64,000 nucleotides of DNA from Gammaproteobacteria bacterium (GTDB lineage: Bacteria > Pseudomonadota > Gammaproteobacteria > Enterobacterales > Kangiellaceae): the NCBI GenBank assembly GCA_013373375.1, contig JABXHY010000005.1:124001-188000 (forward strand). The letters run 5' to 3'. This document shows, piece by piece, positions 1 through 64,000 of this stretch. The position numbers were made by a program, and so were the translations under genes. The notes beneath the pieces were generated by a model, which saw nothing but the letters and a program-made list of their open reading frames with translations, was not told the DNA's origin and did not search any database. Positions within the stretch are counted from its first letter, which is position 1, and the number at the start of each line of letters is the position of its first letter.

Positions 1-140
1 TTGATCAACAACAAGTGACTCAAGTGCCTGTCGAAAAGTGGGATGTGCCATTGAATTACGTAGTGACGCCGTCTCAGATAGTGACACCCTCTCAAATTAC
101 TACGCCAAAACAAAATCTTTCGTTGAAAAACATACAATAA
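1..140 (+). CDS. C-terminal end of an unidentified protein (partial)
   Basis: An open frame enters from the left edge (first full codon at 3) and ends in TAA at 138-140, leaving 45 residues. The tail is polar and rich in Gln, Val, Thr and Pro, with a short internal repeat (VTPSQI, VTPSQI-like, TTPKQ). I do not recognise the family. Such low-complexity tails are common at the ends of secreted or membrane-anchored proteins, but nothing here proves that. It is read as coding because the frame is open to the edge and a hairpin follows the stop. Confidence 0.45.
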   Translation, partial: DQQQVTQVPVEKWDVPLNYVVTPSQIVTPSQITTPKQNLSLKNIQ

Positions 141-152
141 TTCAGGCCTTAT

Positions 153-174
153 AAAAAACCCCGCCGAAGCGGGG
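153..174 (-). terminator. Rho-independent terminator for the minus-strand small gene
   Basis: A perfect 6-bp stem CCCCGC/GCGGGG (159-164 with 169-174) closes a CGAA loop. On the minus strand it is followed by six T residues (plus-strand A-run 153-158), so it is oriented to end the small gene whose stop is at 179. It may also end the plus-strand gene that stops at 140, though the plus-strand tail is only weakly U-rich. Confidence 0.8.
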
Positions 175-178
175 TAGA

Positions 179-334
179 TTATTTACTGGTATGTTGTAAT
201 GCGACCTGAGCTTCATTAGTTTCAGTCTCTGACTGATTCAGTTTCTGTTCGTCGGAACCTCCAACGCTCGAAACCATAATGCCCAACCCCAATACAGCCG
301 CCAGAACAACCAGTATGTCTGGCTTTTTCTTCAT
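179..334 (-). CDS. Small single-span membrane protein, 51 residues
   Basis: An ATG at 334 preceded by a GGAGAG ribosome site opens a 51-residue frame ending in TAA at 179. The product begins MKKKPDILVVLAAVLGLG, giving a basic N-terminus and one hydrophobic segment (about residues 6-24), followed by a polar tail rich in Gln, Glu, Thr and Ser. That is the layout of a membrane-anchored small protein or an uncleaved signal anchor. A strong terminator starts 5 bases past the stop, and together with the ribosome site this makes a real gene likely. I do not recognise the family and assign no function. Confidence 0.6.
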   Translation of the reverse strand: MKKKPDILVVLAAVLGLGIMVSSVGGSDEQKLNQSETETNEAQVALQHTSK

Positions 335-542
335 GGCGCTCTCCAAACCCTTATTGTCGGGTTATTCTTATAGATTTATCAGAGCTCCTTTGATCGTATC
401 TTCCCTAAGCTCGCAGACTTATTTATTTTGTTCAATATCTGCACAGCGGACATAACCATAACTCTTGGGCGCATAAATATGCAAGTACTTATCGAGATAA
501 AATTCAAAGATTACTCGCTATAACTCGCGAACGGGCATCACG

Positions 543-548
543 TATAAT
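543..548 (+). promoter_or_regulatory. Possible -10 element for the EVE-domain gene
   Basis: A perfect TATAAT lies 45 bases before the ATG at 593. The hexamer 17 bases upstream (520-525, ATAACT) is a poor -35. The rest of the 258-base gap (335-592) shows no gene or other structure. Confidence 0.35.
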
Positions 549-592
549 ACTCCCTCAGTCAATTATTTTTATTTCAGCAAATTAGGGAATTT

Positions 593-1057
593 ATGGCTTA
601 TTGGTTGATGAAATCAGAACCCGACGTTTTCAGCATTGATGATCTCGCAAACCGTCCCCAAAAGGTCGAACAGTGGGATGGTGTAAGAAATTATCAAGCA
701 AGAAACTTCCTGCGAGATCAGATGAAAAAAGGGGATTCAGTTCTGTTTTATCATTCAAGCTGCAAAACACCGGCTGTCGTAGGCATAGCAGAAGTGATTA
801 AAGAGGGTTATCCCGACCATACTGCGTCTAATCCTGAGTCGGATTATTACGACCCTAAATCGACTCCAGACAATCCAAGGTGGTACATGGTCGACATTCG
901 TTACGTTCGGCACTTAGAAAAACCTGTTACGCTAAGTCAAATGAAAGCGAATCAAAGTCTTATCAATAACGAGTTGCCATTGATACAAAAAGGCTCGCGG
1001 TTGTCGGTGATGCCCATTACCAAAGAGCAGTGGCAAATAATTTTGTCGCTGGAATAA
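593..1057 (+). CDS. EVE domain-containing protein
   Basis: The 154-residue protein matches the EVE/thymocyte nuclear protein 1-like family across its length (about 150 is usual). It opens with the characteristic YWLMKSEPD stretch, then has QWDGVRNYQARNFLRD and a later GDSVLFYHS and WYMVDI core. EVE domains have a PUA-like fold that binds modified nucleobases in DNA or RNA; in bacteria they occur both beside restriction systems and as stand-alone housekeeping proteins. Here it stands before rpiA with no restriction or modification gene nearby, so a housekeeping role seems more likely. The ATG has a good AGGGAAT ribosome site. The exact ligand cannot be told from sequence. Confidence 0.9.
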   Translation: MAYWLMKSEPDVFSIDDLANRPQKVEQWDGVRNYQARNFLRDQMKKGDSVLFYHSSCKTPAVVGIAEVIKEGYPDHTASNPESDYYDPKSTPDNPRWYMVDIRYVRHLEKPVTLSQMKANQSLINNELPLIQKGSRLSVMPITKEQWQIILSLE

Positions 1058-1169
1058 TTATTAGATAATTCGAAACTCTACTGATTTTACAAGCGATTAC
1101 TTTTATTGCAGTAACCCTAAATATTTTCTCGCGTTATACTAGCCACACTGCCAATAAACGGGACCTATC

Positions 1170-1829
1170 ATGAACCAAGACGAATTAAAAAAGCAGGCTG
1201 CCATACAAGCGCTTAACTACATTGAAGAAGATGAAATTGTCGGCGTTGGAACCGGTTCAACAGTTAATTTTTTTATCGATGCCTTAGCGGAAAAGAAACA
1301 CCTTATCAGCGGTGCAGTATCCAGTTCCGAAGCTTCCACGGAACGCTTGAAATCACATGGAATCGAAGTTTTTGATCTAAACGCGATAGACCGACTTCCG
1401 GTTTATGTTGATGGCGCCGACGAAGCCAATCATGTCCTTGAGCTCATCAAAGGTGGTGGAGCCGCACTTACGCGGGAAAAAATAGTCGCAGCCGTTGCAG
1501 AAAAGTTTGTCTGTATAGCAGATGAGTCAAAATTAGTCCGAAAACTGGGTGAGTTTCCATTGCCAGTTGAAGTGATCCCTATGGCTAGAAGCCATGTGGC
1601 AAGAGAGCTTGTAAAGCTAGGCGGCGATCCGGTATACCGACATGGCGTAAAAACTGACAATGGCAATATTATTCTGGATGTACATAATCTCGATATTTTA
1701 CAGCCAATCGCGTTAGAGCAAAAAATTAACCAAATAGTCGGCGTTGTGACTAATGGTCTTTTTGCCGCTCGTAGTGCTGACGTGTTACTCCTGGCGACTG
1801 CAGACGGTGTTAAAACCTTAACTGCATAA
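1170..1829 (+). CDS. rpiA: Ribose-5-phosphate isomerase A
   Basis: RpiA interconverts ribose 5-phosphate and ribulose 5-phosphate in the cytosolic non-oxidative pentose phosphate pathway. The 219-residue product has the family's normal length and motifs: GVGTGSTV near residue 25 (phosphate loop), [15 protein letters not shown] near residue 81 with the catalytic aspartate pair, and [17 protein letters not shown] site precedes the ATG. serA lies next to it on the other strand, as rpiA and serA are neighbours in many gammaproteobacteria. A hairpin terminator follows. Confidence 0.97.
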
Positions 1830-1842
1830 AAAGTCTATCCGC

Positions 1843-1875
1843 AGTCAGCTCTACCTAAAGAGCTGACTTATTTTG
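1843..1875 (+). terminator. Terminator after rpiA
   Basis: A perfect 10-bp stem, AGTCAGCTCT (1843-1852) with AGAGCTGACT (1859-1868), has a 6-base loop and a TTATTTTG tail. It sits 13 bases past the rpiA stop, in the gap to the convergent serA. Confidence 0.75.
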
Positions 1876-1906
1876 CAATGGTTTGCTTTGCTTAATTTTG
1901 TTTCAG

Positions 1907-3142
1907 TTAATAAAGAATTCGAGTACGAATCGTCCCCTCAATGGTTTTCAACTCTTCAAATGCTTTCACGCTTGACGATCGGTCAATATCGGTGACCACA
2001 TAACCAATTTGCTCATTGGTTTGTAAATATTGAGCTGAAATGTTGGCTTGATTAGACGAAAAAATATCATTAATTCGAGCCAAAATCCCAGGAACATTAC
2101 GATGCATATGACAGATTCGATGCTTACCTTCATGAGATGGAAGGGTAACTTCGGGCAAATTAACGGCAGAAAGAGTTGAGCCGTTGTCACTGTATTTCGC
2201 CAGCTTTTCACTGACTTCGATCCCAATATTCGCTTGTGCTTCCATAGTGCTACCGCCAACATGCGGCGTTAATATTACATTATCAAACTGACGCAGCGGT
2301 GACACAAACTCATCTTGGTTAGATTTGGGTTCCGTCGGAAAAACATCAATCGCAGCACCAGACACATGACCCGTTTCGAGTGCAGCAGTTAAACTTTCGA
2401 TATCGACTACAGTTCCTCGAGATGCGTTAATTAAAATTGCACCCGGCTTTAGCTGTTTAAACGCTTCAGCATTCATCATATTTTTTGTTAAATGGGTTTC
2501 CGGTACATGAAAGGTCACAACATCGGAAGAGGTAAGTAAATGTTCGTAACTATCAGCTGACTGAGCGTTTCCTAGTGCAAGTTTACTTTCGATATCGTAG
2601 TAGAGAACCTGCATGCCCAGATTTTCTGCCAAAATACCTATTTGCGTGCCGATATGCCCATAACCGACAATTCCCAATGTTTTCCCTCTTGTTTCGAAGG
2701 AGTTCGTTGCAGATTTTAACCATTCTCCACGATGCGCTGCTGCATTTTTCTGTGGAATACCTCGAAGTAACAGAATCATTTCACCCAGCACCAACTCGGC
2801 AACGCTACGTGTATTAGCAAAAGGCGCATTGAATACCGGAATTCCTCTGCGACTGGTTGCGGCTAAATCAACCTGATTCGTTCCAATACAAAAGCAACCA
2901 ATCGATGCGAGTTTGGGAGCGTTTTCTAGCAACTCCTCAGTAATCTGCGTGCGCGAGCGAATACCCAAAAAATGAGCATCGGCCAATGCTGAGTAAAGCT
3001 CGTCTTGAGGTAATGATTTACCCGCGGTAAGTATGTTTGTATAGCCAGCATCTTTAAAAACTTTAACCGCACTGTCATGAATGCCTTCAAGCAGCACAAT
3101 TTTTATTTTATCTTTATCAAACGAGGTAGTTTGCACAGCCAT
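1907..3142 (-). CDS. serA: D-3-phosphoglycerate dehydrogenase
   Basis: SerA oxidises 3-phosphoglycerate to phosphohydroxypyruvate, the first step of serine synthesis. The protein aligns closely with E. coli SerA from KDKIKIVLLEGIH onward: substrate domain, Rossmann motif GYGHIGTQIG near residue 155, catalytic histidine in TPHVGGST, and a C-terminal ACT domain (about 335-411) ending TRILY, which in E. coli binds L-serine for feedback inhibition. I start it at the ATG at 3142 (411 residues, E. coli 410), which has an AGGA site 5 bases upstream. A longer frame from a TTG at 3160 adds six residues without support. Confidence 0.96.
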   Translation of the reverse strand: MAVQTTSFDKDKIKIVLLEGIHDSAVKVFKDAGYTNILTAGKSLPQDELYSALADAHFLGIRSRTQITEELLENAPKLASIGCFCIGTNQVDLAATSRRGIPVFNAPFANTRSVAELVLGEMILLLRGIPQKNAAAHRGEWLKSATNSFETRGKTLGIVGYGHIGTQIGILAENLGMQVLYYDIESKLALGNAQSADSYEHLLTSSDVVTFHVPETHLTKNMMNAEAFKQLKPGAILINASRGTVVDIESLTAALETGHVSGAAIDVFPTEPKSNQDEFVSPLRQFDNVILTPHVGGSTMEAQANIGIEVSEKLAKYSDNGSTLSAVNLPEVTLPSHEGKHRICHMHRNVPGILARINDIFSSNQANISAQYLQTNEQIGYVVTDIDRSSSVKAFEELKTIEGTIRTRILY

Positions 3143-3315
3143 AATTTCCTGAAGATTCAAAGTCTCTAGCTTAAGGAATTCGAAAGTAAAACGGAAGAGT
3201 TAGAGTCTAACTGTAAGTTATTTGCAGCCAACGAATACTAAAAAGTCAGTAAACATCAGTGCAAACGCCGCCCAATACTGATAAAATCGCGCCAATTTTC
3301 GCTGAAGTAAACGCT

Positions 3316-3573
3316 ATGAGCCGAACCGACATACTTGCCGCTATAAAGTCGTTATTGATAGAGACACTTTCACTGGACCTGTCTCCGGATCAACTCGATG
3401 AATCAACTGCCTTGTTGGGAAATTTTCCAGAGTTTGACTCTATGGCTATTGTTTCGGTGATTACTTCTCTCGAGGAAACCTTTGGCTTTATCGCTGATGA
3501 CGATGACTTAACGGCCGAAGTATTTGAAACCATCGGTTCACTAGTCGATTTTGTTGAACAAAAAACCAAATAA
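3316..3573 (+). CDS. Acyl carrier protein, resembling the exosortase-associated type
   Basis: An 85-residue acyl carrier protein (ATG at 3316; a longer GTG start at 3259 adds 19 unlikely residues). The FDSM motif carries the serine that receives 4'-phosphopantetheine, followed by the acidic helix and SLVDFVEQK at the end. The combination LLGNFPEFDSMAIV, LEETFGF, then an Asp-run and EVFETIGSLVDFV recalls the acyl carrier family described next to exosortase/PEP-CTERM loci rather than the fatty-acid-synthesis AcpP, which has DSLD. No ligase, synthase, exosortase or PEP-CTERM protein is in the window, so its partner must be elsewhere. The family assignment is from memory. Confidence 0.75.
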   Translation: MSRTDILAAIKSLLIETLSLDLSPDQLDESTALLGNFPEFDSMAIVSVITSLEETFGFIADDDDLTAEVFETIGSLVDFVEQKTK

Positions 3574-3620
3574 TAAGTCCATTTTTTAGTTTATTCCCAA
3601 ACAATACTTCGTACAGTACT

Positions 3621-3657
3621 AACGAGAATAACATTTAAGTTGCTCTCGTTGTGTTTT
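3621..3657 (+). terminator. Possible terminator between the acyl carrier gene and mksB
   Basis: A 7-bp inverted repeat, AACGAGA (3621-3627) and TCTCGTT (3644-3650), with a 16-base loop is followed by a GTGTTTTTGG tract. It lies in the gap between two convergent genes. The long loop makes it a weak call. Confidence 0.35.
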
Positions 3658-3670
3658 TGGAGTTATAAGT

Positions 3671-6600
3671 TTAAGCGCTCTCCAACGATTGCATAAAGTC
3701 GAGTTCTGCCTGCTGATAAATAGTATTACGATGATTTTCCCACAGGGCCTTTATTTTCTCTTGATTACAGACTTTTCGATCCACTAATACGCGAGTACTT
3801 AATTCACCTCTCATAACCGGACTAGGACATTTAGCGTACACAAACTCATTGGTGATCAAGTCCATATATGGTCCGCATTTACTGGTTGGCATAATAAAAA
3901 CAAGCTGTAGGCCGAGAGAATGCGTTAAGTACTGGATAACTTCGCGACTTCTTGTTTCATCCATTTTCGAAAACGCTTCGTCAACCAACACCATGCGCAA
4001 ATGAGATTTACCTTCACTAAACCTAAAGGCACTGGTGATAGCAGCTGCTCGAATGATATAAGCTGGAGTTTCGAGCTGGCCACCTGAACCCGTACCGTAT
4101 TCGGACAGCGGAATAGCCGACTTGCCCTCAACTTCTTTGTAAATTTCATAACGGTGATAGTTACGATAATCAGCGATCCGATCCAATTCCCGGAGTGCCT
4201 TGTCTTCATCTTCGTCAAGCAACATTCCCATCAGTCTATCGCGTACTCGTTGCGATGCTTTCGTTAAGTTGGCATCGAATAAGGTCTGACCGTCACCCAG
4301 CTCAGGATTTCGAATCACTTCTTCAAAAAACTTAGCGTATTCTTTGTACTCGGGTAACCATTCAAAATCAAAACGAAATGTCTCGCGATCATCACCAAAA
4401 CGGTGGAACTGTAATTCATTATTCAGAATTTCAATTTGTCGTTTTCCGTCGTTAATCGCCTGGTGAATTGAATGGCATAAATTACTGACAAAAGCATTGT
4501 TGAAACTTTCTTTAAGCTTCTGCAGCTGACCATGCTTCTCAACCAAAATATTATTTTTTAATCGATTATAAATTGAATCGATTTGTCGTTGTAACTGACA
4601 GACGGTGCGAAACAAGCCATGAGTGTATTCACCATTAAATACATCATAAGCAATAGCATCTCCCGGTAGACTGTGTTGATTATGGGACTTTACCGCTTCA
4701 TCAAGCTTTCGTTCACAGGCATGCAGTTGGCTTTCAAGACCATCTCTTTGCTGTGTTATTAAAGCAACATCAATGTGCGCTGCTTTCTGATCAGCTTGTT
4801 CAAGTTGCGCAGAATAGTCAAAGTCTGGCCAGTCTTCACTAATGGACTTTAATGAAGCTTCCGCTTGCTCCACTTGTTCCTGAGTATTATCTTGTTCATC
4901 GGCAATACGTTTGATCGCCTTTTTCAAACTTGAGAGCTTTTCTTCAAACTGTCCAATTTGTTTAATTAATGTATCTTCTTTTATTCTTAACTCTTCTTCT
5001 TGTTGCTTAAACTCCTTCAATTTGCTTTCAAGCTCTGCATGATCGCCTAAATCAATTTGTTGTATCAGGTTCTCTAATTTTTGCAGCTCTCGATGACAAC
5101 TCAACATTTGAGACAGCACATCCGCTACGTTTAGATGCTTTAAGGTTTCTAATGCTTTCAATAATTCCTTTAAACCAAGCATTCGGTCGTTAATCATTTG
5201 CCACTGCTCCGTTAAACGAACTAACTCGGCTCCTTTTGCCAACGTTGCTCGTTCTCGAGCTTCTGCTCCGAAAACTAATTCAGACTCATCAATGTCACAT
5301 CGCCACAATGAGTAATTACCGGATGCTAAACAGTCCTGAGTTACGCCGCGCCGAGTCATTCTTAACTCATCTGCATCAGCGACACACAATACCGCACCAT
5401 AGCTCGCAGTTAAGTAATGTTTTGCTGTTGCATGAGAAAACTCCAGCACATTTAATATGGAGTTTTTATCGACGCTCAATCGCTCTGCGTCACGATAAGC
5501 CTTTTCACCCTGAATTACTCTGGCCTTACTTGCTCGACCAGGTAATCCTCGAATAACTCGGATAGCATCGGCTTCAAACTCTGGTTCAACAATAATCGAA
5601 TAGCGCGCTCCACCCATATAGCCTTCTATCGCTGCTTGCCAACGAGTATCTGTCACTGAAACATGATCACATAACACTCTTGGATCAGCTTTTGGAATAC
5701 TATTACGGATCGCATCGATTGCTCGAATAACGTAATCCGGATAACTCACTTGATGTTGTTCTAAACGCTCAATTTCTTTTTGTTTGTTCTGACGGTCACG
5801 TGCGATTTTTTCATAGTCGTATTCAAGTCGTGACATCTTTTGAGAAACCTTCTTTATAAGAGGACTCTCATCTCCTTTAGCAAATAACCAAAAATTAACC
5901 CAGTTATGTTGTTCATTTTGTAACTCTCTCACTGAATCAAGTTGTCGCTCTAGCATCGAGATATCATTCATAATATCTTTCGACAGTAATGACTGAACAT
6001 CCAGTGACTCTTGCTTAATGATTTTTTCAAAACTTTTAGTAACTTTTAAAGCATCACCGTTTAACAGTTCTGGCATAGCCTGTTGAACATCTTTCGATTT
6101 CAGAGCTGCAACTATCTTTTCACTAGCATACTTCGACGATTGAATTTGTTTATCTTCAGACATTAAAAGTTGTGCTAATGTGCTAAGCGTTTTTTCTTCG
6201 GCTTTTATTTTTTTCGATAATTCATCTTTTTCTTGAAGAGCGGTAATACCCATTCGCTGTGCTTCAAGAGACACCCTTTGCTCGTGAAGTTGTTCGCGCC
6301 TGTCTCGTGTTATCTCAATAGATTTTTGATGATCTTTTATAGAATCTTCACAGTGAACCTGTTGATCTTTATTATTCAGATAATTTTTTTGTCGTGTTAA
6401 AAAATCATTTTGTGCTAATAAATAATTATAAACTTGTAATTCAGACCAATGTTGAATGTAATTTTCAGAGTGTTCACTCGCATTTTGTAAGATATCAATG
6501 GATGAAATTAACCGTGCTGCGTCTCGTTCCATCCCATGTATGGTCTTCAGCTGACCCGAAATAGATCGGATAGCTTCACCTAAATCTTTTTTCTCTAAGA

Positions 6601-7321
6601 TTTCTTCTGAAACAAATCGGTCAATACTTTGTACGGGTTTATATGCCATAAACCTAGAAAAAGCTTTCGCAGCATTTAAAGCATCACTCTCAGCAACAGC
6701 ATCTTTCTTTCCTCTAAAAGCACCATACAGTCGTCTTAGATACGCTCTTTTAGTATCGTATTTTTCGACGTTCGGATTCCCAAACTTTTGAATAAGGGAA
6801 GTATGAAGATTTTCAATTGTTAGAATACTTTTCTTGCCCCCGAGATCAAGAACTAGATGATCGAGTGCAATCTGATTATCTTCAAATTGGTTTTTGAGAA
6901 TATAAAACTGAATACTATCTTGTTTTGCCAGCGAGTTTTTCCCGGCTTTTTCTATATACGCTCTGACTGCAAGCATAGCAGCGAAAGGAGCTGCGTCTTC
7001 GTTTTCAGTAGGATGAAATATACCAACAATATAACCATCAGTTGGATTCAGTCGCGCAAAACTGCCGTCATCACATCCCAAAATATAAGAGGCGAGAGTT
7101 CTAACTTTTTTTCCACCTCGACCGCGCTGCGTGGTTTCATCTTGACCTGGATTAAATTGAAATAAATTTTCATGAGCCGCTGTCATTAAAGTCTGTATAG
7201 CATCAGCTGCCGTGGTTTTTCCTGAGCCATTACCACCGGAAAACAAGTTAAGAGGACCAAATTCAAATTCAGAGTTTGGCAAGTTTCCCCAATTAACCAA
7301 TATCAGCTTTTTTAAATACAT
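3671..7321 (-). CDS. mksB: SMC-like ATPase of an MksBEF (JetC-type) condensin
   Basis: This 1216-residue protein has an SMC layout: Walker A GGNGSGKTT at residues 29-37, a long coiled coil, a hinge-like module (about 540-690, opening LCDHVSVTDTRW), a second coil, then an ABC signature SGGQ (about 1083) and Walker B LRMVLVDEAFSKMDE (about 1117). This is the MksB/JetC family (COG4913-like), the ATP-driven DNA-loop extruder of MksBEF condensins and of the Wadjet plasmid-defence system. It is the last gene of mksF-mksE-mksB; 99 bases separate it from mksE, with an AGAG site before its ATG. No topoisomerase VI-like JetD/MksG follows; the next gene is convergent. Confidence 0.9.
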   Translation of the reverse strand: MYLKKLILVNWGNLPNSEFEFGPLNLFSGGNGSGKTTAADAIQTLMTAAHENLFQFNPGQDETTQRGRGGKKVRTLASYILGCDDGSFARLNPTDGYIVGIFHPTENEDAAPFAAMLAVRAYIEKAGKNSLAKQDSIQFYILKNQFEDNQIALDHLVLDLGGKKSILTIENLHTSLIQKFGNPNVEKYDTKRAYLRRLYGAFRGKKDAVAESDALNAAKAFSRFMAYKPVQSIDRFVSEEILEKKDLGEAIRSISGQLKTIHGMERDAARLISSIDILQNASEHSENYIQHWSELQVYNYLLAQNDFLTRQKNYLNNKDQQVHCEDSIKDHQKSIEITRDRREQLHEQRVSLEAQRMGITALQEKDELSKKIKAEEKTLSTLAQLLMSEDKQIQSSKYASEKIVAALKSKDVQQAMPELLNGDALKVTKSFEKIIKQESLDVQSLLSKDIMNDISMLERQLDSVRELQNEQHNWVNFWLFAKGDESPLIKKVSQKMSRLEYDYEKIARDRQNKQKEIERLEQHQVSYPDYVIRAIDAIRNSIPKADPRVLCDHVSVTDTRWQAAIEGYMGGARYSIIVEPEFEADAIRVIRGLPGRASKARVIQGEKAYRDAERLSVDKNSILNVLEFSHATAKHYLTASYGAVLCVADADELRMTRRGVTQDCLASGNYSLWRCDIDESELVFGAEARERATLAKGAELVRLTEQWQMINDRMLGLKELLKALETLKHLNVADVLSQMLSCHRELQKLENLIQQIDLGDHAELESKLKEFKQQEEELRIKEDTLIKQIGQFEEKLSSLKKAIKRIADEQDNTQEQVEQAEASLKSISEDWPDFDYSAQLEQADQKAAHIDVALITQQRDGLESQLHACERKLDEAVKSHNQHSLPGDAIAYDVFNGEYTHGLFRTVCQLQRQIDSIYNRLKNNILVEKHGQLQKLKESFNNAFVSNLCHSIHQAINDGKRQIEILNNELQFHRFGDDRETFRFDFEWLPEYKEYAKFFEEVIRNPELGDGQTLFDANLTKASQRVRDRLMGMLLDEDEDKALRELDRIADYRNYHRYEIYKEVEGKSAIPLSEYGTGSGGQLETPAYIIRAAAITSAFRFSEGKSHLRMVLVDEAFSKMDETRSREVIQYLTHSLGLQLVFIMPTSKCGPYMDLITNEFVYAKCPSPVMRGELSTRVLVDRKVCNQEKIKALWENHRNTIYQQAELDFMQSLESA

Positions 7322-7420
7322 ATTTTTTAACTCTCTTAATGATCACGATGGTGGCATGAACACTTTAAATTCAGGTGAGCTTGTTATTAAATAAATCCGT
7401 TATTTATTCCAGTTTATTTA

Positions 7421-8095
7421 CTAAGCTTCTAGTTGCTCTTTCACTTCTTCTGACGCTTCAATCTGCTCAATGTTGGCTAATGCTTCTATTGCATCTTCAT
7501 TAACAAAGGTGACTATCATGGGATGGATTTTTATCCATGCTTCACCACCTTCAAACTCTTCATCAGCACGATATTGAATCAATCGTAATTGGCGCAATCG
7601 TTGAAATAGTTTTTTTCTATCCGTTAATTTTTCTGGCAATGGGCGACGTAAAACATTTTTCATTGCAATCGACAAGGATTCTAGTGATTCCAGCGCATAA
7701 CCTAAATCGTCAATCTTTCCTTCTCTTAGCGCTTTATCATATTGCAGTCTTAAAACTAAGACTAACGCTACTTCGTTTTGAGATAGGCGCTGACGTAAAC
7801 TACCCGTATAGGACGATTCATCCTGCTCAATGATGCCAGGAATTTCTGCACCGGGAGGAAACAACCGGACATATTGAAAATTTTGGTCATGATGAATTCG
7901 AATATGTGCAATAGATAAATAGTCTTTAATTAAATCTTCGAGTCGAACATATCTGTCATAAAGATCTTGCTCGGTGACGCTTTCACTACGGCACAAAACT
8001 GTATAATTCAATAATCTAACTATCAGTTCTTGAAATTCATTCAACGACACTTTTTGTTGCGTCAGTAACTCTTCTAATGAATGTGTTAGTTTCAT
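7421..8095 (-). CDS. mksE: MksE/JetB-type condensin subunit
   Basis: A 224-residue winged-helix-type accessory subunit of the DUF4194 kind, by its middle-of-operon position, its length and its helical pattern with an ELIVRLLNYTVL segment near the N-terminus and IKIHPMIVTFV near the C-terminus. In MukBEF, MksBEF and Wadjet the E/JetB subunit dimerises and binds the kleisin. It starts 26 bases after mksF with a GGGA ribosome site, which indicates one transcript. The assignment rests mainly on context plus family resemblance. Confidence 0.85.
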   Translation of the reverse strand: MKLTHSLEELLTQQKVSLNEFQELIVRLLNYTVLCRSESVTEQDLYDRYVRLEDLIKDYLSIAHIRIHHDQNFQYVRLFPPGAEIPGIIEQDESSYTGSLRQRLSQNEVALVLVLRLQYDKALREGKIDDLGYALESLESLSIAMKNVLRRPLPEKLTDRKKLFQRLRQLRLIQYRADEEFEGGEAWIKIHPMIVTFVNEDAIEALANIEQIEASEEVKEQLEA

Positions 8096-8121
8096 ATTAA
8101 TCCCTGTTACCGTGAATAGTC

Positions 8122-9579
8122 TTAGACTGATTCACTCGATTTCTCACTAGACTTCTTTTCAACCGTAATCGAAAACTCATCGGCTTCAAAATAGCCATCA
8201 TTTTTACGTTTACCTGTTGGCTCTACAATAAATTGGTACTCACTCGATTGACGACCAGATGAGCCTACTTCGATAGCATGAGCTCTCATTAATAGTTCTC
8301 GAGCGCTGTTTACAGGTAATTGATGAGAATATATTCGATGTCCAGCCCCCAAAGCTTCAACCAAATACTCAGCCATATCTTGATTGCTGAGCGCAAAAGC
8401 TCGCTCAATTGTTTGCCGGATGTAAATATCTTTTCGCGCACCATCATCCATGTTAGCGCCATCTTCTGCTCGGGTATCAACGACTCGTTTCACCTGTCGC
8501 TGATGAAGCTTGACTTGTTGCGGGTCAAAAAAAGCTACCTGTAATTGAGCAAGACAATTTCCCGCTTCAGATAGTTTTTCATCTACTATCGTTTCATCCA
8601 ACTGTGATAATTGTTGGCAAATTTCTGCGATTTCATTCTGTCGACCTTGAGCAGAAAAACTGAGTTGGCGCATGATAATGTCGGCTCTTCGAGTGAAGCC
8701 ATGTAACGACTGTCTTAACGCCGGTAGCATTATTTCTGATGCTCGATGAATGCGTTGTTCGATTCGCTCTAGTACCATTAAAAAAACAGATGATGCCGTT
8801 TGATCGATTAATTCTGGCGCGACCTTACGCAAACTTTTTTCGGCACTCGCTTTAAACTCTTTTCTTTTACGTCGAGCTTTATTAATGCAGTCTTGGATCT
8901 CGTCACGCCATTTTTCTACGCTATCTGCAGATAAACGAATCGATAAATCTGGCATAAAGCGTTTTTCCATAAACTCAAAAAATTCTTCGCTGGCTTTTTC
9001 GACTAGTTGCTGCGCCTCAACCTCTTTCACGAGTTGTCGTTTTCGATCGTCAAGTTCCGCAATAGTATCGCTAAAATCAGAAATTATTCGTTCTGAAAAC
9101 TCAAATGCATCGAGCAAGTCGTACACGTCACCTTGTTCAATAAAAACTTTTAATGCGTTTCTTACATTACGAGTATTTCGATGACGAGTGCGATAGGCCG
9201 CACCGTTGGTTTCTACAATAGACTGAGAAAATAATCGACCAACTCGAGAGAACGCATATGAACTTTGTAATGTCGCTTCGTCAACTTGTTTTTCCAGCCA
9301 ACCGTATTCCAACAAACTGTTTAAAATCCAATTGGCTTGTTCGCGATCATTCTTTAGCGGCACACTTGTTTCTTCGTCGGAATCTGAATCAAAAACTGGA
9401 GATCGAGTCACTGTCTCTTGAAACAAACCGATAATTTTTTCGCGAGAATTAATCGACTCATAATCAGCTTGAACGCTATAGAGTTGTTGATATAAAGCTT
9501 GAAGACAACCGACGATTTGTTCTCGATATTTACTGGTAAGCGGCCTGAAAAAATCTTTTTTATTTTGATCAAAAAACAT
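8122..9579 (-). CDS. mksF: MksF/JetA-type kleisin subunit
   Basis: The 485-residue first gene of the condensin operon. It begins MFFDQNKKDFFRPLTSKYREQI, has a helical N-terminal domain and a charged coiled middle (about residues 160-260), and ends in a lysine- and serine-rich tail. This matches the kleisin partner of MksB (MksF, called JetA in Wadjet), which bridges the ATPase heads and binds MksE. The ATG at 9579 has no strong Shine-Dalgarno sequence. An 8-bp dyad lies 78-112 bases upstream. Confidence 0.85.
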   Translation of the reverse strand: MFFDQNKKDFFRPLTSKYREQIVGCLQALYQQLYSVQADYESINSREKIIGLFQETVTRSPVFDSDSDEETSVPLKNDREQANWILNSLLEYGWLEKQVDEATLQSSYAFSRVGRLFSQSIVETNGAAYRTRHRNTRNVRNALKVFIEQGDVYDLLDAFEFSERIISDFSDTIAELDDRKRQLVKEVEAQQLVEKASEEFFEFMEKRFMPDLSIRLSADSVEKWRDEIQDCINKARRKRKEFKASAEKSLRKVAPELIDQTASSVFLMVLERIEQRIHRASEIMLPALRQSLHGFTRRADIIMRQLSFSAQGRQNEIAEICQQLSQLDETIVDEKLSEAGNCLAQLQVAFFDPQQVKLHQRQVKRVVDTRAEDGANMDDGARKDIYIRQTIERAFALSNQDMAEYLVEALGAGHRIYSHQLPVNSARELLMRAHAIEVGSSGRQSSEYQFIVEPTGKRKNDGYFEADEFSITVEKKSSEKSSESV

Positions 9580-9656
9580 TCAATATGTCTACGCCAAACT
9601 TTGCTCTTAAGAACTAGAGCTAATATCAACTCTAATGCTATGGAATTTATCGATAA

Positions 9657-9691
9657 CTATAAACAACCGGTCATTATTTCACCGTTTATAG
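9657..9691. promoter_or_regulatory. Inverted repeat upstream of mksF
   Basis: CTATAAAC (9657-9664) and GTTTATAG (9684-9691) form an 8-bp inverted repeat with a 19-base spacer in the 181-base gap between the membrane-protein gene and mksF. It could be an operator or a leader hairpin. No protein is assigned to it. Confidence 0.3.
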
Positions 9692-9760
9692 CCATCAATA
9701 CTAATGGAATTATATCTAAATAAAATCTACCAGAAGCGATCTTGAAAAGCTGCTAATAAT

Positions 9761-10207
9761 TTAGATTTTTTCGCGTTTAAGGCCGATTTTATATTCGAAT
9801 ACCGCGTCTTCTTGCTCTCGGTTAAGGCGTCTATTGGCTAGCATTGCAGCTAAGACGCAATTAATCATAGAGAGTCCGAGCACCAAGGTTTTAAATTCGA
9901 AAATAAAATACAGAATTAATAAACTAGATAGTGTGATCAATGCAGCAATTAGACGATGAAGCTTGGTTAATCCTCTTCCCATAAATCCAGCAAAAAAACC
10001 AATAAACACGCCGGGAATGAAGTAGGACAGAACACCGTAAAATGGAAAAAACACTAGCAGAAGCAAATAGATAATAAAGCCAGGTATAGCGCCGATTATC
10101 GAGCCTAGAATCGTTCCAGCTATTGATTGTTCTGAGATCAGTTGCTCAGAAAGCGGTAATTCTGAGGTATCACTAGAACTGTATAGATTACTCGATTCTT
10201 CGGTCAC
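9761..10207 (-). CDS. Multi-span membrane protein of unknown function
   Basis: A 148-residue protein with a polar, Ser/Glu-rich N-terminus (about 1-28), then three or four hydrophobic segments (roughly 30-53, 57-77, 84-105 and 107-125), and a charged C-terminal tail. Small glycine-rich turns (GSIIGAIPGF, GVFIGFFAGFMGRG) suggest helix packing. I do not recognise a family. It lies between fba and mksF on the same strand, 181 bases from mksF, and may be transcribed alone. Confidence 0.7.
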   Translation of the reverse strand: MTEESSNLYSSSDTSELPLSEQLISEQSIAGTILGSIIGAIPGFIIYLLLLVFFPFYGVLSYFIPGVFIGFFAGFMGRGLTKLHRLIAALITLSSLLILYFIFEFKTLVLGLSMINCVLAAMLANRRLNREQEDAVFEYKIGLKREKI

Positions 10208-10261
10208 TAATTAGGATTTTACTCATGTGGGTGATACATAAACTATGTCAAACGCTATAAC

Positions 10262-10291
10262 AGCAGTTAACCCTTCGAAGGATTAACTGCT
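10262..10291 (-). terminator. Long hairpin after fba
   Basis: AGCAGTTAA (10262-10270) pairs with TTAACTGCT (10283-10291), and the loop itself contains a CCTTCGAAGG dyad. It lies 28 bases past the fba stop, at the end of the tkt-gap-pgk-fba run. The downstream minus-strand sequence (TGTTATAGCG) is not strongly U-rich, so it could instead protect the mRNA 3' end. Confidence 0.5.
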
Positions 10292-10318
10292 TTGCGTGAT
10301 TACAGGTGACGTGAAAAA

Positions 10319-11383
10319 TTAATTAATTTTTGGATCAAGCTCACCTTTTGCATATCGTTCAAACATTACTTCTAACGATAGCGGGTTAATTTTTGACGCA
10401 TTACCGGCAGTGCCAAAAGCTTCGTAACGAGCAATACAAATGTCGGTCATTGCTTTGGTTGCTTCAGCGAGAAACTTACGTGGATCAAAGTTTGATTTAT
10501 TCTGTGCCAAGTGTCTGCGGATCGCACCGGTAGATGCCAAACGTAAGTCAGTATCAATATTAACTTTACGAACACCGTACTTAATACCTTCAACAATTTC
10601 TTCAACTGGTACGCCGTAGGTTTCAGGAATTTCACCGCCGAACTCATTAATAACCGCTAACCACTCCTGTGGTACAGAAGAAGAGCCGTGCATCACTAAA
10701 TGAGTGTCTGGTATACGTTGGTGGATCGCTTTGATACGGTCAATCGCTAAGATGTCACCTGTTGGTGGGCGCGTAAATTTATAAGCGCCATGAGACGTGC
10801 CAATAGCAATTGCTAATGCATCAACTTTGGTTTTCTTTACGAAATCAGCAGCTTCGTCTGGGTCAGTTAACATTTGGTCGTGGGTTAATTTACCTTCTGC
10901 CCCGATACCATCTTCTTCACCAGCTTCTCCTGTTTCTAGTGAACCAAGGCATCCAAGCTCACCTTCAACCGACACTCCGCACGCGTGCGCCATGTCGACA
11001 GTGCGCTGTGTAACATCGACATTGTATTCGTAACTTGATGGCGTTTTACCATCGTCTAATAATGAGCCATCCATCATCACGGAAGAGAAACCGAGTTGAA
11101 TAGACCGCTGGCAAACCGCTGGACTAGTGCCATGGTCTTGATGCATCACCACTGGGATATGCGGGAACTCTTCAGTTGCTGCCAAAATTAAATGACGTAG
11201 AAAAGGTGCGCCAGCGTATTTTCTCGCGCCTGCAGAGCCTTGAACGATCACTGGAGAATCAGTTTTATCTGCGGCCTCCATAATCGCTCGCATTTGTTCC
11301 ATATTATTCACATTGAATGCAGGTACACCGTAACCATGCTCAGCGGCGTGGTCCAGTAACTGTCGCATCGAAATTAAAGCCAT
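10319..11383 (-). CDS. fba: Class II fructose-bisphosphate aldolase
   Basis: This zinc enzyme cleaves fructose 1,6-bisphosphate to dihydroxyacetone phosphate and glyceraldehyde 3-phosphate, and runs in reverse in gluconeogenesis. The 354-residue product resembles the CbbA-like class II subfamily: [22 protein letters not shown] at the N-terminus, zinc/catalytic HQDHG at residues 81-85, [18 protein letters not shown], and a [10 protein letters not shown] substrate loop. It is the last gene of the operon, 42 bases after pgk. Confidence 0.96.
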
Positions 11384-11425
11384 GATTGAATCCTCTTTTC
11401 CAGATAGTCGCTTTGGAGCAGATGC

Positions 11426-12604
11426 TTATTCTGCCGCTCGTTGTTCTAAAATTTCAACCGCAGGAAGCTTCTTACCTTCTAAAAATTCTAAGAAGGCGCC
11501 ACCACCAGTTGATATATAAGACACTTTGTCTTCAATATTAAACTTATCGACTGCAGCCAGGGTATCGCCACCACCCGCAATAGAAAATGCATCACTCTCT
11601 GCAATCGCTAAAGAAATTGCTTTGGTTCCTTCAGAAAATTGATCAAATTCAAATACGCCAACTGGGCCATTCCAAACGATGGTTTTTGCGTTTGCCAAAA
11701 TGCCTGCTAGATATTTTGAAGTATCCGGCCCGATATCAAATATCATATCGTCATCTGCGACATCTTCTGCCGATTTTAATTTGGCAGGCGTGCTCTCACT
11801 GAATTCTTTACCAACCACTACATCCGTCGGCACTGGAATTTCACCGTTATTGTGTTTTGCTTGTTCCATTAATCGCTGAGCTTCAGGTACTAAATCAGCT
11901 TCATACAAAGACTTTCCAACATTGTGACCTTTTGCGGCAATGAAGGTATTCGCAATTCCACCGCCGACAATCAGTTGGTCAACAATTTTTGATAAAGAAT
12001 CTAGAACGGTTAGTTTTGTGGATACTTTTGATCCGCCAACAATCGCAACCATTGGTCTAGCCGGATTATCGAGTGCTTTTTCTAGTGCGTCGAGCTCACC
12101 AGCCAACAAAGGTCCAGCGCAAGCTATTGGAGCAAATTTAGCAACTCCATGAGTCGACGCCTGTGCTCTGTGCGCGGTACCAAATGCATCCATTACAAAC
12201 ACATCACACAAGGACGCGTATTGCTTTGAAAGTTCATCAGCGTTTTTCTTTTCACCAACATTGCAGCGAACATTTTCGAATAAAACTACCTCGCCATCAT
12301 TAACCTCAACACCATTTAAGTAATCGGACACTAATCGCACTGGAGCATTAATTTTGTTATTCAAATGTTCAGCAATCGGCGCCATCGAATCTTCATTGGT
12401 AAGCTCGCCTTCTGTCGGTCGACCTCGGTGAGACATGACCATAACTTTGGCGCCTTTACTTAACGCCAGCTCGATCGTCGGTATGGCCGCTTGAATACGA
12501 ACATCAGAAGTTACTTTACCGTCTTTAATCGGTACATTGAGATCTTCACGAATTAAAACGCGTTTACCGGCCAAATCTAAATCGGCCATACGTAGAACTG
12601 ACAT
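11426..12604 (-). CDS. pgk: Phosphoglycerate kinase
   Basis: Transfers phosphate between 1,3-bisphosphoglycerate and ADP in glycolysis/gluconeogenesis. The 392-residue protein shows the family signature [15 protein letters not shown] near the N-terminus, MSHRGRP, the GGSKVSTKL nucleotide region, and the C-terminal [12 protein letters not shown] and STGGGAFLE glycine motifs. It lies between gap and fba. The pyruvate kinase gene that often sits between pgk and fba in other gammaproteobacteria is absent. Confidence 0.98.
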
Positions 12605-12688
12605 CTAGTTCATCCTTTAAAACAGATGTTAATGGTTAAGTTGAATTGTAGGTATTGTAACGGATTCAACATCAATTTGAAGAATCCT

Positions 12689-12713
12689 TCAGCTCCGATT
12701 AGTTCGGAGCTGA
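12689..12713. repeat. Perfect inverted repeat between gap and pgk
   Basis: TCAGCTCCGA (12689-12698) and TCGGAGCTGA (12704-12713) form a 10-bp perfect stem with a 5-base loop, 16 bases past the gap stop and 85 bases before pgk. The minus-strand sequence after it is not U-rich, so complete termination is unlikely. It could be an attenuating or mRNA-stabilising hairpin. Confidence 0.6.
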
Positions 12714-12729
12714 GAACAATAAAAAACGA

Positions 12730-13731
12730 TTAGGCTTTCATCATTGCAATGGCGGTATCCAGCATGCGGCAACTGAAGCCCCACTCGTTGTCATACCAGG
12801 TAACGATTTTAACCAAGTTGCCACCAATGACACGTGTTTGAGTAGCATCAAAAATACTGGAAGCAGCATGATGATTGAAATCTGTCGATACTAGTGGCTC
12901 ATCGTTATACGCCAATACATGCTCGTCAGCCGCCTTTTTGATAATTTCGTTTACTTCTTCAACTGTCGTATTTCGGCTTGCTGTAAAAGTTAGATCCACG
13001 GTTGAAACATTGATAGTTGGAATTCGCATCGCAAACCCGTCAAGCTTGCCATTTAATTCTGGAAGTACTAATCCAACAGCTTTAGCAGCACCCGTTTTGG
13101 TTGGAATAACTGACTGAGCTGCTGCACGTGCACGACGTAAATCTTTATGTTGATTATCAATTAAACGTTGGTCGTTGGTGTACGCGTGAATGGTATTCAC
13201 TAATCCGCTTTCAATGCCTAAACCTTCGTGTAATGCTTTAGCAACAGGTGCTAGACAGTTAGTGGTACACGACGCATTTGAAACGATTCGGTGATCAGCG
13301 GTTAAAATATCATCGTTCACACCAAACACAACCGTTGCATCGATATCTTCTTTGCCTGGAGCAGAAATTAATACTTTCTTAGCGCCACCAACAAAATGTT
13401 TGCCAGCACCCGCTTTATCAGTAAAGTATCCGGTACACTCAAGCACTACATCAACGTCATAGTCACTCCACTTTAAATTTTCTGGATTACGATCAGCTAA
13501 CATCGCAATAGGATCGCCATTTACATACATGTTGTTTTCGTCACCTGTAACATCGGCTTCAAAACGACCATGCGTTGTGTCGTATTTTGTTAAATGAACA
13601 TTTGTCTCGATTGGGTGAGACGAATTAATCGCGACTACCTTAATTTCGTCCTGACGATTAAGTTCATAAATAGCACGCAACACCATGCGACCGATTCGAC
13701 CATAGCCGTTGATGGCAACTTTAACTGTCAT
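12730..13731 (-). CDS. gap: Glyceraldehyde-3-phosphate dehydrogenase, GapB-like cofactor loop
   Basis: Converts glyceraldehyde 3-phosphate to 1,3-bisphosphoglycerate. The catalytic cysteine is in SNASCTTNC (about residue 155), with HAYTNDQ and [12 protein letters not shown] later. After the second Rossmann strand it reads INSSHPIET, whereas NAD-specific GapA enzymes carry an aspartate there (IND). The loop is like Bacillus GapB (INASY.ET), which accepts NADP and works in gluconeogenesis. I start it at the ATG at 13731 (333 residues, AGG ribosome site); an upstream in-frame start at 13767 adds twelve residues that run into the palindrome. Cofactor use is inferred. Confidence 0.93.
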
Positions 13732-13759
13732 TGTAAACCTCACTGTGATGACTGATATC

Positions 13760-13781
13760 TTGTCCAACGAGCGTTGGACAA
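13760..13781. promoter_or_regulatory. 22-bp palindrome before gap
   Basis: TTGTCCAACG (13760-13769) and CGTTGGACAA (13772-13781) are perfect inverted repeats around a central AG. The centre is about 40 bases upstream of the gap ATG, in the tkt-gap gap. It may be a repressor operator for an internal promoter, or a hairpin in the message. The near-absent loop favours a protein-binding dyad. Confidence 0.5.
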
Positions 13782-13842
13782 CAGTTGATATAAAGTGATT
13801 AGCCGAAAGTCACGGCCATATCGTATATTATTTTCAAGTGAA

Positions 13843-13861
13843 GCCGGTCATTAAAACCGGC
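13843..13861 (-). terminator. Short hairpin after tkt
   Basis: GCCGGT (13843-13848) and ACCGGC (13856-13861) form a 6-bp stem with a 7-base loop, 16 bases past the tkt stop. The minus-strand tail (TTCACTTGAAAATAAT) is only weakly U-rich, so this is probably partial termination or an mRNA-processing element within the operon. Confidence 0.35.
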
Positions 13862-13877
13862 GTCAAAAGTAGTGAAT

Positions 13878-15878
13878 CTATGGAGCCAATAACTGATTAG
13901 CCATTGCGACCAAGTTATCGGTAGTAAATCCAAATTCTTCAAATAAAGCGCTTGCTGGAGCAGACTCACCAAATCGAGCCATACCTAATACTCGACCGTG
14001 CAAGCCAACATACTTGTACCAAGTGTCAGGAAAGGCAGCTTCAATAGCGATACGATTGACGATACCAGAAGGCAACACACTTTCTTTATATTGAGTTGAT
14101 TGTTTATCGAAAGTGTCGGTCGAAGGCATAGAAACAACACGTACCTGATGACCATGCTTATCAAGTTCTGTCGCTGCTTTCAAAGCAAGCTCAACTTCCG
14201 AACCAGTCGCAATTAAAATCAGTTCCGGGACACCCGAACAATCTCGAATAATATAACCACCTTTTGCAATGTTACTGAGTTGTTCTTCAGAGCGGGCTAG
14301 GCCAGGTAAACCTTGACGCGATAATGCAAGGGCAGTTGGACCATCAGCTCTTTCCAATGCAGCTTTCCACGCGACAGCAGCTTCGGTTGCATCACATGGT
14401 CGCCATGTCGACATATTGGGAGTAGTTCGAAGACTTGCCAATTGCTCAATCGGCTGATGAGTCGGACCGTCTTCACCCAACCCAATCGAGTCGTGAGTAA
14501 AAACATAGATTGAGCGCTGCTTCATTAGCGCCGCCATTCGACAGGCGTTTCGTGCATATTCCATAAAGATTAGGAAGGTACCACCATAGGGGATGAATCC
14601 ACCGTGCAGCGCTATACCATTCATAATCGCGGTCATACCAAATTCTCGAACGCCGTAGTACAAATAATTACCCGAAGCGTCTTTGGCATCAATCCCCTTC
14701 GAGCCGCTCCAAAGTGTAAGGTTCGAGCCAGCTAAATCGGCAGAACCACCTAATAATTCAGGTAGCATTGGCGCATAGGCTTCAATCGCATTTTGTGACG
14801 CTTTTCGAGTCGCCACTTTTTCTGCAGCCTTTTGCGTATTACGAATAAATTCCATTGCCTTCGATTGAAAGTCAGCGGGTAGCGATCCATTTAGACGTCG
14901 CTCTAATTCTGAAGCTAGTTCAGGGTGAGCATCACGGTATTCGATGAATAAAGCATTCCACTGCTTCTCTAAATCAGCACCTTTATCGCGTGCGTCCCAG
15001 CCTTCGTAAATTTCTTTTGGAATATGAAACGGAGCGTGCGACCAACCCAATTTTTGTCGAGCGCCCGCGATTTCTTCATCACCCAGCGGTGCACCATGAC
15101 ATTCTTCTTTACCAGCTTTAGTCGGCGCTCCAAAACCAATAGTGGTTTTGCAACAAATTAACGTTGGCTTACTGGTTTCCGAACGAGCTTGCTCAATGGC
15201 CATTTTGACCGCTTCGGGATCATGACCATCAACAGCTGAAATGACTTGCCAGCCATACGACTGAAATCGTTTCGGCGTATCATCAGAGAACCAACCTTCG
15301 ACTTCACCATCGATTGAAATCCCATTGTCGTCGTAGAAAGCGATAAGCTTACCGAGTCCTTGAGTTCCCGCTAGCGAACACACCTCGTGAGAAATACCTT
15401 CCATCAAACAACCATCACCCAAAAACACATAAGTGAAATGATCGATCATATTAAAGTTTGGACGGTTAAATTGAGCCGCTAGTGCTTTTTCAGCAATTGC
15501 CATACCGACAGCATTAGCTAGACCCTGTCCTAAAGGACCTGTGGTTGTTTCAACTCCAGGAGTGTAACCATACTCTGGATGACCTGGCGTTTTGGAGTGT
15601 AATTGTCGGAAACTTTTGAGATCGTCAACCGTCAAGGCGTAACCCGTAAGATGAAGCAATGAATAAATCAGCATTGAGCCATGACCATTCGAGAGCACGA
15701 ATCGGTCACGATTTACCCACTGTGGGTTTTTCGGACTGTGATTTAAATAATCGTTCCACAACACTTCGGCAATATCTGCCATGCCAAGTGGAGCGCCGGG
15801 ATGGCCAGAGTTAGCTTGCTGCACAGCATCCATACTCAACGCACGGATAGCATTGGCTAAATCGAATCGGGTAGGCAT
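13878..15878 (-). CDS. tkt: Transketolase
   Basis: A thiamine diphosphate enzyme that moves two-carbon units between pentose phosphates, linking that pathway to glycolysis. The 666-residue protein has the family's normal length (E. coli 663), with [19 protein letters not shown] at the N-terminus, the GDGCLMEG...N cofactor motif near residue 155, and [16 protein letters not shown] in the pyrimidine-binding domain. A strong AGGAG site precedes the ATG. It is the first gene of tkt-gap-pgk-fba, an order common in gammaproteobacteria. Confidence 0.98.
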
Positions 15879-16087
15879 TAATAGATCTCCTGAGCCGGGG
15901 GCCCATTTTGAAATGGCGCGTATTTTCGCAAAATGAAGGGGGAAAGATCAAACCATTTCGCGTATTTTTTGCTCAGGGAAGCTAGAGAATAAGGCAAACT
16001 TTGGTCTGATCACTCTTTAAAAAATGACTTATCGCAAGTAAACGAGAACCCGTTTTTTGAATGATTACATGATTGAAGACGACTGTG

Positions 16088-16729
16088 TTACGACCATTGG
16101 TACCACTGTTTAAGTTGTCCGATCAATTGATCTAGACCTGTTTTCTTAAGTGCAGAAAAAGCTTGAATGCTGCTATTAGGGTTAATTTCCTGCATCTGCT
16201 TTTTAACTTTCAATAATGTATTTTTCACGGCGCCCTGCTTGAGTTTATCGGATTTACTCAATAAAACATGCGTAGGAATTTGTTCTTCTGCTGCCCACAT
16301 CAACATTTGCAAATCAACTTCTTTCAAAGGATGCCGAATGTCCGTGAGCACAACCAAGCCCTTCAGACATTCACGACTTTGCAAATAATGGCTTAACGTT
16401 GCTTGCCAGCGCTCTTTGATGTCGATAGAGACTTTTGCAAATCCATATCCAGGCAAATCGACTAGTCGTCTCTCATCGTCAAGCCGGAACAAATTGATTA
16501 GTTGAGTGCGGCCTGGTGTTTTACTGGTTCGAGCAAGTGCTTTTTGTTCGCATAATACATTTAAGGCACTGGACTTTCCGGCATTTGAACGGCCAGCAAA
16601 CGCGACTTCCATCCCATTATCGGGCGGTAACTGCACCAATTCCGCGGCACCCATGATGTAGCTGGCTTGGCGAAAAGGATTCACTTTTGTTTCTGTCGCT
16701 TTTTTTTCAGAATCATTCGAGGCAGGCAT
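16088..16729 (-). CDS. engB: Ribosome biogenesis GTP-binding protein
   Basis: EngB (YihA/YsxC) is an essential GTPase for assembly of the large ribosomal subunit. The 213-residue product shows GRSNAGKSS (G1, residues 46-54), GRTQLINLF (G2), DLPGYG (G3) and LLSKSDK (G4). Divergent placement from cytochrome c4 is a conserved gammaproteobacterial arrangement. Confidence 0.96.
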   Translation of the reverse strand: MPASNDSEKKATETKVNPFRQASYIMGAAELVQLPPDNGMEVAFAGRSNAGKSSALNVLCEQKALARTSKTPGRTQLINLFRLDDERRLVDLPGYGFAKVSIDIKERWQATLSHYLQSRECLKGLVVLTDIRHPLKEVDLQMLMWAAEEQIPTHVLLSKSDKLKQGAVKNTLLKVKKQMQEINPNSSIQAFSALKKTGLDQLIGQLKQWYQWS

Positions 16730-16896
16730 ATTTTTTCCAAAATCTTAATAATTACCTGGATATCGCAGGCACAGTTGTGGCTTTTTAATAGCAGTTTCCA
16801 TATAATTCAGCCACTTTTATGTAATCGGCGCTAGTGTATCACGGTGCAATTAGTGCGAAAGTGTTTTCAAATATTTTCCACAGAAAAGGATAAAAA

Positions 16897-17496
16897 ATGA
16901 AGAAACTTGCAGCTCTTTTAGCGACTTTAGGCTTAGCCACAACGGTTTTCGCTGGGGATGTAGAGAAAGGCCAACAAGCCGCTGCAGCTTGTGCTGCCTG
17001 TCACGGTGCTGATGGAAACGCAACACTTCAACCTGACTATCCCAAGTTGGCGGGTCAAGGTGCGAAATACTTAGAGAAACAATTACACGAATTCAAATCA
17101 GGTGCTCGCGATAATGCCATCATGATGGGTCAAGCCGCAGGGTTAAATGATGAAGACATCGAAAACATCGCAGCTTTTTATGCCAGCTTAGAAGTGCAAC
17201 ACGCTGCAGTTCCTGCTCAATACATTGAATTAGGCAAGAAAATCTATCAAGCAGGTAATCCTTCCACAAGTTTACCAGCCTGTACCGCCTGCCACGGACC
17301 GACTGGTATTGGAGTTGATGCAGCAGGCTTTCCTTCATTGGGCGGACAAAATGCTCAGTACACTGTAGCGCAATTAAAAGCATTCAAAAAAGGAATGCGA
17401 GCTAACGACAATAACCGCATGATGAGAGATATTGCGGCTAAAATGACGGATGAAGAAATCGAAGCGGTTGCTTATTACTTGGTCGGTTTGCACTAA
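16897..17496 (+). CDS. Dihaem cytochrome c4
   Basis: A periplasmic electron carrier, 199 residues. It begins with a signal peptide ending near VFAGDVEKG and has two CXXCH haem sites: CAACH (C32, C35, H36) and CTACH (about C129, C132, H133), one per domain, each domain with its methionine ligand region (MMGQAAGL and NNRMMRDIA). The two-domain layout is that of cytochrome c4, which feeds electrons to terminal oxidases. An AAGGAT ribosome site precedes the ATG. A strong terminator follows. Confidence 0.95.
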   Translation: MKKLAALLATLGLATTVFAGDVEKGQQAAAACAACHGADGNATLQPDYPKLAGQGAKYLEKQLHEFKSGARDNAIMMGQAAGLNDEDIENIAAFYASLEVQHAAVPAQYIELGKKIYQAGNPSTSLPACTACHGPTGIGVDAAGFPSLGGQNAQYTVAQLKAFKKGMRANDNNRMMRDIAAKMTDEEIEAVAYYLVGLH

Positions 17497-17546
17497 GTTA
17501 CTCGTTATCACATTATCTCGCTTTCTTTTAAGCGTTATCTTTTTAG

Positions 17547-17573
17547 AAAAGGCGACCATCGGTCGCCTTTTTT
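17547..17573 (+). terminator. Rho-independent terminator after cytochrome c4
   Basis: The stem GGCGACC (17551-17557) pairs with GGTCGCC (17561-17567) around a 3-base loop, with an A-run before and a run of six T after it. The A-run makes it usable in both directions. Confidence 0.88.
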
Positions 17574-17739
17574 GATCCTGAACTACCCACCCATTTTTAT
17601 TTAATTCGCATAATTAAACTTGAGTCATCAAAAAGCTATCTCAATGCCAAAAGCGTGACCGATTGCTTTCGCGAATCTTCACAAATATAGCTACAATATC
17701 TCACCTAATTTCAAATCAATTCATGGCCAGAGCTATAAA

Positions 17740-18345
17740 ATGAATAAATGGTTCATAATTTTCTTAATTTTTTCTTCCACTCTAGTGAGCGCTAACTCAA
17801 ACTTTAGTGAAGGTCTGGACTTCACTAAGGCAAAAGAACTCAACAAAAATGTTCCTGAATTACAGTTAGTTTGCCGCTACCGCTCGGTATCTTGCCAAGC
17901 AATAATGCAAGGTCTTGTAGAGTCTTCGATTTCAGGGGTTAAATTAGTCCCTATTGTCTTGCGAGAGGCTTGGCGTGATGAAGCGAGACTCATGATGATG
18001 GCAAACCAATTGGATTTTACCGCTGAGCAACACCTGAAATTAATTCGTTTGTTGATGGGGCAAGATACACCCATTGAAAGTATTGAGGACCGAATAAATG
18101 TGCTAACAGCTATTCAACCGGAGCTTAATCAGGAAACTATTGAATCGGTAGCCTATAATTCTGAAATGCCAAAACGCCTCAAACAAATTGATAATCAACT
18201 CAAGAGTTACCCGATTTCGTCTGTCCCGACTATTATTTATCAAGGGCGATACACGATTGATGCTAATCAAGGGAAAACGACACGCCGAATTTTAGAAATA
18301 ATTGATTATTTACGAACTGGCAGCAAATCAGCAGTAACCGACTAA
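17740..18345 (+). CDS. Secreted DsbA-like thioredoxin-fold protein without CXXC
   Basis: A 201-residue protein with an N-terminal signal peptide (about 1-18). Near the C-terminus SSVPTIIYQGRYTID (Pro163) copies the cis-proline loop of DsbA (typically GVPTLFVNGRYVID). At the expected active site the CPHC motif is missing; there are only C45 and C52, six residues apart. It lies between cytochrome c4 and an EEP protein, where pseudomonads carry a dsbA-type gene. I infer a DsbA-family descendant that has lost thiol-disulphide exchange and may have become a binding or chaperone protein, but the residues cannot be aligned with certainty by eye. Confidence 0.65.
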   Translation: MNKWFIIFLIFSSTLVSANSNFSEGLDFTKAKELNKNVPELQLVCRYRSVSCQAIMQGLVESSISGVKLVPIVLREAWRDEARLMMMANQLDFTAEQHLKLIRLLMGQDTPIESIEDRINVLTAIQPELNQETIESVAYNSEMPKRLKQIDNQLKSYPISSVPTIIYQGRYTIDANQGKTTRRILEIIDYLRTGSKSAVTD

Positions 18346-18347
18346 TA

Positions 18348-19178
18348 ATGACGCCACAAACTAGCGATAACACTAACAATAACCGGCTCAAAATGTTGAG
18401 CTTCAATATACAGGTGGGCATAGATACTCAGCGTTACTCAGACTACTTCAGAAAAAGCTGGCGACATTTTCTACCTCACTCTGGACGCCATTTGAATCTG
18501 AGCCGTATCGCAAAGCTAGTAAAAGATTACGATGTTGTCGCTCTACAAGAAGTTGATGCTGGCAGCTTGCGAAGCAGCTTTATCAACCAGGTGGAATACA
18601 TTGCTGAATCAGCTGGATTTCCACATTGGCACGTGCAACGTAATCGCAATTTAGCGCACATTGCCGCGCATGCAAACGGTTTGTTATCCAAAATTCCGGC
18701 AGAAATTGTAGTCGATCACAGCTTACCAGGCTTTATCCCAGGACGTGGTGCGCTACAAGTAAGTTTTGGTGGCAGCGACCAACCGCTTGTTGTTGTCGTC
18801 GTGCATCTTGCGTTAGGCAAAAAAGCGCAAAAGCGCCAGTTACAATATCTCGCAGAAAGCCTAAGTCATCATGAATACTTTGTTCTTATGGGCGACATGA
18901 ACTGTGACCCAGAGTGGTTAGCCGAACAGTTGGACAGTTACGGAGTAGCAACAAGAGCTATGAACAATCACCAACCCACTTATCCTAGTTGGAACCCAAA
19001 GCGATCACTCGATCAAATACTGGTAAGCGATAACTTAAAAGTTAGGTCGATGGATGTCTTACCCAATGTCATTTCCGATCACCTCCCAATAGCTATGGAA
19101 ATTGAACTGCCAAACGAGTTGGCTCAACAAATTAGAGCGCGCAATTTAAGCTGCCCTTTAAAAACGAGCAGTTGCTGA
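18348..19178 (+). CDS. Endonuclease/exonuclease/phosphatase family hydrolase
   Basis: A 276-residue protein with the EEP (DNase I-like) motifs in order: LSFNIQVG near the N-terminus, VALQEVD (catalytic Glu), VVHLALG, GDMNCDPEW, and SLDQILVS...VISDHLPIAME (Asp-His pair). There is no signal peptide. Members include nucleases, phosphoesterases and sphingomyelinases, and the substrate cannot be told. It starts 2 bases after the DsbA-like stop, and its own stop overlaps the next start, so the three are one operon, as in the pseudomonad engB region. Confidence 0.88.
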   Translation: MTPQTSDNTNNNRLKMLSFNIQVGIDTQRYSDYFRKSWRHFLPHSGRHLNLSRIAKLVKDYDVVALQEVDAGSLRSSFINQVEYIAESAGFPHWHVQRNRNLAHIAAHANGLLSKIPAEIVVDHSLPGFIPGRGALQVSFGGSDQPLVVVVVHLALGKKAQKRQLQYLAESLSHHEYFVLMGDMNCDPEWLAEQLDSYGVATRAMNNHQPTYPSWNPKRSLDQILVSDNLKVRSMDVLPNVISDHLPIAMEIELPNELAQQIRARNLSCPLKTSSC

Positions 19179-20761
19179 TGAATAGCGAACAAGAAAATTC
19201 CAATGAAGAAGATTTAAAACGCTTCTTAATGCGCATCAGCTACAGTGGAATGGGGGTTGATCGCAAACTCGACGAACTGCTTTCTCAGCTCAGAAAATCT
19301 ATTAAGCAACAAGCCGCCATAGATGATTTGAAATTCGATGTTGATGCCATTACCGAACACTTGCGAGAGTTAGAAGAACGCATCGAAGCAAAATCTAAAG
19401 CAGGAAAAAATAATAACGAATCAGATGAAAGCTTAATTTCATTTATTAGTCAGATTGAACAAACTGATATTGATAACAAGCTCAAAAAGCAACTGAATAA
19501 ACTGCGTAAACAAGCAACGAAATCCAATGCGAAGGCAATAATCGAAGAGTTAGTTAAGGTTATAGAATCTGCTCTGCAACATTCTGAAATAAAATCTAAG
19601 CGCTGGAATCCATTCAGCCGCAGCAAAAAGGAATCCGGAGATAATATTCAAGCTGAAGAGTCTGACGCAGTCCCAGCAACTGACGGCTCGAACTTAATCC
19701 CTGCTTCCCTAGTGGATGCTTTACATAATTTCGCTGAACAACTGGCCAACATCGATATTTATAAAAAGGCCTCGTCAGAGATAAAAAAGCAGATTCAAGA
19801 GCTCGAATACTTTGATCAACTGTCTTCGTTAATAGAGCAAATTGCATCCGTGTTACTAGAAGCTGCCAACCAAGAGCATGTACAGTTTGAAAACTTTCTA
19901 CAAAAGCTAAATAAGCGTTTATTAAATGTTGCTTCCTATCTTAATAAAGCGGCCGTGGGCCAAGAAGGAATACTGGCGGACTCAGAAAAATTAGACAATG
20001 ATTTAAAGTCAACGATTTTAGACATTCAACAGGAAATTCAAGACTCTTCCGGACTCGGTCCATTAAAACAAAGATTACTGGGCAGTTTTGAACATATATT
20101 TAATAGTGTTAACCGGTTTAAGGAATCTCAGGCCACAAGAGTAGAGGCCTCACTTGCAGAGCTTAAAATCGTTCGAGAGCAACTTGAAGTTACTGAAGAA
20201 GAAGCTGATCGACTTAAAGAAAATTTAAAACAACAACGCTTCAAAGCTTACAATGATCCATTAACTTTGCTACCAAACCGATATGCTTATAATGAGCGAC
20301 TGAGCCAAGATTATTCACGTTGGCGACGTTATCGGACTCCACTAAGCCTCACCGTTTGTGATATTGATTATTTCAAACAGGTTAATGATAAATACGGTCA
20401 CAGTGCTGGCGATGAAGTATTGAAACAAGTCGCAAATATTTTAAACAATGGAATCCGCGAGTCCGATTTTATTGCGCGTTATGGTGGAGAAGAGTTTGTA
20501 ATATTGATGCCAGAAACTGGCTTGGCAGATGCAACTAAAGCCATTAACAAACTAAGAATAATTATTCGTGACACTGCCGTTTCAATTGCAAAAGATAAAA
20601 ACATAAAAGTCACAGTCTCTGCTGGCGTCGCAGAATTTGAATCCAATGATACAGCTAATGATGTATTTGCCAAAGCTGATAAAGCTTTATATCGAGCGAA
20701 AGAAAAAGGTCGAGATCAAGTATGTGCCGAGCGTACTCAAAAACTAAAACCTGAACAGTAA
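19178..20761 (+). CDS. Diguanylate cyclase with long coiled-coil N-terminus
   Basis: The C-terminal GGDEF domain (about residues 355-525) starts with the usual DPLTLLPNR and has an intact RYGGEEF active site. A product-inhibition I-site RESD lies five residues before GGEEF. The product should be c-di-GMP made from two GTP. The first 350 residues are charged and helical, with no signal peptide or membrane segment. I start it at the ATG at 19178, which overlaps the upstream TGA by one base (TGATG), so translation is coupled. Length 527. Confidence 0.93.
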   Translation: MNSEQENSNEEDLKRFLMRISYSGMGVDRKLDELLSQLRKSIKQQAAIDDLKFDVDAITEHLRELEERIEAKSKAGKNNNESDESLISFISQIEQTDIDNKLKKQLNKLRKQATKSNAKAIIEELVKVIESALQHSEIKSKRWNPFSRSKKESGDNIQAEESDAVPATDGSNLIPASLVDALHNFAEQLANIDIYKKASSEIKKQIQELEYFDQLSSLIEQIASVLLEAANQEHVQFENFLQKLNKRLLNVASYLNKAAVGQEGILADSEKLDNDLKSTILDIQQEIQDSSGLGPLKQRLLGSFEHIFNSVNRFKESQATRVEASLAELKIVREQLEVTEEEADRLKENLKQQRFKAYNDPLTLLPNRYAYNERLSQDYSRWRRYRTPLSLTVCDIDYFKQVNDKYGHSAGDEVLKQVANILNNGIRESDFIARYGGEEFVILMPETGLADATKAINKLRIIIRDTAVSIAKDKNIKVTVSAGVAEFESNDTANDVFAKADKALYRAKEKGRDQVCAERTQKLKPEQ

Positions 20762-20768
20762 TAGTCGT

Positions 20769-21518
20769 TTATTGAGAAACGCCCCCAGCTCGTTTTAAGG
20801 CCTTAAGCGTGTGAGAATGAAATTCCCGTCGATACAACACAGCAACCACCCAAATCGCAGAAATAATAAGTAGAACCGGGTGAACAAACCAAGATAACAC
20901 CGCCATTGCGAAAGAGTAAGCTCTTAGTCCATGCGCGAAAGAATTATTAGCGCGCGTCAAAACTTGGTTAGAATAAATCACAAATCTATTTTTATCTTCT
21001 TCTGCAGCATTGGTGTCTGGTGCAGCTCCTACCAACACTATCGCAAAATTATATTGTCTGACACTCCAAGCAAATTTAAAGAACGCATACACAAAAATGA
21101 AGGTAAGCACGAGAATCTTTGCTTCCCAGCCAGCGCGTGTATTCTCGACCATAAAAGGTAAGGTATTGGACAGCTGAATAACCTTTTCTGTAGCGCCCAG
21201 GACTGTCAAAAGACCTGCCAATATAAATATTGTCGTTGAAGCGAAAAAAGTAACGTTTCGTTGCAATATCCCCAGCGCAGTAATATCAGCGATTCGAACT
21301 TCACGCGTTAAAATACGTTGCATCCAAATGCCTCTCACTCCGGTTAGAGATGAGGCCAGAGTGGGAGCCATCTTGCCTTTAGCGGCGGCAAAAAGTGCAT
21401 AACCAATCCAGCAAGCGGAAAAAACAAATAGCGCCAGCCAGTCGAGGTAAGTAAAAAAGTTTAATGAATGGTTCAATTTGTTCAACTTCAGTGTATAGTC
21501 ATTACTCAACACTACCAA
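20769..21518 (-). CDS. DUF599 membrane protein
   Basis: The protein (up to 249 residues) matches the DUF599 family: YLDWLALFVFSACWIGYALFA near the N-terminus, RGIWMQRILTRE, about four membrane helices, and RTREFHSHTL-like residues near the end. Its function is unknown. No ATG precedes the conserved region, so the start must be a TTG or GTG; candidates lie at 21518, 21512 and 21509 and I cannot choose. It stands alone, convergent with the diguanylate cyclase. Confidence 0.85.
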   Translation of the reverse strand: MVVLSNDYTLKLNKLNHSLNFFTYLDWLALFVFSACWIGYALFAAAKGKMAPTLASSLTGVRGIWMQRILTREVRIADITALGILQRNVTFFASTTIFILAGLLTVLGATEKVIQLSNTLPFMVENTRAGWEAKILVLTFIFVYAFFKFAWSVRQYNFAIVLVGAAPDTNAAEEDKNRFVIYSNQVLTRANNSFAHGLRAYSFAMAVLSWFVHPVLLIISAIWVVAVLYRREFHSHTLKALKRAGGVSQ

Positions 21519-21567
21519 CCAAAGTTATTTTTGTCGAGCCAGCTTTATAAAACAATTTGATCCCTTT

Positions 21568-23547
21568 ATGTCTCCACTTTTAAACGAGTTTTCAAATACC
21601 CAGATTAAATGGCAACTAGCTTGTCACCATGCATTGGAAAAGCGCTCGCGTGAACTTCCCGTATTAATGATTATCGGTTCATCCGGCTGTCCTCATACGC
21701 AGGCTTTAATTCAAACAATAGAAAACGATAATCAGTTAAGCCAACTCATCAATCTGCACTTTTCGAGCTATTTAGTTGATAAATACGAGTCACCTCAAAT
21801 TGACGAATACTGTCAGGACTTCCATTTAAATTTCACTCAAAGTATTGGTGCTTGGCCTTTGCTGGTGTTATTAGAGCCTGAACAACTGCTGCCGTTTTAC
21901 AGTACCGTTGCATTTAATCCGACTCTCGACCTAAACCTATATGAGCAACTTGACTCTATCGGGCAAATTATAAAGCAAGACTCTCGAATGATGAGACAAA
22001 CCGCATTAGTACTCCAAGAAAAATTCGCTAAACAATCCGATATTGAAACCTCAAATACATTTTCTCATCAACCTTTCGAACTATCTGATGTGGTTGACAC
22101 TTTCGTCCAGCTTACCTTTGGACAAGCGGATCTTCAGTGGGGAGGATTGATGTCTGTACCAAAATTTCCTCATAGTACACTGCACCAAACCCTATTGAGT
22201 ATATTGGTTCAGCGTAGACCGAAATATTCAGAAGATTTGTACCAACATCTTATGCGTACATTGCAGAGTTTATTAAGAACAGGAATTTATGATCATTTGA
22301 GTGGAGGGTTTTTTCGATTCTGCCATGACCAACATTGGCAACATCCACAGTTTGAAAAATCGGTATTGGATAATGCACAGCTTATTATCTTTTTGACTCA
22401 GGTTGCTCAGTTTAATAAAGACGCTGCGACTGCATCATCTGCCTACGAAACTGCTCAGTGGATCATCAATAACACAAAAGATCCTTTGACAGGTTTATAC
22501 GCAGCAGCCGTTAATCAGTACCAGTCAAACATTGAAGACAGTGGCTACCTTATTGATAAGGAAGAAATTAAAACGCTATTTAATGATGATGAGTGGAGCA
22601 TTGTTAACATCGCCTTTGGTTTTGATAAATCACCTATGACCTCAAACACATGGCACATTCAGTGTTGGTTCACTCCAGAAGTTATTGCAGAGAAACTTCA
22701 GTTACCGCTCAAGCAAGTTCAGTATCAAATTTCTCCATTAAAAGAAAAGCTGAAAGACTTTCGTTTAAGTAAATTAAAACTTCAGCTATCTCATTCGTTA
22801 TCTATAAGCACCAATTCAAAAATTCTTGTTGCTCTACTTGCGGTTGGACAGCTGAAAAATGATGATAAAATAATTGATGCCGCGAATGAACTCGATAAAA
22901 AAATAGAAGAAAAGGTAAAGTTGTTATTTAACGACTCACAGACAATTGAATTAAATTTTGAGTCTCTCGCAAACTTTATAGAAGCTCAATTAACACTTTT
23001 ACAATATCAATGGAATGAACAGAAATTTAAAAGCCTCATTCAAATAATCGAGTTTACACTAAGTAATTATTATGTTGACAGCAAATTTAAGACTGACCGG
23101 AATACTTATCCCTGGTCATTTCAATTAGTAGGTTATGATCAAAATAATGACAATCCACTGGCCACTTTTTATTCAAGCTTGGTGACTGTTGCGAATTTAA
23201 TCGGTCATAATAATCATTACAAAGAGTGTATCGAACTCGCTGCCAAAAACCTCGCAGATTTTTTCTTACATTATAAATTAAAAGCAAGCTCTGTAATTAA
23301 AGCGTTATTGCAGGCTGAAAAAACTATTATTTTACTATTTGGAAATAACATAGAAACTCTAGAGTGGTTTGAAGAGCTGCAAGACAAATCATTAAAATAT
23401 ACTATTTTTCGAATTCCACTCAGCTCCTCTGTAGCATCAAGCTACCAAGTAAAAAGCGCTTGTGCAATTTGTACAACGAACGATAATGTGCAGACGATAG
23501 AAACCAAAGAAAAGCTACGTGAATTAATCATTCAAGATAAAATATGA
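21568..23547 (+). CDS. Divergent DUF255/thioredoxin-domain protein (YyaL/SSP411-like)
   Basis: 659 residues. The N-terminal third is thioredoxin-like and the rest resembles the six-hairpin domain of YyaL/SSP411 proteins: QWGGLMSVPKFPHSTL is a version of their GGFG.APKFP motif, and HLSGGFFRF.HDQHWQHPQFEKS of their GGFHRYS.D..W..PHFEKML motif. The usual CXWC at the thioredoxin end is replaced by a single cysteine in SSGCPHTQAL. Related proteins have no agreed function. The family identity is fairly safe; the cysteine change and general divergence suggest a specialised or decaying copy. It is followed by an MFS gene 49 bases downstream. Confidence 0.72.
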   Translation: MSPLLNEFSNTQIKWQLACHHALEKRSRELPVLMIIGSSGCPHTQALIQTIENDNQLSQLINLHFSSYLVDKYESPQIDEYCQDFHLNFTQSIGAWPLLVLLEPEQLLPFYSTVAFNPTLDLNLYEQLDSIGQIIKQDSRMMRQTALVLQEKFAKQSDIETSNTFSHQPFELSDVVDTFVQLTFGQADLQWGGLMSVPKFPHSTLHQTLLSILVQRRPKYSEDLYQHLMRTLQSLLRTGIYDHLSGGFFRFCHDQHWQHPQFEKSVLDNAQLIIFLTQVAQFNKDAATASSAYETAQWIINNTKDPLTGLYAAAVNQYQSNIEDSGYLIDKEEIKTLFNDDEWSIVNIAFGFDKSPMTSNTWHIQCWFTPEVIAEKLQLPLKQVQYQISPLKEKLKDFRLSKLKLQLSHSLSISTNSKILVALLAVGQLKNDDKIIDAANELDKKIEEKVKLLFNDSQTIELNFESLANFIEAQLTLLQYQWNEQKFKSLIQIIEFTLSNYYVDSKFKTDRNTYPWSFQLVGYDQNNDNPLATFYSSLVTVANLIGHNNHYKECIELAAKNLADFFLHYKLKASSVIKALLQAEKTIILLFGNNIETLEWFEELQDKSLKYTIFRIPLSSSVASSYQVKSACAICTTNDNVQTIETKEKLRELIIQDKI

Positions 23548-23596
23548 TTTTAAAAGTAGAGTGTCTCTTTGAGACTGATGTATTGAGGATCGGCTT

Positions 23597-24796
23597 GTGA
23601 CGTTTAAATTGCCCCGTCAAGTTTGGCTATTCACTGCTTGTTACGCAATGATGTTATCAGGTACCTCAATGCTTGTTCTTATCGCTGGAATCATTGGTAG
23701 CGATATTGCTCCAAACACAGAACTTGCTACATTGCCGATTGCCCTATCAATTGTTGGAGTTGCCTGCGCTACTGTGCCAACTTCGCTTTTAATGGCTCGA
23801 TTTGGTCGAAAAAAAGTTTTTTTAACTTTTGCTGTTATTGCAATCCTTAGTGCTTTACTTGCGGCTTACGCAATTGCTATTCAACATTTTTATATATTTT
23901 GCCTTGCTGCGTTGTGTATTGGATTTTCAACTGCAGCCGTACAACAGTATCGCTTTGCGGCAATTGAACTTGTTCCTTCAGAAGCGATACCAAAAACCGC
24001 ATCAACAATTTTACTTGGTGGTATAGCTGCCGCGGTGATAGGTCCGGAACTCACATTATTAGGTCGTGACCTTTTATCAATCGAATACCTGGGATCTTTC
24101 ATGTTGCTGGCGTTAGTCTACTGTGGAGGCTTCGCGTTATTAACTCAAAGCAAAGATGCAGTAGTCGAGTTACCTGAACATCAAGAAGCCGCTCGACGTA
24201 AAAGAACTTTACTTACTCAGCCCAATTTATTGGTTGCAATTACCGCCGCTGCAATTGGTTACGGTGTTATGAGCTTCTTAATGACAGCAACGCCATTGAG
24301 TATGCACAATCATTATGGACATTCGCTCGCCGATACAAAATGGGTGATTCAATCTCATGTCGCGGCAATGTACTTGCCCAGCTTGATATCCGGGTTGCTT
24401 ATTGAAAGGTTGGGGCATTTTAGAATGATGGGGATGGGCATACTTTCCTATATAGCCGTATTACTTGTTGCTTACTCATCGCAAGACTTCTGGTCTTTTT
24501 GGGTCGCTCTGGTGTTGCTTGGTGTCGGTTGGAACTTTTTATTTGTCGCCGGAACTTCTTTGTTAGCAACAACCTATCGCGCAAATGAACGCTTTAAAGT
24601 TCAAGCGTTTAATGATTTGTTAGTCTTTAGCACTCAAGCAATTGCTGCTCTGTCTTCTGGTTGGTTACTTGCACAATACCAGTGGCAAGGATTACTTTTG
24701 TTCAGCTTCGTACCGATTGTTCTCATCAGCGCTATATTATTGCTAAAAATGATCAAGCAAAGCTCAGCTTCTAGGCCACAAATCATCAAGGATTAA
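23597..24796 (+). CDS. MFS transporter
   Basis: A 399-residue protein with about 12 hydrophobic segments and the MFS loop motif MARFGRKKVF between the second and third helices. The GTG start at 23597 has a GAGGA ribosome site 7 bases before it. The substrate is unknown. It is 3 bases before the GST gene, so the two are probably co-transcribed, but no regulator accompanies them. Confidence 0.88.
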   Translation: MTFKLPRQVWLFTACYAMMLSGTSMLVLIAGIIGSDIAPNTELATLPIALSIVGVACATVPTSLLMARFGRKKVFLTFAVIAILSALLAAYAIAIQHFYIFCLAALCIGFSTAAVQQYRFAAIELVPSEAIPKTASTILLGGIAAAVIGPELTLLGRDLLSIEYLGSFMLLALVYCGGFALLTQSKDAVVELPEHQEAARRKRTLLTQPNLLVAITAAAIGYGVMSFLMTATPLSMHNHYGHSLADTKWVIQSHVAAMYLPSLISGLLIERLGHFRMMGMGILSYIAVLLVAYSSQDFWSFWVALVLLGVGWNFLFVAGTSLLATTYRANERFKVQAFNDLLVFSTQAIAALSSGWLLAQYQWQGLLLFSFVPIVLISAILLLKMIKQSSASRPQIIKD

Positions 24797-24799
24797 ACC

Positions 24800-25402
24800 A
24801 TGGTTAAAATTTATGGAATGGCGCAATCAGGTAATTGTTACAAATTACAATTGTTACTTTCATTCTTACAGCAGAAATATGAGTGGCAAGATATCGATAT
24901 CTTAAGTGGTGAGACGCAAACTCCAGAGTTCTTAAAAAGGAATCCTGCAGGTAAAGTCCCTTTGCTTGAAATAGAGAGTAATACGTTTTTACCGGAATCC
25001 AATGCAGCACTTTTTTATCTGGCAAATGAATCAACATTCTGGCCAAGTGATCCTCTGCAACAAGCAAACGTTCTGCGCTGGATGTTCTTCGAGCAATATT
25101 CACATGAACCATACATTGCCGTCGCACGATTCATCAAACGATTTTTACCGAAAGATCATCCGAGACATTCAGAGTTACCTGAGTTGCATCAAAAAGGAAG
25201 CACTGCACTTAAACTAATGAATCAACATCTAGCGGATAATGTTTGGTTCGTTGGAGATACTATATCGATAGCGGATATAGCTCTATTTGCCTACACGCAC
25301 GTCGCGGCAGAAGGTGGCTTTGAACTATCTCAATATCTCAATATTAAAAACTGGATCTCGCAAGTACAACAACAACCCCACTATACGCCAATGGTGCTCT
25401 AA
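24800..25402 (+). CDS. Glutathione S-transferase family protein
   Basis: A 200-residue GST-like protein: thioredoxin-fold N-terminal domain with NPAGKVPLLEI (cis-Pro) and LPESNAALFYLA (the usual E-S glutathione-binding pair), and an all-helical C-terminal domain with SIADIALFAYTH, the conserved N-capping aspartate. The active-site region reads AQSGNCYKL, so it may use Ser or Cys chemistry. The substrate is not predictable. It is coupled to the upstream MFS gene. Confidence 0.92.
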   Translation: MVKIYGMAQSGNCYKLQLLLSFLQQKYEWQDIDILSGETQTPEFLKRNPAGKVPLLEIESNTFLPESNAALFYLANESTFWPSDPLQQANVLRWMFFEQYSHEPYIAVARFIKRFLPKDHPRHSELPELHQKGSTALKLMNQHLADNVWFVGDTISIADIALFAYTHVAAEGGFELSQYLNIKNWISQVQQQPHYTPMVL

Positions 25403-25443
25403 AACCGTCGTTCAAAAATATTCTGATTAGTTAGCTGAAAATT

Positions 25444-25562
25444 GAATAAAAGAATGCCTCCAAACGCAGAACGCTGGAGGCAATAGAGCTCGACTTGGGG
25501 TTACCGAGCTCAAGTTCCCGCTATGAAGGAGGGTAAGCGGGGGATGCCATCATTGGCTTCCA
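25444..25562 (-). ncRNA. Candidate structured small RNA with a CU-rich anti-SD loop
   Basis: The 325-base gap between GST and the GGDEF-EAL gene holds four consecutive stems. Read on the minus strand: a short GCCA/TGGC hairpin; CCCGC/GCGGG closing a 15-base loop that contains ACCCTCCTTCAT (25522-25536); a 7-bp GAGCTCG/CGAGCTC hairpin (25486-25511) with an ACCCC loop; then TGCCTCCA/TGGAGGCA (25455-25482) followed by TTCTTTTATT, a good intrinsic terminator. The CU-rich loop is complementary to a Shine-Dalgarno sequence, as in some trans-acting sRNAs. The upstream promoter is weak (ATTTTG, 17 bases, TATATG at best), so it could instead be the processed 3' end of the GGDEF-EAL message. The plus strand has no U-tract. 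Confidence 0.45.
25455..25482 (-). terminator. Terminator hairpin of the sRNA candidate
   Basis: An 8-bp stem TGCCTCCA (25455-25462) with TGGAGGCA (25475-25482) and a 12-base loop. On the minus strand it is followed by TTCTTTTATT. It would end either an independent sRNA or the GGDEF-EAL transcript. Confidence 0.65.
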
Positions 25563-25666
25563 TATATTAAGACGTCAATTCTGCAAAATGGTTGCAAAAC
25601 AAGATGTAAAAAAATGTTAGAAAATTAAACTTATTACGACGGGCTGTTTTTCGAGTGAGCATATTG

Positions 25667-25718
25667 CCTTTCGGTATGGCCTTTCGGTGGATGGTCTTTC
25701 GGTAGATGGTCTTACGGC
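25667..25718. repeat. Four degenerate 13-15-bp tandem repeats
   Basis: CCTTTCGGT occurs at 25667 and 25680, then TCTTTCGGT at 25695 and TCTTACGGC at 25710, each with a GGAT/AGAT-like linker, giving spacings of 13, 15 and 15 bases. The array begins just past the GGDEF-EAL stop (25728) and, on the minus strand, continues its reading frame as RPSTE units. Confidence 0.75.
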
Positions 25719-25727
25719 GAATTCCTG

Positions 25728-28700
25728 CTAAGACTTGTTATTCGCTAACTTATAAAAAACGTCGGACTCGACTGCAGGACTGAACAAAAAGCCTTGAAAG
25801 GTATCACAATTAAACTGTTTTAATATATCGAACTGCTCTTCTAGTTCAACACCTTCAGCTGTTACATTTATGTCTAAGCTATGTGCAAGTTCAATAATGC
25901 AGCGAACGATGTTGCGATCTTTCTCCGATATATGAATATCTTTCACAAAAGAACGGTCGATCTTTAATGTATCAATTGGGAGTTGCTTTAGATAGTTCAA
26001 AGACGAATAGCCGGTACCAAAATCATCAAGCGCTAAATGATACCCTTCTTGCTTGATACGATTCATAGTCAAGCGAGCCTTATCCACATGCTTTAATAAA
26101 TCCGTTTCTGTTACCTCAATTTTAATATGCTCAGTCGGAATATTATAAATTTTCCTATAGTGAGCAAGGGTATCAAGAAACTCTTTGGTATTAATGAACA
26201 TCCGAGCTGAGATGTTTATCGCAATCATTAAACCAAATGCACTGGTGTCCCGCCAATATGATACCTGCTGAAATACTTTTTTTATTGCAAGTTTATCAAT
26301 TCTCTCAATAAGTCCAGATGATTCAGCAATAGGAATAAATTCACTGGGTTGCAGGTTCTGACTGTCTTTTTTCGGCCAACGGATCAAAGCCTCTGCACCA
26401 CTGATGGATTTTTGTTTGACATCTAGTACCGGCTGATAATGAAAAGTAAAAATATCATTATCAATAGCATCGATAATTGCCTGCTCTGTTTTAAATCGAG
26501 TTGTCATATGAGAGTTCATATGCTCTTCAAAAAATCGATAGCTATTCTTACCTTGCGACTTAGCGACACTTAGTGCGAGACCAGATTTTTTAATTAGTTC
26601 ACTCGCGCTAGTGGCATCTTGCGGATAAGTTGACACACCAATGCAACAGGTAAGTTTAAAGGTGTGTTCGTGGATATAAAATGGATTATCCAATAATTTT
26701 CCAACTCGAGACATCATATTTTGGGCATCTATATCGGGTTGCGAAGATTGTATGTATATAATAAATTCATCACTGCCAGCTCGACAAATTACTTCATTGT
26801 TCTGCGCAATCTCTAATAGTTTTTCGGCGAAATGCTTTAAAACCTTGTCACCTATAGAGTGGTCAAAAGAGTCATTAATTTTTTTAAATCCATCCAGATT
26901 GATATGCAATACTGCTATACCTATTTTAAGGCGATTAGCTTGAGAACAAGCATTATCTAACAACTCAATGAACAAGCTTCTATTTGGAAGAAGAGTAAGG
27001 TTATCATGCGTTGTTAAGTGCTCCATTGTTTCCTGGTTTCGTTTGTCTAAACTTAGATCTCTAAAAAACACCAAGTACTGTTCTATTTCGTCATTTAAGT
27101 TTTTAATTGCTCTTATTTCAAGTTTTATCGGATAAACATCGCCATTAGCACGCTGATCATAAGATTCCCCTTGCCATACACTATTTTCTTTAGCTAACGC
27201 TACCAAACGTTCAGTTAGATATTCATCTTGCCCTTTCGAATCACAAAATAAATAGGTCTTATCTTTTACATCTTCGGCTTTTTTATTAGTACAATTGAAA
27301 AATTCAGAATTAACCTCACGGACTCTAAACTGACTATCCGTGACGAATACTGCATCAGATGTATTTTCAAACGCTGTTGCTAATAACAATAATTGATTTT
27401 CTCTTTCTGCTATTTCTTTGTTATGCAGTCTTAACTGTTTTGTTTCGCGTCTTGCACCTGTTCTTAATATAAACAAAACCACGATTAACGATATGCTGAT
27501 GCATATATAGAGTAGAAAAATATATCGCTCTTTGATTGAACGAGTCTTCTCTTGTTCAAGTAGGTTTTTGCTTCTTAATTGTTTAATCGAGTTTTCTTTT
27601 TCAAGTAAGTTGTATTTGGCTTCTAGTGATTCAATAGCACTTGCTCTTTCAGCATTATAAACTTCGCGAGTTTTAAAATATGTTTTAGCTAGGTAATCAT
27701 AAGCTTTTTTATAATCATCTAATTGGGCATAGGCTTGGTGAAGCTGATTTAATATTTGGTTTGCTTCATAATCTAGATTTTTGCTTTCAAAAAACTCAAG
27801 CGCCTCGATCAATATTGGAATAGATTTATCTGGATGGCCTTGTTTTATTAAAATATTACCTTTTATCGCATAGGTATAATACATATTATCTTTATCGCCA
27901 TACTCACGCATTAAATCAATTGCTCTCTTAGCAGACTCAAGCGCTTTATCAAACTCCTTTTGTCTCAAATAGACCAGCGAGACATTCAAATAAATGCTTC
28001 CTTCGTATTCTGGATAATAAGATAAATAACGGTATTCCATAAGCTCTTGATATGACTCAATTGCTTTCTCTAATTCATTTTGTTCCGCTAGTCGACCAGC
28101 CAGGTTTTGTAAATTTTCAAAATATAAGATACTGTCTTTGTAATTTTCCAACTGAGTTAAGTTTTCTTCTGTTATTTTCGCACCAACATCTACATCCCGT
28201 TGTTTGGCATAAACTCGAACCAAAAAAGTTTTAAGTCTTATTATTTCCTCCAAATTTGCAGTTTGCTGGTAAATGGATATACCCAATAGCAATAATTGTT
28301 GAGCCTTTTCGTACTGGCCAAGATGATCGTATAACCTGCCCAGTATTCCAGTAGAGTGAGCTAAGTCTTCTCTCGAGATATTGCCATAAAATTTTTCAAC
28401 TTGCGCAGGTGGATTTGCTGACGCGATCTTAGCCGAATCAAGCCCCAATAGCCTTTCTATTCCTTCACTTAATGCCGCCGCTTCATCGTATTCACTTTTT
28501 GCCAATAAGTATTCCAGTTCTAATAGCTGAGAAAAAAGTAATATACGAGACTTATTAATCTCTGAATAAAGATTATTAAGTGCTGTAATGCGGCTCTGAA
28601 ATGGTTCCATTTCAAGTCGATTCAGCTCAATTCTGCCGAGCAAATAGTGTGCTTGCGCAAGACCATCTAAATTGTTAACTGATGAGGAATTCCGCTCCAG

Positions 28701-28964
28701 CTCCTTTGCGAAGCTCTCTTTCTCAACTGGTGACAAGAAAACGTTGTCGTGGGTCGATTGAGTGCTTAATTCAGTGTCTAACCGCTGCTCAGAAGTAAGG
28801 GCATAAACATTATTCCCGGTAAAAGACATTCCTACTAGTGTCGCGAAGAGGAACGCCAAACCATATTTAAACCGTCCTGCGCTATTGAACAGAATACAGT
28901 TCAAGTCCACAAAGAAGCGGAGCGCTGAAAACTGCTTAGCAAAAAACCTCAGACAATTCGGCAT
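25728..28964 (-). CDS. TPR-PAS-GGDEF-EAL membrane sensor, likely c-di-GMP phosphodiesterase
   Basis: 1078 residues. A signal anchor (about 33-52) precedes a helical TPR-like region (about 75-450), presumed periplasmic, then a transmembrane helix (about 480-500), PAS (about 525-640), GGDEF (about 655-815) and EAL (about 825-1075). The GGDEF motif is AGSDEF rather than GG[DE]EF, so cyclase activity is doubtful. The EAL part keeps EALIRW, DDFGTGYSS and TAEGVE, so it should hydrolyse c-di-GMP. TPR and PAS suggest sensing outside and inside. Monocistronic; its stop is a TAG beside the tandem repeats. Confidence 0.9.
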   Translation of the reverse strand: MPNCLRFFAKQFSALRFFVDLNCILFNSAGRFKYGLAFLFATLVGMSFTGNNVYALTSEQRLDTELSTQSTHDNVFLSPVEKESFAKELERNSSSVNNLDGLAQAHYLLGRIELNRLEMEPFQSRITALNNLYSEINKSRILLFSQLLELEYLLAKSEYDEAAALSEGIERLLGLDSAKIASANPPAQVEKFYGNISREDLAHSTGILGRLYDHLGQYEKAQQLLLLGISIYQQTANLEEIIRLKTFLVRVYAKQRDVDVGAKITEENLTQLENYKDSILYFENLQNLAGRLAEQNELEKAIESYQELMEYRYLSYYPEYEGSIYLNVSLVYLRQKEFDKALESAKRAIDLMREYGDKDNMYYTYAIKGNILIKQGHPDKSIPILIEALEFFESKNLDYEANQILNQLHQAYAQLDDYKKAYDYLAKTYFKTREVYNAERASAIESLEAKYNLLEKENSIKQLRSKNLLEQEKTRSIKERYIFLLYICISISLIVVLFILRTGARRETKQLRLHNKEIAERENQLLLLATAFENTSDAVFVTDSQFRVREVNSEFFNCTNKKAEDVKDKTYLFCDSKGQDEYLTERLVALAKENSVWQGESYDQRANGDVYPIKLEIRAIKNLNDEIEQYLVFFRDLSLDKRNQETMEHLTTHDNLTLLPNRSLFIELLDNACSQANRLKIGIAVLHINLDGFKKINDSFDHSIGDKVLKHFAEKLLEIAQNNEVICRAGSDEFIIYIQSSQPDIDAQNMMSRVGKLLDNPFYIHEHTFKLTCCIGVSTYPQDATSASELIKKSGLALSVAKSQGKNSYRFFEEHMNSHMTTRFKTEQAIIDAIDNDIFTFHYQPVLDVKQKSISGAEALIRWPKKDSQNLQPSEFIPIAESSGLIERIDKLAIKKVFQQVSYWRDTSAFGLMIAINISARMFINTKEFLDTLAHYRKIYNIPTEHIKIEVTETDLLKHVDKARLTMNRIKQEGYHLALDDFGTGYSSLNYLKQLPIDTLKIDRSFVKDIHISEKDRNIVRCIIELAHSLDINVTAEGVELEEQFDILKQFNCDTFQGFLFSPAVESDVFYKLANNKS

Positions 28965-29232
28965 GTATTAGTGATGTTGTTAGACTATTATTGATTGACA
29001 ATATCTCTTTTTAGTATAGTTTAAAAATAATATGCTGCTTTGTTTTTATTTACCTATCCTTCAACTCATATTGCGTCAAGATAACGGTTAGTACTTTATT
29101 GGAACTCAACTCACTAAAGCTTACCAAAGATCAACTAGAAGCAAACGACTAACTCTTTATTTCGGAGGTAATGTAACAAGGAAAGGTTTTTTACCTGAAA
29201 TATATAAAATATCCTAATTATCTTAGTTAGCT

Positions 29233-29553
29233 TTAACTTTCCATATTGTTTTGAGGTTGAACCACAGGGGGCCACCGAACTGAAAAAGGATTACATGCAC
29301 CAGATGTTAGTTCACTGACTTCAACCTGAATTTTTTCACCTAACCGAAATCCACGATTTCGTTTTGGTATTCTAAAATAATCATCGCCTGGCAAAGTCGC
29401 CACCTGCACTTCAATTGCATTTTCATTGATTGCCGTTACTGTTGCTTCGGCTAACCGAGTTGAATATTCGCAGGAGCCACCAACGGGTTGCGGTATTACA
29501 CCGCAACCTGATATCAACAAGGTTAAACACATCGTAAAAGCAATTTTAAACAT
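29233..29553 (-). CDS. Small predicted lipoprotein downstream of polA
   Basis: 106 residues with a lipoprotein signal: hydrophobic stretch then LISGC, the lipidated cysteine at residue 17. The mature part has short beta-prone segments (TVTAINENAIEVQVATL, RGFRLGEKIQVEVSEL) and further cysteines at about C28 and C87. The sequence of an inner-membrane retention Asp at +2 is absent (Gly), so outer-membrane sorting is expected. Its ATG shares one base with the polA stop (TAATG), so it is translationally coupled to polA. I do not know the family. Confidence 0.75.
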   Translation of the reverse strand: MFKIAFTMCLTLLISGCGVIPQPVGGSCEYSTRLAEATVTAINENAIEVQVATLPGDDYFRIPKRNRGFRLGEKIQVEVSELTSGACNPFSVRWPPVVQPQNNMES

Positions 29554-32285
29554 TAATGCGCCTCGTCCCAGTTTTCACCAACGCCAGTTTCAACTAATAA
29601 AGGTACTGAAAGTTCGCTGGCGTTTTGCATTATATCTGTAATTTTTGTAATGCATGCCTCAACTTCTGACTCTGCAACTTCAAAAACCAGTTCATCATGC
29701 ACCTGCATGATCATCTGACATTTCGGATTTTCATTTGTCGTCCACTCATCAACTTTGAGCATAGCCAATTTTATAATGTCTGCAGCGCTACCTTGCATTG
29801 GCGCATTGATAGCTGTGCGTTCTGCTGCCTTTCGGCGCATGCCATTACTCGCATTGATTTCAGGTAAGTACAATCGACGACCGTATAAGGTTTCGACATA
29901 ACCTTTTTCTTTTGCCTTTTCTTTGGTTTCTTCCATGTAAGCCTCGACCCCAGGATAGCGCGCGAAATAAGTGTCGATATAGTGTTGCGCCTCGTCACGC
30001 CCCACACCAATTTGTTTCGCTAATCCAAAAGCCGACATACCGTAAATAAGTCCAAAGTTAATCGCTTTCGCACTTCGCCGTTGTTCAGTTGTAACCTTAG
30101 TGGCATTTACAGCAAACACTTCAGCGGCAGTTGCGGTATGAATGTCCTGGCCTTCAGCGAATGCAGTAAGTAGCCCGTCATCTTGAGACAAATGCGCCAT
30201 AATTCTCAGTTCAATTTGCGAGTAATCGGCTGCGACTATTTTATAACCTTTAGGCGCAATAAACGCTTGGCGAATGCTGCGCCCAGCTTCATTTTTAATG
30301 GGTATATTTTGCAAGTTAGGTTCAGTCGAAGACAACCGTCCAGTCGCAGCAACAGCTTGGTGGTAAGATGTATGCAATCGGCGAGAGTTAGCGTTGATCA
30401 TTTCAGGAAGTTTATCCGTATAGGTAGATTTGAGTTTCGATAATCCTCGGTACTCTAAAATAACCTTTGGCAACGGATAATCCAATGCGAGTTCCTGCAA
30501 AACATCTTCTGCCGTTGACGGCTGTTTTTTAGGCGTCTTTTTAATAACTGGTAATTCTAACTTTTCAAAAAGAATACGTTGTAATTGTTTTGGAGAACCT
30601 AAGTTAAACTCTTCCTCAGCAAGTTCGAAAGCTTTTTCCTGCAGTTCATTCATGCGAACAGCAAACTCTTGGCTTTTTTGTCGCAATAAGTCGGTATTAA
30701 TTAAGACACCGTGACGTTCCACTTTGGATAGAACAGATAACAGCGGCATTTCAATGTGTTCGAAAACACCTTTCAATGTTTCCTGCGATTCGAGTTTTGG
30801 CCAAATTTTTTGGTGTAATTGCAAAGTAATATCAGCATCTTCCGCAGCATACTCGGCAGCTTTTTCAACCTCAACCTGATTAAAAGTAACTTGCTTAGCG
30901 CCTTTACCAGCGACGTCTTCATAATGAATAGTATCGCGGCCTAAATATTTGAGTGCCAATGAATTCATGTCGTGACGTGTCGCTACACTATTTAAAGTGT
31001 AAGATTCCAACATAGTATCGAAAGCAATGCCTCGAAGAGTAATATCATAGCGAGCTAAAACACTGGCGTCATATTTTAAGTTTTGGCCAACTTTTTTGTG
31101 CTCCTCGGATTCTAATATCGGCTTCAACTTGTCCAACACCCAGTTCCTATCGAGTTGATCAGGAGCGTCCAGATAGTCATGAGTTAAAGGAACATAAGCT
31201 GCCTTACCAGACTCCACTGCGAATGAAATACCAACCAAGTCAGCTTCCATATAATTCAAGCTTGTGGTTTCGGTATCAAACGCAAATAAGTCAGCCGAAG
31301 TTAATTTATCGAGCCATTGATCAAACTGTTGCTCGGTTAATACTGTATCGTACTCTGTTGATTGTTCGGTCGACATATTACTATCGACGACTTCGCTTGG
31401 CTCATTGGCTTGTTGAGAAATTTCATGCAACCAAGATTTAAATTCAAACTTTGTAAATAACTCGGAAAGTTTTGAATTGTCTGGATGTCCGTTTTCGATA
31501 TCCGACAAAGTAAACGGTAACTCTACGTCGGTTTTGATGGTCGCTAGCTCGTGTGACAAATACGCCATGTCTTTATTTTCGAGCAACTTTTCAGGCATCT
31601 TTTTGGCTCCCCTAAATGAAAGCTCTCGAATCGACTCCAGATTATTGTAAATCTCATCAAGACCGCCGACATTTTGCAGCAGCGCAACTGCAGTTTTTTC
31701 ACCAACGCCTGCAACACCCGGAATATTATCTGAAGAGTCACCCATCAATGCTAGATAATCGATAAAGTGCTGCGAGGAAAAGCCATACTTTTCCTCAACG
31801 CCAGACTCATCAAGAATTGTATTGGTCATGGTGTTAATCAGAGTCACATGCGGGCTCACCAACTGGGCCATATCTTTGTCTCCAGTTGAAATGAGAGTAT
31901 CTATACCTTGCTCAGTTGCCTCTTTTGCCAAAGTTCCAATCACATCGTCCGCTTCAACATTGTCAATAACCAGCATGGGAAGTCCCATTGCTTCGATAAT
32001 TTGGTGAATTGGTTCAATTTGCACACGAAGATCGTCTGGCATAGGCGGGCGATGCGCCTTGTATTCAGGATAAATGTCGTTTCGAAACGTTTTACCTTTT
32101 GCATCGAACACCACAATAATTTTCGACTCTGGGTATTCTTTTAGATGATTGCGGATCATTGAAATCACGCCACGTATTGCATTAGTAGGAAAACCATCCC
32201 CAGTACTCAAATGACGAATAGCATGAAACGCGCGGAACAAATAGGATGAACCATCAACTAAAATGACCGGTTTTTTCGACGGCAT
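29553..32285 (-). CDS. polA: DNA polymerase I
   Basis: Fills gaps and removes RNA primers in replication and repair. The 910-residue protein (E. coli 928) has all three parts: 5'-nuclease domain (PVILVDGSSYLFRAFHA, D.K.FRNDIYPEYKAHR, ADDVIGTLA, GDKDMAQL), 3'-5' exonuclease with an intact FAFDTETTSLNY, and polymerase with ADYSQIELRIMAHLS, RSAKAINFGLIYGMSA and QVHDELVFEV. I start it at the ATG at 32285 with AGGA upstream; an in-frame start at 32318 lacks support. It lies beside a DnaA-box cluster. Confidence 0.98.
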   Translation of the reverse strand: MPSKKPVILVDGSSYLFRAFHAIRHLSTGDGFPTNAIRGVISMIRNHLKEYPESKIIVVFDAKGKTFRNDIYPEYKAHRPPMPDDLRVQIEPIHQIIEAMGLPMLVIDNVEADDVIGTLAKEATEQGIDTLISTGDKDMAQLVSPHVTLINTMTNTILDESGVEEKYGFSSQHFIDYLALMGDSSDNIPGVAGVGEKTAVALLQNVGGLDEIYNNLESIRELSFRGAKKMPEKLLENKDMAYLSHELATIKTDVELPFTLSDIENGHPDNSKLSELFTKFEFKSWLHEISQQANEPSEVVDSNMSTEQSTEYDTVLTEQQFDQWLDKLTSADLFAFDTETTSLNYMEADLVGISFAVESGKAAYVPLTHDYLDAPDQLDRNWVLDKLKPILESEEHKKVGQNLKYDASVLARYDITLRGIAFDTMLESYTLNSVATRHDMNSLALKYLGRDTIHYEDVAGKGAKQVTFNQVEVEKAAEYAAEDADITLQLHQKIWPKLESQETLKGVFEHIEMPLLSVLSKVERHGVLINTDLLRQKSQEFAVRMNELQEKAFELAEEEFNLGSPKQLQRILFEKLELPVIKKTPKKQPSTAEDVLQELALDYPLPKVILEYRGLSKLKSTYTDKLPEMINANSRRLHTSYHQAVAATGRLSSTEPNLQNIPIKNEAGRSIRQAFIAPKGYKIVAADYSQIELRIMAHLSQDDGLLTAFAEGQDIHTATAAEVFAVNATKVTTEQRRSAKAINFGLIYGMSAFGLAKQIGVGRDEAQHYIDTYFARYPGVEAYMEETKEKAKEKGYVETLYGRRLYLPEINASNGMRRKAAERTAINAPMQGSAADIIKLAMLKVDEWTTNENPKCQMIMQVHDELVFEVAESEVEACITKITDIMQNASELSVPLLVETGVGENWDEAH

Positions 32286-32308
32286 AATGTATTTCCTGAC
32301 AATATAAA

Positions 32309-32355
32309 TTCGGCACATTGTACCGATTTATGCCGAACATGCGAGAGAATATCAA
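32309..32355 (-). promoter_or_regulatory. polA: Candidate polA promoter and overlapping dyad
   Basis: On the minus strand TTGATA (32350-32355) and CATAAA (32327-32332) are 17 bases apart, about 45 bases from the polA ATG. TTCGGCA (32309-32315) and TGCCGAA (32331-32337) form a 7-bp inverted repeat that overlaps the -10 and so could be an operator. Both are sequence matches only. Confidence 0.35.
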
Positions 32356-32451
32356 CATGAGATATAAGTACTTACCTTTGTCTTTTAATTCAAATTCTTA
32401 AGTGAGCTTGCTAACTCTTTAATTTTTAAAGATTTATGTTTTTTGGCCTAA

Positions 32452-32635
32452 TGTGAATAACTTTTGCACAGAGCAGACAAGTCGGCAAAAGATTCACAAG
32501 TGATCAGAATTGGGTTAAAGTAGCCCGTCAAATTTGATAACACATTTTCGATAAAAAACAATTACTTATAAAAATTATCCACAGACTTATCCAGTATATA
32601 TGTAAAATTACCACTTTTTCTTAACCTGTGGATAA
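32452..32635. promoter_or_regulatory. DnaA-box cluster in the polA-dctQ gap
   Basis: The 387-base gap (32286-32672) contains three perfect matches to the DnaA consensus TTATNCACA: TTATCCACA at 32575-32583 (plus strand) and at 32627-32635 (minus strand), and TTATTCACA at 32452-32460 (minus strand). A near-match TTATCCAGT lies at 32587-32595. The sequence between and before them is very AT-rich. A weak plus-strand promoter (TTGATA, 17, AACAAT, 32534-32562) could serve dctQ. DnaA may control polA or the TRAP genes, or the cluster may be a titration site. It is not clearly an origin, since dnaA and gidA are absent. Confidence 0.6.
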
Positions 32636-32672
32636 CTGTGTTCATAACAAATTTTTAGGGATAAGCATCAGT

Positions 32673-33203
32673 ATGTTGCGTCTTGTGAGAAAAATACTGG
32701 CGAGCTGCGCGAATTACACTGGCAAATTTATTGCTTTTGCCACCGCGCTTATGGTGTTCATTATGTTCACCAGTACTTTATTGAGTCAGTTATTCAGCAT
32801 CAATTTTATAGCCCTTCAGGAAAGTGTTACCTGGCTTCATGCCGCAGTATTTATGCTCGGTGCTGCCTACACTCTGCAGCACAACGAGCATGTAAGAGTC
32901 GATATTTTTTATCATCGCTTCAGCAATAAAACACAAGCCATTATCGATATTGTTGGTACGATTTTATTTTTGTTTCCTTTGTGTATTTTTATTTTATACA
33001 GCAGTTGGGGCTTCGTCGAAGTCAGCTGGAAGTTAAAAGAAGCGTCGGCCGAGGCAGGTGGTTTACCTGCAGTTTACTTAATGAAATCTTTAATATTGAT
33101 AATGCCGGTATTGTTGATAGTTGAAGGTGTGCATCAAATTGTTTGCAACATAGAAAAGCTGTCAAGCAACACACCAGCGGATAATAAAGGAGCTACCTTA
33201 TGA
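32673..33203 (+). CDS. dctQ: TRAP transporter small permease
   Basis: The four-helix small membrane subunit of a tripartite ATP-independent periplasmic transporter. The protein from ATG 32673 has 176 residues and four hydrophobic segments. QESVTWLHAAVFMLGAAYTLQHNEHVRVDIFY is typical of DctQ. A longer GTG start at 32628 would put its first codons in a DnaA box, and I prefer the ATG. An AGGGAT ribosome-like site lies upstream. Its stop overlaps the dctM start. Confidence 0.9.
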   Translation: MLRLVRKILASCANYTGKFIAFATALMVFIMFTSTLLSQLFSINFIALQESVTWLHAAVFMLGAAYTLQHNEHVRVDIFYHRFSNKTQAIIDIVGTILFLFPLCIFILYSSWGFVEVSWKLKEASAEAGGLPAVYLMKSLILIMPVLLIVEGVHQIVCNIEKLSSNTPADNKGATL

Positions 33204-34549
33204 TGGAGTGGGTTCCCTTTATCATGTTTGCTTTTGTGTGCCTGGCTTTAATGGCGGGTTATCCAGTTGCAATAACCTTAGGTGGAAGTGCGCTTATATT
33301 TGCAGGGCTTGGCATTGCCATGGATTGGTTAAATCCAATAATGCTAAACGCATCAGCTCAACGAATTTTTGGGGTCATGAACAATCAAGTGTTAGTGGCG
33401 GTACCTTTATTTGTTTTTATGGGCGTCATGCTTGAGCGCGCCAAAATTGCTGAGAACTTACTAGAATCAATGGCATTACTCTTTGGAAAGATAAGAGGAG
33501 GACTCGCGCTATCGGTCATTATTGTTGGCATGTTGCTCGCTGCATCCACAGGCATTGTCGGTGCTACCGTCGTAACAATGGGCATGCTGTCGTTACCTGT
33601 AATGCTAAAACGCGGATACGATCAAGCTCTTTCAACCGGAACGATTTGTGCTTCAGGTACTCTTGGTCAAATTATTCCTCCCTCGATTGTGCTGATACTT
33701 TTAGGCGAAGCAATTTCATCCGCTTATCGAAGTTCTTATGGTGGAGGGCCGATTAACGTAGGTGACTTATTTATAGGCGCACTAATTCCGGGAGTGATTT
33801 TGGTCGGCGCTTATATGCTTTACGTAATGCTGAGAGCTTTTATTAACCCATCACTTGCACCACGGATCGACGATTTACCCAAGATTGAACTCACCACCTT
33901 ATTTAAAAGCTTAATACTGCCTCTAATATTAATTTTTATTGTACTTGGCTCTATTCTGGCTGGCGTTGCAACACCAACCGAAGCTGCTGCCATCGGTGCT
34001 GCCGGATCGGTAATACTTGCACTTATTCAACGACAGTTTAGCTTTAAAAAATTACAAGATGTTATGCAGTCAACGACAAAAACATCTTCGATGGTATTTA
34101 TGATTTTAATTGGTGCATCTGTTTTTAGTTTGGTATTTCGAGCATTGGGAGGCGATGCACAAGTTCACCACTTATTAGAACAAATGCCAGGTGGGGTTTT
34201 GGGCGCCATGATTGTGGTCATGTTGGTCATGTTTTTACTTGGATTTATTCTTGATTTTATTGAAATCATTTACGTCGTTGTACCAATCGTTGCTCCTGTG
34301 TTACTTGCCATGGGAGTCGATCCGATTTGGTTAGGGATAATGATCGCGATTAATTTACAAACATCCTTTTTAACCCCTCCTTTTGGCTTTGCACTGTTTT
34401 ACTTGAGAGGAGTCACTCCCGATACAGTACCAACCAAAAATATTTATCGTGGAGCTATTCCGTTTATAGGAATACAAATAGGCTTGTTGATTCTTTTGGG
34501 ATTGTTTCCAGAATTGGCGACCTGGCTTCCGAAAGCACTAGCTGACTAA
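33200..34549 (+). CDS. dctM: TRAP transporter large permease
   Basis: The 449-residue ion-coupled permease, with about 12 helices and DctM hallmarks: AGYPVAITLGGSALIFA at the N-terminus, VPLFVFMGVMLERAKIAE, GSTGIVGATVVTMGMLSLPVML-like, and PPSIVLILLGEA. It works with DctQ and the receptor on the opposite strand. The substrate is not set by this subunit. It overlaps dctQ by four bases (ATGA). Confidence 0.95.
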   Translation: MMEWVPFIMFAFVCLALMAGYPVAITLGGSALIFAGLGIAMDWLNPIMLNASAQRIFGVMNNQVLVAVPLFVFMGVMLERAKIAENLLESMALLFGKIRGGLALSVIIVGMLLAASTGIVGATVVTMGMLSLPVMLKRGYDQALSTGTICASGTLGQIIPPSIVLILLGEAISSAYRSSYGGGPINVGDLFIGALIPGVILVGAYMLYVMLRAFINPSLAPRIDDLPKIELTTLFKSLILPLILIFIVLGSILAGVATPTEAAAIGAAGSVILALIQRQFSFKKLQDVMQSTTKTSSMVFMILIGASVFSLVFRALGGDAQVHHLLEQMPGGVLGAMIVVMLVMFLLGFILDFIEIIYVVVPIVAPVLLAMGVDPIWLGIMIAINLQTSFLTPPFGFALFYLRGVTPDTVPTKNIYRGAIPFIGIQIGLLILLGLFPELATWLPKALAD

Positions 34550-34575
34550 CATTCGGAAGAATGGACATGCATAAT

Positions 34576-34599
34576 AAAAACCGCCTCTCGGCGGTTTTT
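34576..34599. terminator. Bidirectional terminator between dctM and dctP
   Basis: CCGCC (34581-34585) pairs with GGCGG (34590-34594) around TCTC, with an A-run before and a T-run after. It serves the convergent dctM and dctP genes. Confidence 0.88.
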
Positions 34600-34605
34600 A
34601 TTTGA

Positions 34606-35709
34606 TTACCTTAGGTCGTAAAACGCTTGTTCCGAAACTTTATGCCAAGAATAAACTTGTTGTTTGTATCGACTGAAGCTCTCGTAAACTTTTCGAGCAA
34701 AGTCACTCGTCTCGGCTAACTCCTGAACGACCTGCTCAGATATACTTTCAAACTTATCAAGAACATCTTGCGGAAGTTTTTTCAATTGAACTTTATGAAC
34801 ATCAAGTAGTTCTGAAAGGGCTTCATTATTTTTGCTAGTAAAGAACGACAATGTATCGTAATTGGCTTGAGTACAAGCAGCTTTAACAATTTCTTGTAAG
34901 TCCGTAGGTAACTGCTGTAACGCATTTATATTAATGATCGCTTCGAGTGTGGTGCCAGGTTCGTGCCACCCTGGATAATAGTAGTACTTTGCTGCTTTGT
35001 GCAGACCAAAAGCGAGATCATTATAAGGGCCGACCCATTCTGTCGCATCGATTCGACCGCGTTCCAAAGCGGAGAACAATTCTGCCCCAGGAATAAGTTC
35101 AGGAGTGCCACCTGCGCGTTTAAAAACTTCTCCGCCCAAACCAGGTATACGCATTTTTAATCCCTGAATATCATCGAGACTATTTATCTCCTTATTAAAC
35201 CAACCCGCCATCTGAACACCAGAATTACCCGCAGGCATTGGTAACAAACCTAAAGGAGCGTACAGTTCTTGCCACAAATTAAGCCCACCACCGTGATAAA
35301 GCCAACCGTTCATTTCTTGAGCATTTAAGCCAAATGGCACTGCAGAAAAGATAGGCGATACGGGCATTTTTCCTTTCCAATAATAGGACGCGCCGTGGCC
35401 CATTTGTACTGTTCCTGCTGCAACAGTATCGAAAACCTGCAAAGCTGGTACAAGTTCACCAGCGCCTAACACATTTACTTTCATTCGACCGCCACTTAGC
35501 CGAGCAATATTCTGCGCTAGTCGCTCAGCGCTTTCTCCTAGACCCTGAAAGTTCTTTGGCCAGGTAGTCACCATATTCCACTCAATCACTTTTTTTGACA
35601 CGGTTGGCTGATCGGAAGTGGCGACACATTCTTTGGCTTCCTTTTGACAGCCTGCTAATGTTGCCGCGGCTCCCACGCCTAACGCCCCAACAAATGCTCT
35701 TCTTTTCAT
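34606..35709 (-). CDS. dctP: TRAP transporter substrate-binding protein, 2-oxoacid-type
   Basis: A periplasmic receptor of about 367 residues. The N-terminus has both a twin-arginine look (KRRAFVGALG) and a lipobox (LAGC), so it may be a Tat-exported lipoprotein. The body resembles TakP-type receptors: WNMVTTWPKNFQGLG, RLSGGRMKVNVLGAGELVPAL, HGASYYWKGKMPVSPIFSAVPFG, WAGYYPGW-like YYYYPGWHEPG. TakP binds 2-oxoacids such as pyruvate, and that is my best guess here. I start it at the ATG at 35709, which is better placed after AGGA than the ATG at 35718. It faces dctQM convergently, an unusual split of one transporter. Confidence 0.9.
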   Translation of the reverse strand: MKRRAFVGALGVGAAATLAGCQKEAKECVATSDQPTVSKKVIEWNMVTTWPKNFQGLGESAERLAQNIARLSGGRMKVNVLGAGELVPALQVFDTVAAGTVQMGHGASYYWKGKMPVSPIFSAVPFGLNAQEMNGWLYHGGGLNLWQELYAPLGLLPMPAGNSGVQMAGWFNKEINSLDDIQGLKMRIPGLGGEVFKRAGGTPELIPGAELFSALERGRIDATEWVGPYNDLAFGLHKAAKYYYYPGWHEPGTTLEAIININALQQLPTDLQEIVKAACTQANYDTLSFFTSKNNEALSELLDVHKVQLKKLPQDVLDKFESISEQVVQELAETSDFARKVYESFSRYKQQVYSWHKVSEQAFYDLR

Positions 35710-35835
35710 TTTATTCATTTCCTAAGCAGTCTCATTGGCTGTAGATTATTCACACTTCAAAGTCTGGTTGCAAATTTATCCTTAGCAAAACGAACTTCAC
35801 GTGGTTTTAATCATTGCGGCATTGGCGCGAAAGTT

Positions 35836-35863
35836 TCGACATTTAAAGCAAATTTGCTACTAT
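35836..35863 (+). promoter_or_regulatory. Likely promoter of the SNF2 gene
   Basis: TCGACA (35836-35841) and TACTAT (35858-35863) are 16 bases apart and about 33 bases before the ATG at 35897. The fit to the sigma-70 consensus is moderate. Confidence 0.4.
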
Positions 35864-35896
35864 GGTTGGCTTAACTAAATTTTAACTGCTTACTTT

Positions 35897-38800
35897 ATGC
35901 TAATTAAGGCAATTGCATTTAAAGGCCCAACAGACCACCTAAACCAATTTTTTGACGATCAAACGTTGGTTGAGGGGTTGCAGCTTTTAATTCATAACAA
36001 TCTAAAGCAGTGGAGTCACGATCCGGGAACCGGTCACATTTCGGCTCATGTACAAAGTGAAAACAAAGTGCTCGAGGCTCAGGGACTATGGCCACTCGAA
36101 AAAGAATCTTTGCAATGCAGCTGCAATGAAATAAAAGGGAGCTGCTCTCACTTGGCAGCACTCGCTATTGAAACAAAACGACGTTTCGACTCAATTAGTT
36201 ATTTAATAAAAGATATTCTTGACGAACAGCATTTGTGGAAAACCACCTGCCAATGGCTGTCCAGTCAGTTCTATGATCCTTATCCTAATATGGCTCGTCA
36301 CCGCATCGTATATCTTTTAAAAGAAGACGAAGGACAATTCTATTACGTTGTTTATAAAAGTTATTTAACGCAAGATGGCAAGTATCAACTTAAAGAAAAA
36401 TTAAATCTAAAGACATTAAACTTTAGTAAGCTACCAAAGTTTTTTTCAATGACCGATCAGTTCATTCTTGCAACATATGGAGATGCAATTAATAACCACG
36501 ATTTAAGTCGAGCAGAGCAAGGTGAGTTAGTTTTAGAAAACTTAAACACCACACAAGCTTCCGAAATATGCAATTTAATTTTACGATCTGGGCGATGCTT
36601 TTGGAAAGCGCCATCTCGCCCACCAATTAAATTTACACAACAATGGATGTCAATCGATGATTCACAAGACAATTCGAAAAATGAACAGCGAATGGATTTG
36701 CCAGTACTTACAAATAATACTTACTTTGATGTTTCTCATAATCGCGTCATCACTGTCAGATCCGAAACCTGCATTGATATCGAACAAGAGATCATTCCTC
36801 ATATTGAGTTAAGAACGCAGTTAGTCGACTGTTCAAAAGTTGGCAAGCTGCCAATAAAAATCAATGCGGCTTGCGTCTACTTTGAGAATGTAAATCAGAA
36901 TACGGATCAGCAATCCACTGAACCGAACTACTTTCGGTTTGACGACATCATGCACCAAAGTCAAATCAGTATTTCGCAAAAAGCGCCATTAGCATCTCGT
37001 TTAAGACAATTACAAGCTGTTCCAACGATAACCTCTAGATATGAACTTCCTGTACAACACTATTTTGACATCGCAGATCGCGCAATTGCTGGCCCCTTCA
37101 GTTCTTATGCGGTTTGGTTAGCTGAATTAGCGGCTCTTGGCTGGAAAGTTCATACCCATCCATCTTTCGAACTGAATAATGAAAGTGAAATGAACTGGAC
37201 ACTCAATATTGAAGAAGATGAGTTTCAACAATGGTTTAACATATCACTCGGGGTAAAAATTGACGACCACTATGTAAATTTACTACCGCATATCGTTAAA
37301 GCAATTAAAAGCAAAACCGTACAGCTAAATAAAATTGAGAAGGTTCAAGACCTACCTATTGAGCTGGAAAATGGTAAGTTAATTAATATTCCAGCAGAAC
37401 GTATCAGACAAATTTTGCGAACCCTAAATGAATTATTTAATGCTAAGCCATTAAATGAAAATGATGAGTTAGAATTATCGCGCCAACAAACAATAAAACT
37501 TTCCAGTTTAGTAAACGAAAATAAAAATCAGCCATGGAAAATATCAGAGTGGCTTAAAAAGTCATTGGCGAAGGTGACTAGTCAAAAGACATTGAACGCA
37601 GATAAGCTAGATTTAAATACTGTCAATGCAAACATTCGCGATTACCAAAAGCAAGGGGTTGCATGGCTCAATTTTCTTGCGAATAATAACTTTGGTGGAG
37701 TGCTGGCAGACGACATGGGATTGGGAAAGACTTTACAAACATTGTCTTTTTTACAGTTGAAAATTCACGCACATAAAACAAATCTAATTATTGTGCCAAC
37801 TAGCTTACTAGCAAATTGGAAGGTCGAAGCCAAAAAGTTTACACCACAATTAAAAACACTTATTTACTACGGCACTGAACGCGAGAAATTATTGGAAGAT
37901 TTCAGTAATTACAATCTAATTTTAACAAGCTACGGATTAGTGCAACGTGATATAGAGAAGCTAAGGCAGTTTGATTTTCACACCATCATCCTTGATGAGG
38001 CACAAGCGATTAAAAATGCAAAAACACGAATTGCAAAAAGCTGTAGCTTATTAAAATCAAAACATAAATTTTGTCTTTCAGGAACACCCATTGAAAACCA
38101 TCTGGGTGAATTATGGAGTTTGTTCAATTTCTTAATGCCAGGTTATCTTGGAACAGAAAGACAATTTAATTTATTGTTTAGAGAACCGATTGAGAAACAG
38201 GGCGATACAAAAGTCTACGATGAATTACTGCGAAAAGTAAAACCGTTTTTACTTCGTCGAACTAAACAACAAGTAGCAACAGAATTGCCAGATAAAATTG
38301 AAATGACGCAATCATTAAGTATGGCCGATGAGCAAGCAGATTTCTATGAAGCTTATCGTTTATCCATGACAGAAGAATTGCAAAAGGTTGTTCAACAGTC
38401 TGGTGTAAAAGCCAACCGACTACTTGTGAATAATGCGCTGTTACGCCTTCGGCAAATTTGCTGTCATCCTTCCTTAATTAACAACCAATCAGTTGAGTCT
38501 ATACGCTCTGCCAAACTCGAATGGTTACTCAATGTACTTCCCGAAATGCTTGAAGAAGGAAGAAAAGTTTTAATATTTTCTTCTTTTCGGAAAATGCTGG
38601 ATATAATCGGACAAGAATTGACGTCGCTTGATATCGATTTTGTAAAATTAACTGGCCAATCAGTTAACCGAGGTGAATTAGTCGATAAATTTCAGTCGGG
38701 ATCGGTTCCTGTATTTCTGATAAGTCTTAAAGCAGGAGGTTCAGGTTTAAATCTTACAGCTGCAGATACCGTTATCCATTTCGATCCTTGGTGGAATCCA

Positions 38801-39034
38801 GCAGCGGAAAATCAAGCCAGTGATCGAGCTTATCGTATCGGCCAGGACAAAAATGTGTTTGTGTATAAACTAATTACTCGTGGCACTGTTGAAGAGCGGA
38901 TAGTCAAAATGCAAACGACAAAAGCAGACTTAGCGGATGGTCTGTATCAAAACTCATTGAATAATATCGATACTCTTCTTGAGCAAAATTGGCAAGACAT
39001 TCTCTCTCCAATTACCCAAGAGTATGACGATTAA
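35897..39034 (+). CDS. SWIM zinc finger/SNF2-family helicase
   Basis: A 1045-residue Swi2/Snf2 ATPase. A SWIM finger (CxC...CxH: C74, C76, C83, H85) lies near the N-terminus. The helicase core begins around residue 575: DDMGLGKT (Walker A), IILDEAQAIKNA (DEAQ box), LSGTPIENHLGELWSLFNF, and in the second lobe SLKAGGSGLNLTAADTVIHFDPWWNP...DRAYRIGQ. Bacterial SWIM-SNF2 proteins are thought to be double-strand-DNA translocases, but their roles are mostly unknown. It is convergent with uvrD. No toxin, nuclease or methylase adjoins it. Confidence 0.9.
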   Translation: MLIKAIAFKGPTDHLNQFFDDQTLVEGLQLLIHNNLKQWSHDPGTGHISAHVQSENKVLEAQGLWPLEKESLQCSCNEIKGSCSHLAALAIETKRRFDSISYLIKDILDEQHLWKTTCQWLSSQFYDPYPNMARHRIVYLLKEDEGQFYYVVYKSYLTQDGKYQLKEKLNLKTLNFSKLPKFFSMTDQFILATYGDAINNHDLSRAEQGELVLENLNTTQASEICNLILRSGRCFWKAPSRPPIKFTQQWMSIDDSQDNSKNEQRMDLPVLTNNTYFDVSHNRVITVRSETCIDIEQEIIPHIELRTQLVDCSKVGKLPIKINAACVYFENVNQNTDQQSTEPNYFRFDDIMHQSQISISQKAPLASRLRQLQAVPTITSRYELPVQHYFDIADRAIAGPFSSYAVWLAELAALGWKVHTHPSFELNNESEMNWTLNIEEDEFQQWFNISLGVKIDDHYVNLLPHIVKAIKSKTVQLNKIEKVQDLPIELENGKLINIPAERIRQILRTLNELFNAKPLNENDELELSRQQTIKLSSLVNENKNQPWKISEWLKKSLAKVTSQKTLNADKLDLNTVNANIRDYQKQGVAWLNFLANNNFGGVLADDMGLGKTLQTLSFLQLKIHAHKTNLIIVPTSLLANWKVEAKKFTPQLKTLIYYGTEREKLLEDFSNYNLILTSYGLVQRDIEKLRQFDFHTIILDEAQAIKNAKTRIAKSCSLLKSKHKFCLSGTPIENHLGELWSLFNFLMPGYLGTERQFNLLFREPIEKQGDTKVYDELLRKVKPFLLRRTKQQVATELPDKIEMTQSLSMADEQADFYEAYRLSMTEELQKVVQQSGVKANRLLVNNALLRLRQICCHPSLINNQSVESIRSAKLEWLLNVLPEMLEEGRKVLIFSSFRKMLDIIGQELTSLDIDFVKLTGQSVNRGELVDKFQSGSVPVFLISLKAGGSGLNLTAADTVIHFDPWWNPAAENQASDRAYRIGQDKNVFVYKLITRGTVEERIVKMQTTKADLADGLYQNSLNNIDTLLEQNWQDILSPITQEYDD

Positions 39035-39065
39035 GCTTAACATTAAAAATGATAAGTTTATCCAG

Positions 39066-41264
39066 TTAGCAAGGTGTTAGTTTCGCATAAGCCAAAACCA
39101 ATCGCTTTGGACCTACAGACTCAAAATTAATTTGTATAGTTGCCTGAGGGCCACTCCCCTCAAAATTTAAAATAACACCTGCACCAAATTTTGGATGCTC
39201 TACCATTTGCCCCAACTGAAGACCATCCGGTCCGGAGTCAGAGTCTTGAAGTTGTGAACGCCCAAAAGCAGGTTGGGACACCGATGCATTAAGTCGCACT
39301 TCTTCTATTAATGATTTTGGAATTTCGCGAATAAATCGAGAAATAGAGGGGTAGGTTTCTTTACCCCAAAGTCGTCTTTTTTCAGCATGCAGTAAGTATA
39401 ACTTTTTCATTGCTCGAGTTATGCCAACGTAGCAAAGTCGTCTTTCCTCTGCCAGGTCGTCACTGTCTTCCATTGACATTTGATGAGGGAATAACTTTTC
39501 TTCCATTCCTGTCATAAATACGACCGGAAACTCTAATCCCTTCGCTGAGTGCAACGTCATAAGTTGAACAGAGTCTTCGTATTTTTCGGCTTGAGTATCA
39601 CCAGCTTCGAGAGAAGCGTGGGATAAAAACGCAACAAGAGGATCGATTTCTTCCTCAACCTCTGCTTCGCCCAAATCTTCTAAATTATAGCCAAACTCAT
39701 CTGCATCAAATTCTCGAGCAGCAGACACAAGCTCCTGCAAGTTCTCTTTCCTTGCGAGTCCTTTTTCACCCTTTTCTTTTAGGTACATTTCGAGTAAACC
39801 ACTAGCCTCGATAACAAAATCTATCAGTTGATGTAACTCCATCGATTCGGCTTCTGATGCAAGATTTTTAATCAACATCTGAAACGTTTCCAGACCATTT
39901 TTCGCTCGAGCAGGAAGCAGTCCTTCATCGATTACAACCGAAGCTGCTTGCCACATGGACAGTTGACGACTCCTTGCTAAATCGCGCACAATTTCAATCG
40001 ACTTTTGTCCCAATCCACGCGTTGGAGTATTGATGACTCTTTCAAAAGCTGCGTCATCATTAGAGTTAGTTATCAAGCGACAATATGCTAAAGTATCTTT
40101 AATTTCTGCTCGTTCAAAGAATCGCAGACCACCGTATATGCGATATGGAATACTTCTTTGTAGCAAAGCTTCTTCGAGTACCCGTGATTGCGCATTGGAA
40201 CGATACAAAATGGCGCACTCAGAATAATTATTACCTTGATTAACAAAGTCCTGAATTCTCGCGGCAATAAAACGCGCTTCTTCCTGTTCATTAAAAGCAG
40301 CATAGAGTGAAATCAACTCGCCTTGATCGCCACTGGTCCATAAGTTTTTTCCGAGGCGATCATTGTTATTGGCGATAACAGCGTTAGCTGCCTTTAGAAT
40401 TGTCGAGGTCGAGCGATAGTTCTGTTCTAAACGAATGGTTTCACAATCAATATTGTCGTGTTGAAATTTATGAATGTTTTCAATTCGAGCGCCTCGCCAA
40501 CCATAAATAGATTGGTCGTCATCACCGACAATCGTGATCGCATTTTGTCGCCCTGAAATTAACTTTATCCAGTTATATTGAATTGCGTTTGTGTCTTGAA
40601 ACTCATCCACAAGTACGTGATGAAATCGCGACTGATAATGTTCTCGTAAATGAGTGTTATCCCTGAGTAGCTCATAAGCACGAAGCAGCAACTCTGGAAA
40701 ATCAACCAGCGACGACTGACGACAAGCTTGTTCGTAATGCGAATAAATACTGGTCATGGTAGCAGTGAATAAGTCGCCACCGTGTTGAATGTCTTTTGGC
40801 CTCAACCCGTCATCTTTTTTTGCATTTATGAACCACTGGGCTTGTTTCGGCTGCCATTCATTTTCATCCAGTCCTAATTCTCGAACCACACGTTTGACGA
40901 TTCTGAGCTGATCATCACTGTCTAAAATTTGAAAATTTTCATCAAGTTCCGCATCTCGAGCATGTGCTCTTAACAGTCGATGCGCTAATCCATGAAAGGT
41001 TCCCACCCACATAGTATTAGCAGGCCTTCCCAGTAAGCTCTCTATACGTGAGCGCATTTCGTGCGCAGCTTTGTTAGTGAAGGTTACGGCCAGTATTGAG
41101 TGTGGGGATAGTCCGCATTCACTTATTAACCAGGCTATTCGATGCACTAGAACTCGGGTTTTACCCGAACCTGCACCTGCCAAAACCAATAGCGCGGGCG
41201 CATCAGAGCTCACGGCTTGACACTGCGCTTCGTTTAAAAACTGTAAAATAGGATGTGTATTCAT
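39066..41264 (-). CDS. uvrD: DNA helicase II
   Basis: A superfamily 1A 3'-5' helicase for mismatch and nucleotide-excision repair. The 732-residue protein has the SF1A motifs in order: AGAGSGKT (residues 30-37), AVTFTNKAA, VGTFHGLAHRLLRAH, VDEFQDTN, VGDDDQSIYGWRGA, LMTLHSAKGLEFPVVF and VGITRAMK, then a C-terminal Tudor-like part with VEHPKFGAGVI, which favours UvrD/PcrA over Rep. In E. coli it follows yigB directly; here a four-gene block separates them. Confidence 0.95.
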   Translation of the reverse strand: MNTHPILQFLNEAQCQAVSSDAPALLVLAGAGSGKTRVLVHRIAWLISECGLSPHSILAVTFTNKAAHEMRSRIESLLGRPANTMWVGTFHGLAHRLLRAHARDAELDENFQILDSDDQLRIVKRVVRELGLDENEWQPKQAQWFINAKKDDGLRPKDIQHGGDLFTATMTSIYSHYEQACRQSSLVDFPELLLRAYELLRDNTHLREHYQSRFHHVLVDEFQDTNAIQYNWIKLISGRQNAITIVGDDDQSIYGWRGARIENIHKFQHDNIDCETIRLEQNYRSTSTILKAANAVIANNNDRLGKNLWTSGDQGELISLYAAFNEQEEARFIAARIQDFVNQGNNYSECAILYRSNAQSRVLEEALLQRSIPYRIYGGLRFFERAEIKDTLAYCRLITNSNDDAAFERVINTPTRGLGQKSIEIVRDLARSRQLSMWQAASVVIDEGLLPARAKNGLETFQMLIKNLASEAESMELHQLIDFVIEASGLLEMYLKEKGEKGLARKENLQELVSAAREFDADEFGYNLEDLGEAEVEEEIDPLVAFLSHASLEAGDTQAEKYEDSVQLMTLHSAKGLEFPVVFMTGMEEKLFPHQMSMEDSDDLAEERRLCYVGITRAMKKLYLLHAEKRRLWGKETYPSISRFIREIPKSLIEEVRLNASVSQPAFGRSQLQDSDSGPDGLQLGQMVEHPKFGAGVILNFEGSGPQATIQINFESVGPKRLVLAYAKLTPC

Positions 41265-41377
41265 TCGCGCAATTCTACCACTTAAATGAGTAGCATGCAG
41301 ACTTTCGTTTAGATTCAGTTTAATCTAATGTGACTTTAATTATGATGACTCTCCAAAAACAGCGAATCTAACTCTCT

Positions 41378-42340
41378 ATGAACTCAATTTTAAAGCCCTC
41401 CACTATCGGATTAACCTTGTTATTTTTGTTATTTGCTCATCCAATTTTTGCTCTGGGAAAAGACGCGAAGGTAGGTACAGCTACCGATATTGAAGTAACA
41501 GGAAAGACCCAACTGACTCAGTTGATTGAAGAGCAAGCGGCATTACTTTTCAAAGCTGCAGAGCAGAGCAAACCGCTACCTCTTGTCAGCCAGACATCGC
41601 ATGATCAGTTCAATCTAAGCCAAACCTCTACCGATCCTTACTTAATTCAAAAACAATTTGTTCAATTATTAACCCAAAACGATACTATCATTGGCTTTAA
41701 AGCTGGATTAACCTCAACGGCAGGCCAAAAAAAATTTGGCGTTAACGCACCGCTCACCGGAGTGTTATTTAAAAAAGGTGTAATTAGAAATCGCGATGAC
41801 ATTCGTTTGAGTCACTATGGCAAGTTAATGCTTGAGACCGAGTTTGGTTTTCGAGTAAATCAACCTATCAACAAGCCGGTGGAGTCAATAGACCAATTAA
41901 TGGCAATAGTTTCCAGTGTTGCCGCGGTAATCGAACTACCCGATTTGAGATATACCGACTTATCTAAGCTAACTGGTTTTGATTTAATCGCTTCCAATGT
42001 TGCTTCTGCAGGAATTTTAGTTGGAAATAGCCTAGACTTTTCGCAACGCGGAACGCACCCAGACATTAGCAATATTAACGAGATAAATGTTTCATTATCG
42101 GTGCGCAATGCGGACAATAATTTAAAGTTAGTCAATCAAGGAACTGGTTCCGATGCGCTTGGTAATCAATGGCAAGCCTTGCAACTTTTGATCAATCAAA
42201 CTGTCTCACAGGGTTATACCATTACGCCTGAACACATCTTAATTACCGGTGCCCTAGGCAGCATGGTTCCTGCTGAATCAGGTGACTATGAGGCCAGGTT
42301 CGGGCCATTACAATCAATTAAGTTTTCAATTAAACCTTAA
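41378..42340 (+). CDS. Fumarylacetoacetase-fold (2-keto-4-pentenoate hydratase-like) protein with signal peptide
   Basis: 320 residues resembling the hydratases and decarboxylases of meta-cleavage pathways: IGFKAGLTS near residue 105, TGVLFKKGVI, LETEFGFRV, IELPDLRYTDLSK, ASNVASAGILVGN, and VTPEHILITGALGSMVPAESGDY-like end. These bind a divalent metal and act on 2-keto acids, usually in the cytoplasm. Here a clear signal peptide (about 1-26, ending HPIFALG) precedes the domain, so a periplasmic location is predicted, which is unusual. First of four plus-strand genes; an 8-base gap leads to the next. The substrate is unknown. Confidence 0.75.
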   Translation: MNSILKPSTIGLTLLFLLFAHPIFALGKDAKVGTATDIEVTGKTQLTQLIEEQAALLFKAAEQSKPLPLVSQTSHDQFNLSQTSTDPYLIQKQFVQLLTQNDTIIGFKAGLTSTAGQKKFGVNAPLTGVLFKKGVIRNRDDIRLSHYGKLMLETEFGFRVNQPINKPVESIDQLMAIVSSVAAVIELPDLRYTDLSKLTGFDLIASNVASAGILVGNSLDFSQRGTHPDISNINEINVSLSVRNADNNLKLVNQGTGSDALGNQWQALQLLINQTVSQGYTITPEHILITGALGSMVPAESGDYEARFGPLQSIKFSIKP

Positions 42341-42348
42341 GGTATAAA

Positions 42349-43341
42349 ATGAAAGTCGTATTTTTGGACGCAGGCACAATTACTCCAATTACCCACTGTC
42401 CTATCGATGTTGAAAAACTGTCGCTCGAACATTTCGATGTCGACATGTCAGCATTGACGAAGTTAAACCATGACGTAATATTTTTTAATCGAACTCAGCC
42501 TTCGGAAGTGCTATCTCGATGCACTGACGCCGATATAATCATCACCAATAAAGTAAACCTTAACCGGCAACTTCTCGAACAATTAAAACAAACCAAGTTA
42601 ATTTGTGTATCGGCGACAGGGGTCAATAATATTGATTTAGCTGCGGCTGAAGAAAACAAAATTGGCGTGTGTAACGTCGCTGGATACTCAACCAATAGTG
42701 TGGCGCAAATAACCTTTCATTTACTACTGCAGTTAACTAATCGAATATCGGAACTGAAAAATCAATTGAGTCGCAAAAGTTGGGCTGATCATCCGCATTT
42801 TTCGGTGTTAGCAACACAGTTTCACGAACTTTCTGGGAAAACGTTTGGTGTGATTGGTTATGGTGAAATTGGCAGAGCCGTTTCGAACATAGCCAGAGCA
42901 TTTGGTATGAAACTATTGATCGCTCAGTTACCTAACAGACCATCAGCACCTTACCGACTACCTTTGAACTCATTTCTACCACAGTGTGATGTGGTGAGTT
43001 TACATTGTCCGGAAACAGAAGAAACCAAACAACTGGTTAATCAAGAGTTCTTGGGTCGCATGAAACCGAAAGCGTTACTACTTAATACGGCAAGAGGTGG
43101 TTTGATTGATGAAACAGCACTCGCTCATGCTTTACAGCAAGGCACTATCGCAGGGGCAGGTATCGATGTATTATCACAGGAGCCGCCGTCAGCGGATAAT
43201 CCGCTACTAAGCGCAAAAAACTGTATTGTAACGCCGCATATTGGTTGGACGAGTGTTGAAGCCAGACAAACGCTCGTCAACGAAATCGCCGAAAACATTG
43301 CTGCATTTCACGACAATAATAAACGCAATCGATTGGTATAG
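42349..43341 (+). CDS. D-2-hydroxyacid dehydrogenase family protein
   Basis: A 330-residue NAD-dependent dehydrogenase. It has ICVSATGVNNIDLAAAEENKIGVCNVAGYSTNSVAQ, the Rossmann motif VIGYGEIGRAVS, the LHCPETEETKQLVN stretch with catalytic Arg/Glu neighbourhood, and TPHIGWTSVEARQ with the catalytic His. This is most like glycerate (hydroxypyruvate) dehydrogenases. An AAGG site lies before the ATG. Together with the FAH-fold protein and the aldehyde dehydrogenase it may form a small catabolic pathway; the substrate is inferred only loosely. Confidence 0.9.
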   Translation: MKVVFLDAGTITPITHCPIDVEKLSLEHFDVDMSALTKLNHDVIFFNRTQPSEVLSRCTDADIIITNKVNLNRQLLEQLKQTKLICVSATGVNNIDLAAAEENKIGVCNVAGYSTNSVAQITFHLLLQLTNRISELKNQLSRKSWADHPHFSVLATQFHELSGKTFGVIGYGEIGRAVSNIARAFGMKLLIAQLPNRPSAPYRLPLNSFLPQCDVVSLHCPETEETKQLVNQEFLGRMKPKALLLNTARGGLIDETALAHALQQGTIAGAGIDVLSQEPPSADNPLLSAKNCIVTPHIGWTSVEARQTLVNEIAENIAAFHDNNKRNRLV

Positions 43342-43355
43342 GTAAGATATAAAGT

Positions 43356-44807
43356 ATGTCAGCTTCTGAGCAACTATTAGAACCCAGTAATCATCGTGAC
43401 GGTAAAGTTTTTGTTCAAGATGTTTTTGAGCAACAGCAACATGCCTTTCAATCCAACTCTTTTCCTTCGCGCAAAGAACGAAAAGAAATGCTCAAGGCTT
43501 TGAAAAAAAGTCTGCTGAAAAATCGCGAACGATTACTAAAATCGCTTAGCGCTGATTACTCACATCGCTCTGATGATGACTCAATAATGGGCGACATTTT
43601 ACCGTCCGTCATGAACATCAACTACACCTTAAAACAACTGAAACAATGGATGAAGCCTGAAAAGAGGCACATTGGCTGGTTATTTCAACCGGCAAGTGCT
43701 TGGGTGGAGTACCAACCACTTGGTGTTGTCGGCATTATCGTGCCTTGGAACTACCCGGTGTACTTATCGATAGGGCCTCTCGTTGCAGCTTTGGCAGCAG
43801 GTAATCGGGCGATGATCAAACTCTCAGAGTTTACGCCCTATACCAACCGCATCTTACGAGAAATAATAGAAGAAGTGTTCACCCAGACAGAAGTCGCCAT
43901 CGTCGAAGGGGACAGTGATATCGCGGCAACCTTTTCCAGCATGCCATTTGACCACTTGTTTTTTACCGGGTCTACTCAGGTTGGAAAACACGTAATGAGA
44001 GCGGCCGCAAATAACCTTACTCCGGTTACTCTTGAACTCGGTGGTAAATCGCCTGTACTGATTGCTGAAGATATGCCGATAGACTTAGCCGTTGAGCGTA
44101 TGTTGTATGGAAAATGTCTGAATGCCGGCCAAACCTGTGTCGCGCCAGATTATGTCTTATGCTCAAAAGACAAGCTCGACGATCTAACCAAAGAAATTGA
44201 ACATCAATTTCAAAGACTCTATCCAACCATTTCCAATAATCCCGATTACACCGCGATAGTTAACGACTCTCAGTTTGGTCGCTTGCAAGCATGGCTTGCA
44301 GAAGCTGAATCTGCAGGATGCAATATAATCAAGCTGAACCCTGGAGCAGAAAGCTTCGAGCCTGGTAACCGAAAAATACCCTTAACTTTGGTTATTGATC
44401 CTCCGGAAAACTTAAATCTGATGCAACAGGAAATTTTTGGACCACTTCTTCCGATTAAAAGTTATGAATCGGTGAATGAAGCTGTTGAGTACATTCAGTC
44501 GAAGCCTAGGCCACTGGCACTTTATCTAATGAGTTTTGATAGAAAGCTACAAAAAAAGGTTATGAAACAAACTCATGCTGGGGGAGTTTGCATCAATGAC
44601 TCAGTGATTCACGTTGCACAAGAAGACTTGCCCTTCGGTGGTGTTGGTCCGTCAGGAATGGGGCATTATCATGCCCGGGAAGGGTTCAAAACCTTCTCTA
44701 AAGCTAAGTCCATCTTAAAGCGTGGTAAATTCAGCTCAGCAAAGTTTGCTTTTCCACCATATGGCAGATGGATCCATAAATTAATTTACCGTTGGTACTT
44801 AAGATAA
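43356..44807 (+). CDS. Coniferyl aldehyde dehydrogenase-type aldehyde dehydrogenase
   Basis: A 483-residue NAD(P)-dependent aldehyde dehydrogenase. GVVGIIVPWNYP, FTGSTQVGK, LELGGKSPVL (catalytic Glu) and NAGQTCVAPDYVL (catalytic Cys about 263) are in place. The N-terminal and FPPYG..IHK C-terminal features fit the CalB/class 3-like group that acts on aromatic or long-chain aldehydes and is often membrane-associated through a C-terminal hydrophobic tail (KLIYRWYLR). It follows the hydroxyacid dehydrogenase by 14 bases. Confidence 0.88.
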   Translation: MSASEQLLEPSNHRDGKVFVQDVFEQQQHAFQSNSFPSRKERKEMLKALKKSLLKNRERLLKSLSADYSHRSDDDSIMGDILPSVMNINYTLKQLKQWMKPEKRHIGWLFQPASAWVEYQPLGVVGIIVPWNYPVYLSIGPLVAALAAGNRAMIKLSEFTPYTNRILREIIEEVFTQTEVAIVEGDSDIAATFSSMPFDHLFFTGSTQVGKHVMRAAANNLTPVTLELGGKSPVLIAEDMPIDLAVERMLYGKCLNAGQTCVAPDYVLCSKDKLDDLTKEIEHQFQRLYPTISNNPDYTAIVNDSQFGRLQAWLAEAESAGCNIIKLNPGAESFEPGNRKIPLTLVIDPPENLNLMQQEIFGPLLPIKSYESVNEAVEYIQSKPRPLALYLMSFDRKLQKKVMKQTHAGGVCINDSVIHVAQEDLPFGGVGPSGMGHYHAREGFKTFSKAKSILKRGKFSSAKFAFPPYGRWIHKLIYRWYLR

Positions 44808-44880
44808 ACGACTGATTTGTTGGCAACTCTTAACGCTTTGGCTATAGTTTTAACAAGTACCATTTATTTGGAGCTGAACT

Positions 44881-45351
44881 ATGAAAATAATAAAATTTAT
44901 TTTAGCCGCAAACCTACTCTTCGCCACGCTCACTGGCTCTGCTGCAGATAAAGATACTGAGCTTGCTAATACAGTAAACAGTTACATGGTGGAAAGTTAT
45001 AATTATGTGCTCAATATTAACCTACTTATCGAACTGTGTGCCCTTGATACCTACTTGGAAGTCGACACCAACTCGACACGTTTCAACGAGAAGCTGCACT
45101 CAAATATTAAGAAGTTCGCAGATTTTGGAAAAGTAAAAGAATACAGCGCAAATAAAATTGCCGCTGATGTGGAAGTAAAATTCAAATCTTTTTTACAAGG
45201 CGTAAGATATGGCGGCTTTATTGCCGATAACTTCGTTCGCACACAGTATCCTGAAGGATTATGCAGTCAACCGATTAAGAAAGACCTAGAAGAAAAAATT
45301 GCGGAACTGATTAAGAAAGACGAGTTTATGCTATCCGATGATTCAAATTAA
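44881..45351 (+). CDS. Small secreted protein of unknown function
   Basis: 156 residues with an N-terminal signal peptide (about 1-22, cut likely after GSAA). The mature part is charged and helical, with two cysteines (about C53 and C122). A GGAG site precedes the ATG. It follows the aldehyde dehydrogenase by 73 bases and ends before a terminator, so it may be the last gene of that block. I recognise no family. Confidence 0.75.
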   Translation: MKIIKFILAANLLFATLTGSAADKDTELANTVNSYMVESYNYVLNINLLIELCALDTYLEVDTNSTRFNEKLHSNIKKFADFGKVKEYSANKIAADVEVKFKSFLQGVRYGGFIADNFVRTQYPEGLCSQPIKKDLEEKIAELIKKDEFMLSDDSN

Positions 45352-45371
45352 TAACCACTGAATTAGTTTAC

Positions 45372-45399
45372 AAAAGCCTGGCGAATGCTGGGCTTTTTT
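45372..45399 (+). terminator. Rho-independent terminator
   Basis: AAAAGCC (45372-45378) pairs with GGCTTTT (45391-45397), continuing into a T-run. It ends the secreted-protein gene and, in reverse through the A-run, the yigB-like gene whose stop is at 45401. Confidence 0.8.
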
Positions 45400-45400
45400 A

Positions 45401-46123
45401 TTATCCAACCAATTTCAGAAAGCTCAAAAGGTTGTCCAGTACTTTGATATTATCGGTGTTAAAAGTCTGCTCATGATGCTCGGCAGGATTGCTTGGAATA
45501 ACCAAACCTTTTACCCCTGCATTAATGACTGCTTGACCATCGGTGTGAAAATTATCACCAACATATAAATACTCATGGGGTTTAAGATCATAAAAGCTCA
45601 GCGCTTTTAGCAACATATCGCCACTTGGCTTTGCTTCGCCATCTCGCCCTGCCTGCAAATGCACATTGAAAAAATCAGCAATACCGATATCTTCAAGATT
45701 TGAATTACCGTTACTAATCACCATCAGCGTATACTTCTGAGAGAGCTTTTCTAATAACGGTATCACCTCATCGTACAGTTTAACTTTTTGTCTTTGCTTA
45801 TAAAATGCAGAGAACGCACCCATAGCATGCTTCAAATCCAGTCCAAAATGAACGCAGAGTTGTTTCAATGTTTCATTTCTCAGTTGAGTAACATCTTGAT
45901 AGCGTTTAGGTTGCGCCGATATTAACTTTTGACTTATCGATACATAAGCTGCTTCGAGCTCTTGCCGAGAGCTATTAAGCTGATGATCCATAAAATATTG
46001 GTACTGTGCGTCTATTGCTTTGATTATTACGTCGGAGTTATTCCAAAGCGTATCGTCCAAGTCGAACCCTATGACTTTTATTGAACTCATCCAGCTGGAA
46101 AAAGCTTCACTTTTTAATTTCAT
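45401..46123 (-). CDS. yigB: HAD-superfamily hydrolase (YigB-like)
   Basis: A cytoplasmic haloacid-dehalogenase-fold phosphatase. The motif I is IGFDLDDTLWNN, motif II VISNGNSN, motif III with a lysine (AKPSGDML), and motif IV VGDNFHTDGQAV. In E. coli YigB dephosphorylates FMN (5-amino-6-(5-phospho-D-ribitylamino)uracil also). I choose the ATG at 46123, which overlaps xerC's end by 17 bases and gives 240 residues; starts at 46168 (longer) and 46090 (MSSIKVIGFD) are also possible. Order xerC-yigB is as in E. coli. Confidence 0.88.
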   Translation of the reverse strand: MKLKSEAFSSWMSSIKVIGFDLDDTLWNNSDVIIKAIDAQYQYFMDHQLNSSRQELEAAYVSISQKLISAQPKRYQDVTQLRNETLKQLCVHFGLDLKHAMGAFSAFYKQRQKVKLYDEVIPLLEKLSQKYTLMVISNGNSNLEDIGIADFFNVHLQAGRDGEAKPSGDMLLKALSFYDLKPHEYLYVGDNFHTDGQAVINAGVKGLVIPSNPAEHHEQTFNTDNIKVLDNLLSFLKLVG

Positions 46124-47015
46124 TTTTCTTCTTCGCTCTTGGATGAGCAGAGTCGTAAACCTTAGCAAGATGCTGAAAGTCTAAGTGGGTATACACTTGA
46201 GTGGTGGATAAGTCAGCATGACCCAATAACTCTTGCACAGCTCTTAGATCAGATGACGATTCTAAAAAATGTGATGCACACGAATGCCTCAATTTATGAG
46301 GATGTAAACGACTGGACAACCCTAAATGCTTTCCCCAATATTCGAGTCTCGCCTGAATGCTACGATGTTGTAATTGTCGGCCTTGCTCTGTAATAAACAA
46401 CGCGGAATGTTCGGATGAAATATTGTTTCGTAACTGAAGATAATCATGTAAAGCATTAACAGATTTAGAACCTAAGGGAACCAAACGGGTTTTCGCTCCT
46501 TTACCGGTTACTCTTAATTCACTTGCAGTTAAATTTAAATCATTGATGTCAATCGATTGTAATTCGCTTAGTCGAATACCGGAGGAGTAAAACAACTCCA
46601 AGATGGCTTTGTCTCGCAATTGAATAAAAGTTTCAGACGGTATTCTATCTAATAAATTAGTTACTTCATCAACCTCAATAACTTTTGGCAAGTGCTTGTC
46701 CGTTTTCGGCCCTCTGATACTTTTCAAAGGATCCACGGTAATAAGTTTTTTTGCCGCAAGAAAGCGAAATAATGATCGAAGTGAAGATAATTTTTGATTA
46801 ATTGATTTCTTCTTTAATCCCTGGCGGTGCAATTGAGCTAAATACAGTCGTATAGTGTGACTATTTATTTGGGATAGCTTATGAATATTTTTTTCTTCTG
46901 CAAAGTTAATAAAATGGTGTAATGTTGCTCGATAACTCTCGACCGTCAAGTTGGACAATTGCCTTTCGGATTCAATGAAAGTTAGGTAAGAATTAATCGA
47001 GCCTTGTAACGACAT
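46107..47015 (-). CDS. xerC: Tyrosine recombinase XerC
   Basis: With XerD, resolves chromosome dimers at dif. The 302-residue protein has the N-terminal SAM-like DNA-binding domain and the catalytic set: SSGIRLSEL (Arg), TGKGAKTRLVPLG (Lys region), HKLRHSCASH (His-x-x-Arg), LGHADLSTTQVYTH (His and the Tyr nucleophile). Synteny with dapF-DUF484 upstream and yigB downstream marks it as XerC rather than XerD. Confidence 0.95.
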   Translation of the reverse strand: MSLQGSINSYLTFIESERQLSNLTVESYRATLHHFINFAEEKNIHKLSQINSHTIRLYLAQLHRQGLKKKSINQKLSSLRSLFRFLAAKKLITVDPLKSIRGPKTDKHLPKVIEVDEVTNLLDRIPSETFIQLRDKAILELFYSSGIRLSELQSIDINDLNLTASELRVTGKGAKTRLVPLGSKSVNALHDYLQLRNNISSEHSALFITEQGRQLQHRSIQARLEYWGKHLGLSSRLHPHKLRHSCASHFLESSSDLRAVQELLGHADLSTTQVYTHLDFQHLAKVYDSAHPRAKKKNEIKK

Positions 47016-47022
47016 ACACTCA

Positions 47023-47700
47023 CTAAAAATCTTTAAAACGCAAAAGCATTTGGCTGGTTACCGAAGAAATTAATTGTAAAAATAAATCACCCATATCCGG
47101 AGAAAAACGAGTTTGATCATTACTGTATAGAGCTAGCAGACCAAACTGGCCTTGTTTTCCTAGAGGAAGTAAAGCAACTGAACCGGTTTTGGGACCACTA
47201 CTGAATAATAACTCACGAGTTTTATTATCAAGTCTGCCACACACAGGTTCATTGTCTGGAAAGTGCACTTCTAAATCTGTGAATAAACGATGGATATCTG
47301 AATACACTCGTACATTATCACTTCTAGGCCAACGTCCAGCTAAATTGATTGATACATCGTCTAGAACAAATTCTCGTTTTAATAAATCTTGCAAAGTATT
47401 CGTTAACTGCTGTAAGGATTGACAATCAATTAAGCATAAGATGAGTCGAATGCACTTTACTAACAAGTCTTCGTTAGTTTGTGCTGCGTCGAGCATTTCG
47501 ATCAGCTTACCTTGCATTTCTCGATTTTTTTCTCGTAAAACTTTTACTTGCCGCTCAACTAATGAAACACTGCCATCCACTTGATGACTAATCGACATGT
47601 GAGAAAACAGCTTTGGATGCCGCTCTAAAAAATCTGGATGTGTCGCCAGATAATCAAACACTTGTTGTTCAGTAGGTTCTTTATTATCAATTACTTTCAT
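47023..47700 (-). CDS. DUF484 family protein
   Basis: A 225-residue protein between dapF and xerC, where DUF484 (YigA-like) genes sit in gammaproteobacteria. It begins TEQQVFDYLATHPDFLERHPKLF, the family's signature; the rest resembles a GAF domain (SVALLPLGKQGQFGLLALYSNDQTRFSPDMGDLFLQ). No activity is established. It overlaps dapF by four bases (ATGA). Confidence 0.9.
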   Translation of the reverse strand: MKVIDNKEPTEQQVFDYLATHPDFLERHPKLFSHMSISHQVDGSVSLVERQVKVLREKNREMQGKLIEMLDAAQTNEDLLVKCIRLILCLIDCQSLQQLTNTLQDLLKREFVLDDVSINLAGRWPRSDNVRVYSDIHRLFTDLEVHFPDNEPVCGRLDNKTRELLFSSGPKTGSVALLPLGKQGQFGLLALYSNDQTRFSPDMGDLFLQLISSVTSQMLLRFKDF

Positions 47701-48527
47701 ATTTCTATCTGGCCTTCAAAAACAAATTCAGCAGGTCCGGTCATATAAAGAGGGTGGTTTTCACCTTCCCAATCAATAGTTAAGCGCCCGCCCGGTAAAT
47801 TTACTTTTACTTTATTCGAGAGCTTTTGTTGTGAAATTCCAACCGCGACTGCGGCACAAGCACCCGTTCCACAAGCTAGCGTTTCACCAACACCTCGCTC
47901 GTAAACTCTTAAGTTAATTTCTTTTTCCGAAACACGCTCTACAAATCCAACATTGGCCTTTTGCGGAAACACATTGTGCTCACACAAAAGTGGACCAATC
48001 TTTGCGACCGGTGCTTGCTTAATATCATTCACTTCATAAACACAGTGAGGATTGCCCATCGATACTGATCCAACCGAGTACCTTACGCCTTCTGCTTCGA
48101 TGTTATATTCTTTTGCACGTTCGGCGTAGCGCAATGGGATTTTATCGGGTGAAAAATTAGGCATGCCCATATCCACCGTCACATTTCCATCTTTATGTAA
48201 CCGAGCCGAGATAATGCCTTTCATGGTGCTTATCCGAAGCTTATATTTCCAGGTAAGCCCCATTGTTTTGACAAATCGAGCCAAACATCGGGCACCATTA
48301 CCGCATTGCTCGACTTCTTTGCCATCGGCATTAAATATTCGATAATGAAAATCGGTATTGGGCTGTTGCGGTGGCTCTACCAATAAAAGCTGGTCAAAAC
48401 CTATTCCAAAATGTCGATCAGCTAACTTTCTGATTTGTGACTCATTAAAGTAAATTGGTTGTGAAATGGTATCGACGACCATGAAATCATTTCCCAAGCC
48501 CTGCATTTTCGCAAAACTAATCAGCAT
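47697..48527 (-). CDS. dapF: Diaminopimelate epimerase
   Basis: Converts LL- to meso-diaminopimelate for peptidoglycan and lysine. 276 residues from ATG 48527 (E. coli 274), starting MLISFAKMQGLGNDFMVVD. The two active-site cysteines are in CGNGARC and ACGTGAC. It overlaps the end of lptM by 11 bases, the normal arrangement. Confidence 0.97.
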   Translation of the reverse strand: MLISFAKMQGLGNDFMVVDTISQPIYFNESQIRKLADRHFGIGFDQLLLVEPPQQPNTDFHYRIFNADGKEVEQCGNGARCLARFVKTMGLTWKYKLRISTMKGIISARLHKDGNVTVDMGMPNFSPDKIPLRYAERAKEYNIEAEGVRYSVGSVSMGNPHCVYEVNDIKQAPVAKIGPLLCEHNVFPQKANVGFVERVSEKEINLRVYERGVGETLACGTGACAAVAVGISQQKLSNKVKVNLPGGRLTIDWEGENHPLYMTGPAEFVFEGQIEI

Positions 48528-48651
48528 AAATAATTTCCAACACCTCATCTGATGGGGGTGATTGTGCCGGCTTAAGTGGTCCTTTCTGACCGCAGCCTAG
48601 TAGCCCCAATATGCACACAGATCCAAGGATCCAAAGTATTTTTCTTTTCAT
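48517..48651 (-). CDS. lptM: LPS-assembly lipoprotein LptM (YifL)
   Basis: A 44-residue lipoprotein: MKRK, hydrophobic segment, lipobox LLGC (C20), then GQKGPLKP. The CGQKGPL stretch is the YifL/LptM mark. LptM helps mature the LptDE outer-membrane translocon in E. coli. Synteny with dapF (downstream, overlapping) and cyaA (50 bases upstream) confirms it. Confidence 0.93.
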   Translation of the reverse strand: MKRKILWILGSVCILGLLGCGQKGPLKPAQSPPSDEVLEIIYAD

Positions 48652-48701
48652 TTGGTAAGTATCCCAGATTCATCTATGAACTTAAAGAGTATTGCAGCGA
48701 G

Positions 48702-51446
48702 TCAAAATCCGAGCTGATGGTAAAGTTTTTTCCGCTCAACCAACAAACGCCCTTCCGACAACACCGAGTCGGGCACCGGTAAGTCGAGTCGATCGATAAA
48801 CACCGAGTCTGGAGTGGTTGAAAAAGCCCGGTCCAGCCAAGCTTGATAAAGCCTGGGTAACTTAGGATCGGCCAGAAGCATTTCATATGTCATATCCTTT
48901 GCAGATACGGTCAAAGTCGCTGAGTCTGTTTCCGAGGAAATCTTACAATCAATAGCAATAAAATTTTCAAGCGGTGCAGGTGAGTGCTCCCAACGGGTAA
49001 GCTTTTCACCTTTCTCTATCTGATAAACCTTGAGTGATTTTTCATCATAGTCTGGAAGGCTATTTTTAAGAAAACGCCGTAATGTTTCTATATCTTCCAA
49101 CCAAAACTCAACATCTAACGAACCGAAAACAACTCCACCATACTGATCGACAAAGCAATATGACGTTTGTTGAGTCGATTGACGATTGACGATTAATGTA
49201 TTGACACCTGGTTCAGACTTTTTAATAGCCGTTACAATGACTGGATCGGTAAAACAACGATTATCGAACACCACGCGTTGGTAATTGGAAAACTGGTTGA
49301 TAATTAATTGGCCTAGCTGCACTTCATCTTTAACACTGTGAACAATAAATCGCTTTTCTTGTTTTTCAACTAGATGATATTGCGTACCCAGACGATACAC
49401 AAATTTCCCGGGTGCTTGATCCTGATACTTAAAACATTCTTTTAACTGACTAAATAAATGTTTAACTCTTAGTGCATTATCAGCAGCCCGGATCGAAGAA
49501 AAACTATAATACTGTATTTTGGGTTGTTGTTCTTGCCGATCAATTAATTCTAATAGCGCTATTGCCGCTTCAGAAATAGAGTTTTGACCGGCAAAGTGTA
49601 TAACAAACTTTTCACCCCATGAGTTTTGGTAAAAAAGATCTATCGTTTCTATTAAATTAAGACATTCGTTTCCATAACACAAAGGATCCATTTTCTTTGT
49701 AATAATGTGCATTCCTTGTTTTGCAATATTAGTCAATCTATCTTGTGCGACATTAACAAAACAATGTATTTCTTGAACGATAGGTTTTTCTAGATACTCA
49801 TCATCTCGAACACGACTCGGTTCAGAATATGTTGATAATAAAATCTGGATGAGTCGCTCTAATTCATCATATTGAAGCTGCTGTTTACTGTCCTTATATT
49901 GCAAGGATGTATTTTCATTTAATAGCCCATTTATTTTTGCCCAAACCAGTAACTCTAATAAAGAGCTGCATTGATAGACCGGTTCTGCAGAGGTGGCTTC
50001 TTGCTGACTTATAGCGCGATCGTAAAAACTCCAAAGTTCAAGATCTTTCCCTTTGTTTTGACGAACAATAGAAAGATGCTTGTCATTCATTTGAGGTACA
50101 AAATTAATATTAACCCGCTCAATCTTTCCTTGTGTCAACTCAAGATTTGCACTTATTTTTCGACTTAAAGTAAGGAGTTTTGTTTTATATTTATCGAAAA
50201 AAGTTGCTTGCTGTTTTAAAAACTGACCAATGGTTCTAAAGGACGTAATTAATTGCCTAATGTAGAGTCGTTTCTCATTACCAATTTGATTAATATCCCA
50301 TGACGAACGATTATCAAACAGTTGACGCTTTTCTTTTGACCACTGCCACTCTTCAATTAAATGCTCAACAATATTTGATTGTTTGCGATCTTCGCCTTTT
50401 AATTTTTGTCGACGATAATTAATTTTCTGGTACAAACATCGGCGAACAAACTCAAGTCTGTCTAATTGATCATTGAGTATTAAATACTCTTCAACTTTTC
50501 GATGCATGAGGAGATATGCATCGATTACCGTCGCATTATCGATTAGGTTGTGAACAAATATTTTGTAAGACTGGCTTATCAATTTTACTTTGGGATATTG
50601 ACTTAAATAAGACTCCATTAGAACCAGTTTTAAAGCTGTTTTGTACGGCGACTCCAATGCTTTATCTATGTACCAAAGCGCGTTATCGATATATTCTTCT
50701 AATTCAATAGTGGGAATAGGACCAAAGTCAATCCACTCTTCTTGTTTAACATATCGTTGTATGAACAACCTATCAGCGTATTCCTGATAGCTTTCTTCAT
50801 ACTCGGGCGGGATTAGCCACCACAATAAAAATCGACCTGCCAGATAAATTTGAGTACGGTAAAACTCATCGAGCAACAGGCCCTCGCTCATCGTTGGCTT
50901 ATGACCTTCAGCAATAGAGTCAGTAACGCTTTTTTCGGTAACCAGATAAATATTACAATCCAAGGCATGGGTTTCGCACCAAGCTTTTATTCTCGAGCGT
51001 TTTTGCTGCAGCAGTTCGAATTGCTCTTTTGACAAGTCATCTCGAACGCATACCCAAACATCAAGATCACTTTGCATAGAATGAGCGATTGAGCCAGCAC
51101 TGCCCATCAAATAAATGCCAAAAATATCGATCCTTGTTGCTGCACGAGGCTTATAGTCGAGGCTCCTCGAGTATTTTTTAGCCAACTGAACCGTTGTTTT
51201 TTCTGGCTGATATCCCGATACACCACACGGCGTTTCGCCGTTTACATAACCAGGTAATGTCGGATGGTTAATATGGAAAAATAAAGGTAATAACTGGATG
51301 AGCTCTCGTTCTTTTTGCCCGAGATGTTGCTGCAATAAGGAGTGTCTTTTTTCATTAAGCTCCAAAAAACGGCGCTGCAACTGCTTCAGTTGCTTACGAT
51401 CAATTTCGAGCGTATCTGGCTCGTTTTCTGGTGTTTTTTGCCCCAT
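48702..51446 (-). CDS. cyaA: Class I adenylate cyclase
   Basis: Makes cAMP from ATP. The 914-residue protein (E. coli 848) starts MGQKTPENE and contains the nucleotidyltransferase-like core GSAGSIAHSMQSDLDVWVC with its aspartate pair, as in E. coli CyaA, plus a long C-terminal regulatory half. It is transcribed towards lptM-dapF and diverges from the PAS-GGDEF/algZR operon, an order shared with E. coli where hemCDXY diverges from cyaA. cyaY is not next to it. Confidence 0.94.
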   Translation of the reverse strand: MGQKTPENEPDTLEIDRKQLKQLQRRFLELNEKRHSLLQQHLGQKERELIQLLPLFFHINHPTLPGYVNGETPCGVSGYQPEKTTVQLAKKYSRSLDYKPRAATRIDIFGIYLMGSAGSIAHSMQSDLDVWVCVRDDLSKEQFELLQQKRSRIKAWCETHALDCNIYLVTEKSVTDSIAEGHKPTMSEGLLLDEFYRTQIYLAGRFLLWWLIPPEYEESYQEYADRLFIQRYVKQEEWIDFGPIPTIELEEYIDNALWYIDKALESPYKTALKLVLMESYLSQYPKVKLISQSYKIFVHNLIDNATVIDAYLLMHRKVEEYLILNDQLDRLEFVRRCLYQKINYRRQKLKGEDRKQSNIVEHLIEEWQWSKEKRQLFDNRSSWDINQIGNEKRLYIRQLITSFRTIGQFLKQQATFFDKYKTKLLTLSRKISANLELTQGKIERVNINFVPQMNDKHLSIVRQNKGKDLELWSFYDRAISQQEATSAEPVYQCSSLLELLVWAKINGLLNENTSLQYKDSKQQLQYDELERLIQILLSTYSEPSRVRDDEYLEKPIVQEIHCFVNVAQDRLTNIAKQGMHIITKKMDPLCYGNECLNLIETIDLFYQNSWGEKFVIHFAGQNSISEAAIALLELIDRQEQQPKIQYYSFSSIRAADNALRVKHLFSQLKECFKYQDQAPGKFVYRLGTQYHLVEKQEKRFIVHSVKDEVQLGQLIINQFSNYQRVVFDNRCFTDPVIVTAIKKSEPGVNTLIVNRQSTQQTSYCFVDQYGGVVFGSLDVEFWLEDIETLRRFLKNSLPDYDEKSLKVYQIEKGEKLTRWEHSPAPLENFIAIDCKISSETDSATLTVSAKDMTYEMLLADPKLPRLYQAWLDRAFSTTPDSVFIDRLDLPVPDSVLSEGRLLVERKKLYHQLGF

Positions 51447-51607
51447 GGATGCCTTATTAGCTATCTTCTTCTGTAATACACAACACGCTGATTATATTGG
51501 CATTTCTATAATTATGATTTAAGGTTAATGGTTGTAACCTTGTATTACAATAAAGTAATACATCAAAACGATAATTTACCGGTCATTACCCGCGACCAAA
51601 CTAACCT

Positions 51608-52420
51608 ATGCAGACAAAAACGAGCTTTGACTATCAAAAATCTGTTTTGGAGATATTTAGTATCTCGGAGATAGGCTTATTAATATTAGACGAAAATAGC
51701 CAAATTATTTGGTTAAACGGTCAGCTCGAGCAATGGCTTGGACAATCCCTTGAACAGTTGAGCCAGCAAAATTGGCTCGCAATGGCTATAGAGCCGGTTG
51801 ATAACAGTGAAGAATTGTACGCTGTCGTCAGTAAACAAACTACGGGAAGCCTTATTCTTCAACACTGGAAAGCACTTTTACCAAGCAACCCAAAGCAAAC
51901 CTGTCATTTTTTTAAGATCGTCGACTCAACAAAACAAGAAAACATGTCGAATAAACTGATGGCTAACCTGCCAAAACGACCCAATTGGATACAATTTCTC
52001 GATTATGAGGTCAGCCGAAGCCGACGATACGATAATCCTTTAGCTGTGTTGAAGATAAAGTTGGTGTGTTTTGAAGCTCTAGCTGAGAGCTCACTCGAAA
52101 ATCAATTGAACCAGGTACTCGCAGAAATTCTCAAAGATGAATTAAGGTGGGCCGATATGATCGGTGAGTCGCAGTCAGGTGAGTTTTTGTTAGTGTTGCC
52201 AGAAACATCTAATGACTCAGCGGCAGCATTGAAAGAAAAAATACGACGAGCAGTCGAAAGACGAATTGAACGTCAGTTCTCAAGTATTACTTACGAGCTT
52301 ATTTTCGGAGAAGCCAATTGGCAAAAGGGAGACTCATCAAACTTGTTACTTGAAAGGGTAAGGGACGATCTTATCGGTAAGATGCAAAGTTTAATGGCCA
52401 AGTACAGCGAGCTACAATGA
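51608..52420 (+). CDS. PAS protein with a degenerate GGDEF domain
   Basis: A 270-residue protein with a PAS-like N-terminal half (about 10-90, ISEIGLLILDENSQIIWLNGQLEQWLGQ) and a GGDEF-like C-terminal half whose signature is QSGEFLLVL rather than GGEEF. The aligning start FLDYEVSRSRRYDNPLAVLKI is GGDEF-like. It has lost the active-site glycines and so should not make c-di-GMP; it may bind a nucleotide or act as a sensor. Its last bases overlap the algZ start (ATGA), so it is coupled to algZ-algR. Confidence 0.75.
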   Translation: MQTKTSFDYQKSVLEIFSISEIGLLILDENSQIIWLNGQLEQWLGQSLEQLSQQNWLAMAIEPVDNSEELYAVVSKQTTGSLILQHWKALLPSNPKQTCHFFKIVDSTKQENMSNKLMANLPKRPNWIQFLDYEVSRSRRYDNPLAVLKIKLVCFEALAESSLENQLNQVLAEILKDELRWADMIGESQSGEFLLVLPETSNDSAAALKEKIRRAVERRIERQFSSITYELIFGEANWQKGDSSNLLLERVRDDLIGKMQSLMAKYSELQ

Positions 52421-53481
52421 GCAACCACCTAGGCGCACCTCATGGAATGATACCAAACCTTTGTATTTTGCCTGGCGCATTTTTAGTTGTTTTGTTTTCA
52501 GTTTCGCTCTCTTTATTAATAAGTTTACTCTCGACTGGGCCAAATGAATCATTTTGGTACACGTTCGGACTCACCAGTTCATTTGTTCTCTGGGTCACCT
52601 GCTTAAGCACCCTTATATTATGTTGGCTACGAAACAGGTTAAATACTCTTAGCGCGCCAGCAACTACCAGCTTTGTTCTATTAGTGATTGGGCTCACGAC
52701 TGTGATCGCAAGTTTATTAACCTTGCGGTTTGTATTTATTGTTTCCTTAGAATTTGATAATACCGCTCAGTGGTGGTTTGTCGGTCGTAATGTTTTTGTA
52801 GCAGAAATGGTAGCAAGCGTGTGGTTAAGATACCTCTATCTCGAGCAACAAATGCAAAGCAGCATCAAAGCAGAAAGTGAAGCGCAGTTCAAAGCGTTGC
52901 AAGCTAAAATTCAACCTCACTTTTTTTTTAATACGCTCAATACCATTGCCAGTTTAATTCATATCGCTCCAAATCGAGCTGAAAAAACAATTGAGCAGTT
53001 GGCCGATATTTTTCGCGCGAGCTTAAATCCCAAACAGCAACTGATATCGCTAGAAGAAGAGGTTAGCCTCTGTAAAGCGTATCTCAAAATTGAACAAGAA
53101 AGACTGGGCGACAAACTTACCGTTAACTGGGATATAGGTATTGATTTGGAAATGGCTCTTATTCCGCCGTTTACACTGCAGCCAATCATTGAAAATGCTG
53201 TATACCACGGTATTCAGCAAATCAGTTCCGGAGGCACTATATTCATAAAAATGAATGTCTCAGATAGAAAAGTGGTGATTCAAGTATCAAATCCTTTTGC
53301 GAGCAATACTCGGCAATCAGGCAATCAAATGGCACTCGACAATATTCGAAAAAGACTTTTTATTCGCTATCAACAAAGTGCCAAGTTAACTTCGCGTCAA
53401 GATGAGAACGACTACATAGTGACACTTGAATTACCCCTCGAGAAATCGGAAGGACAAAAGCATGAACATCTTGATAACTGA
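52417..53481 (+). CDS. algZ: Sensor histidine kinase (AlgZ/FimS-like)
   Basis: A 354-residue LytS-type kinase: four N-terminal membrane helices (residues about 15-130), then LQAKIQPHFFFNTLNTIASLI with the phosphoacceptor His (about 168), N-box IENAVYHGIQQ, and NIRKRL near the end, in place of the classical H-box. It pairs with AlgR downstream. In Pseudomonas AlgZ/AlgR control alginate, twitching and virulence; here the regulon is unknown. The start overlaps the PAS-GGDEF stop. Confidence 0.88.
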   Translation: MSNHLGAPHGMIPNLCILPGAFLVVLFSVSLSLLISLLSTGPNESFWYTFGLTSSFVLWVTCLSTLILCWLRNRLNTLSAPATTSFVLLVIGLTTVIASLLTLRFVFIVSLEFDNTAQWWFVGRNVFVAEMVASVWLRYLYLEQQMQSSIKAESEAQFKALQAKIQPHFFFNTLNTIASLIHIAPNRAEKTIEQLADIFRASLNPKQQLISLEEEVSLCKAYLKIEQERLGDKLTVNWDIGIDLEMALIPPFTLQPIIENAVYHGIQQISSGGTIFIKMNVSDRKVVIQVSNPFASNTRQSGNQMALDNIRKRLFIRYQQSAKLTSRQDENDYIVTLELPLEKSEGQKHEHLDN

Positions 53482-54196
53482 TGACGAATATCTCGCAAGA
53501 AATAGAGTACAACGGTTATTACTTGAGATAGATCCTAATCACACTGTCTTTGAGGCGGAAAATGGCGTCGACGCTATTAAGCAATGCACTAATAACAATA
53601 TTGACCTTATTTTCATGGATATTCGAATGCCGGATATGGACGGCTTAGAAGCTGCATGGCATTTATCAAAAACAGAAACACCGCCAGCCATCATTTTTGT
53701 CACGGCTTATGACGATTACGCACTAAAAGCCTTTTCGGTCAACGCCATTGATTATTTGCTAAAACCCGTTAAGCGAGAAAATCTGATAAAAGCCATTGAA
53801 AAGGCAGGGAAACTAAACCAAACACAATTGTCAAAACTCAATACCAAAGAATCGAACTTAGGCCAAAGGCAACATATTTCAACTAAATTACGCGGAGAAA
53901 TTCATTTGATCCCTATACGGGATATTTACTTTTTTCAGGCAGACCAAAAGTATGTCAATGTATGCCACAAGAATGGCGAAGCTTTGATTGAGGAGCCTTT
54001 AAAACAACTTGAGCAAGAATTTTCTGATCAATTCGTAAGAGTTCACCGCAGCGCCTTGGTTAATAAGCGAATTATTGAAGGACTTGTCAAAGACAAAAGC
54101 GGTCAACTACTGATGACTTTAAAAGAAACCGATCATAAATTGGAAGTTAGTCGGCGACATGCGCCTGATATTCGCAAGCTTATCAAATCTTTGTAA
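53462..54196 (+). CDS. algR: LytTR response regulator (AlgR-like)
   Basis: 244 residues from ATG 53462, with an AGGA site; it overlaps algZ by 20 bases. The receiver domain has D7/D8, phosphoacceptor D53 in LIFMDIRMPDMDG and a lysine in LLKPVKREN, and the C-terminal LytTR DNA-binding domain ends with LEVSRRHAPDIRKLIKSL. Placement just before hemC is as in Pseudomonas. Confidence 0.93.
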   Translation: MNILITDDEYLARNRVQRLLLEIDPNHTVFEAENGVDAIKQCTNNNIDLIFMDIRMPDMDGLEAAWHLSKTETPPAIIFVTAYDDYALKAFSVNAIDYLLKPVKRENLIKAIEKAGKLNQTQLSKLNTKESNLGQRQHISTKLRGEIHLIPIRDIYFFQADQKYVNVCHKNGEALIEEPLKQLEQEFSDQFVRVHRSALVNKRIIEGLVKDKSGQLLMTLKETDHKLEVSRRHAPDIRKLIKSL

Positions 54197-54275
54197 AACT
54201 CTAATTATTTGAAGACACCTTTCGTACTATTAATGTGATAAAATTAACTTAGGTTTTCAAACAAATTATTAAGTC

Positions 54276-55208
54276 ATGTCAGTTTTAAGAATTGCGACCC
54301 GACGCAGCCCTCTTGCCATGTGGCAAGCCGAGTTTGTAAAAGCGGAACTCGAGCGTCATCACTCCGATCTTGTCGTCGAATTAGTACCTATGGTGACACA
54401 GGGCGATAAAATACTTGATACGCCTTTAGCAAAAATTGGCGGGAAAGGCTTATTTGTAAAAGAGCTCGAAGTAGCATTATTAGAGGAGCGCGCTGACATA
54501 GCTGTTCATTCAATGAAAGATGTGCCCGCCGAATTCCCAGATGGCCTAGGTCTTTCAGTTATTTGCGATCGCGAAGATCCTACCGATGCCTTTGTTTCGA
54601 ATATCTATCGGTCGCTCGACGAGGTTCCTTCTGGTGCAATAATTGGCACATCAAGTTTACGACGCCAATGTCAGCTTAAGCATTTAAGATCGGACTTAGA
54701 AATTAAGAGTTTGAGAGGCAATGTCGGCACTCGTCTTAAAAAGCTCGATGACGGTGATTATGATGCGATCATACTCGCTACTGCAGGACTTGTTAGACTC
54801 AACCTTGAATATCGCATCAAATCAAAGCTTTCACCAGATGTTCTGTTACCCGCTGCAGGCCAGGGAGCGGTGGGAATAGAGTGCAGAGTTGACGATGAAG
54901 TAACACAAAGTCTCCTAAAACCACTCAATCACGCCATCACGTTTGCGCGAGTCACTGCGGAAAGAGCAATGAACCACCACTTAGAGGGCGGATGCCAGGT
55001 ACCTATTGGCGCTTTTGCAGAATTCGATTCAAACAATGAATCACTGCATTTAAGAGGTTTAGTCGGCGAAACCGATGGTTCGCGACTGCTTACTTTCTCA
55101 CACACCTTACCTATAAGCCAGGCGGCTGAGCTGGGTGTAATTGTCGCTGAAGCATTGCGAGAACAGGGAGCCGATAAAATTATTGCGTCATTGCAAAAAA
55201 ATGCCTGA
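54276..55208 (+). CDS. hemC: Hydroxymethylbilane synthase
   Basis: Joins four porphobilinogens. 310 residues (E. coli 313), with [26 protein letters not shown] and the cofactor-attachment cysteine in EGGCQVPIG. First of hemCDXY; its end overlaps hemD by eight bases. Confidence 0.97.
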
Positions 55209-55911
55209 TTCGCCTCATAAACTATATGTAACTCGGCCTCAAGATAGCGGTAAAAAGCTGGCGAATTTACTCAATGAGCGAGGACTATCGGCCGAACACC
55301 TTCCTCTCATCAATTTAACCGCTTTAAATCCAACCGAGCAGCCTCTCGGGTCACTGGTTATTTTCATTAGCCCTAGTGCGGTTCAATACGCCAATAAACT
55401 GTTATGGCTTCGCCCACTTTCTGAACATTTAAATAATCGGCAAATTTTTTCGGTTGGCGCTGCTACCGCAGAGCAATTAAAGGATTTAGGTGTGAATAAT
55501 GTTGTCGCCCCTGAGCATGCATCTAGCGAAGGATTGATCAATACTCTGAAATCCATATCCTTTGCGGGTAAGAATGTAACCATTGTCTGTGGACTAGGCG
55601 GCAGAGAGTTGCTGCAAACCTGGCTAACTGAACAAGGCGCAAAAGTTCACCGTTTAGAAGTTTACCGACGAGAGCCCGTTGGCGTTAAGCTGCCGCAGAA
55701 ACCCTCAGATATTTGGATTGTATCGTCGACAGTTGCTATCGATGCGTTAAAAAACGACTCGAATAACCAATTTAAACTCATTGTTACGAGCAAAAGGCTA
55801 GAGCATTACGCATTGGAACGAGGATTTAAGGTCGCTTTTTGCGCCAGTAGTGCCGATAATAGGCACATTCTAGAAGAAGTCACTCATTTCATGACGGACC
55901 CGAAAATATGA
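55201..55911 (+). CDS. hemD: Uroporphyrinogen-III synthase
   Basis: Closes hydroxymethylbilane to uroporphyrinogen III with ring-D inversion. The 236-residue product (E. coli 246) starts at ATG 55201, inside the hemC end. [31 protein letters not shown] and [13 protein letters not shown] are typical, though HemD is poorly conserved, so position between hemC and hemX weighs heavily. Confidence 0.93.
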
Positions 55912-57200
55912 CAAAAGAGACCACTGATAATTCTAAAAGCAGCTCTACTGACCCGATGAAACAGGACAGTCATGAGTCCTCAGAGAATGGGGCCAATAAC
56001 GCCCAAGATCATAAAACAGACAAGAGCCATTCTAAAGAAGCCGCATTACAAAAAAATTCATCGACTGATGATGTTAACGCTCGCTCGAAAAGCCGTGCGA
56101 CTAACACTGGCTACTCTGAGAAAAAACAACACGTGGACTCGGAGCAAGTTGTTCATCAACCAAAAAAACAATCTTCCGTATTTAGTGTGGCAGTTGGGCT
56201 TTTATCCATAATCTCAATTGGGCTAGTAGGCTGGGTTATATATGAGAACCACTTACAAAAGCTTAAACTTGAAGAAACAGTAAAACAGCAAGCACAAGCA
56301 ATTGAGAAGTTCGAGTCTGACATTAATGATTTCAGCCAGTCAAATCAACAATCCCAACAAGCAATGCGGTCAGTTGAAAGTACCATGAATGGAATGTCGA
56401 ACACGCAAACACTATTACGCCAACAGCTCACGACCACTCAAGATAAATTGCGACTTCTCAGCAGCACTGGAAAACAAGACTGGGTTTTAGAACAAATTAA
56501 CTATTACTTAGCGCTCGCACAAAAGAAAATTATTTTCGAAGACAACATTCAAACAGCGATTGCATTGTTACGTGAAGCGCAAAATCAGTTAAAAAGCCAG
56601 GCCGATCTCAACCTGTATCAACTAGAACAAGCGATTAGTGACGATATTACAAATCTTGCAGCGCTACCTAAAAGAAATAAAGCAATGCTTCTAATGCAAC
56701 TCACAAGCCTAGAACAAGAGGTTGAAAAGCTCTCACCAATTGCACCTCAATTTAAGAATGTATCTGAGAGTACAACCCCTGAAAATAAAGAGTGGTTTGA
56801 TGCTTTATTAGAAACGCTGAATGAAATAGGTGAAAGTTCCATTAAATATCGAGATCATTCAGAAAAAGTACAACCGCTCATGACTCAAGAGCAAACAAGA
56901 GTAATAAAAACCACAATACAATTATTGTTAACTCAAGCTCAATCTGCGGTAATTAATAGTCAGCCAGACTATTACGAAAACCGACTTGCACAGGCATCAA
57001 AAATTATAAATGAGTTTTTCGTGCTCGATGATGTTGGCGGTTCTCTGGCTTCAAAATTAGAGGAACTAGCAAAACAATCCTTTCCACAGCAGGTAAATGT
57101 CGAGCTTAAATCGTTTGTTGTCGTTCAAGATTTAAAGGAACAAAAGCGTTTGCAATGGCTAAGCAGTCAGCCAACTGAAAATAATGGAGATCAAGAATGA
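55908..57200 (+). CDS. hemX: Uroporphyrinogen-III C-methyltransferase-related membrane protein HemX
   Basis: 430 residues with a polar Lys/Ser/Asp-rich N-terminus (about 1-95), one membrane helix (about 98-120, VFSVAVGLLSIISIGLVGWVIY), then a coiled coil and helical domain. The DWVLEQINYYLALAQKKI region is characteristic of HemX. Its exact role is unresolved; despite old names it has no methyltransferase fold. It overlaps hemD by four bases and hemY by four. Confidence 0.9.
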   Translation: MTKETTDNSKSSSTDPMKQDSHESSENGANNAQDHKTDKSHSKEAALQKNSSTDDVNARSKSRATNTGYSEKKQHVDSEQVVHQPKKQSSVFSVAVGLLSIISIGLVGWVIYENHLQKLKLEETVKQQAQAIEKFESDINDFSQSNQQSQQAMRSVESTMNGMSNTQTLLRQQLTTTQDKLRLLSSTGKQDWVLEQINYYLALAQKKIIFEDNIQTAIALLREAQNQLKSQADLNLYQLEQAISDDITNLAALPKRNKAMLLMQLTSLEQEVEKLSPIAPQFKNVSESTTPENKEWFDALLETLNEIGESSIKYRDHSEKVQPLMTQEQTRVIKTTIQLLLTQAQSAVINSQPDYYENRLAQASKIINEFFVLDDVGGSLASKLEELAKQSFPQQVNVELKSFVVVQDLKEQKRLQWLSSQPTENNGDQE

Positions 57201-58390
57201 AAGCACGCTACTTTATTCTTGCAATTGTTTTCGGAGCTTTAATGGCATACGCCATTAAAGATCAAAACGGTTATGTACTCATCGCTTGGGACAAATCAAC
57301 CCTTGAAATGCGTTTATGGCTAGCGATTTTTTTCCTATTCATTTTCTTTGCCATAACATTTGTAAGTGCCTGGTTATTATTCTCACTGAAACGAACTAAG
57401 CGACAATTTTCCAGGTGGGCAAAAACTAAAGGGAATAGAAAAGCGCAAAACTTCACCTTAAGCGGACTTATTGCATTAACCGAAGGACATTGGGAAAAGG
57501 CAGAAATGTTTTTTCGCAAAGCCAACGAGAAATCGAATATTCCTTTGATTAATTTCATACTCGCAGCAAAAGCAGCTCAAGAGCAAGGCAACCATTCAGC
57601 AAGAGATTTGTATTTATCGAAGGCTTCTGAATGCGAACCGGAAGCAAGTATTGCCGTAAGTGTAACGCAAGCTGATCTTCAGTTTGAAAGTGGGCAGTAC
57701 GAACAAGCTTTAGCGACCCTAAATCATTTATGGGTAAAAAATAAAAAACACCCTTATGTTCTAAAACTATTAGCAAAATGTTATTTGCAACTAGGCGACT
57801 ATGAGAAACTGTTTGACTTACTGCCTGCGTTGAAAAAGAGAAATGTTCTCAAGGCAGAAGTTATTAAAGAAATGGAGCATGAGTGCGTAAAACGATTGTT
57901 GGAGCGCTCGAGTTTAGTTGGTTGTGAGCAAATGCAAGCAACATGGCAAAGACTGCCTTCCGAGTTTCAAAAGAGTACTTCTTATTTAATTTTTTATATT
58001 CAGCATTTAATAGATTTTTCAGCGCTAGCCGAGGCAGAGAGTGTTGCTCGGCAAGCTTTAAAAAGAGGCTATCAAACTGAATTATTTTATCTATACGGAA
58101 AGGCGACTGGTAGGGACAGCCAATCTCAACTGGCTTTTGCAGAAACATTTATTAATGAAGGCAAACTTGACTGGCAGCTATATTTAACTCTGGGAAGACT
58201 CTGTCTAGTCAATGAGCTTTGGGGCAAAGCAAAAAATTATTTGAATAAATCGTTAGAACTTCAATCTAATCTAGAAGCAAGTCGCCTGCTGATAGAAGTG
58301 TGCGAAAAAACTAACGAACCGTTAACCAGTATATTTGGTTCTATTAAACAAGCAATCGATCGAGAATTGTCTCAAGATCTGAAAGCTTAA
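57197..58390 (+). CDS. hemY: HemY, TPR-containing inner-membrane protein
   Basis: 397 residues. The protein starts with two membrane helices (about 4-20 and 37-66), then a TPR-like helical region. DQNGYVLIAWDKSTLEMRLW is a HemY feature. It belongs to the gammaproteobacterial hemCDXY operon; it is not protoporphyrinogen oxidase and its role in haem or LPS regulation is uncertain. ATGA overlap with hemX. Confidence 0.9.
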   Translation: MKARYFILAIVFGALMAYAIKDQNGYVLIAWDKSTLEMRLWLAIFFLFIFFAITFVSAWLLFSLKRTKRQFSRWAKTKGNRKAQNFTLSGLIALTEGHWEKAEMFFRKANEKSNIPLINFILAAKAAQEQGNHSARDLYLSKASECEPEASIAVSVTQADLQFESGQYEQALATLNHLWVKNKKHPYVLKLLAKCYLQLGDYEKLFDLLPALKKRNVLKAEVIKEMEHECVKRLLERSSLVGCEQMQATWQRLPSEFQKSTSYLIFYIQHLIDFSALAEAESVARQALKRGYQTELFYLYGKATGRDSQSQLAFAETFINEGKLDWQLYLTLGRLCLVNELWGKAKNYLNKSLELQSNLEASRLLIEVCEKTNEPLTSIFGSIKQAIDRELSQDLKA

Positions 58391-58422
58391 ACTCTATCAA
58401 TTTACTTTAAGAAAGAAATATT

Positions 58423-59730
58423 ATGTCAACGTCCAATCCTACCGTAGGTTTTGTTTCACTCGGCTGCCCCAAAAACACGGTAGATTCTGAAAGAATTATT
58501 ACGCAGCTGCGTGCTGAAGGCTATGAGTTAAGTCAAAGTTACGAAAACTCTGATATCGTTATTGTGAATACCTGTGGTTTTATAGACTCTGCAGTACAAG
58601 AATCACTCGACACTATAGGCGAAGCCTTAAAAGAGAATGGTAAAGTCCTCGTTACAGGCTGCCTAGGTGTTAAAGAAAATACCATTCGAGAAATTCATCC
58701 AAATGTACTCGCAGTAACCGGACCTCACGCTTATAAAGAGGTGCTTACTCAAGTTCACGAGCATTTACCGCCTAAGCATGACCCGTTTTTTGATCTCATA
58801 CCTGCGTCGGGTTTAAAGTTAACACCTGAACATTTTGCTTATTTAAAAATATCCGAAGGATGCAATCACAAATGTTCGTTTTGCATTATTCCATCGATGC
58901 GAGGAAAATTGGTTAGTCGAGATATCGGAAGTGTTCTGCAAGAAGCTCAAAATCTCGTAGACAATGGTGTACAGGAACTATTGGTAGTCTCACAAGATAC
59001 AAGTGCTTACGGTGTTGATGTAAAGTATAAAACTGGCTTCTGGAATGGCGCTCCAGTTAAAGCTCGGTTTCAAGAATTAGTGACTGAACTTGGCAAACTA
59101 GATGCTTGGGTTCGTCTTCACTATGTTTATCCCTATCCTCATGTCGACGATATTATTCCTTTAATGGCAGAACGTAAAATTTTGCCTTATCTGGATATTC
59201 CATTCCAACACGCAAGTCTACCTGTGTTGAAAAATATGAAGCGACCTGCTGCCACAGAGAAAGTGTTAAATAGAATTAAATCTTGGCGGAATATTTGTCC
59301 TGATATTGCAATTAGGAGTACTTTTATTGTTGGATTTCCGGGCGAGACTGAAGACGACTTTAATCAGTTGATCGACTTTTTGTATGAGGCTCAACTCGAC
59401 AGAGCTGGCGCTTTCAAATACAGTCCAGTGGATGGTGCAACAGCAAATGATCTACCTGATCATGTTGATCCTGATACGCAACAAGAACGCTGGGAAACCT
59501 TTATGGCCGTTCAACAAGAAATTAGCGCGAATAAACTAAAAGCTAAAGTTGGTCAGCGCATGGAAGTATTAATCGATGAAATAACGGATACAGGTGCAAT
59601 TGGCAGAACAAAATATGATGCGCCAGAAATAGACGGGCAAGTTCATATTAAAACAGACGAACAACTTCAGCCAGGCGATATGGTCGAAGTCACTATTACA
59701 GGTTCAGATGAATATGATTTACATGCCTAA
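58423..59730 (+). CDS. rimO: Ribosomal protein S12 methylthiotransferase RimO
   Basis: A radical-SAM enzyme that adds a methylthio group to Asp89 of ribosomal protein S12. 435 residues (E. coli 441): N-terminal MTTase domain with [20 protein letters not shown] and GCLGVKE cysteines, radical-SAM [11 protein letters not shown], and a C-terminal TRAM domain. The distinction from MiaB is based on SLGCPKN and the overall pattern. It starts 33 bases after hemY. Confidence 0.95.
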
Positions 59731-59770
59731 CCGAGGCTAATCGAGTTATGCTTTGACCAAATCTTAGTTT

Positions 59771-62413
59771 TTAGTAACGCATTTTCAAAGATAAAAACCA
59801 CTCTCGACCAATGGCGTCATATTGTGTGCGATCATAAAATGGCCAGCCTGGACTAGATTTATCTAAAGGAGGCTTTTCATCCCAAAGATTTCGTACTGTT
59901 ACATTCAGATTAACATCGCGGCCGAAATCTTTTTGAAATACAAAGTTGTTTAGGATCCATGGTTTTAAATAGTCATCACCCGCAAAATTGAGCCGAGAAC
60001 CTTTACGAAAAACGGAATATGCGGCCGACCAATCATTTTTTGCCCAAGAGAAAGTTAAATTAGTTTTCGATCGGACTTCACCATTTCGAGGATTATTCTG
60101 GAAATTTCCATCGTAAGTTGATGGTTCTTCAGCAATCTCTTGAATTTCGGTTCTTAATACTCGAGAGTGAGTTAAATCGATTCCGAAAGTACCTGAGCTA
60201 TCAGATGGAATGAACCAAGTCATAGCAGCATCATATCCAAGTTGACGTCTTAGTGCTCGATTTACGGGTTCGTTATCTATAAAGGCAAATACTTCACCTA
60301 GCCTTGATATTCTACTGTAAATATCTTGGCAAAGTACACTATTGGGATCGACTGGTTCGCCAGAAATAAAGTCTTGACCGGCATTACACTGTGCCTCGAG
60401 TCGAAAATAAACGGATTCCAGTTGTAAGCCTACTTGGTTCTTTAATTCAATTTCATATAAGTCTAAAGAAAATGAAAAATCCTCTGCTGGACTGTACATA
60501 AATCCAAATGTTGTCGTCGCACCGGTTTCGGGCTTTAGATCGTCGTTACCAGACCATTGGCCAATGACATCCCCACCATTTGCTCGAAAAGAATATTCAA
60601 TATTATTCTCACACTGTGAAAACGTATTGCCATCATTGATACATCTGTCTATATCAATTGCATCTGTATAATAAAACGTAGTGTCAGCGTAAAAATAATG
60701 CATGTCAGGGGCCCTAAGGCTAGTACTTCTCACTGCATTGATGTTGATATTATCGGTTGGTTTCCACTGCAGAGACCATTTCCATGTATGCGGCTCACCG
60801 ACATTGGCGTCGTTATCGTATTGGTCACTCCGAACTGCTAACGTTAAGTCGACATCTCCAAAAGTTGGACTTTGGACTAAAGGAATGAATGATTCAAGGG
60901 CTATAGCGTAGCGGTTGCGGCTGCCTTTACCCGAAAAGCCTCCTCGCCCGAAAAACTCATTATTAATCGTTCTCTCATCTGGTGAAATTTTATATCCGGA
61001 TTGATTCCACTCCATGAGTAATGCATAAGTACTGCTCTCACCATTGAACTCGAAGCCATCCCCAGACATCCAATAGGAAAGGTTATATGACTGCGAATTT
61101 GCGTCAATCACTTGGTCAGCAATAATATTTGTAAAATTCTCTGGATTTAAAACGTTAAAAACGCTTTGTGGAGTGGAAAAGAAATTGTCAATTTCAGTAG
61201 TTATTAATGAAGGAACCTTTTGTTTGTGATCATAATCGCTCAAAGTGACTGTGTACCGATAGTCAAATGACTCAGCCATCCCTTCATAATTTGAAGTCAA
61301 CGATACACTCGATTCATCAAAAAAACTGTCTTGATTACCAGTCTCCTCATAAGAGAATTCGCGAATGACAAAATACTCGGGAGCTCCTGAAGGCGGAATG
61401 AAACCTGACCAACCTAGAGGGCCAGACCTTGTCGAGGTTTCACTTTGCCAATAAACGATATCGGTGTTCCAACGCCCATAGCCAATATCAGTACTGAAAT
61501 GCGAAAACATTGAAAAACTATCACGTTTGCTTCGTAAACTTGAGGTACCGACTATTCCCCGACCACACGCTGGTCCGACTCCGCCTCCAGTCTGTACTCC
61601 TCCTAAAAAGAGTCCTTGGTCTTGACAATTTTCTTGCGTCGCAAATTCAAAAATATCGTTACTTATATTGTAAACACCAATTGCAATCGGGTAAGTTACA
61701 TTTGGCCCCAACACGTTAACAGGCTCTAGATAGCTTCGGTCCTGAGCATAGATAGCCTCACGACTTTCCCACTGATAGCCAAATGTAAATAAACTATCGT
61801 CACTTCGAACGCTATTCCCACCAGAAATTTTTTGCGACTCTCCACCGCCACGAGTTGTATCACCGAAAGTTATGCTTACTTCGCTTGATTCAAACTCTTC
61901 TCGTAATATGACATTAATAACTCCAGCAATTGCATCTGAACCATATATTGCCGAAGCGCTGTCGGTCAGCACATCAACTCGCTCTATTGCGACCATCGGA
62001 ATGGTTGCTAAGTTAAAAAAGTTAGCTTCTGACTGATAAGGAGTGGGGTTAAGAGCGAATCGTTGTCCATTAACCAATACTAAAGTTCTACCAGGACCAA
62101 ACCCTCTTAAATTAATCGCTTGAGCCGCAGCGGTAAATCCATTTGGGAACTGATCGCCTTCTGCAATTGACCCTGTTTGTGCGGTTAAAGAAATCAATGC
62201 GTCGTATAAATTAGTATGACCTAACTTAGCAAGATCTTCAGAAGTTAAGGTTAAAATTGGAGCAGGACCGTCCAAATCTGTCTTTTTAATGAGAGAGCCG
62301 GTTACAACAACCTTGTTGCCAGTTTCATCCTTTTTAGTATCTTGTGCTGCAAGCGCATTATCGACGTTACCGAAAGCAACTATTAAGCTTGCGACGACCA
62401 AGTTCAGACGCAT
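59771..62413 (-). CDS. TonB-dependent outer-membrane receptor
   Basis: 880 residues from ATG 62413 (GGGG site upstream; the TTG at 62428 is worse). Signal peptide (about 1-24, ending ALAAQ), a plug domain (VVVTGSLIKKTDLDGPAPILTLTSEDL..., RVDVLTDSASAIYGSDAIAGVINVIL), and a barrel ending in the usual aromatic residue (WFLSLKMRY). ARSTSLRAPDMHYFY-like SLRAPD is a TBDR barrel mark. The ligand is unknown; no siderophore, glycan or vitamin gene adjoins. Confidence 0.92.
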   Translation of the reverse strand: MRLNLVVASLIVAFGNVDNALAAQDTKKDETGNKVVVTGSLIKKTDLDGPAPILTLTSEDLAKLGHTNLYDALISLTAQTGSIAEGDQFPNGFTAAAQAINLRGFGPGRTLVLVNGQRFALNPTPYQSEANFFNLATIPMVAIERVDVLTDSASAIYGSDAIAGVINVILREEFESSEVSITFGDTTRGGGESQKISGGNSVRSDDSLFTFGYQWESREAIYAQDRSYLEPVNVLGPNVTYPIAIGVYNISNDIFEFATQENCQDQGLFLGGVQTGGGVGPACGRGIVGTSSLRSKRDSFSMFSHFSTDIGYGRWNTDIVYWQSETSTRSGPLGWSGFIPPSGAPEYFVIREFSYEETGNQDSFFDESSVSLTSNYEGMAESFDYRYTVTLSDYDHKQKVPSLITTEIDNFFSTPQSVFNVLNPENFTNIIADQVIDANSQSYNLSYWMSGDGFEFNGESSTYALLMEWNQSGYKISPDERTINNEFFGRGGFSGKGSRNRYAIALESFIPLVQSPTFGDVDLTLAVRSDQYDNDANVGEPHTWKWSLQWKPTDNININAVRSTSLRAPDMHYFYADTTFYYTDAIDIDRCINDGNTFSQCENNIEYSFRANGGDVIGQWSGNDDLKPETGATTTFGFMYSPAEDFSFSLDLYEIELKNQVGLQLESVYFRLEAQCNAGQDFISGEPVDPNSVLCQDIYSRISRLGEVFAFIDNEPVNRALRRQLGYDAAMTWFIPSDSSGTFGIDLTHSRVLRTEIQEIAEEPSTYDGNFQNNPRNGEVRSKTNLTFSWAKNDWSAAYSVFRKGSRLNFAGDDYLKPWILNNFVFQKDFGRDVNLNVTVRNLWDEKPPLDKSSPGWPFYDRTQYDAIGREWFLSLKMRY

Positions 62414-62614
62414 TAATGTGTACCCCAAAAAATTCCGAGTTTATATACAACCGCCAAGCTAGTAATCATAACACGTGTTGAACCACTTCCGAATATCCTT
62501 ATGAATATAACACCATGCAATATTGTTAAGTTTTGCCCTGAGTACTAGACTGGCGTAATTTTTTACAATTTAAATGTAAATTTGTCACAAATCTTTATGT
62601 TAGTAAGAGAATTG

Positions 62615-62634
62615 GACACTTACAAATTAGTGTC
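62615..62634 (-). terminator. Weak terminator after the TerB-like gene
   Basis: GACACT (62615-62620) and AGTGTC (62629-62634) form a 6-bp stem with an 8-base loop, just past the TerB-like stop. The minus-strand tail (CAATTCTCTT) is moderately U-rich. Confidence 0.4.
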
Positions 62635-62637
62635 ACT

Positions 62638-62904
62638 CTACAAGTAAAGCTTCGCTAATGAATTAATATAGGGCTTAACGGCCTCATCTAATGGTACTTC
62701 AGAAGCTTTTTGCAGAACTGACCTTAATACACGGCGCTCATCTTCATCTACTTCTCCATCTTCCAATGCTATTGTAATGATTCGCTCAAGCTCATCGACC
62801 GAATAAGTTCCATCTTTTGCAAAGGATTTAATAGACTCCATAATCATTTTCACATGACTGGGTATCGCATCTAACTTATGTTTTCGAATATCCGACTGAC
62901 TCAT
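62638..62904 (-). CDS. Small acidic helical protein, TerB-like
   Basis: 88 residues. The segment LEDGEVDEDERRVLRSVLQKA resembles the acidic, helical TerB/co-chaperone-like repeats. There is no signal peptide or membrane segment. The ATG has a GGAG-like site that overlaps the hpt end region, and the gene starts 6 bases past hpt. Function is unknown; the TerB link is a weak guess from one motif. Confidence 0.65.
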   Translation of the reverse strand: MSQSDIRKHKLDAIPSHVKMIMESIKSFAKDGTYSVDELERIITIALEDGEVDEDERRVLRSVLQKASEVPLDEAVKPYINSLAKLYL

Positions 62905-62910
62905 AAAACT

Positions 62911-63468
62911 TCACTCCTGTTTGACCGCAAATATTCCTGGGGCGTTTCTCCAAAACTCTTTGTAATCCATACCATAACCAAAAACATATCGGTCGGGAAC
63001 TTCTAGACCTACATAGTCAGGAGTATATTCTGGATCGGCCTTTCGATCATGTATTTTATTAACCAGAATTGCAGTGTCGATACGACTCACTTGTTGCGCT
63101 TTCAAGCTTTCAATAATTGCCATAAGCGTATGCCCTTCGTCATAAATATCGTCTAGCAATAAGATATTTTGCCCTCTCAAGTCAAACTGCGGCATCACTT
63201 TCCAATGTAACTCTGTGCCTTCAAGTTTTCCTCGATACCGAGTCGCATGGCAATAATCGACTCGCAAAGGAAAGTTTAGTTGAGTCAGTAACTGGCCAGC
63301 GAATACCAAACCTCCGTTCATAACACTTATTACGACTGGGTTTAAATCTTTTAAATCATGATTGATCGACTGACTCATTTTATTTATCGCGGTGTTCACT
63401 TGCGAATTATCAAAAAGGCAGTCGGACATATTCATTATGTTTTCGATGGTGCTTAATGCTTCGTTCAA
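62911..63468 (-). CDS. hpt: Hypoxanthine-guanine phosphoribosyltransferase
   Basis: Salvages hypoxanthine and guanine with PRPP. 185 residues: PVVISVMNGGLVFAGQLL (substrate loop), DYCHATRYRG, and the PRPP-binding LLLDDIYDEGHTL. The start is a TTG at 63468 with AAGGA ten bases upstream; ATGs at 63435 and 63429 are alternatives. It resembles the Pseudomonas/Vibrio stand-alone enzyme rather than E. coli Hpt. Confidence 0.9.
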   Translation of the reverse strand: MNEALSTIENIMNMSDCLFDNSQVNTAINKMSQSINHDLKDLNPVVISVMNGGLVFAGQLLTQLNFPLRVDYCHATRYRGKLEGTELHWKVMPQFDLRGQNILLLDDIYDEGHTLMAIIESLKAQQVSRIDTAILVNKIHDRKADPEYTPDYVGLEVPDRYVFGYGMDYKEFWRNAPGIFAVKQE

Positions 63469-63509
63469 AATAAACGATTCCTTATTCGATTCAGGTCTAA
63501 AAGTTTAAC

Positions 63510-63731
63510 TTAATCTTTCGAATCAATTGAAACCCACTGAATTAAGTTATCAATTTTCTTATTTGAATGCTGTTGATTATCAGATTTGGAGTCATCACTG
63601 TTTCCCATTTTTTCGATGAAACCACACTCAACGCACTCAAAATATTTTGTACCTTTGCTTTCACCTAACATTAACGAATCAACTTCATTACATTCTGGGC
63701 ACTGAGCTCCGGCGATAAAGCGCTTTTTCAT
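63510..63731 (-). CDS. yheV: YheV-like (DUF2387) zinc-ribbon protein
   Basis: 73 residues with two cysteine pairs, C11-x2-C14 and C33-x2-C36, forming a zinc ribbon, as in the DUF2387/YheV family (MKKRFIAGAQCPEC). The ATG overlaps the yheS stop (ATGA). The function is unknown. E. coli has yheV and yheS in the same neighbourhood. Confidence 0.92.
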   Translation of the reverse strand: MKKRFIAGAQCPECNEVDSLMLGESKGTKYFECVECGFIEKMGNSDDSKSDNQQHSNKKIDNLIQWVSIDSKD

Positions 63732-64000
63732 ATGGCTGCCTGCAACTCTTCAGATAATCTCAAAGTTTTTGCTTCTAACTCTTCTTGAAGTTCAAACCAT
63801 TGACTCTCGTCTTGTTCGAGTTGTTGTTTCAATTGAGCTTGTTTACTTAATAACTCTGCTAGTCGTGATTTTTTTTCATCTTGATACAACTCGGGATTCG
63901 CAAGTTCAGTTTCAATATCGACTAATTGCTGCTGGAGTTTTTCGACAGACGACTCTAGCTTATCGACTTGTTTTTTGAGCGGTGCAAGTAGCTGTCTTAT
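63728..64000 (-). CDS. yheS: ABC-F ATPase YheS, C-terminal end (partial)
   Basis: The last 90 residues of a minus-strand gene that runs off the right edge, ending TGA at 63728. The piece is a coiled coil: LRQLLAPLKKQVDKLESSVE..., then ELANPELYQDEKKSRLAELL and ESQWFELQEELE, closely resembling the E. coli YheS C-terminal extension (RKEIARLEKEMEKL, SELYDQSRKAELT, EMAWLEAQEQLE). ABC-F proteins act on the ribosome; the ATPase domains lie outside the window. Confidence 0.9.
   Translation of the reverse strand: MRQLLAPLKKQVDKLESSVEKLQQQLVDIETELANPELYQDEKKSRLAELLSKQAQLKQQLEQDESQWFELQEELEAKTLRLSEELQAAI

Follow-up and report, generated by a model that had tools for sequence, protein, structure and literature searches.

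The minus strand at 25444-25562 of the DNA analysed here (the window, a stretch of 64,000 nucleotides from a gammaproteobacterium of the Kangiellaceae) probably encodes an independently transcribed, trans-acting small RNA (sRNA) with C-rich loops that would be induced by sigmaE. Within a family of gammaproteobacterial sRNAs that resides in the gap between polA and engB, it would represent the branch of the Pleionea clade. The RNA is conserved in relatives, its structure covaries, its type of promoter is enriched in the family, and its locus is syntenic.

Structure, promoter and locus of the window RNA

The 119-nt RNA folds in prediction into four hairpins with a minimum free energy of -47.4 kcal/mol and a z-score of -4.67, and none of 200 dinucleotide shuffles was as stable. 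A 141-nt version gave a z-score of -4.98. These results confirmed a preliminary description of the region, which had proposed four stems in about 120 bases of the minus strand. The plus strand of 25444-25562 likewise folds well (z -3.89), as is expected because the stems are palindromic. The transcript would be about 115-119 nt long, with a start near 25561, as judged from the promoter boxes, and an end in the U-rich tail.

All parts of the RNA lie on the minus strand. Hairpin 1 (25542-25561), indicated by the predicted fold and by covariation, consists of GCCA AUGA UGGC and outer pairs. Hairpin 2 (25517-25541) has a CCCGC/GCGGG stem, corresponds to the first hairpin of the Rfam anti-hemB RNA, and bears the CU-rich anti-Shine-Dalgarno (anti-SD) loop that had been described at the outset; the motif in this loop, ACCCUCCUUC (25534-25525), is complementary to GAAGGAGGGU. 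Hairpin 3 (25486-25511) presents the loop motif CCCCAAG (25500-25494), which is invariant in the five genomes aligned. Hairpin 4, composed of GCCUCCA..UGGAGGC and followed by AUUCUUUUAUU (25482-25444), is together with its U-rich tail a probable intrinsic terminator. The GC-rich 3' hairpin and U-tract of the preliminary description are present, but a strict terminator scan did not list them, probably because the scan allows at most 8 enclosed bases and the uninterrupted stem has 12 inside it.

A DNA search of the own genome and 60 relatives identified the sRNA in four further genomes. Of the four genomes of the same genus, three carry it, and the fourth carrier comes from another genus in the same bacterial family. 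The remaining same-genus genome (G003), listed as 100% complete, gave no DNA match to the sRNA. Promoter and RNA align across all five genomes, the own one included, and common to them are a similar A/T tract, the pattern GNAAC-N16-CGTCTTA, and a 3' hairpin with a T-rich tail; ACCCTCCTTC and CCCCAAG are invariant. All five RNAs have fold z-scores between -4.7 and -5.8, and in 10 of the 32 predicted pairs of the five-sequence alignment a kept pair is altered on both sides. The preliminary description, which proposed a trans-acting sRNA with an anti-SD loop and an intrinsic terminator, had named a lack of loop or compensatory-pair conservation in relatives as grounds against itself. The loop is invariant in the five genomes and the stems covary, which supports the proposal.

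The same alignment bears on the idea that the locus is a gene for a small protein, as in Spot 42 (spfP). Short open frames do occur in all five genomes. However, their frame, length and residues differ from one genome to another, and the substitutions follow the base pairs, which makes this idea extremely unlikely. Peptide coding was rejected, as no frame is common to the five.

Upstream of the RNA, on the same strand, lie a -10-type box CGTCTTA (25568-25574), a -35-type box GCAAC (25591-25595), and an A/T-tract element AACATTTTTTTACAT (25604-25618). The A/T tract is similar in the relatives and may play the role of an UP element, the -35-type box reads GNAAC in all five genomes, and the -10-type box stands 16 nt from the AAC in all five. 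The arrangement GNAAC-N16-CGTCTTA (5/5 genomes) is of the ECF/sigmaE type, and the boxes with their spacing form what we take to be a promoter of the sigmaE/AlgU type. In the own genome, a narrower promoter pattern occurred at four places, the sRNA and three others, and likewise at four in a reversed control; the motif is therefore informative through its conservation and position rather than by itself. The genome carries a true rpoE (316 bits), and none of the scanned boxes was found upstream of rpoE at its locus (L020). Sequence features of this kind suggest that sigmaE would control the window RNA. A sigma70 promoter was considered and rejected: the only candidate, TTGACG/AATGAT, is weak, it overlaps the start, and it is not kept in the alignment of relatives.

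As the preliminary description correctly stated, the RNA lies between two convergent genes. One is a GST-family ORF on the plus strand (24800-25402), and the other is a TPR-PAS-GGDEF-EAL ORF on the minus strand (25728-28964), which separates the sRNA from the polA side and is found there in this genome only among the five compared. Short direct repeats (CTTTCGGT..ATGG type) were seen by eye at 25667-25718, in the stretch that runs from the stop codon of the GGDEF-EAL gene to the promoter of the sRNA. The probable ancestral neighbour polA (29553-32318, minus strand, named by NCBIfam) is separated from the sRNA by two ORFs, including the GGDEF-EAL gene, and engB/yihA (16088-16729, minus strand; TIGR03598, 240.7 bits), the probable ancestral neighbour on the other side, is about 9 kb away. 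The window copy is displaced in this sense. Among the relatives, the gene order is engB-sRNA-polA in G009, the sRNA adjoins polA in G001, and one small ORF stands between them in G004; in G002, the 10 kb fetched to each side of the sRNA did not contain polA. The order polA-spf-yihA in E. coli marks the same locus as that of the G009 sRNA, and the same order is given for the neighbours of Spot 42 (PMC3295665).

The window RNA looks like an independent gene, because the RNA and its ECF/sigmaE-type promoter are kept in four relatives while the neighbouring genes change. The preliminary description had offered an independent gene and a 3'-UTR-derived RNA as two choices; the former is now favoured over origin from the GGDEF-EAL gene, since promoter-like boxes of its own are conserved with the RNA and the sRNA flanks of the four relatives showed no homologue of the GGDEF-EAL ORF. 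The RNA follows the GGDEF-EAL stop codon at a distance of about 170 nt on the same strand, a position that would suit a 3'-UTR-derived sRNA or a plain terminator of that gene. Nevertheless, promoter boxes and RNA are kept in relatives that have polA or another ORF upstream, and a lone terminator would not preserve three more hairpins, invariant loops and promoter boxes, so that such an origin seems distinctly improbable.

A family of C-loop RNAs at polA and engB

Two covariance models were used for genome-wide searches. The first, R1, was built from the five clade RNAs only and matched 38 of 369 genomes of the class at E<=0.01, representing 33 genera and including the own genome. The second, R2, was widened from 39 R1 matches and, at E<=1e-3, found the family in 194 of the 369 genomes, again including the own one, and in 145 of 272 sampled genera. 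The window RNA scores 97.5 bits against R2, of whose training set it is a member. Among the fetched R1 loci other than the own, 23 of 29 lay no more than about 1.5 kb from polA, engB or both, compared to 0 of 15 chance-level covariance model hits. The polA/engB position of the R2 family was checked for fetched loci.

An alignment (A5) of 84 copies, 80 of them distinct (four identical rows), obtained by searching 73 loci, was used to measure covariation; L077, L082, L089, L091, L094 and L098 were among those left out of this set of loci. For the 80 distinct copies, 93.4% of pair cells held standard pairs versus 65.0% after shuffling, and the covariation score was 0.716 versus 0.200, values that none of 500 shuffles reached in either case. 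Paired cells fell to 34-47% in slid controls. Changes on both sides were present in 31 of 32 pairs, a count that says little by itself because the shuffles were only slightly lower (mean 27.0; 2 of 500 reached 31). All of these structure counts lean towards structure because the alignments were fitted to it. Loop 2 contained CCC in 82 of the 84 aligned copies, and loops 2-4 are C-rich across the family (47-52% C). By its covariance model match, its four covarying hairpins and the locus of its clade in G009 and G001, the window RNA is a member of this family.

The promoter type is likewise shared. A sigmaE-like box, AAC[TC]-N15..17-GTC, was found in 58 of 81 family copies within 75 nt upstream plus 8 inside, whereas the mean was 1.5 of 81 for Markov-resampled upstream sequences and the rate was 3.8% for random pieces taken from these loci. 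The 81 copies comprised the 39 R1 matches and 42 of 48 further R2 matches, the six left out being duplicate places under second ids (L074, L079, L085, L103 and two in L101). The strict box was absent from the other 23 copies, including the top anti-hemB hit, L077.

Several loci hold more than one copy of the sRNA. Four tandem copies each occur in L059 and L066 and two each in L058/L101, L088, L082, L087 and L050, and a second, weaker copy is present in L057 and L133. In L059, L066, L058, L088, L082, L087 and L050, 15 of 18 copies have a sigmaE-like box of their own; L082 and L087 show no polA or engB within the fetched flank. At another locus, L043, the sRNA copy is preceded upstream by a match to the cspA thermoregulator (956-1396; 79.9 against a gathering score of 78).

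Relation to anti-hemB, sX13, ErsA and other named RNAs

At gathering scores, the window RNA belongs to no Rfam family. The preliminary description, which recognised no such family, was right at these thresholds and overlooked a homology to anti-hemB. In a permissive scan of 391 bases, anti-hemB (RF02837) was matched over its full length (positions 1-81) with 32.6 bits and an E-value of 5.5e-6, below its gathering score of 49.5. In the own genome the window RNA is the best RF02837 match, and the next has 22.8 bits; in the four relatives, no match at the orthologous sRNA was among the RF02837 matches listed. Anti-hemB, also called Burkholderia RNA 7 or ncS04, has a CCCGC-CCUCC-GCGGG hairpin like that of the window RNA. 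Its Rfam model differs in that it starts at hairpin 2 of the window RNA and lacks hairpin 1, and its loop is CCUCCCUGA. As ncS04 of B. cenocepacia, it is 105 nt long with a 3' end confirmed by RACE (PMC5688073). In the 369 class genomes, RF02837 matched 167 at E<=1e-3 and 20 above cut-off. R1 alone found 14 of the 20 above-cutoff loci at E<=0.01, and R2 found all 20; two of these, L079 and L085, had already served to train R2 under the ids L044 and L047. The homology of the window RNA to anti-hemB is direct.

The links to sX13 and ErsA rest on R2, because at E<=1 (26 loci) R1 matched neither ErsA nor the three above-cutoff sX13 loci. sX13 (RF02232, gathering score 50) had no match, either in the permissive scan of 391 bases or, at E<=1e-3, in the own genome. 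It is encoded beside polA, where the sRNA of G001 and G009 lies too, has a length of 115 nt, close to that predicted for the window RNA, responds to stress, and acts on mRNAs with G-rich motifs near the start through C-rich apical loops of the kind that the window RNA also has; it is described as three-stemmed and confined to the Xanthomonadaceae (PMC3771888). The promoters also differ, as the strict sigmaE-like box is absent from all three above-cutoff sX13 loci. RF02232 matched 15 class genomes at E<=1e-3, 3 of them above cut-off. R2 matched these three loci at 35-43 bits and, in total, 7 of the 8 RF02232 loci given to it out of 12 fetched (L118 was missed), and R1 matched one locus just under cut-off (L110, E 0.0068). 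This is a good link between sX13 and the family.

For ErsA (Pseudomon-1, RF01719, gathering score 50), the own genome has no match at the place of the sRNA. RF01719 matched 13 of the class genomes at E<=1e-3, one above cut-off. All 11 RF01719 loci given to R2 were matched at E<=0.0036 (11 of 12 fetched; L071 and L045 are one place), and the above-cutoff ErsA locus, which lies at polA with a sigmaE-like box, scored 31.1 bits (E 5.4e-5). Its genome (G221) is absent from the R2 genomes listed under stricter genome-scan filters, and loop 2 of ErsA is not C-rich in the R2 alignment. The link to ErsA is weak, and the weakest of the three. ErsA is a documented transcript of 132 nt that is reported to depend on sigma22/AlgU (PMC5819304, PMC7264166), to repress oprD translation with Hfq (PMC7264166) and to activate amrZ (PMC5819304). 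SPA0122, beside PA5492/engB, bears the note Spot42 (PMC3349714) and is presumably ErsA.

The resemblance to anti-hemB, sX13 and ErsA might instead be convergent, given that, to a covariance model, sRNAs with C-rich loops resemble terminators. RF02837 indeed produced many chance-level matches in each of six genomes and matched 3 of 14 control genomes at E<=1e-3, and a model with more sequences, R3, gave 19.7 bits to a terminator-like place in E. coli. The locus, however, is outside any model. Above-cutoff anti-hemB is at polA/engB in 15 of 20 genomes, and the RF01719 and RF02232 sets of 12 loci each are there in 11 and 9 cases; these proportions, like the 23 of 29 for R1, contrast with 0 of 15 for weak hits, and the sets share some genomes. 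The sigmaE-like box is also outside the models yet enriched, and the highest R2 score in 200 kb of E. coli was 17.5 bits. Convergence is therefore considered unlikely. Direct membership of the window RNA in RF02837, RF01719 or RF02232 is ruled out at curated thresholds; it is a variant of the polA-engB C-loop kind of sRNA that falls below threshold for all three.

Other named RNAs were compared. Spot 42 (RF00021, gathering score 80) shares the family's locus, polA-spf-yihA, and its best match in the own genome, at 22.6 bits, lies elsewhere than the sRNA. It was the best R2 match in the 200 kb of E. coli (17.5 bits, E 0.08), came second in R3 (15.9 bits, E 0.17) to the chance place at 19.7 bits, and was not listed by R1 at E<=1 (L138). 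Spot 42 as a homologue is thus unsupported. S17 and the 'toxic' or double-hairpin sRNAs of beta-proteobacteria (RF02278) similarly have C/U-rich unpaired regions complementary to ribosome-binding sites, but they have two hairpins instead of four and another locus, S17 being beside coq7 (PMC11722255, PMC5688073). The sole RF02278 match found was away from the place of the sRNA. In Alcanivorax, an intergenic sRNA beside a gene for a ribosome-biogenesis GTP-binding protein has been reported as conserved (PMC9788540). One family copy (L034, 1517-1617) matches the alpha-proteobacterial ar14 (RF02344) below threshold with 31.3 bits and an E-value of 0.052, a possible link to alpha-proteobacterial C-loop RNAs.

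Proposed mode of action and significance of the family

The features described above suggest how the window RNA may work. First, an ECF sigma factor of the RpoE type would transcribe it, most likely under envelope stress. Second, the transcript would fold into four hairpins and end at its own terminator. Third, the C-rich loops, ACCCUCCUUC and CCCCAAG, would pair with G-rich SD regions and thereby lower the translation of selected mRNAs. We infer both transcription in this organism and the targets.

Repression by the loops would be expected by analogy with sX13, a documented transcript for which C-rich loops and G-rich motifs near starts were both reported to be needed for repression, without Hfq (PMC3771888). 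Direct pairing is not fully proved for sX13 in the same account, as compensatory loop and target mutations did not restore regulation (PMC3771888).

For the window RNA, loop 2 was compared with 48 mechanically called ORF starts of the window (first ATG/GTG/TTG, some maybe wrong) and with the rpoE locus. The ribosome site of rpoE, a gene chosen by hand, gave -14.9 kcal/mol, versus a best value of -11.3 and a median of -5.15 for the 48 ORF starts. At the rpoE start (L020, about 1476-1490), the SD (AGAAGGAGG) is near-perfect and complementary to loop 2. Loop 2 is able to base-pair with the near-perfect SD GAAGGAGG, and in this way the RNA would mimic an anti-SD. Feedback of the window RNA on rpoE is a hypothesis modelled on this one hand-picked gene.

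Several multi-hairpin sRNAs titrate proteins. The window RNA might accordingly bind a CsrA-like protein or Hfq in place of pairing with mRNAs, and the tandem copies in some relatives would agree with such a role. However, loops 2-4 of the family are C-rich, and sX13, which has similar loops, represses mRNAs with G-rich motifs (PMC3771888); titration is considered very unlikely. The protein titration mentioned in the preliminary description found no support in its CsrA form, as C-rich loops without any GGA cap the hairpins on the RNA strand. Pairing with mRNAs remains the preferred mode of action.

A broader, speculative scenario, to which we assign a rather low probability, would place one sigmaE-driven sRNA that mimics ribosome sites in the ancestral gammaproteobacterial polA-engB gap. 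From it anti-hemB, sX13, ErsA and the window RNA would have descended, and Spot 42, and perhaps the alpha-proteobacterial polA C-loop RNAs, would be rewired descendants; in Pleionea, the RNA would cover the GAAGGAGG site of rpoE and close a feedback loop.

Locus, promoter type and covarying structure connect the family RNAs, and they appear to be old and widespread envelope-stress sRNAs at polA that have been catalogued under several unrelated names. In Rfam, sX13, ErsA and anti-hemB are separate, with the clan field empty. The authors of the sX13 study asked whether polA loci of other bacteria encode such RNAs (PMC3771888). Within the literature searched, to which most subscription journals did not belong, ErsA and sX13 were not treated together and no paper joined more than one of RF02837, RF02232 and RF01719. 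If the family is as proposed, one model could replace or join the three Rfam families, and results on targets and loop mutants would become comparable across genera. Furthermore, envelope stress in bacteria other than the enterics would have an RNA arm in common.
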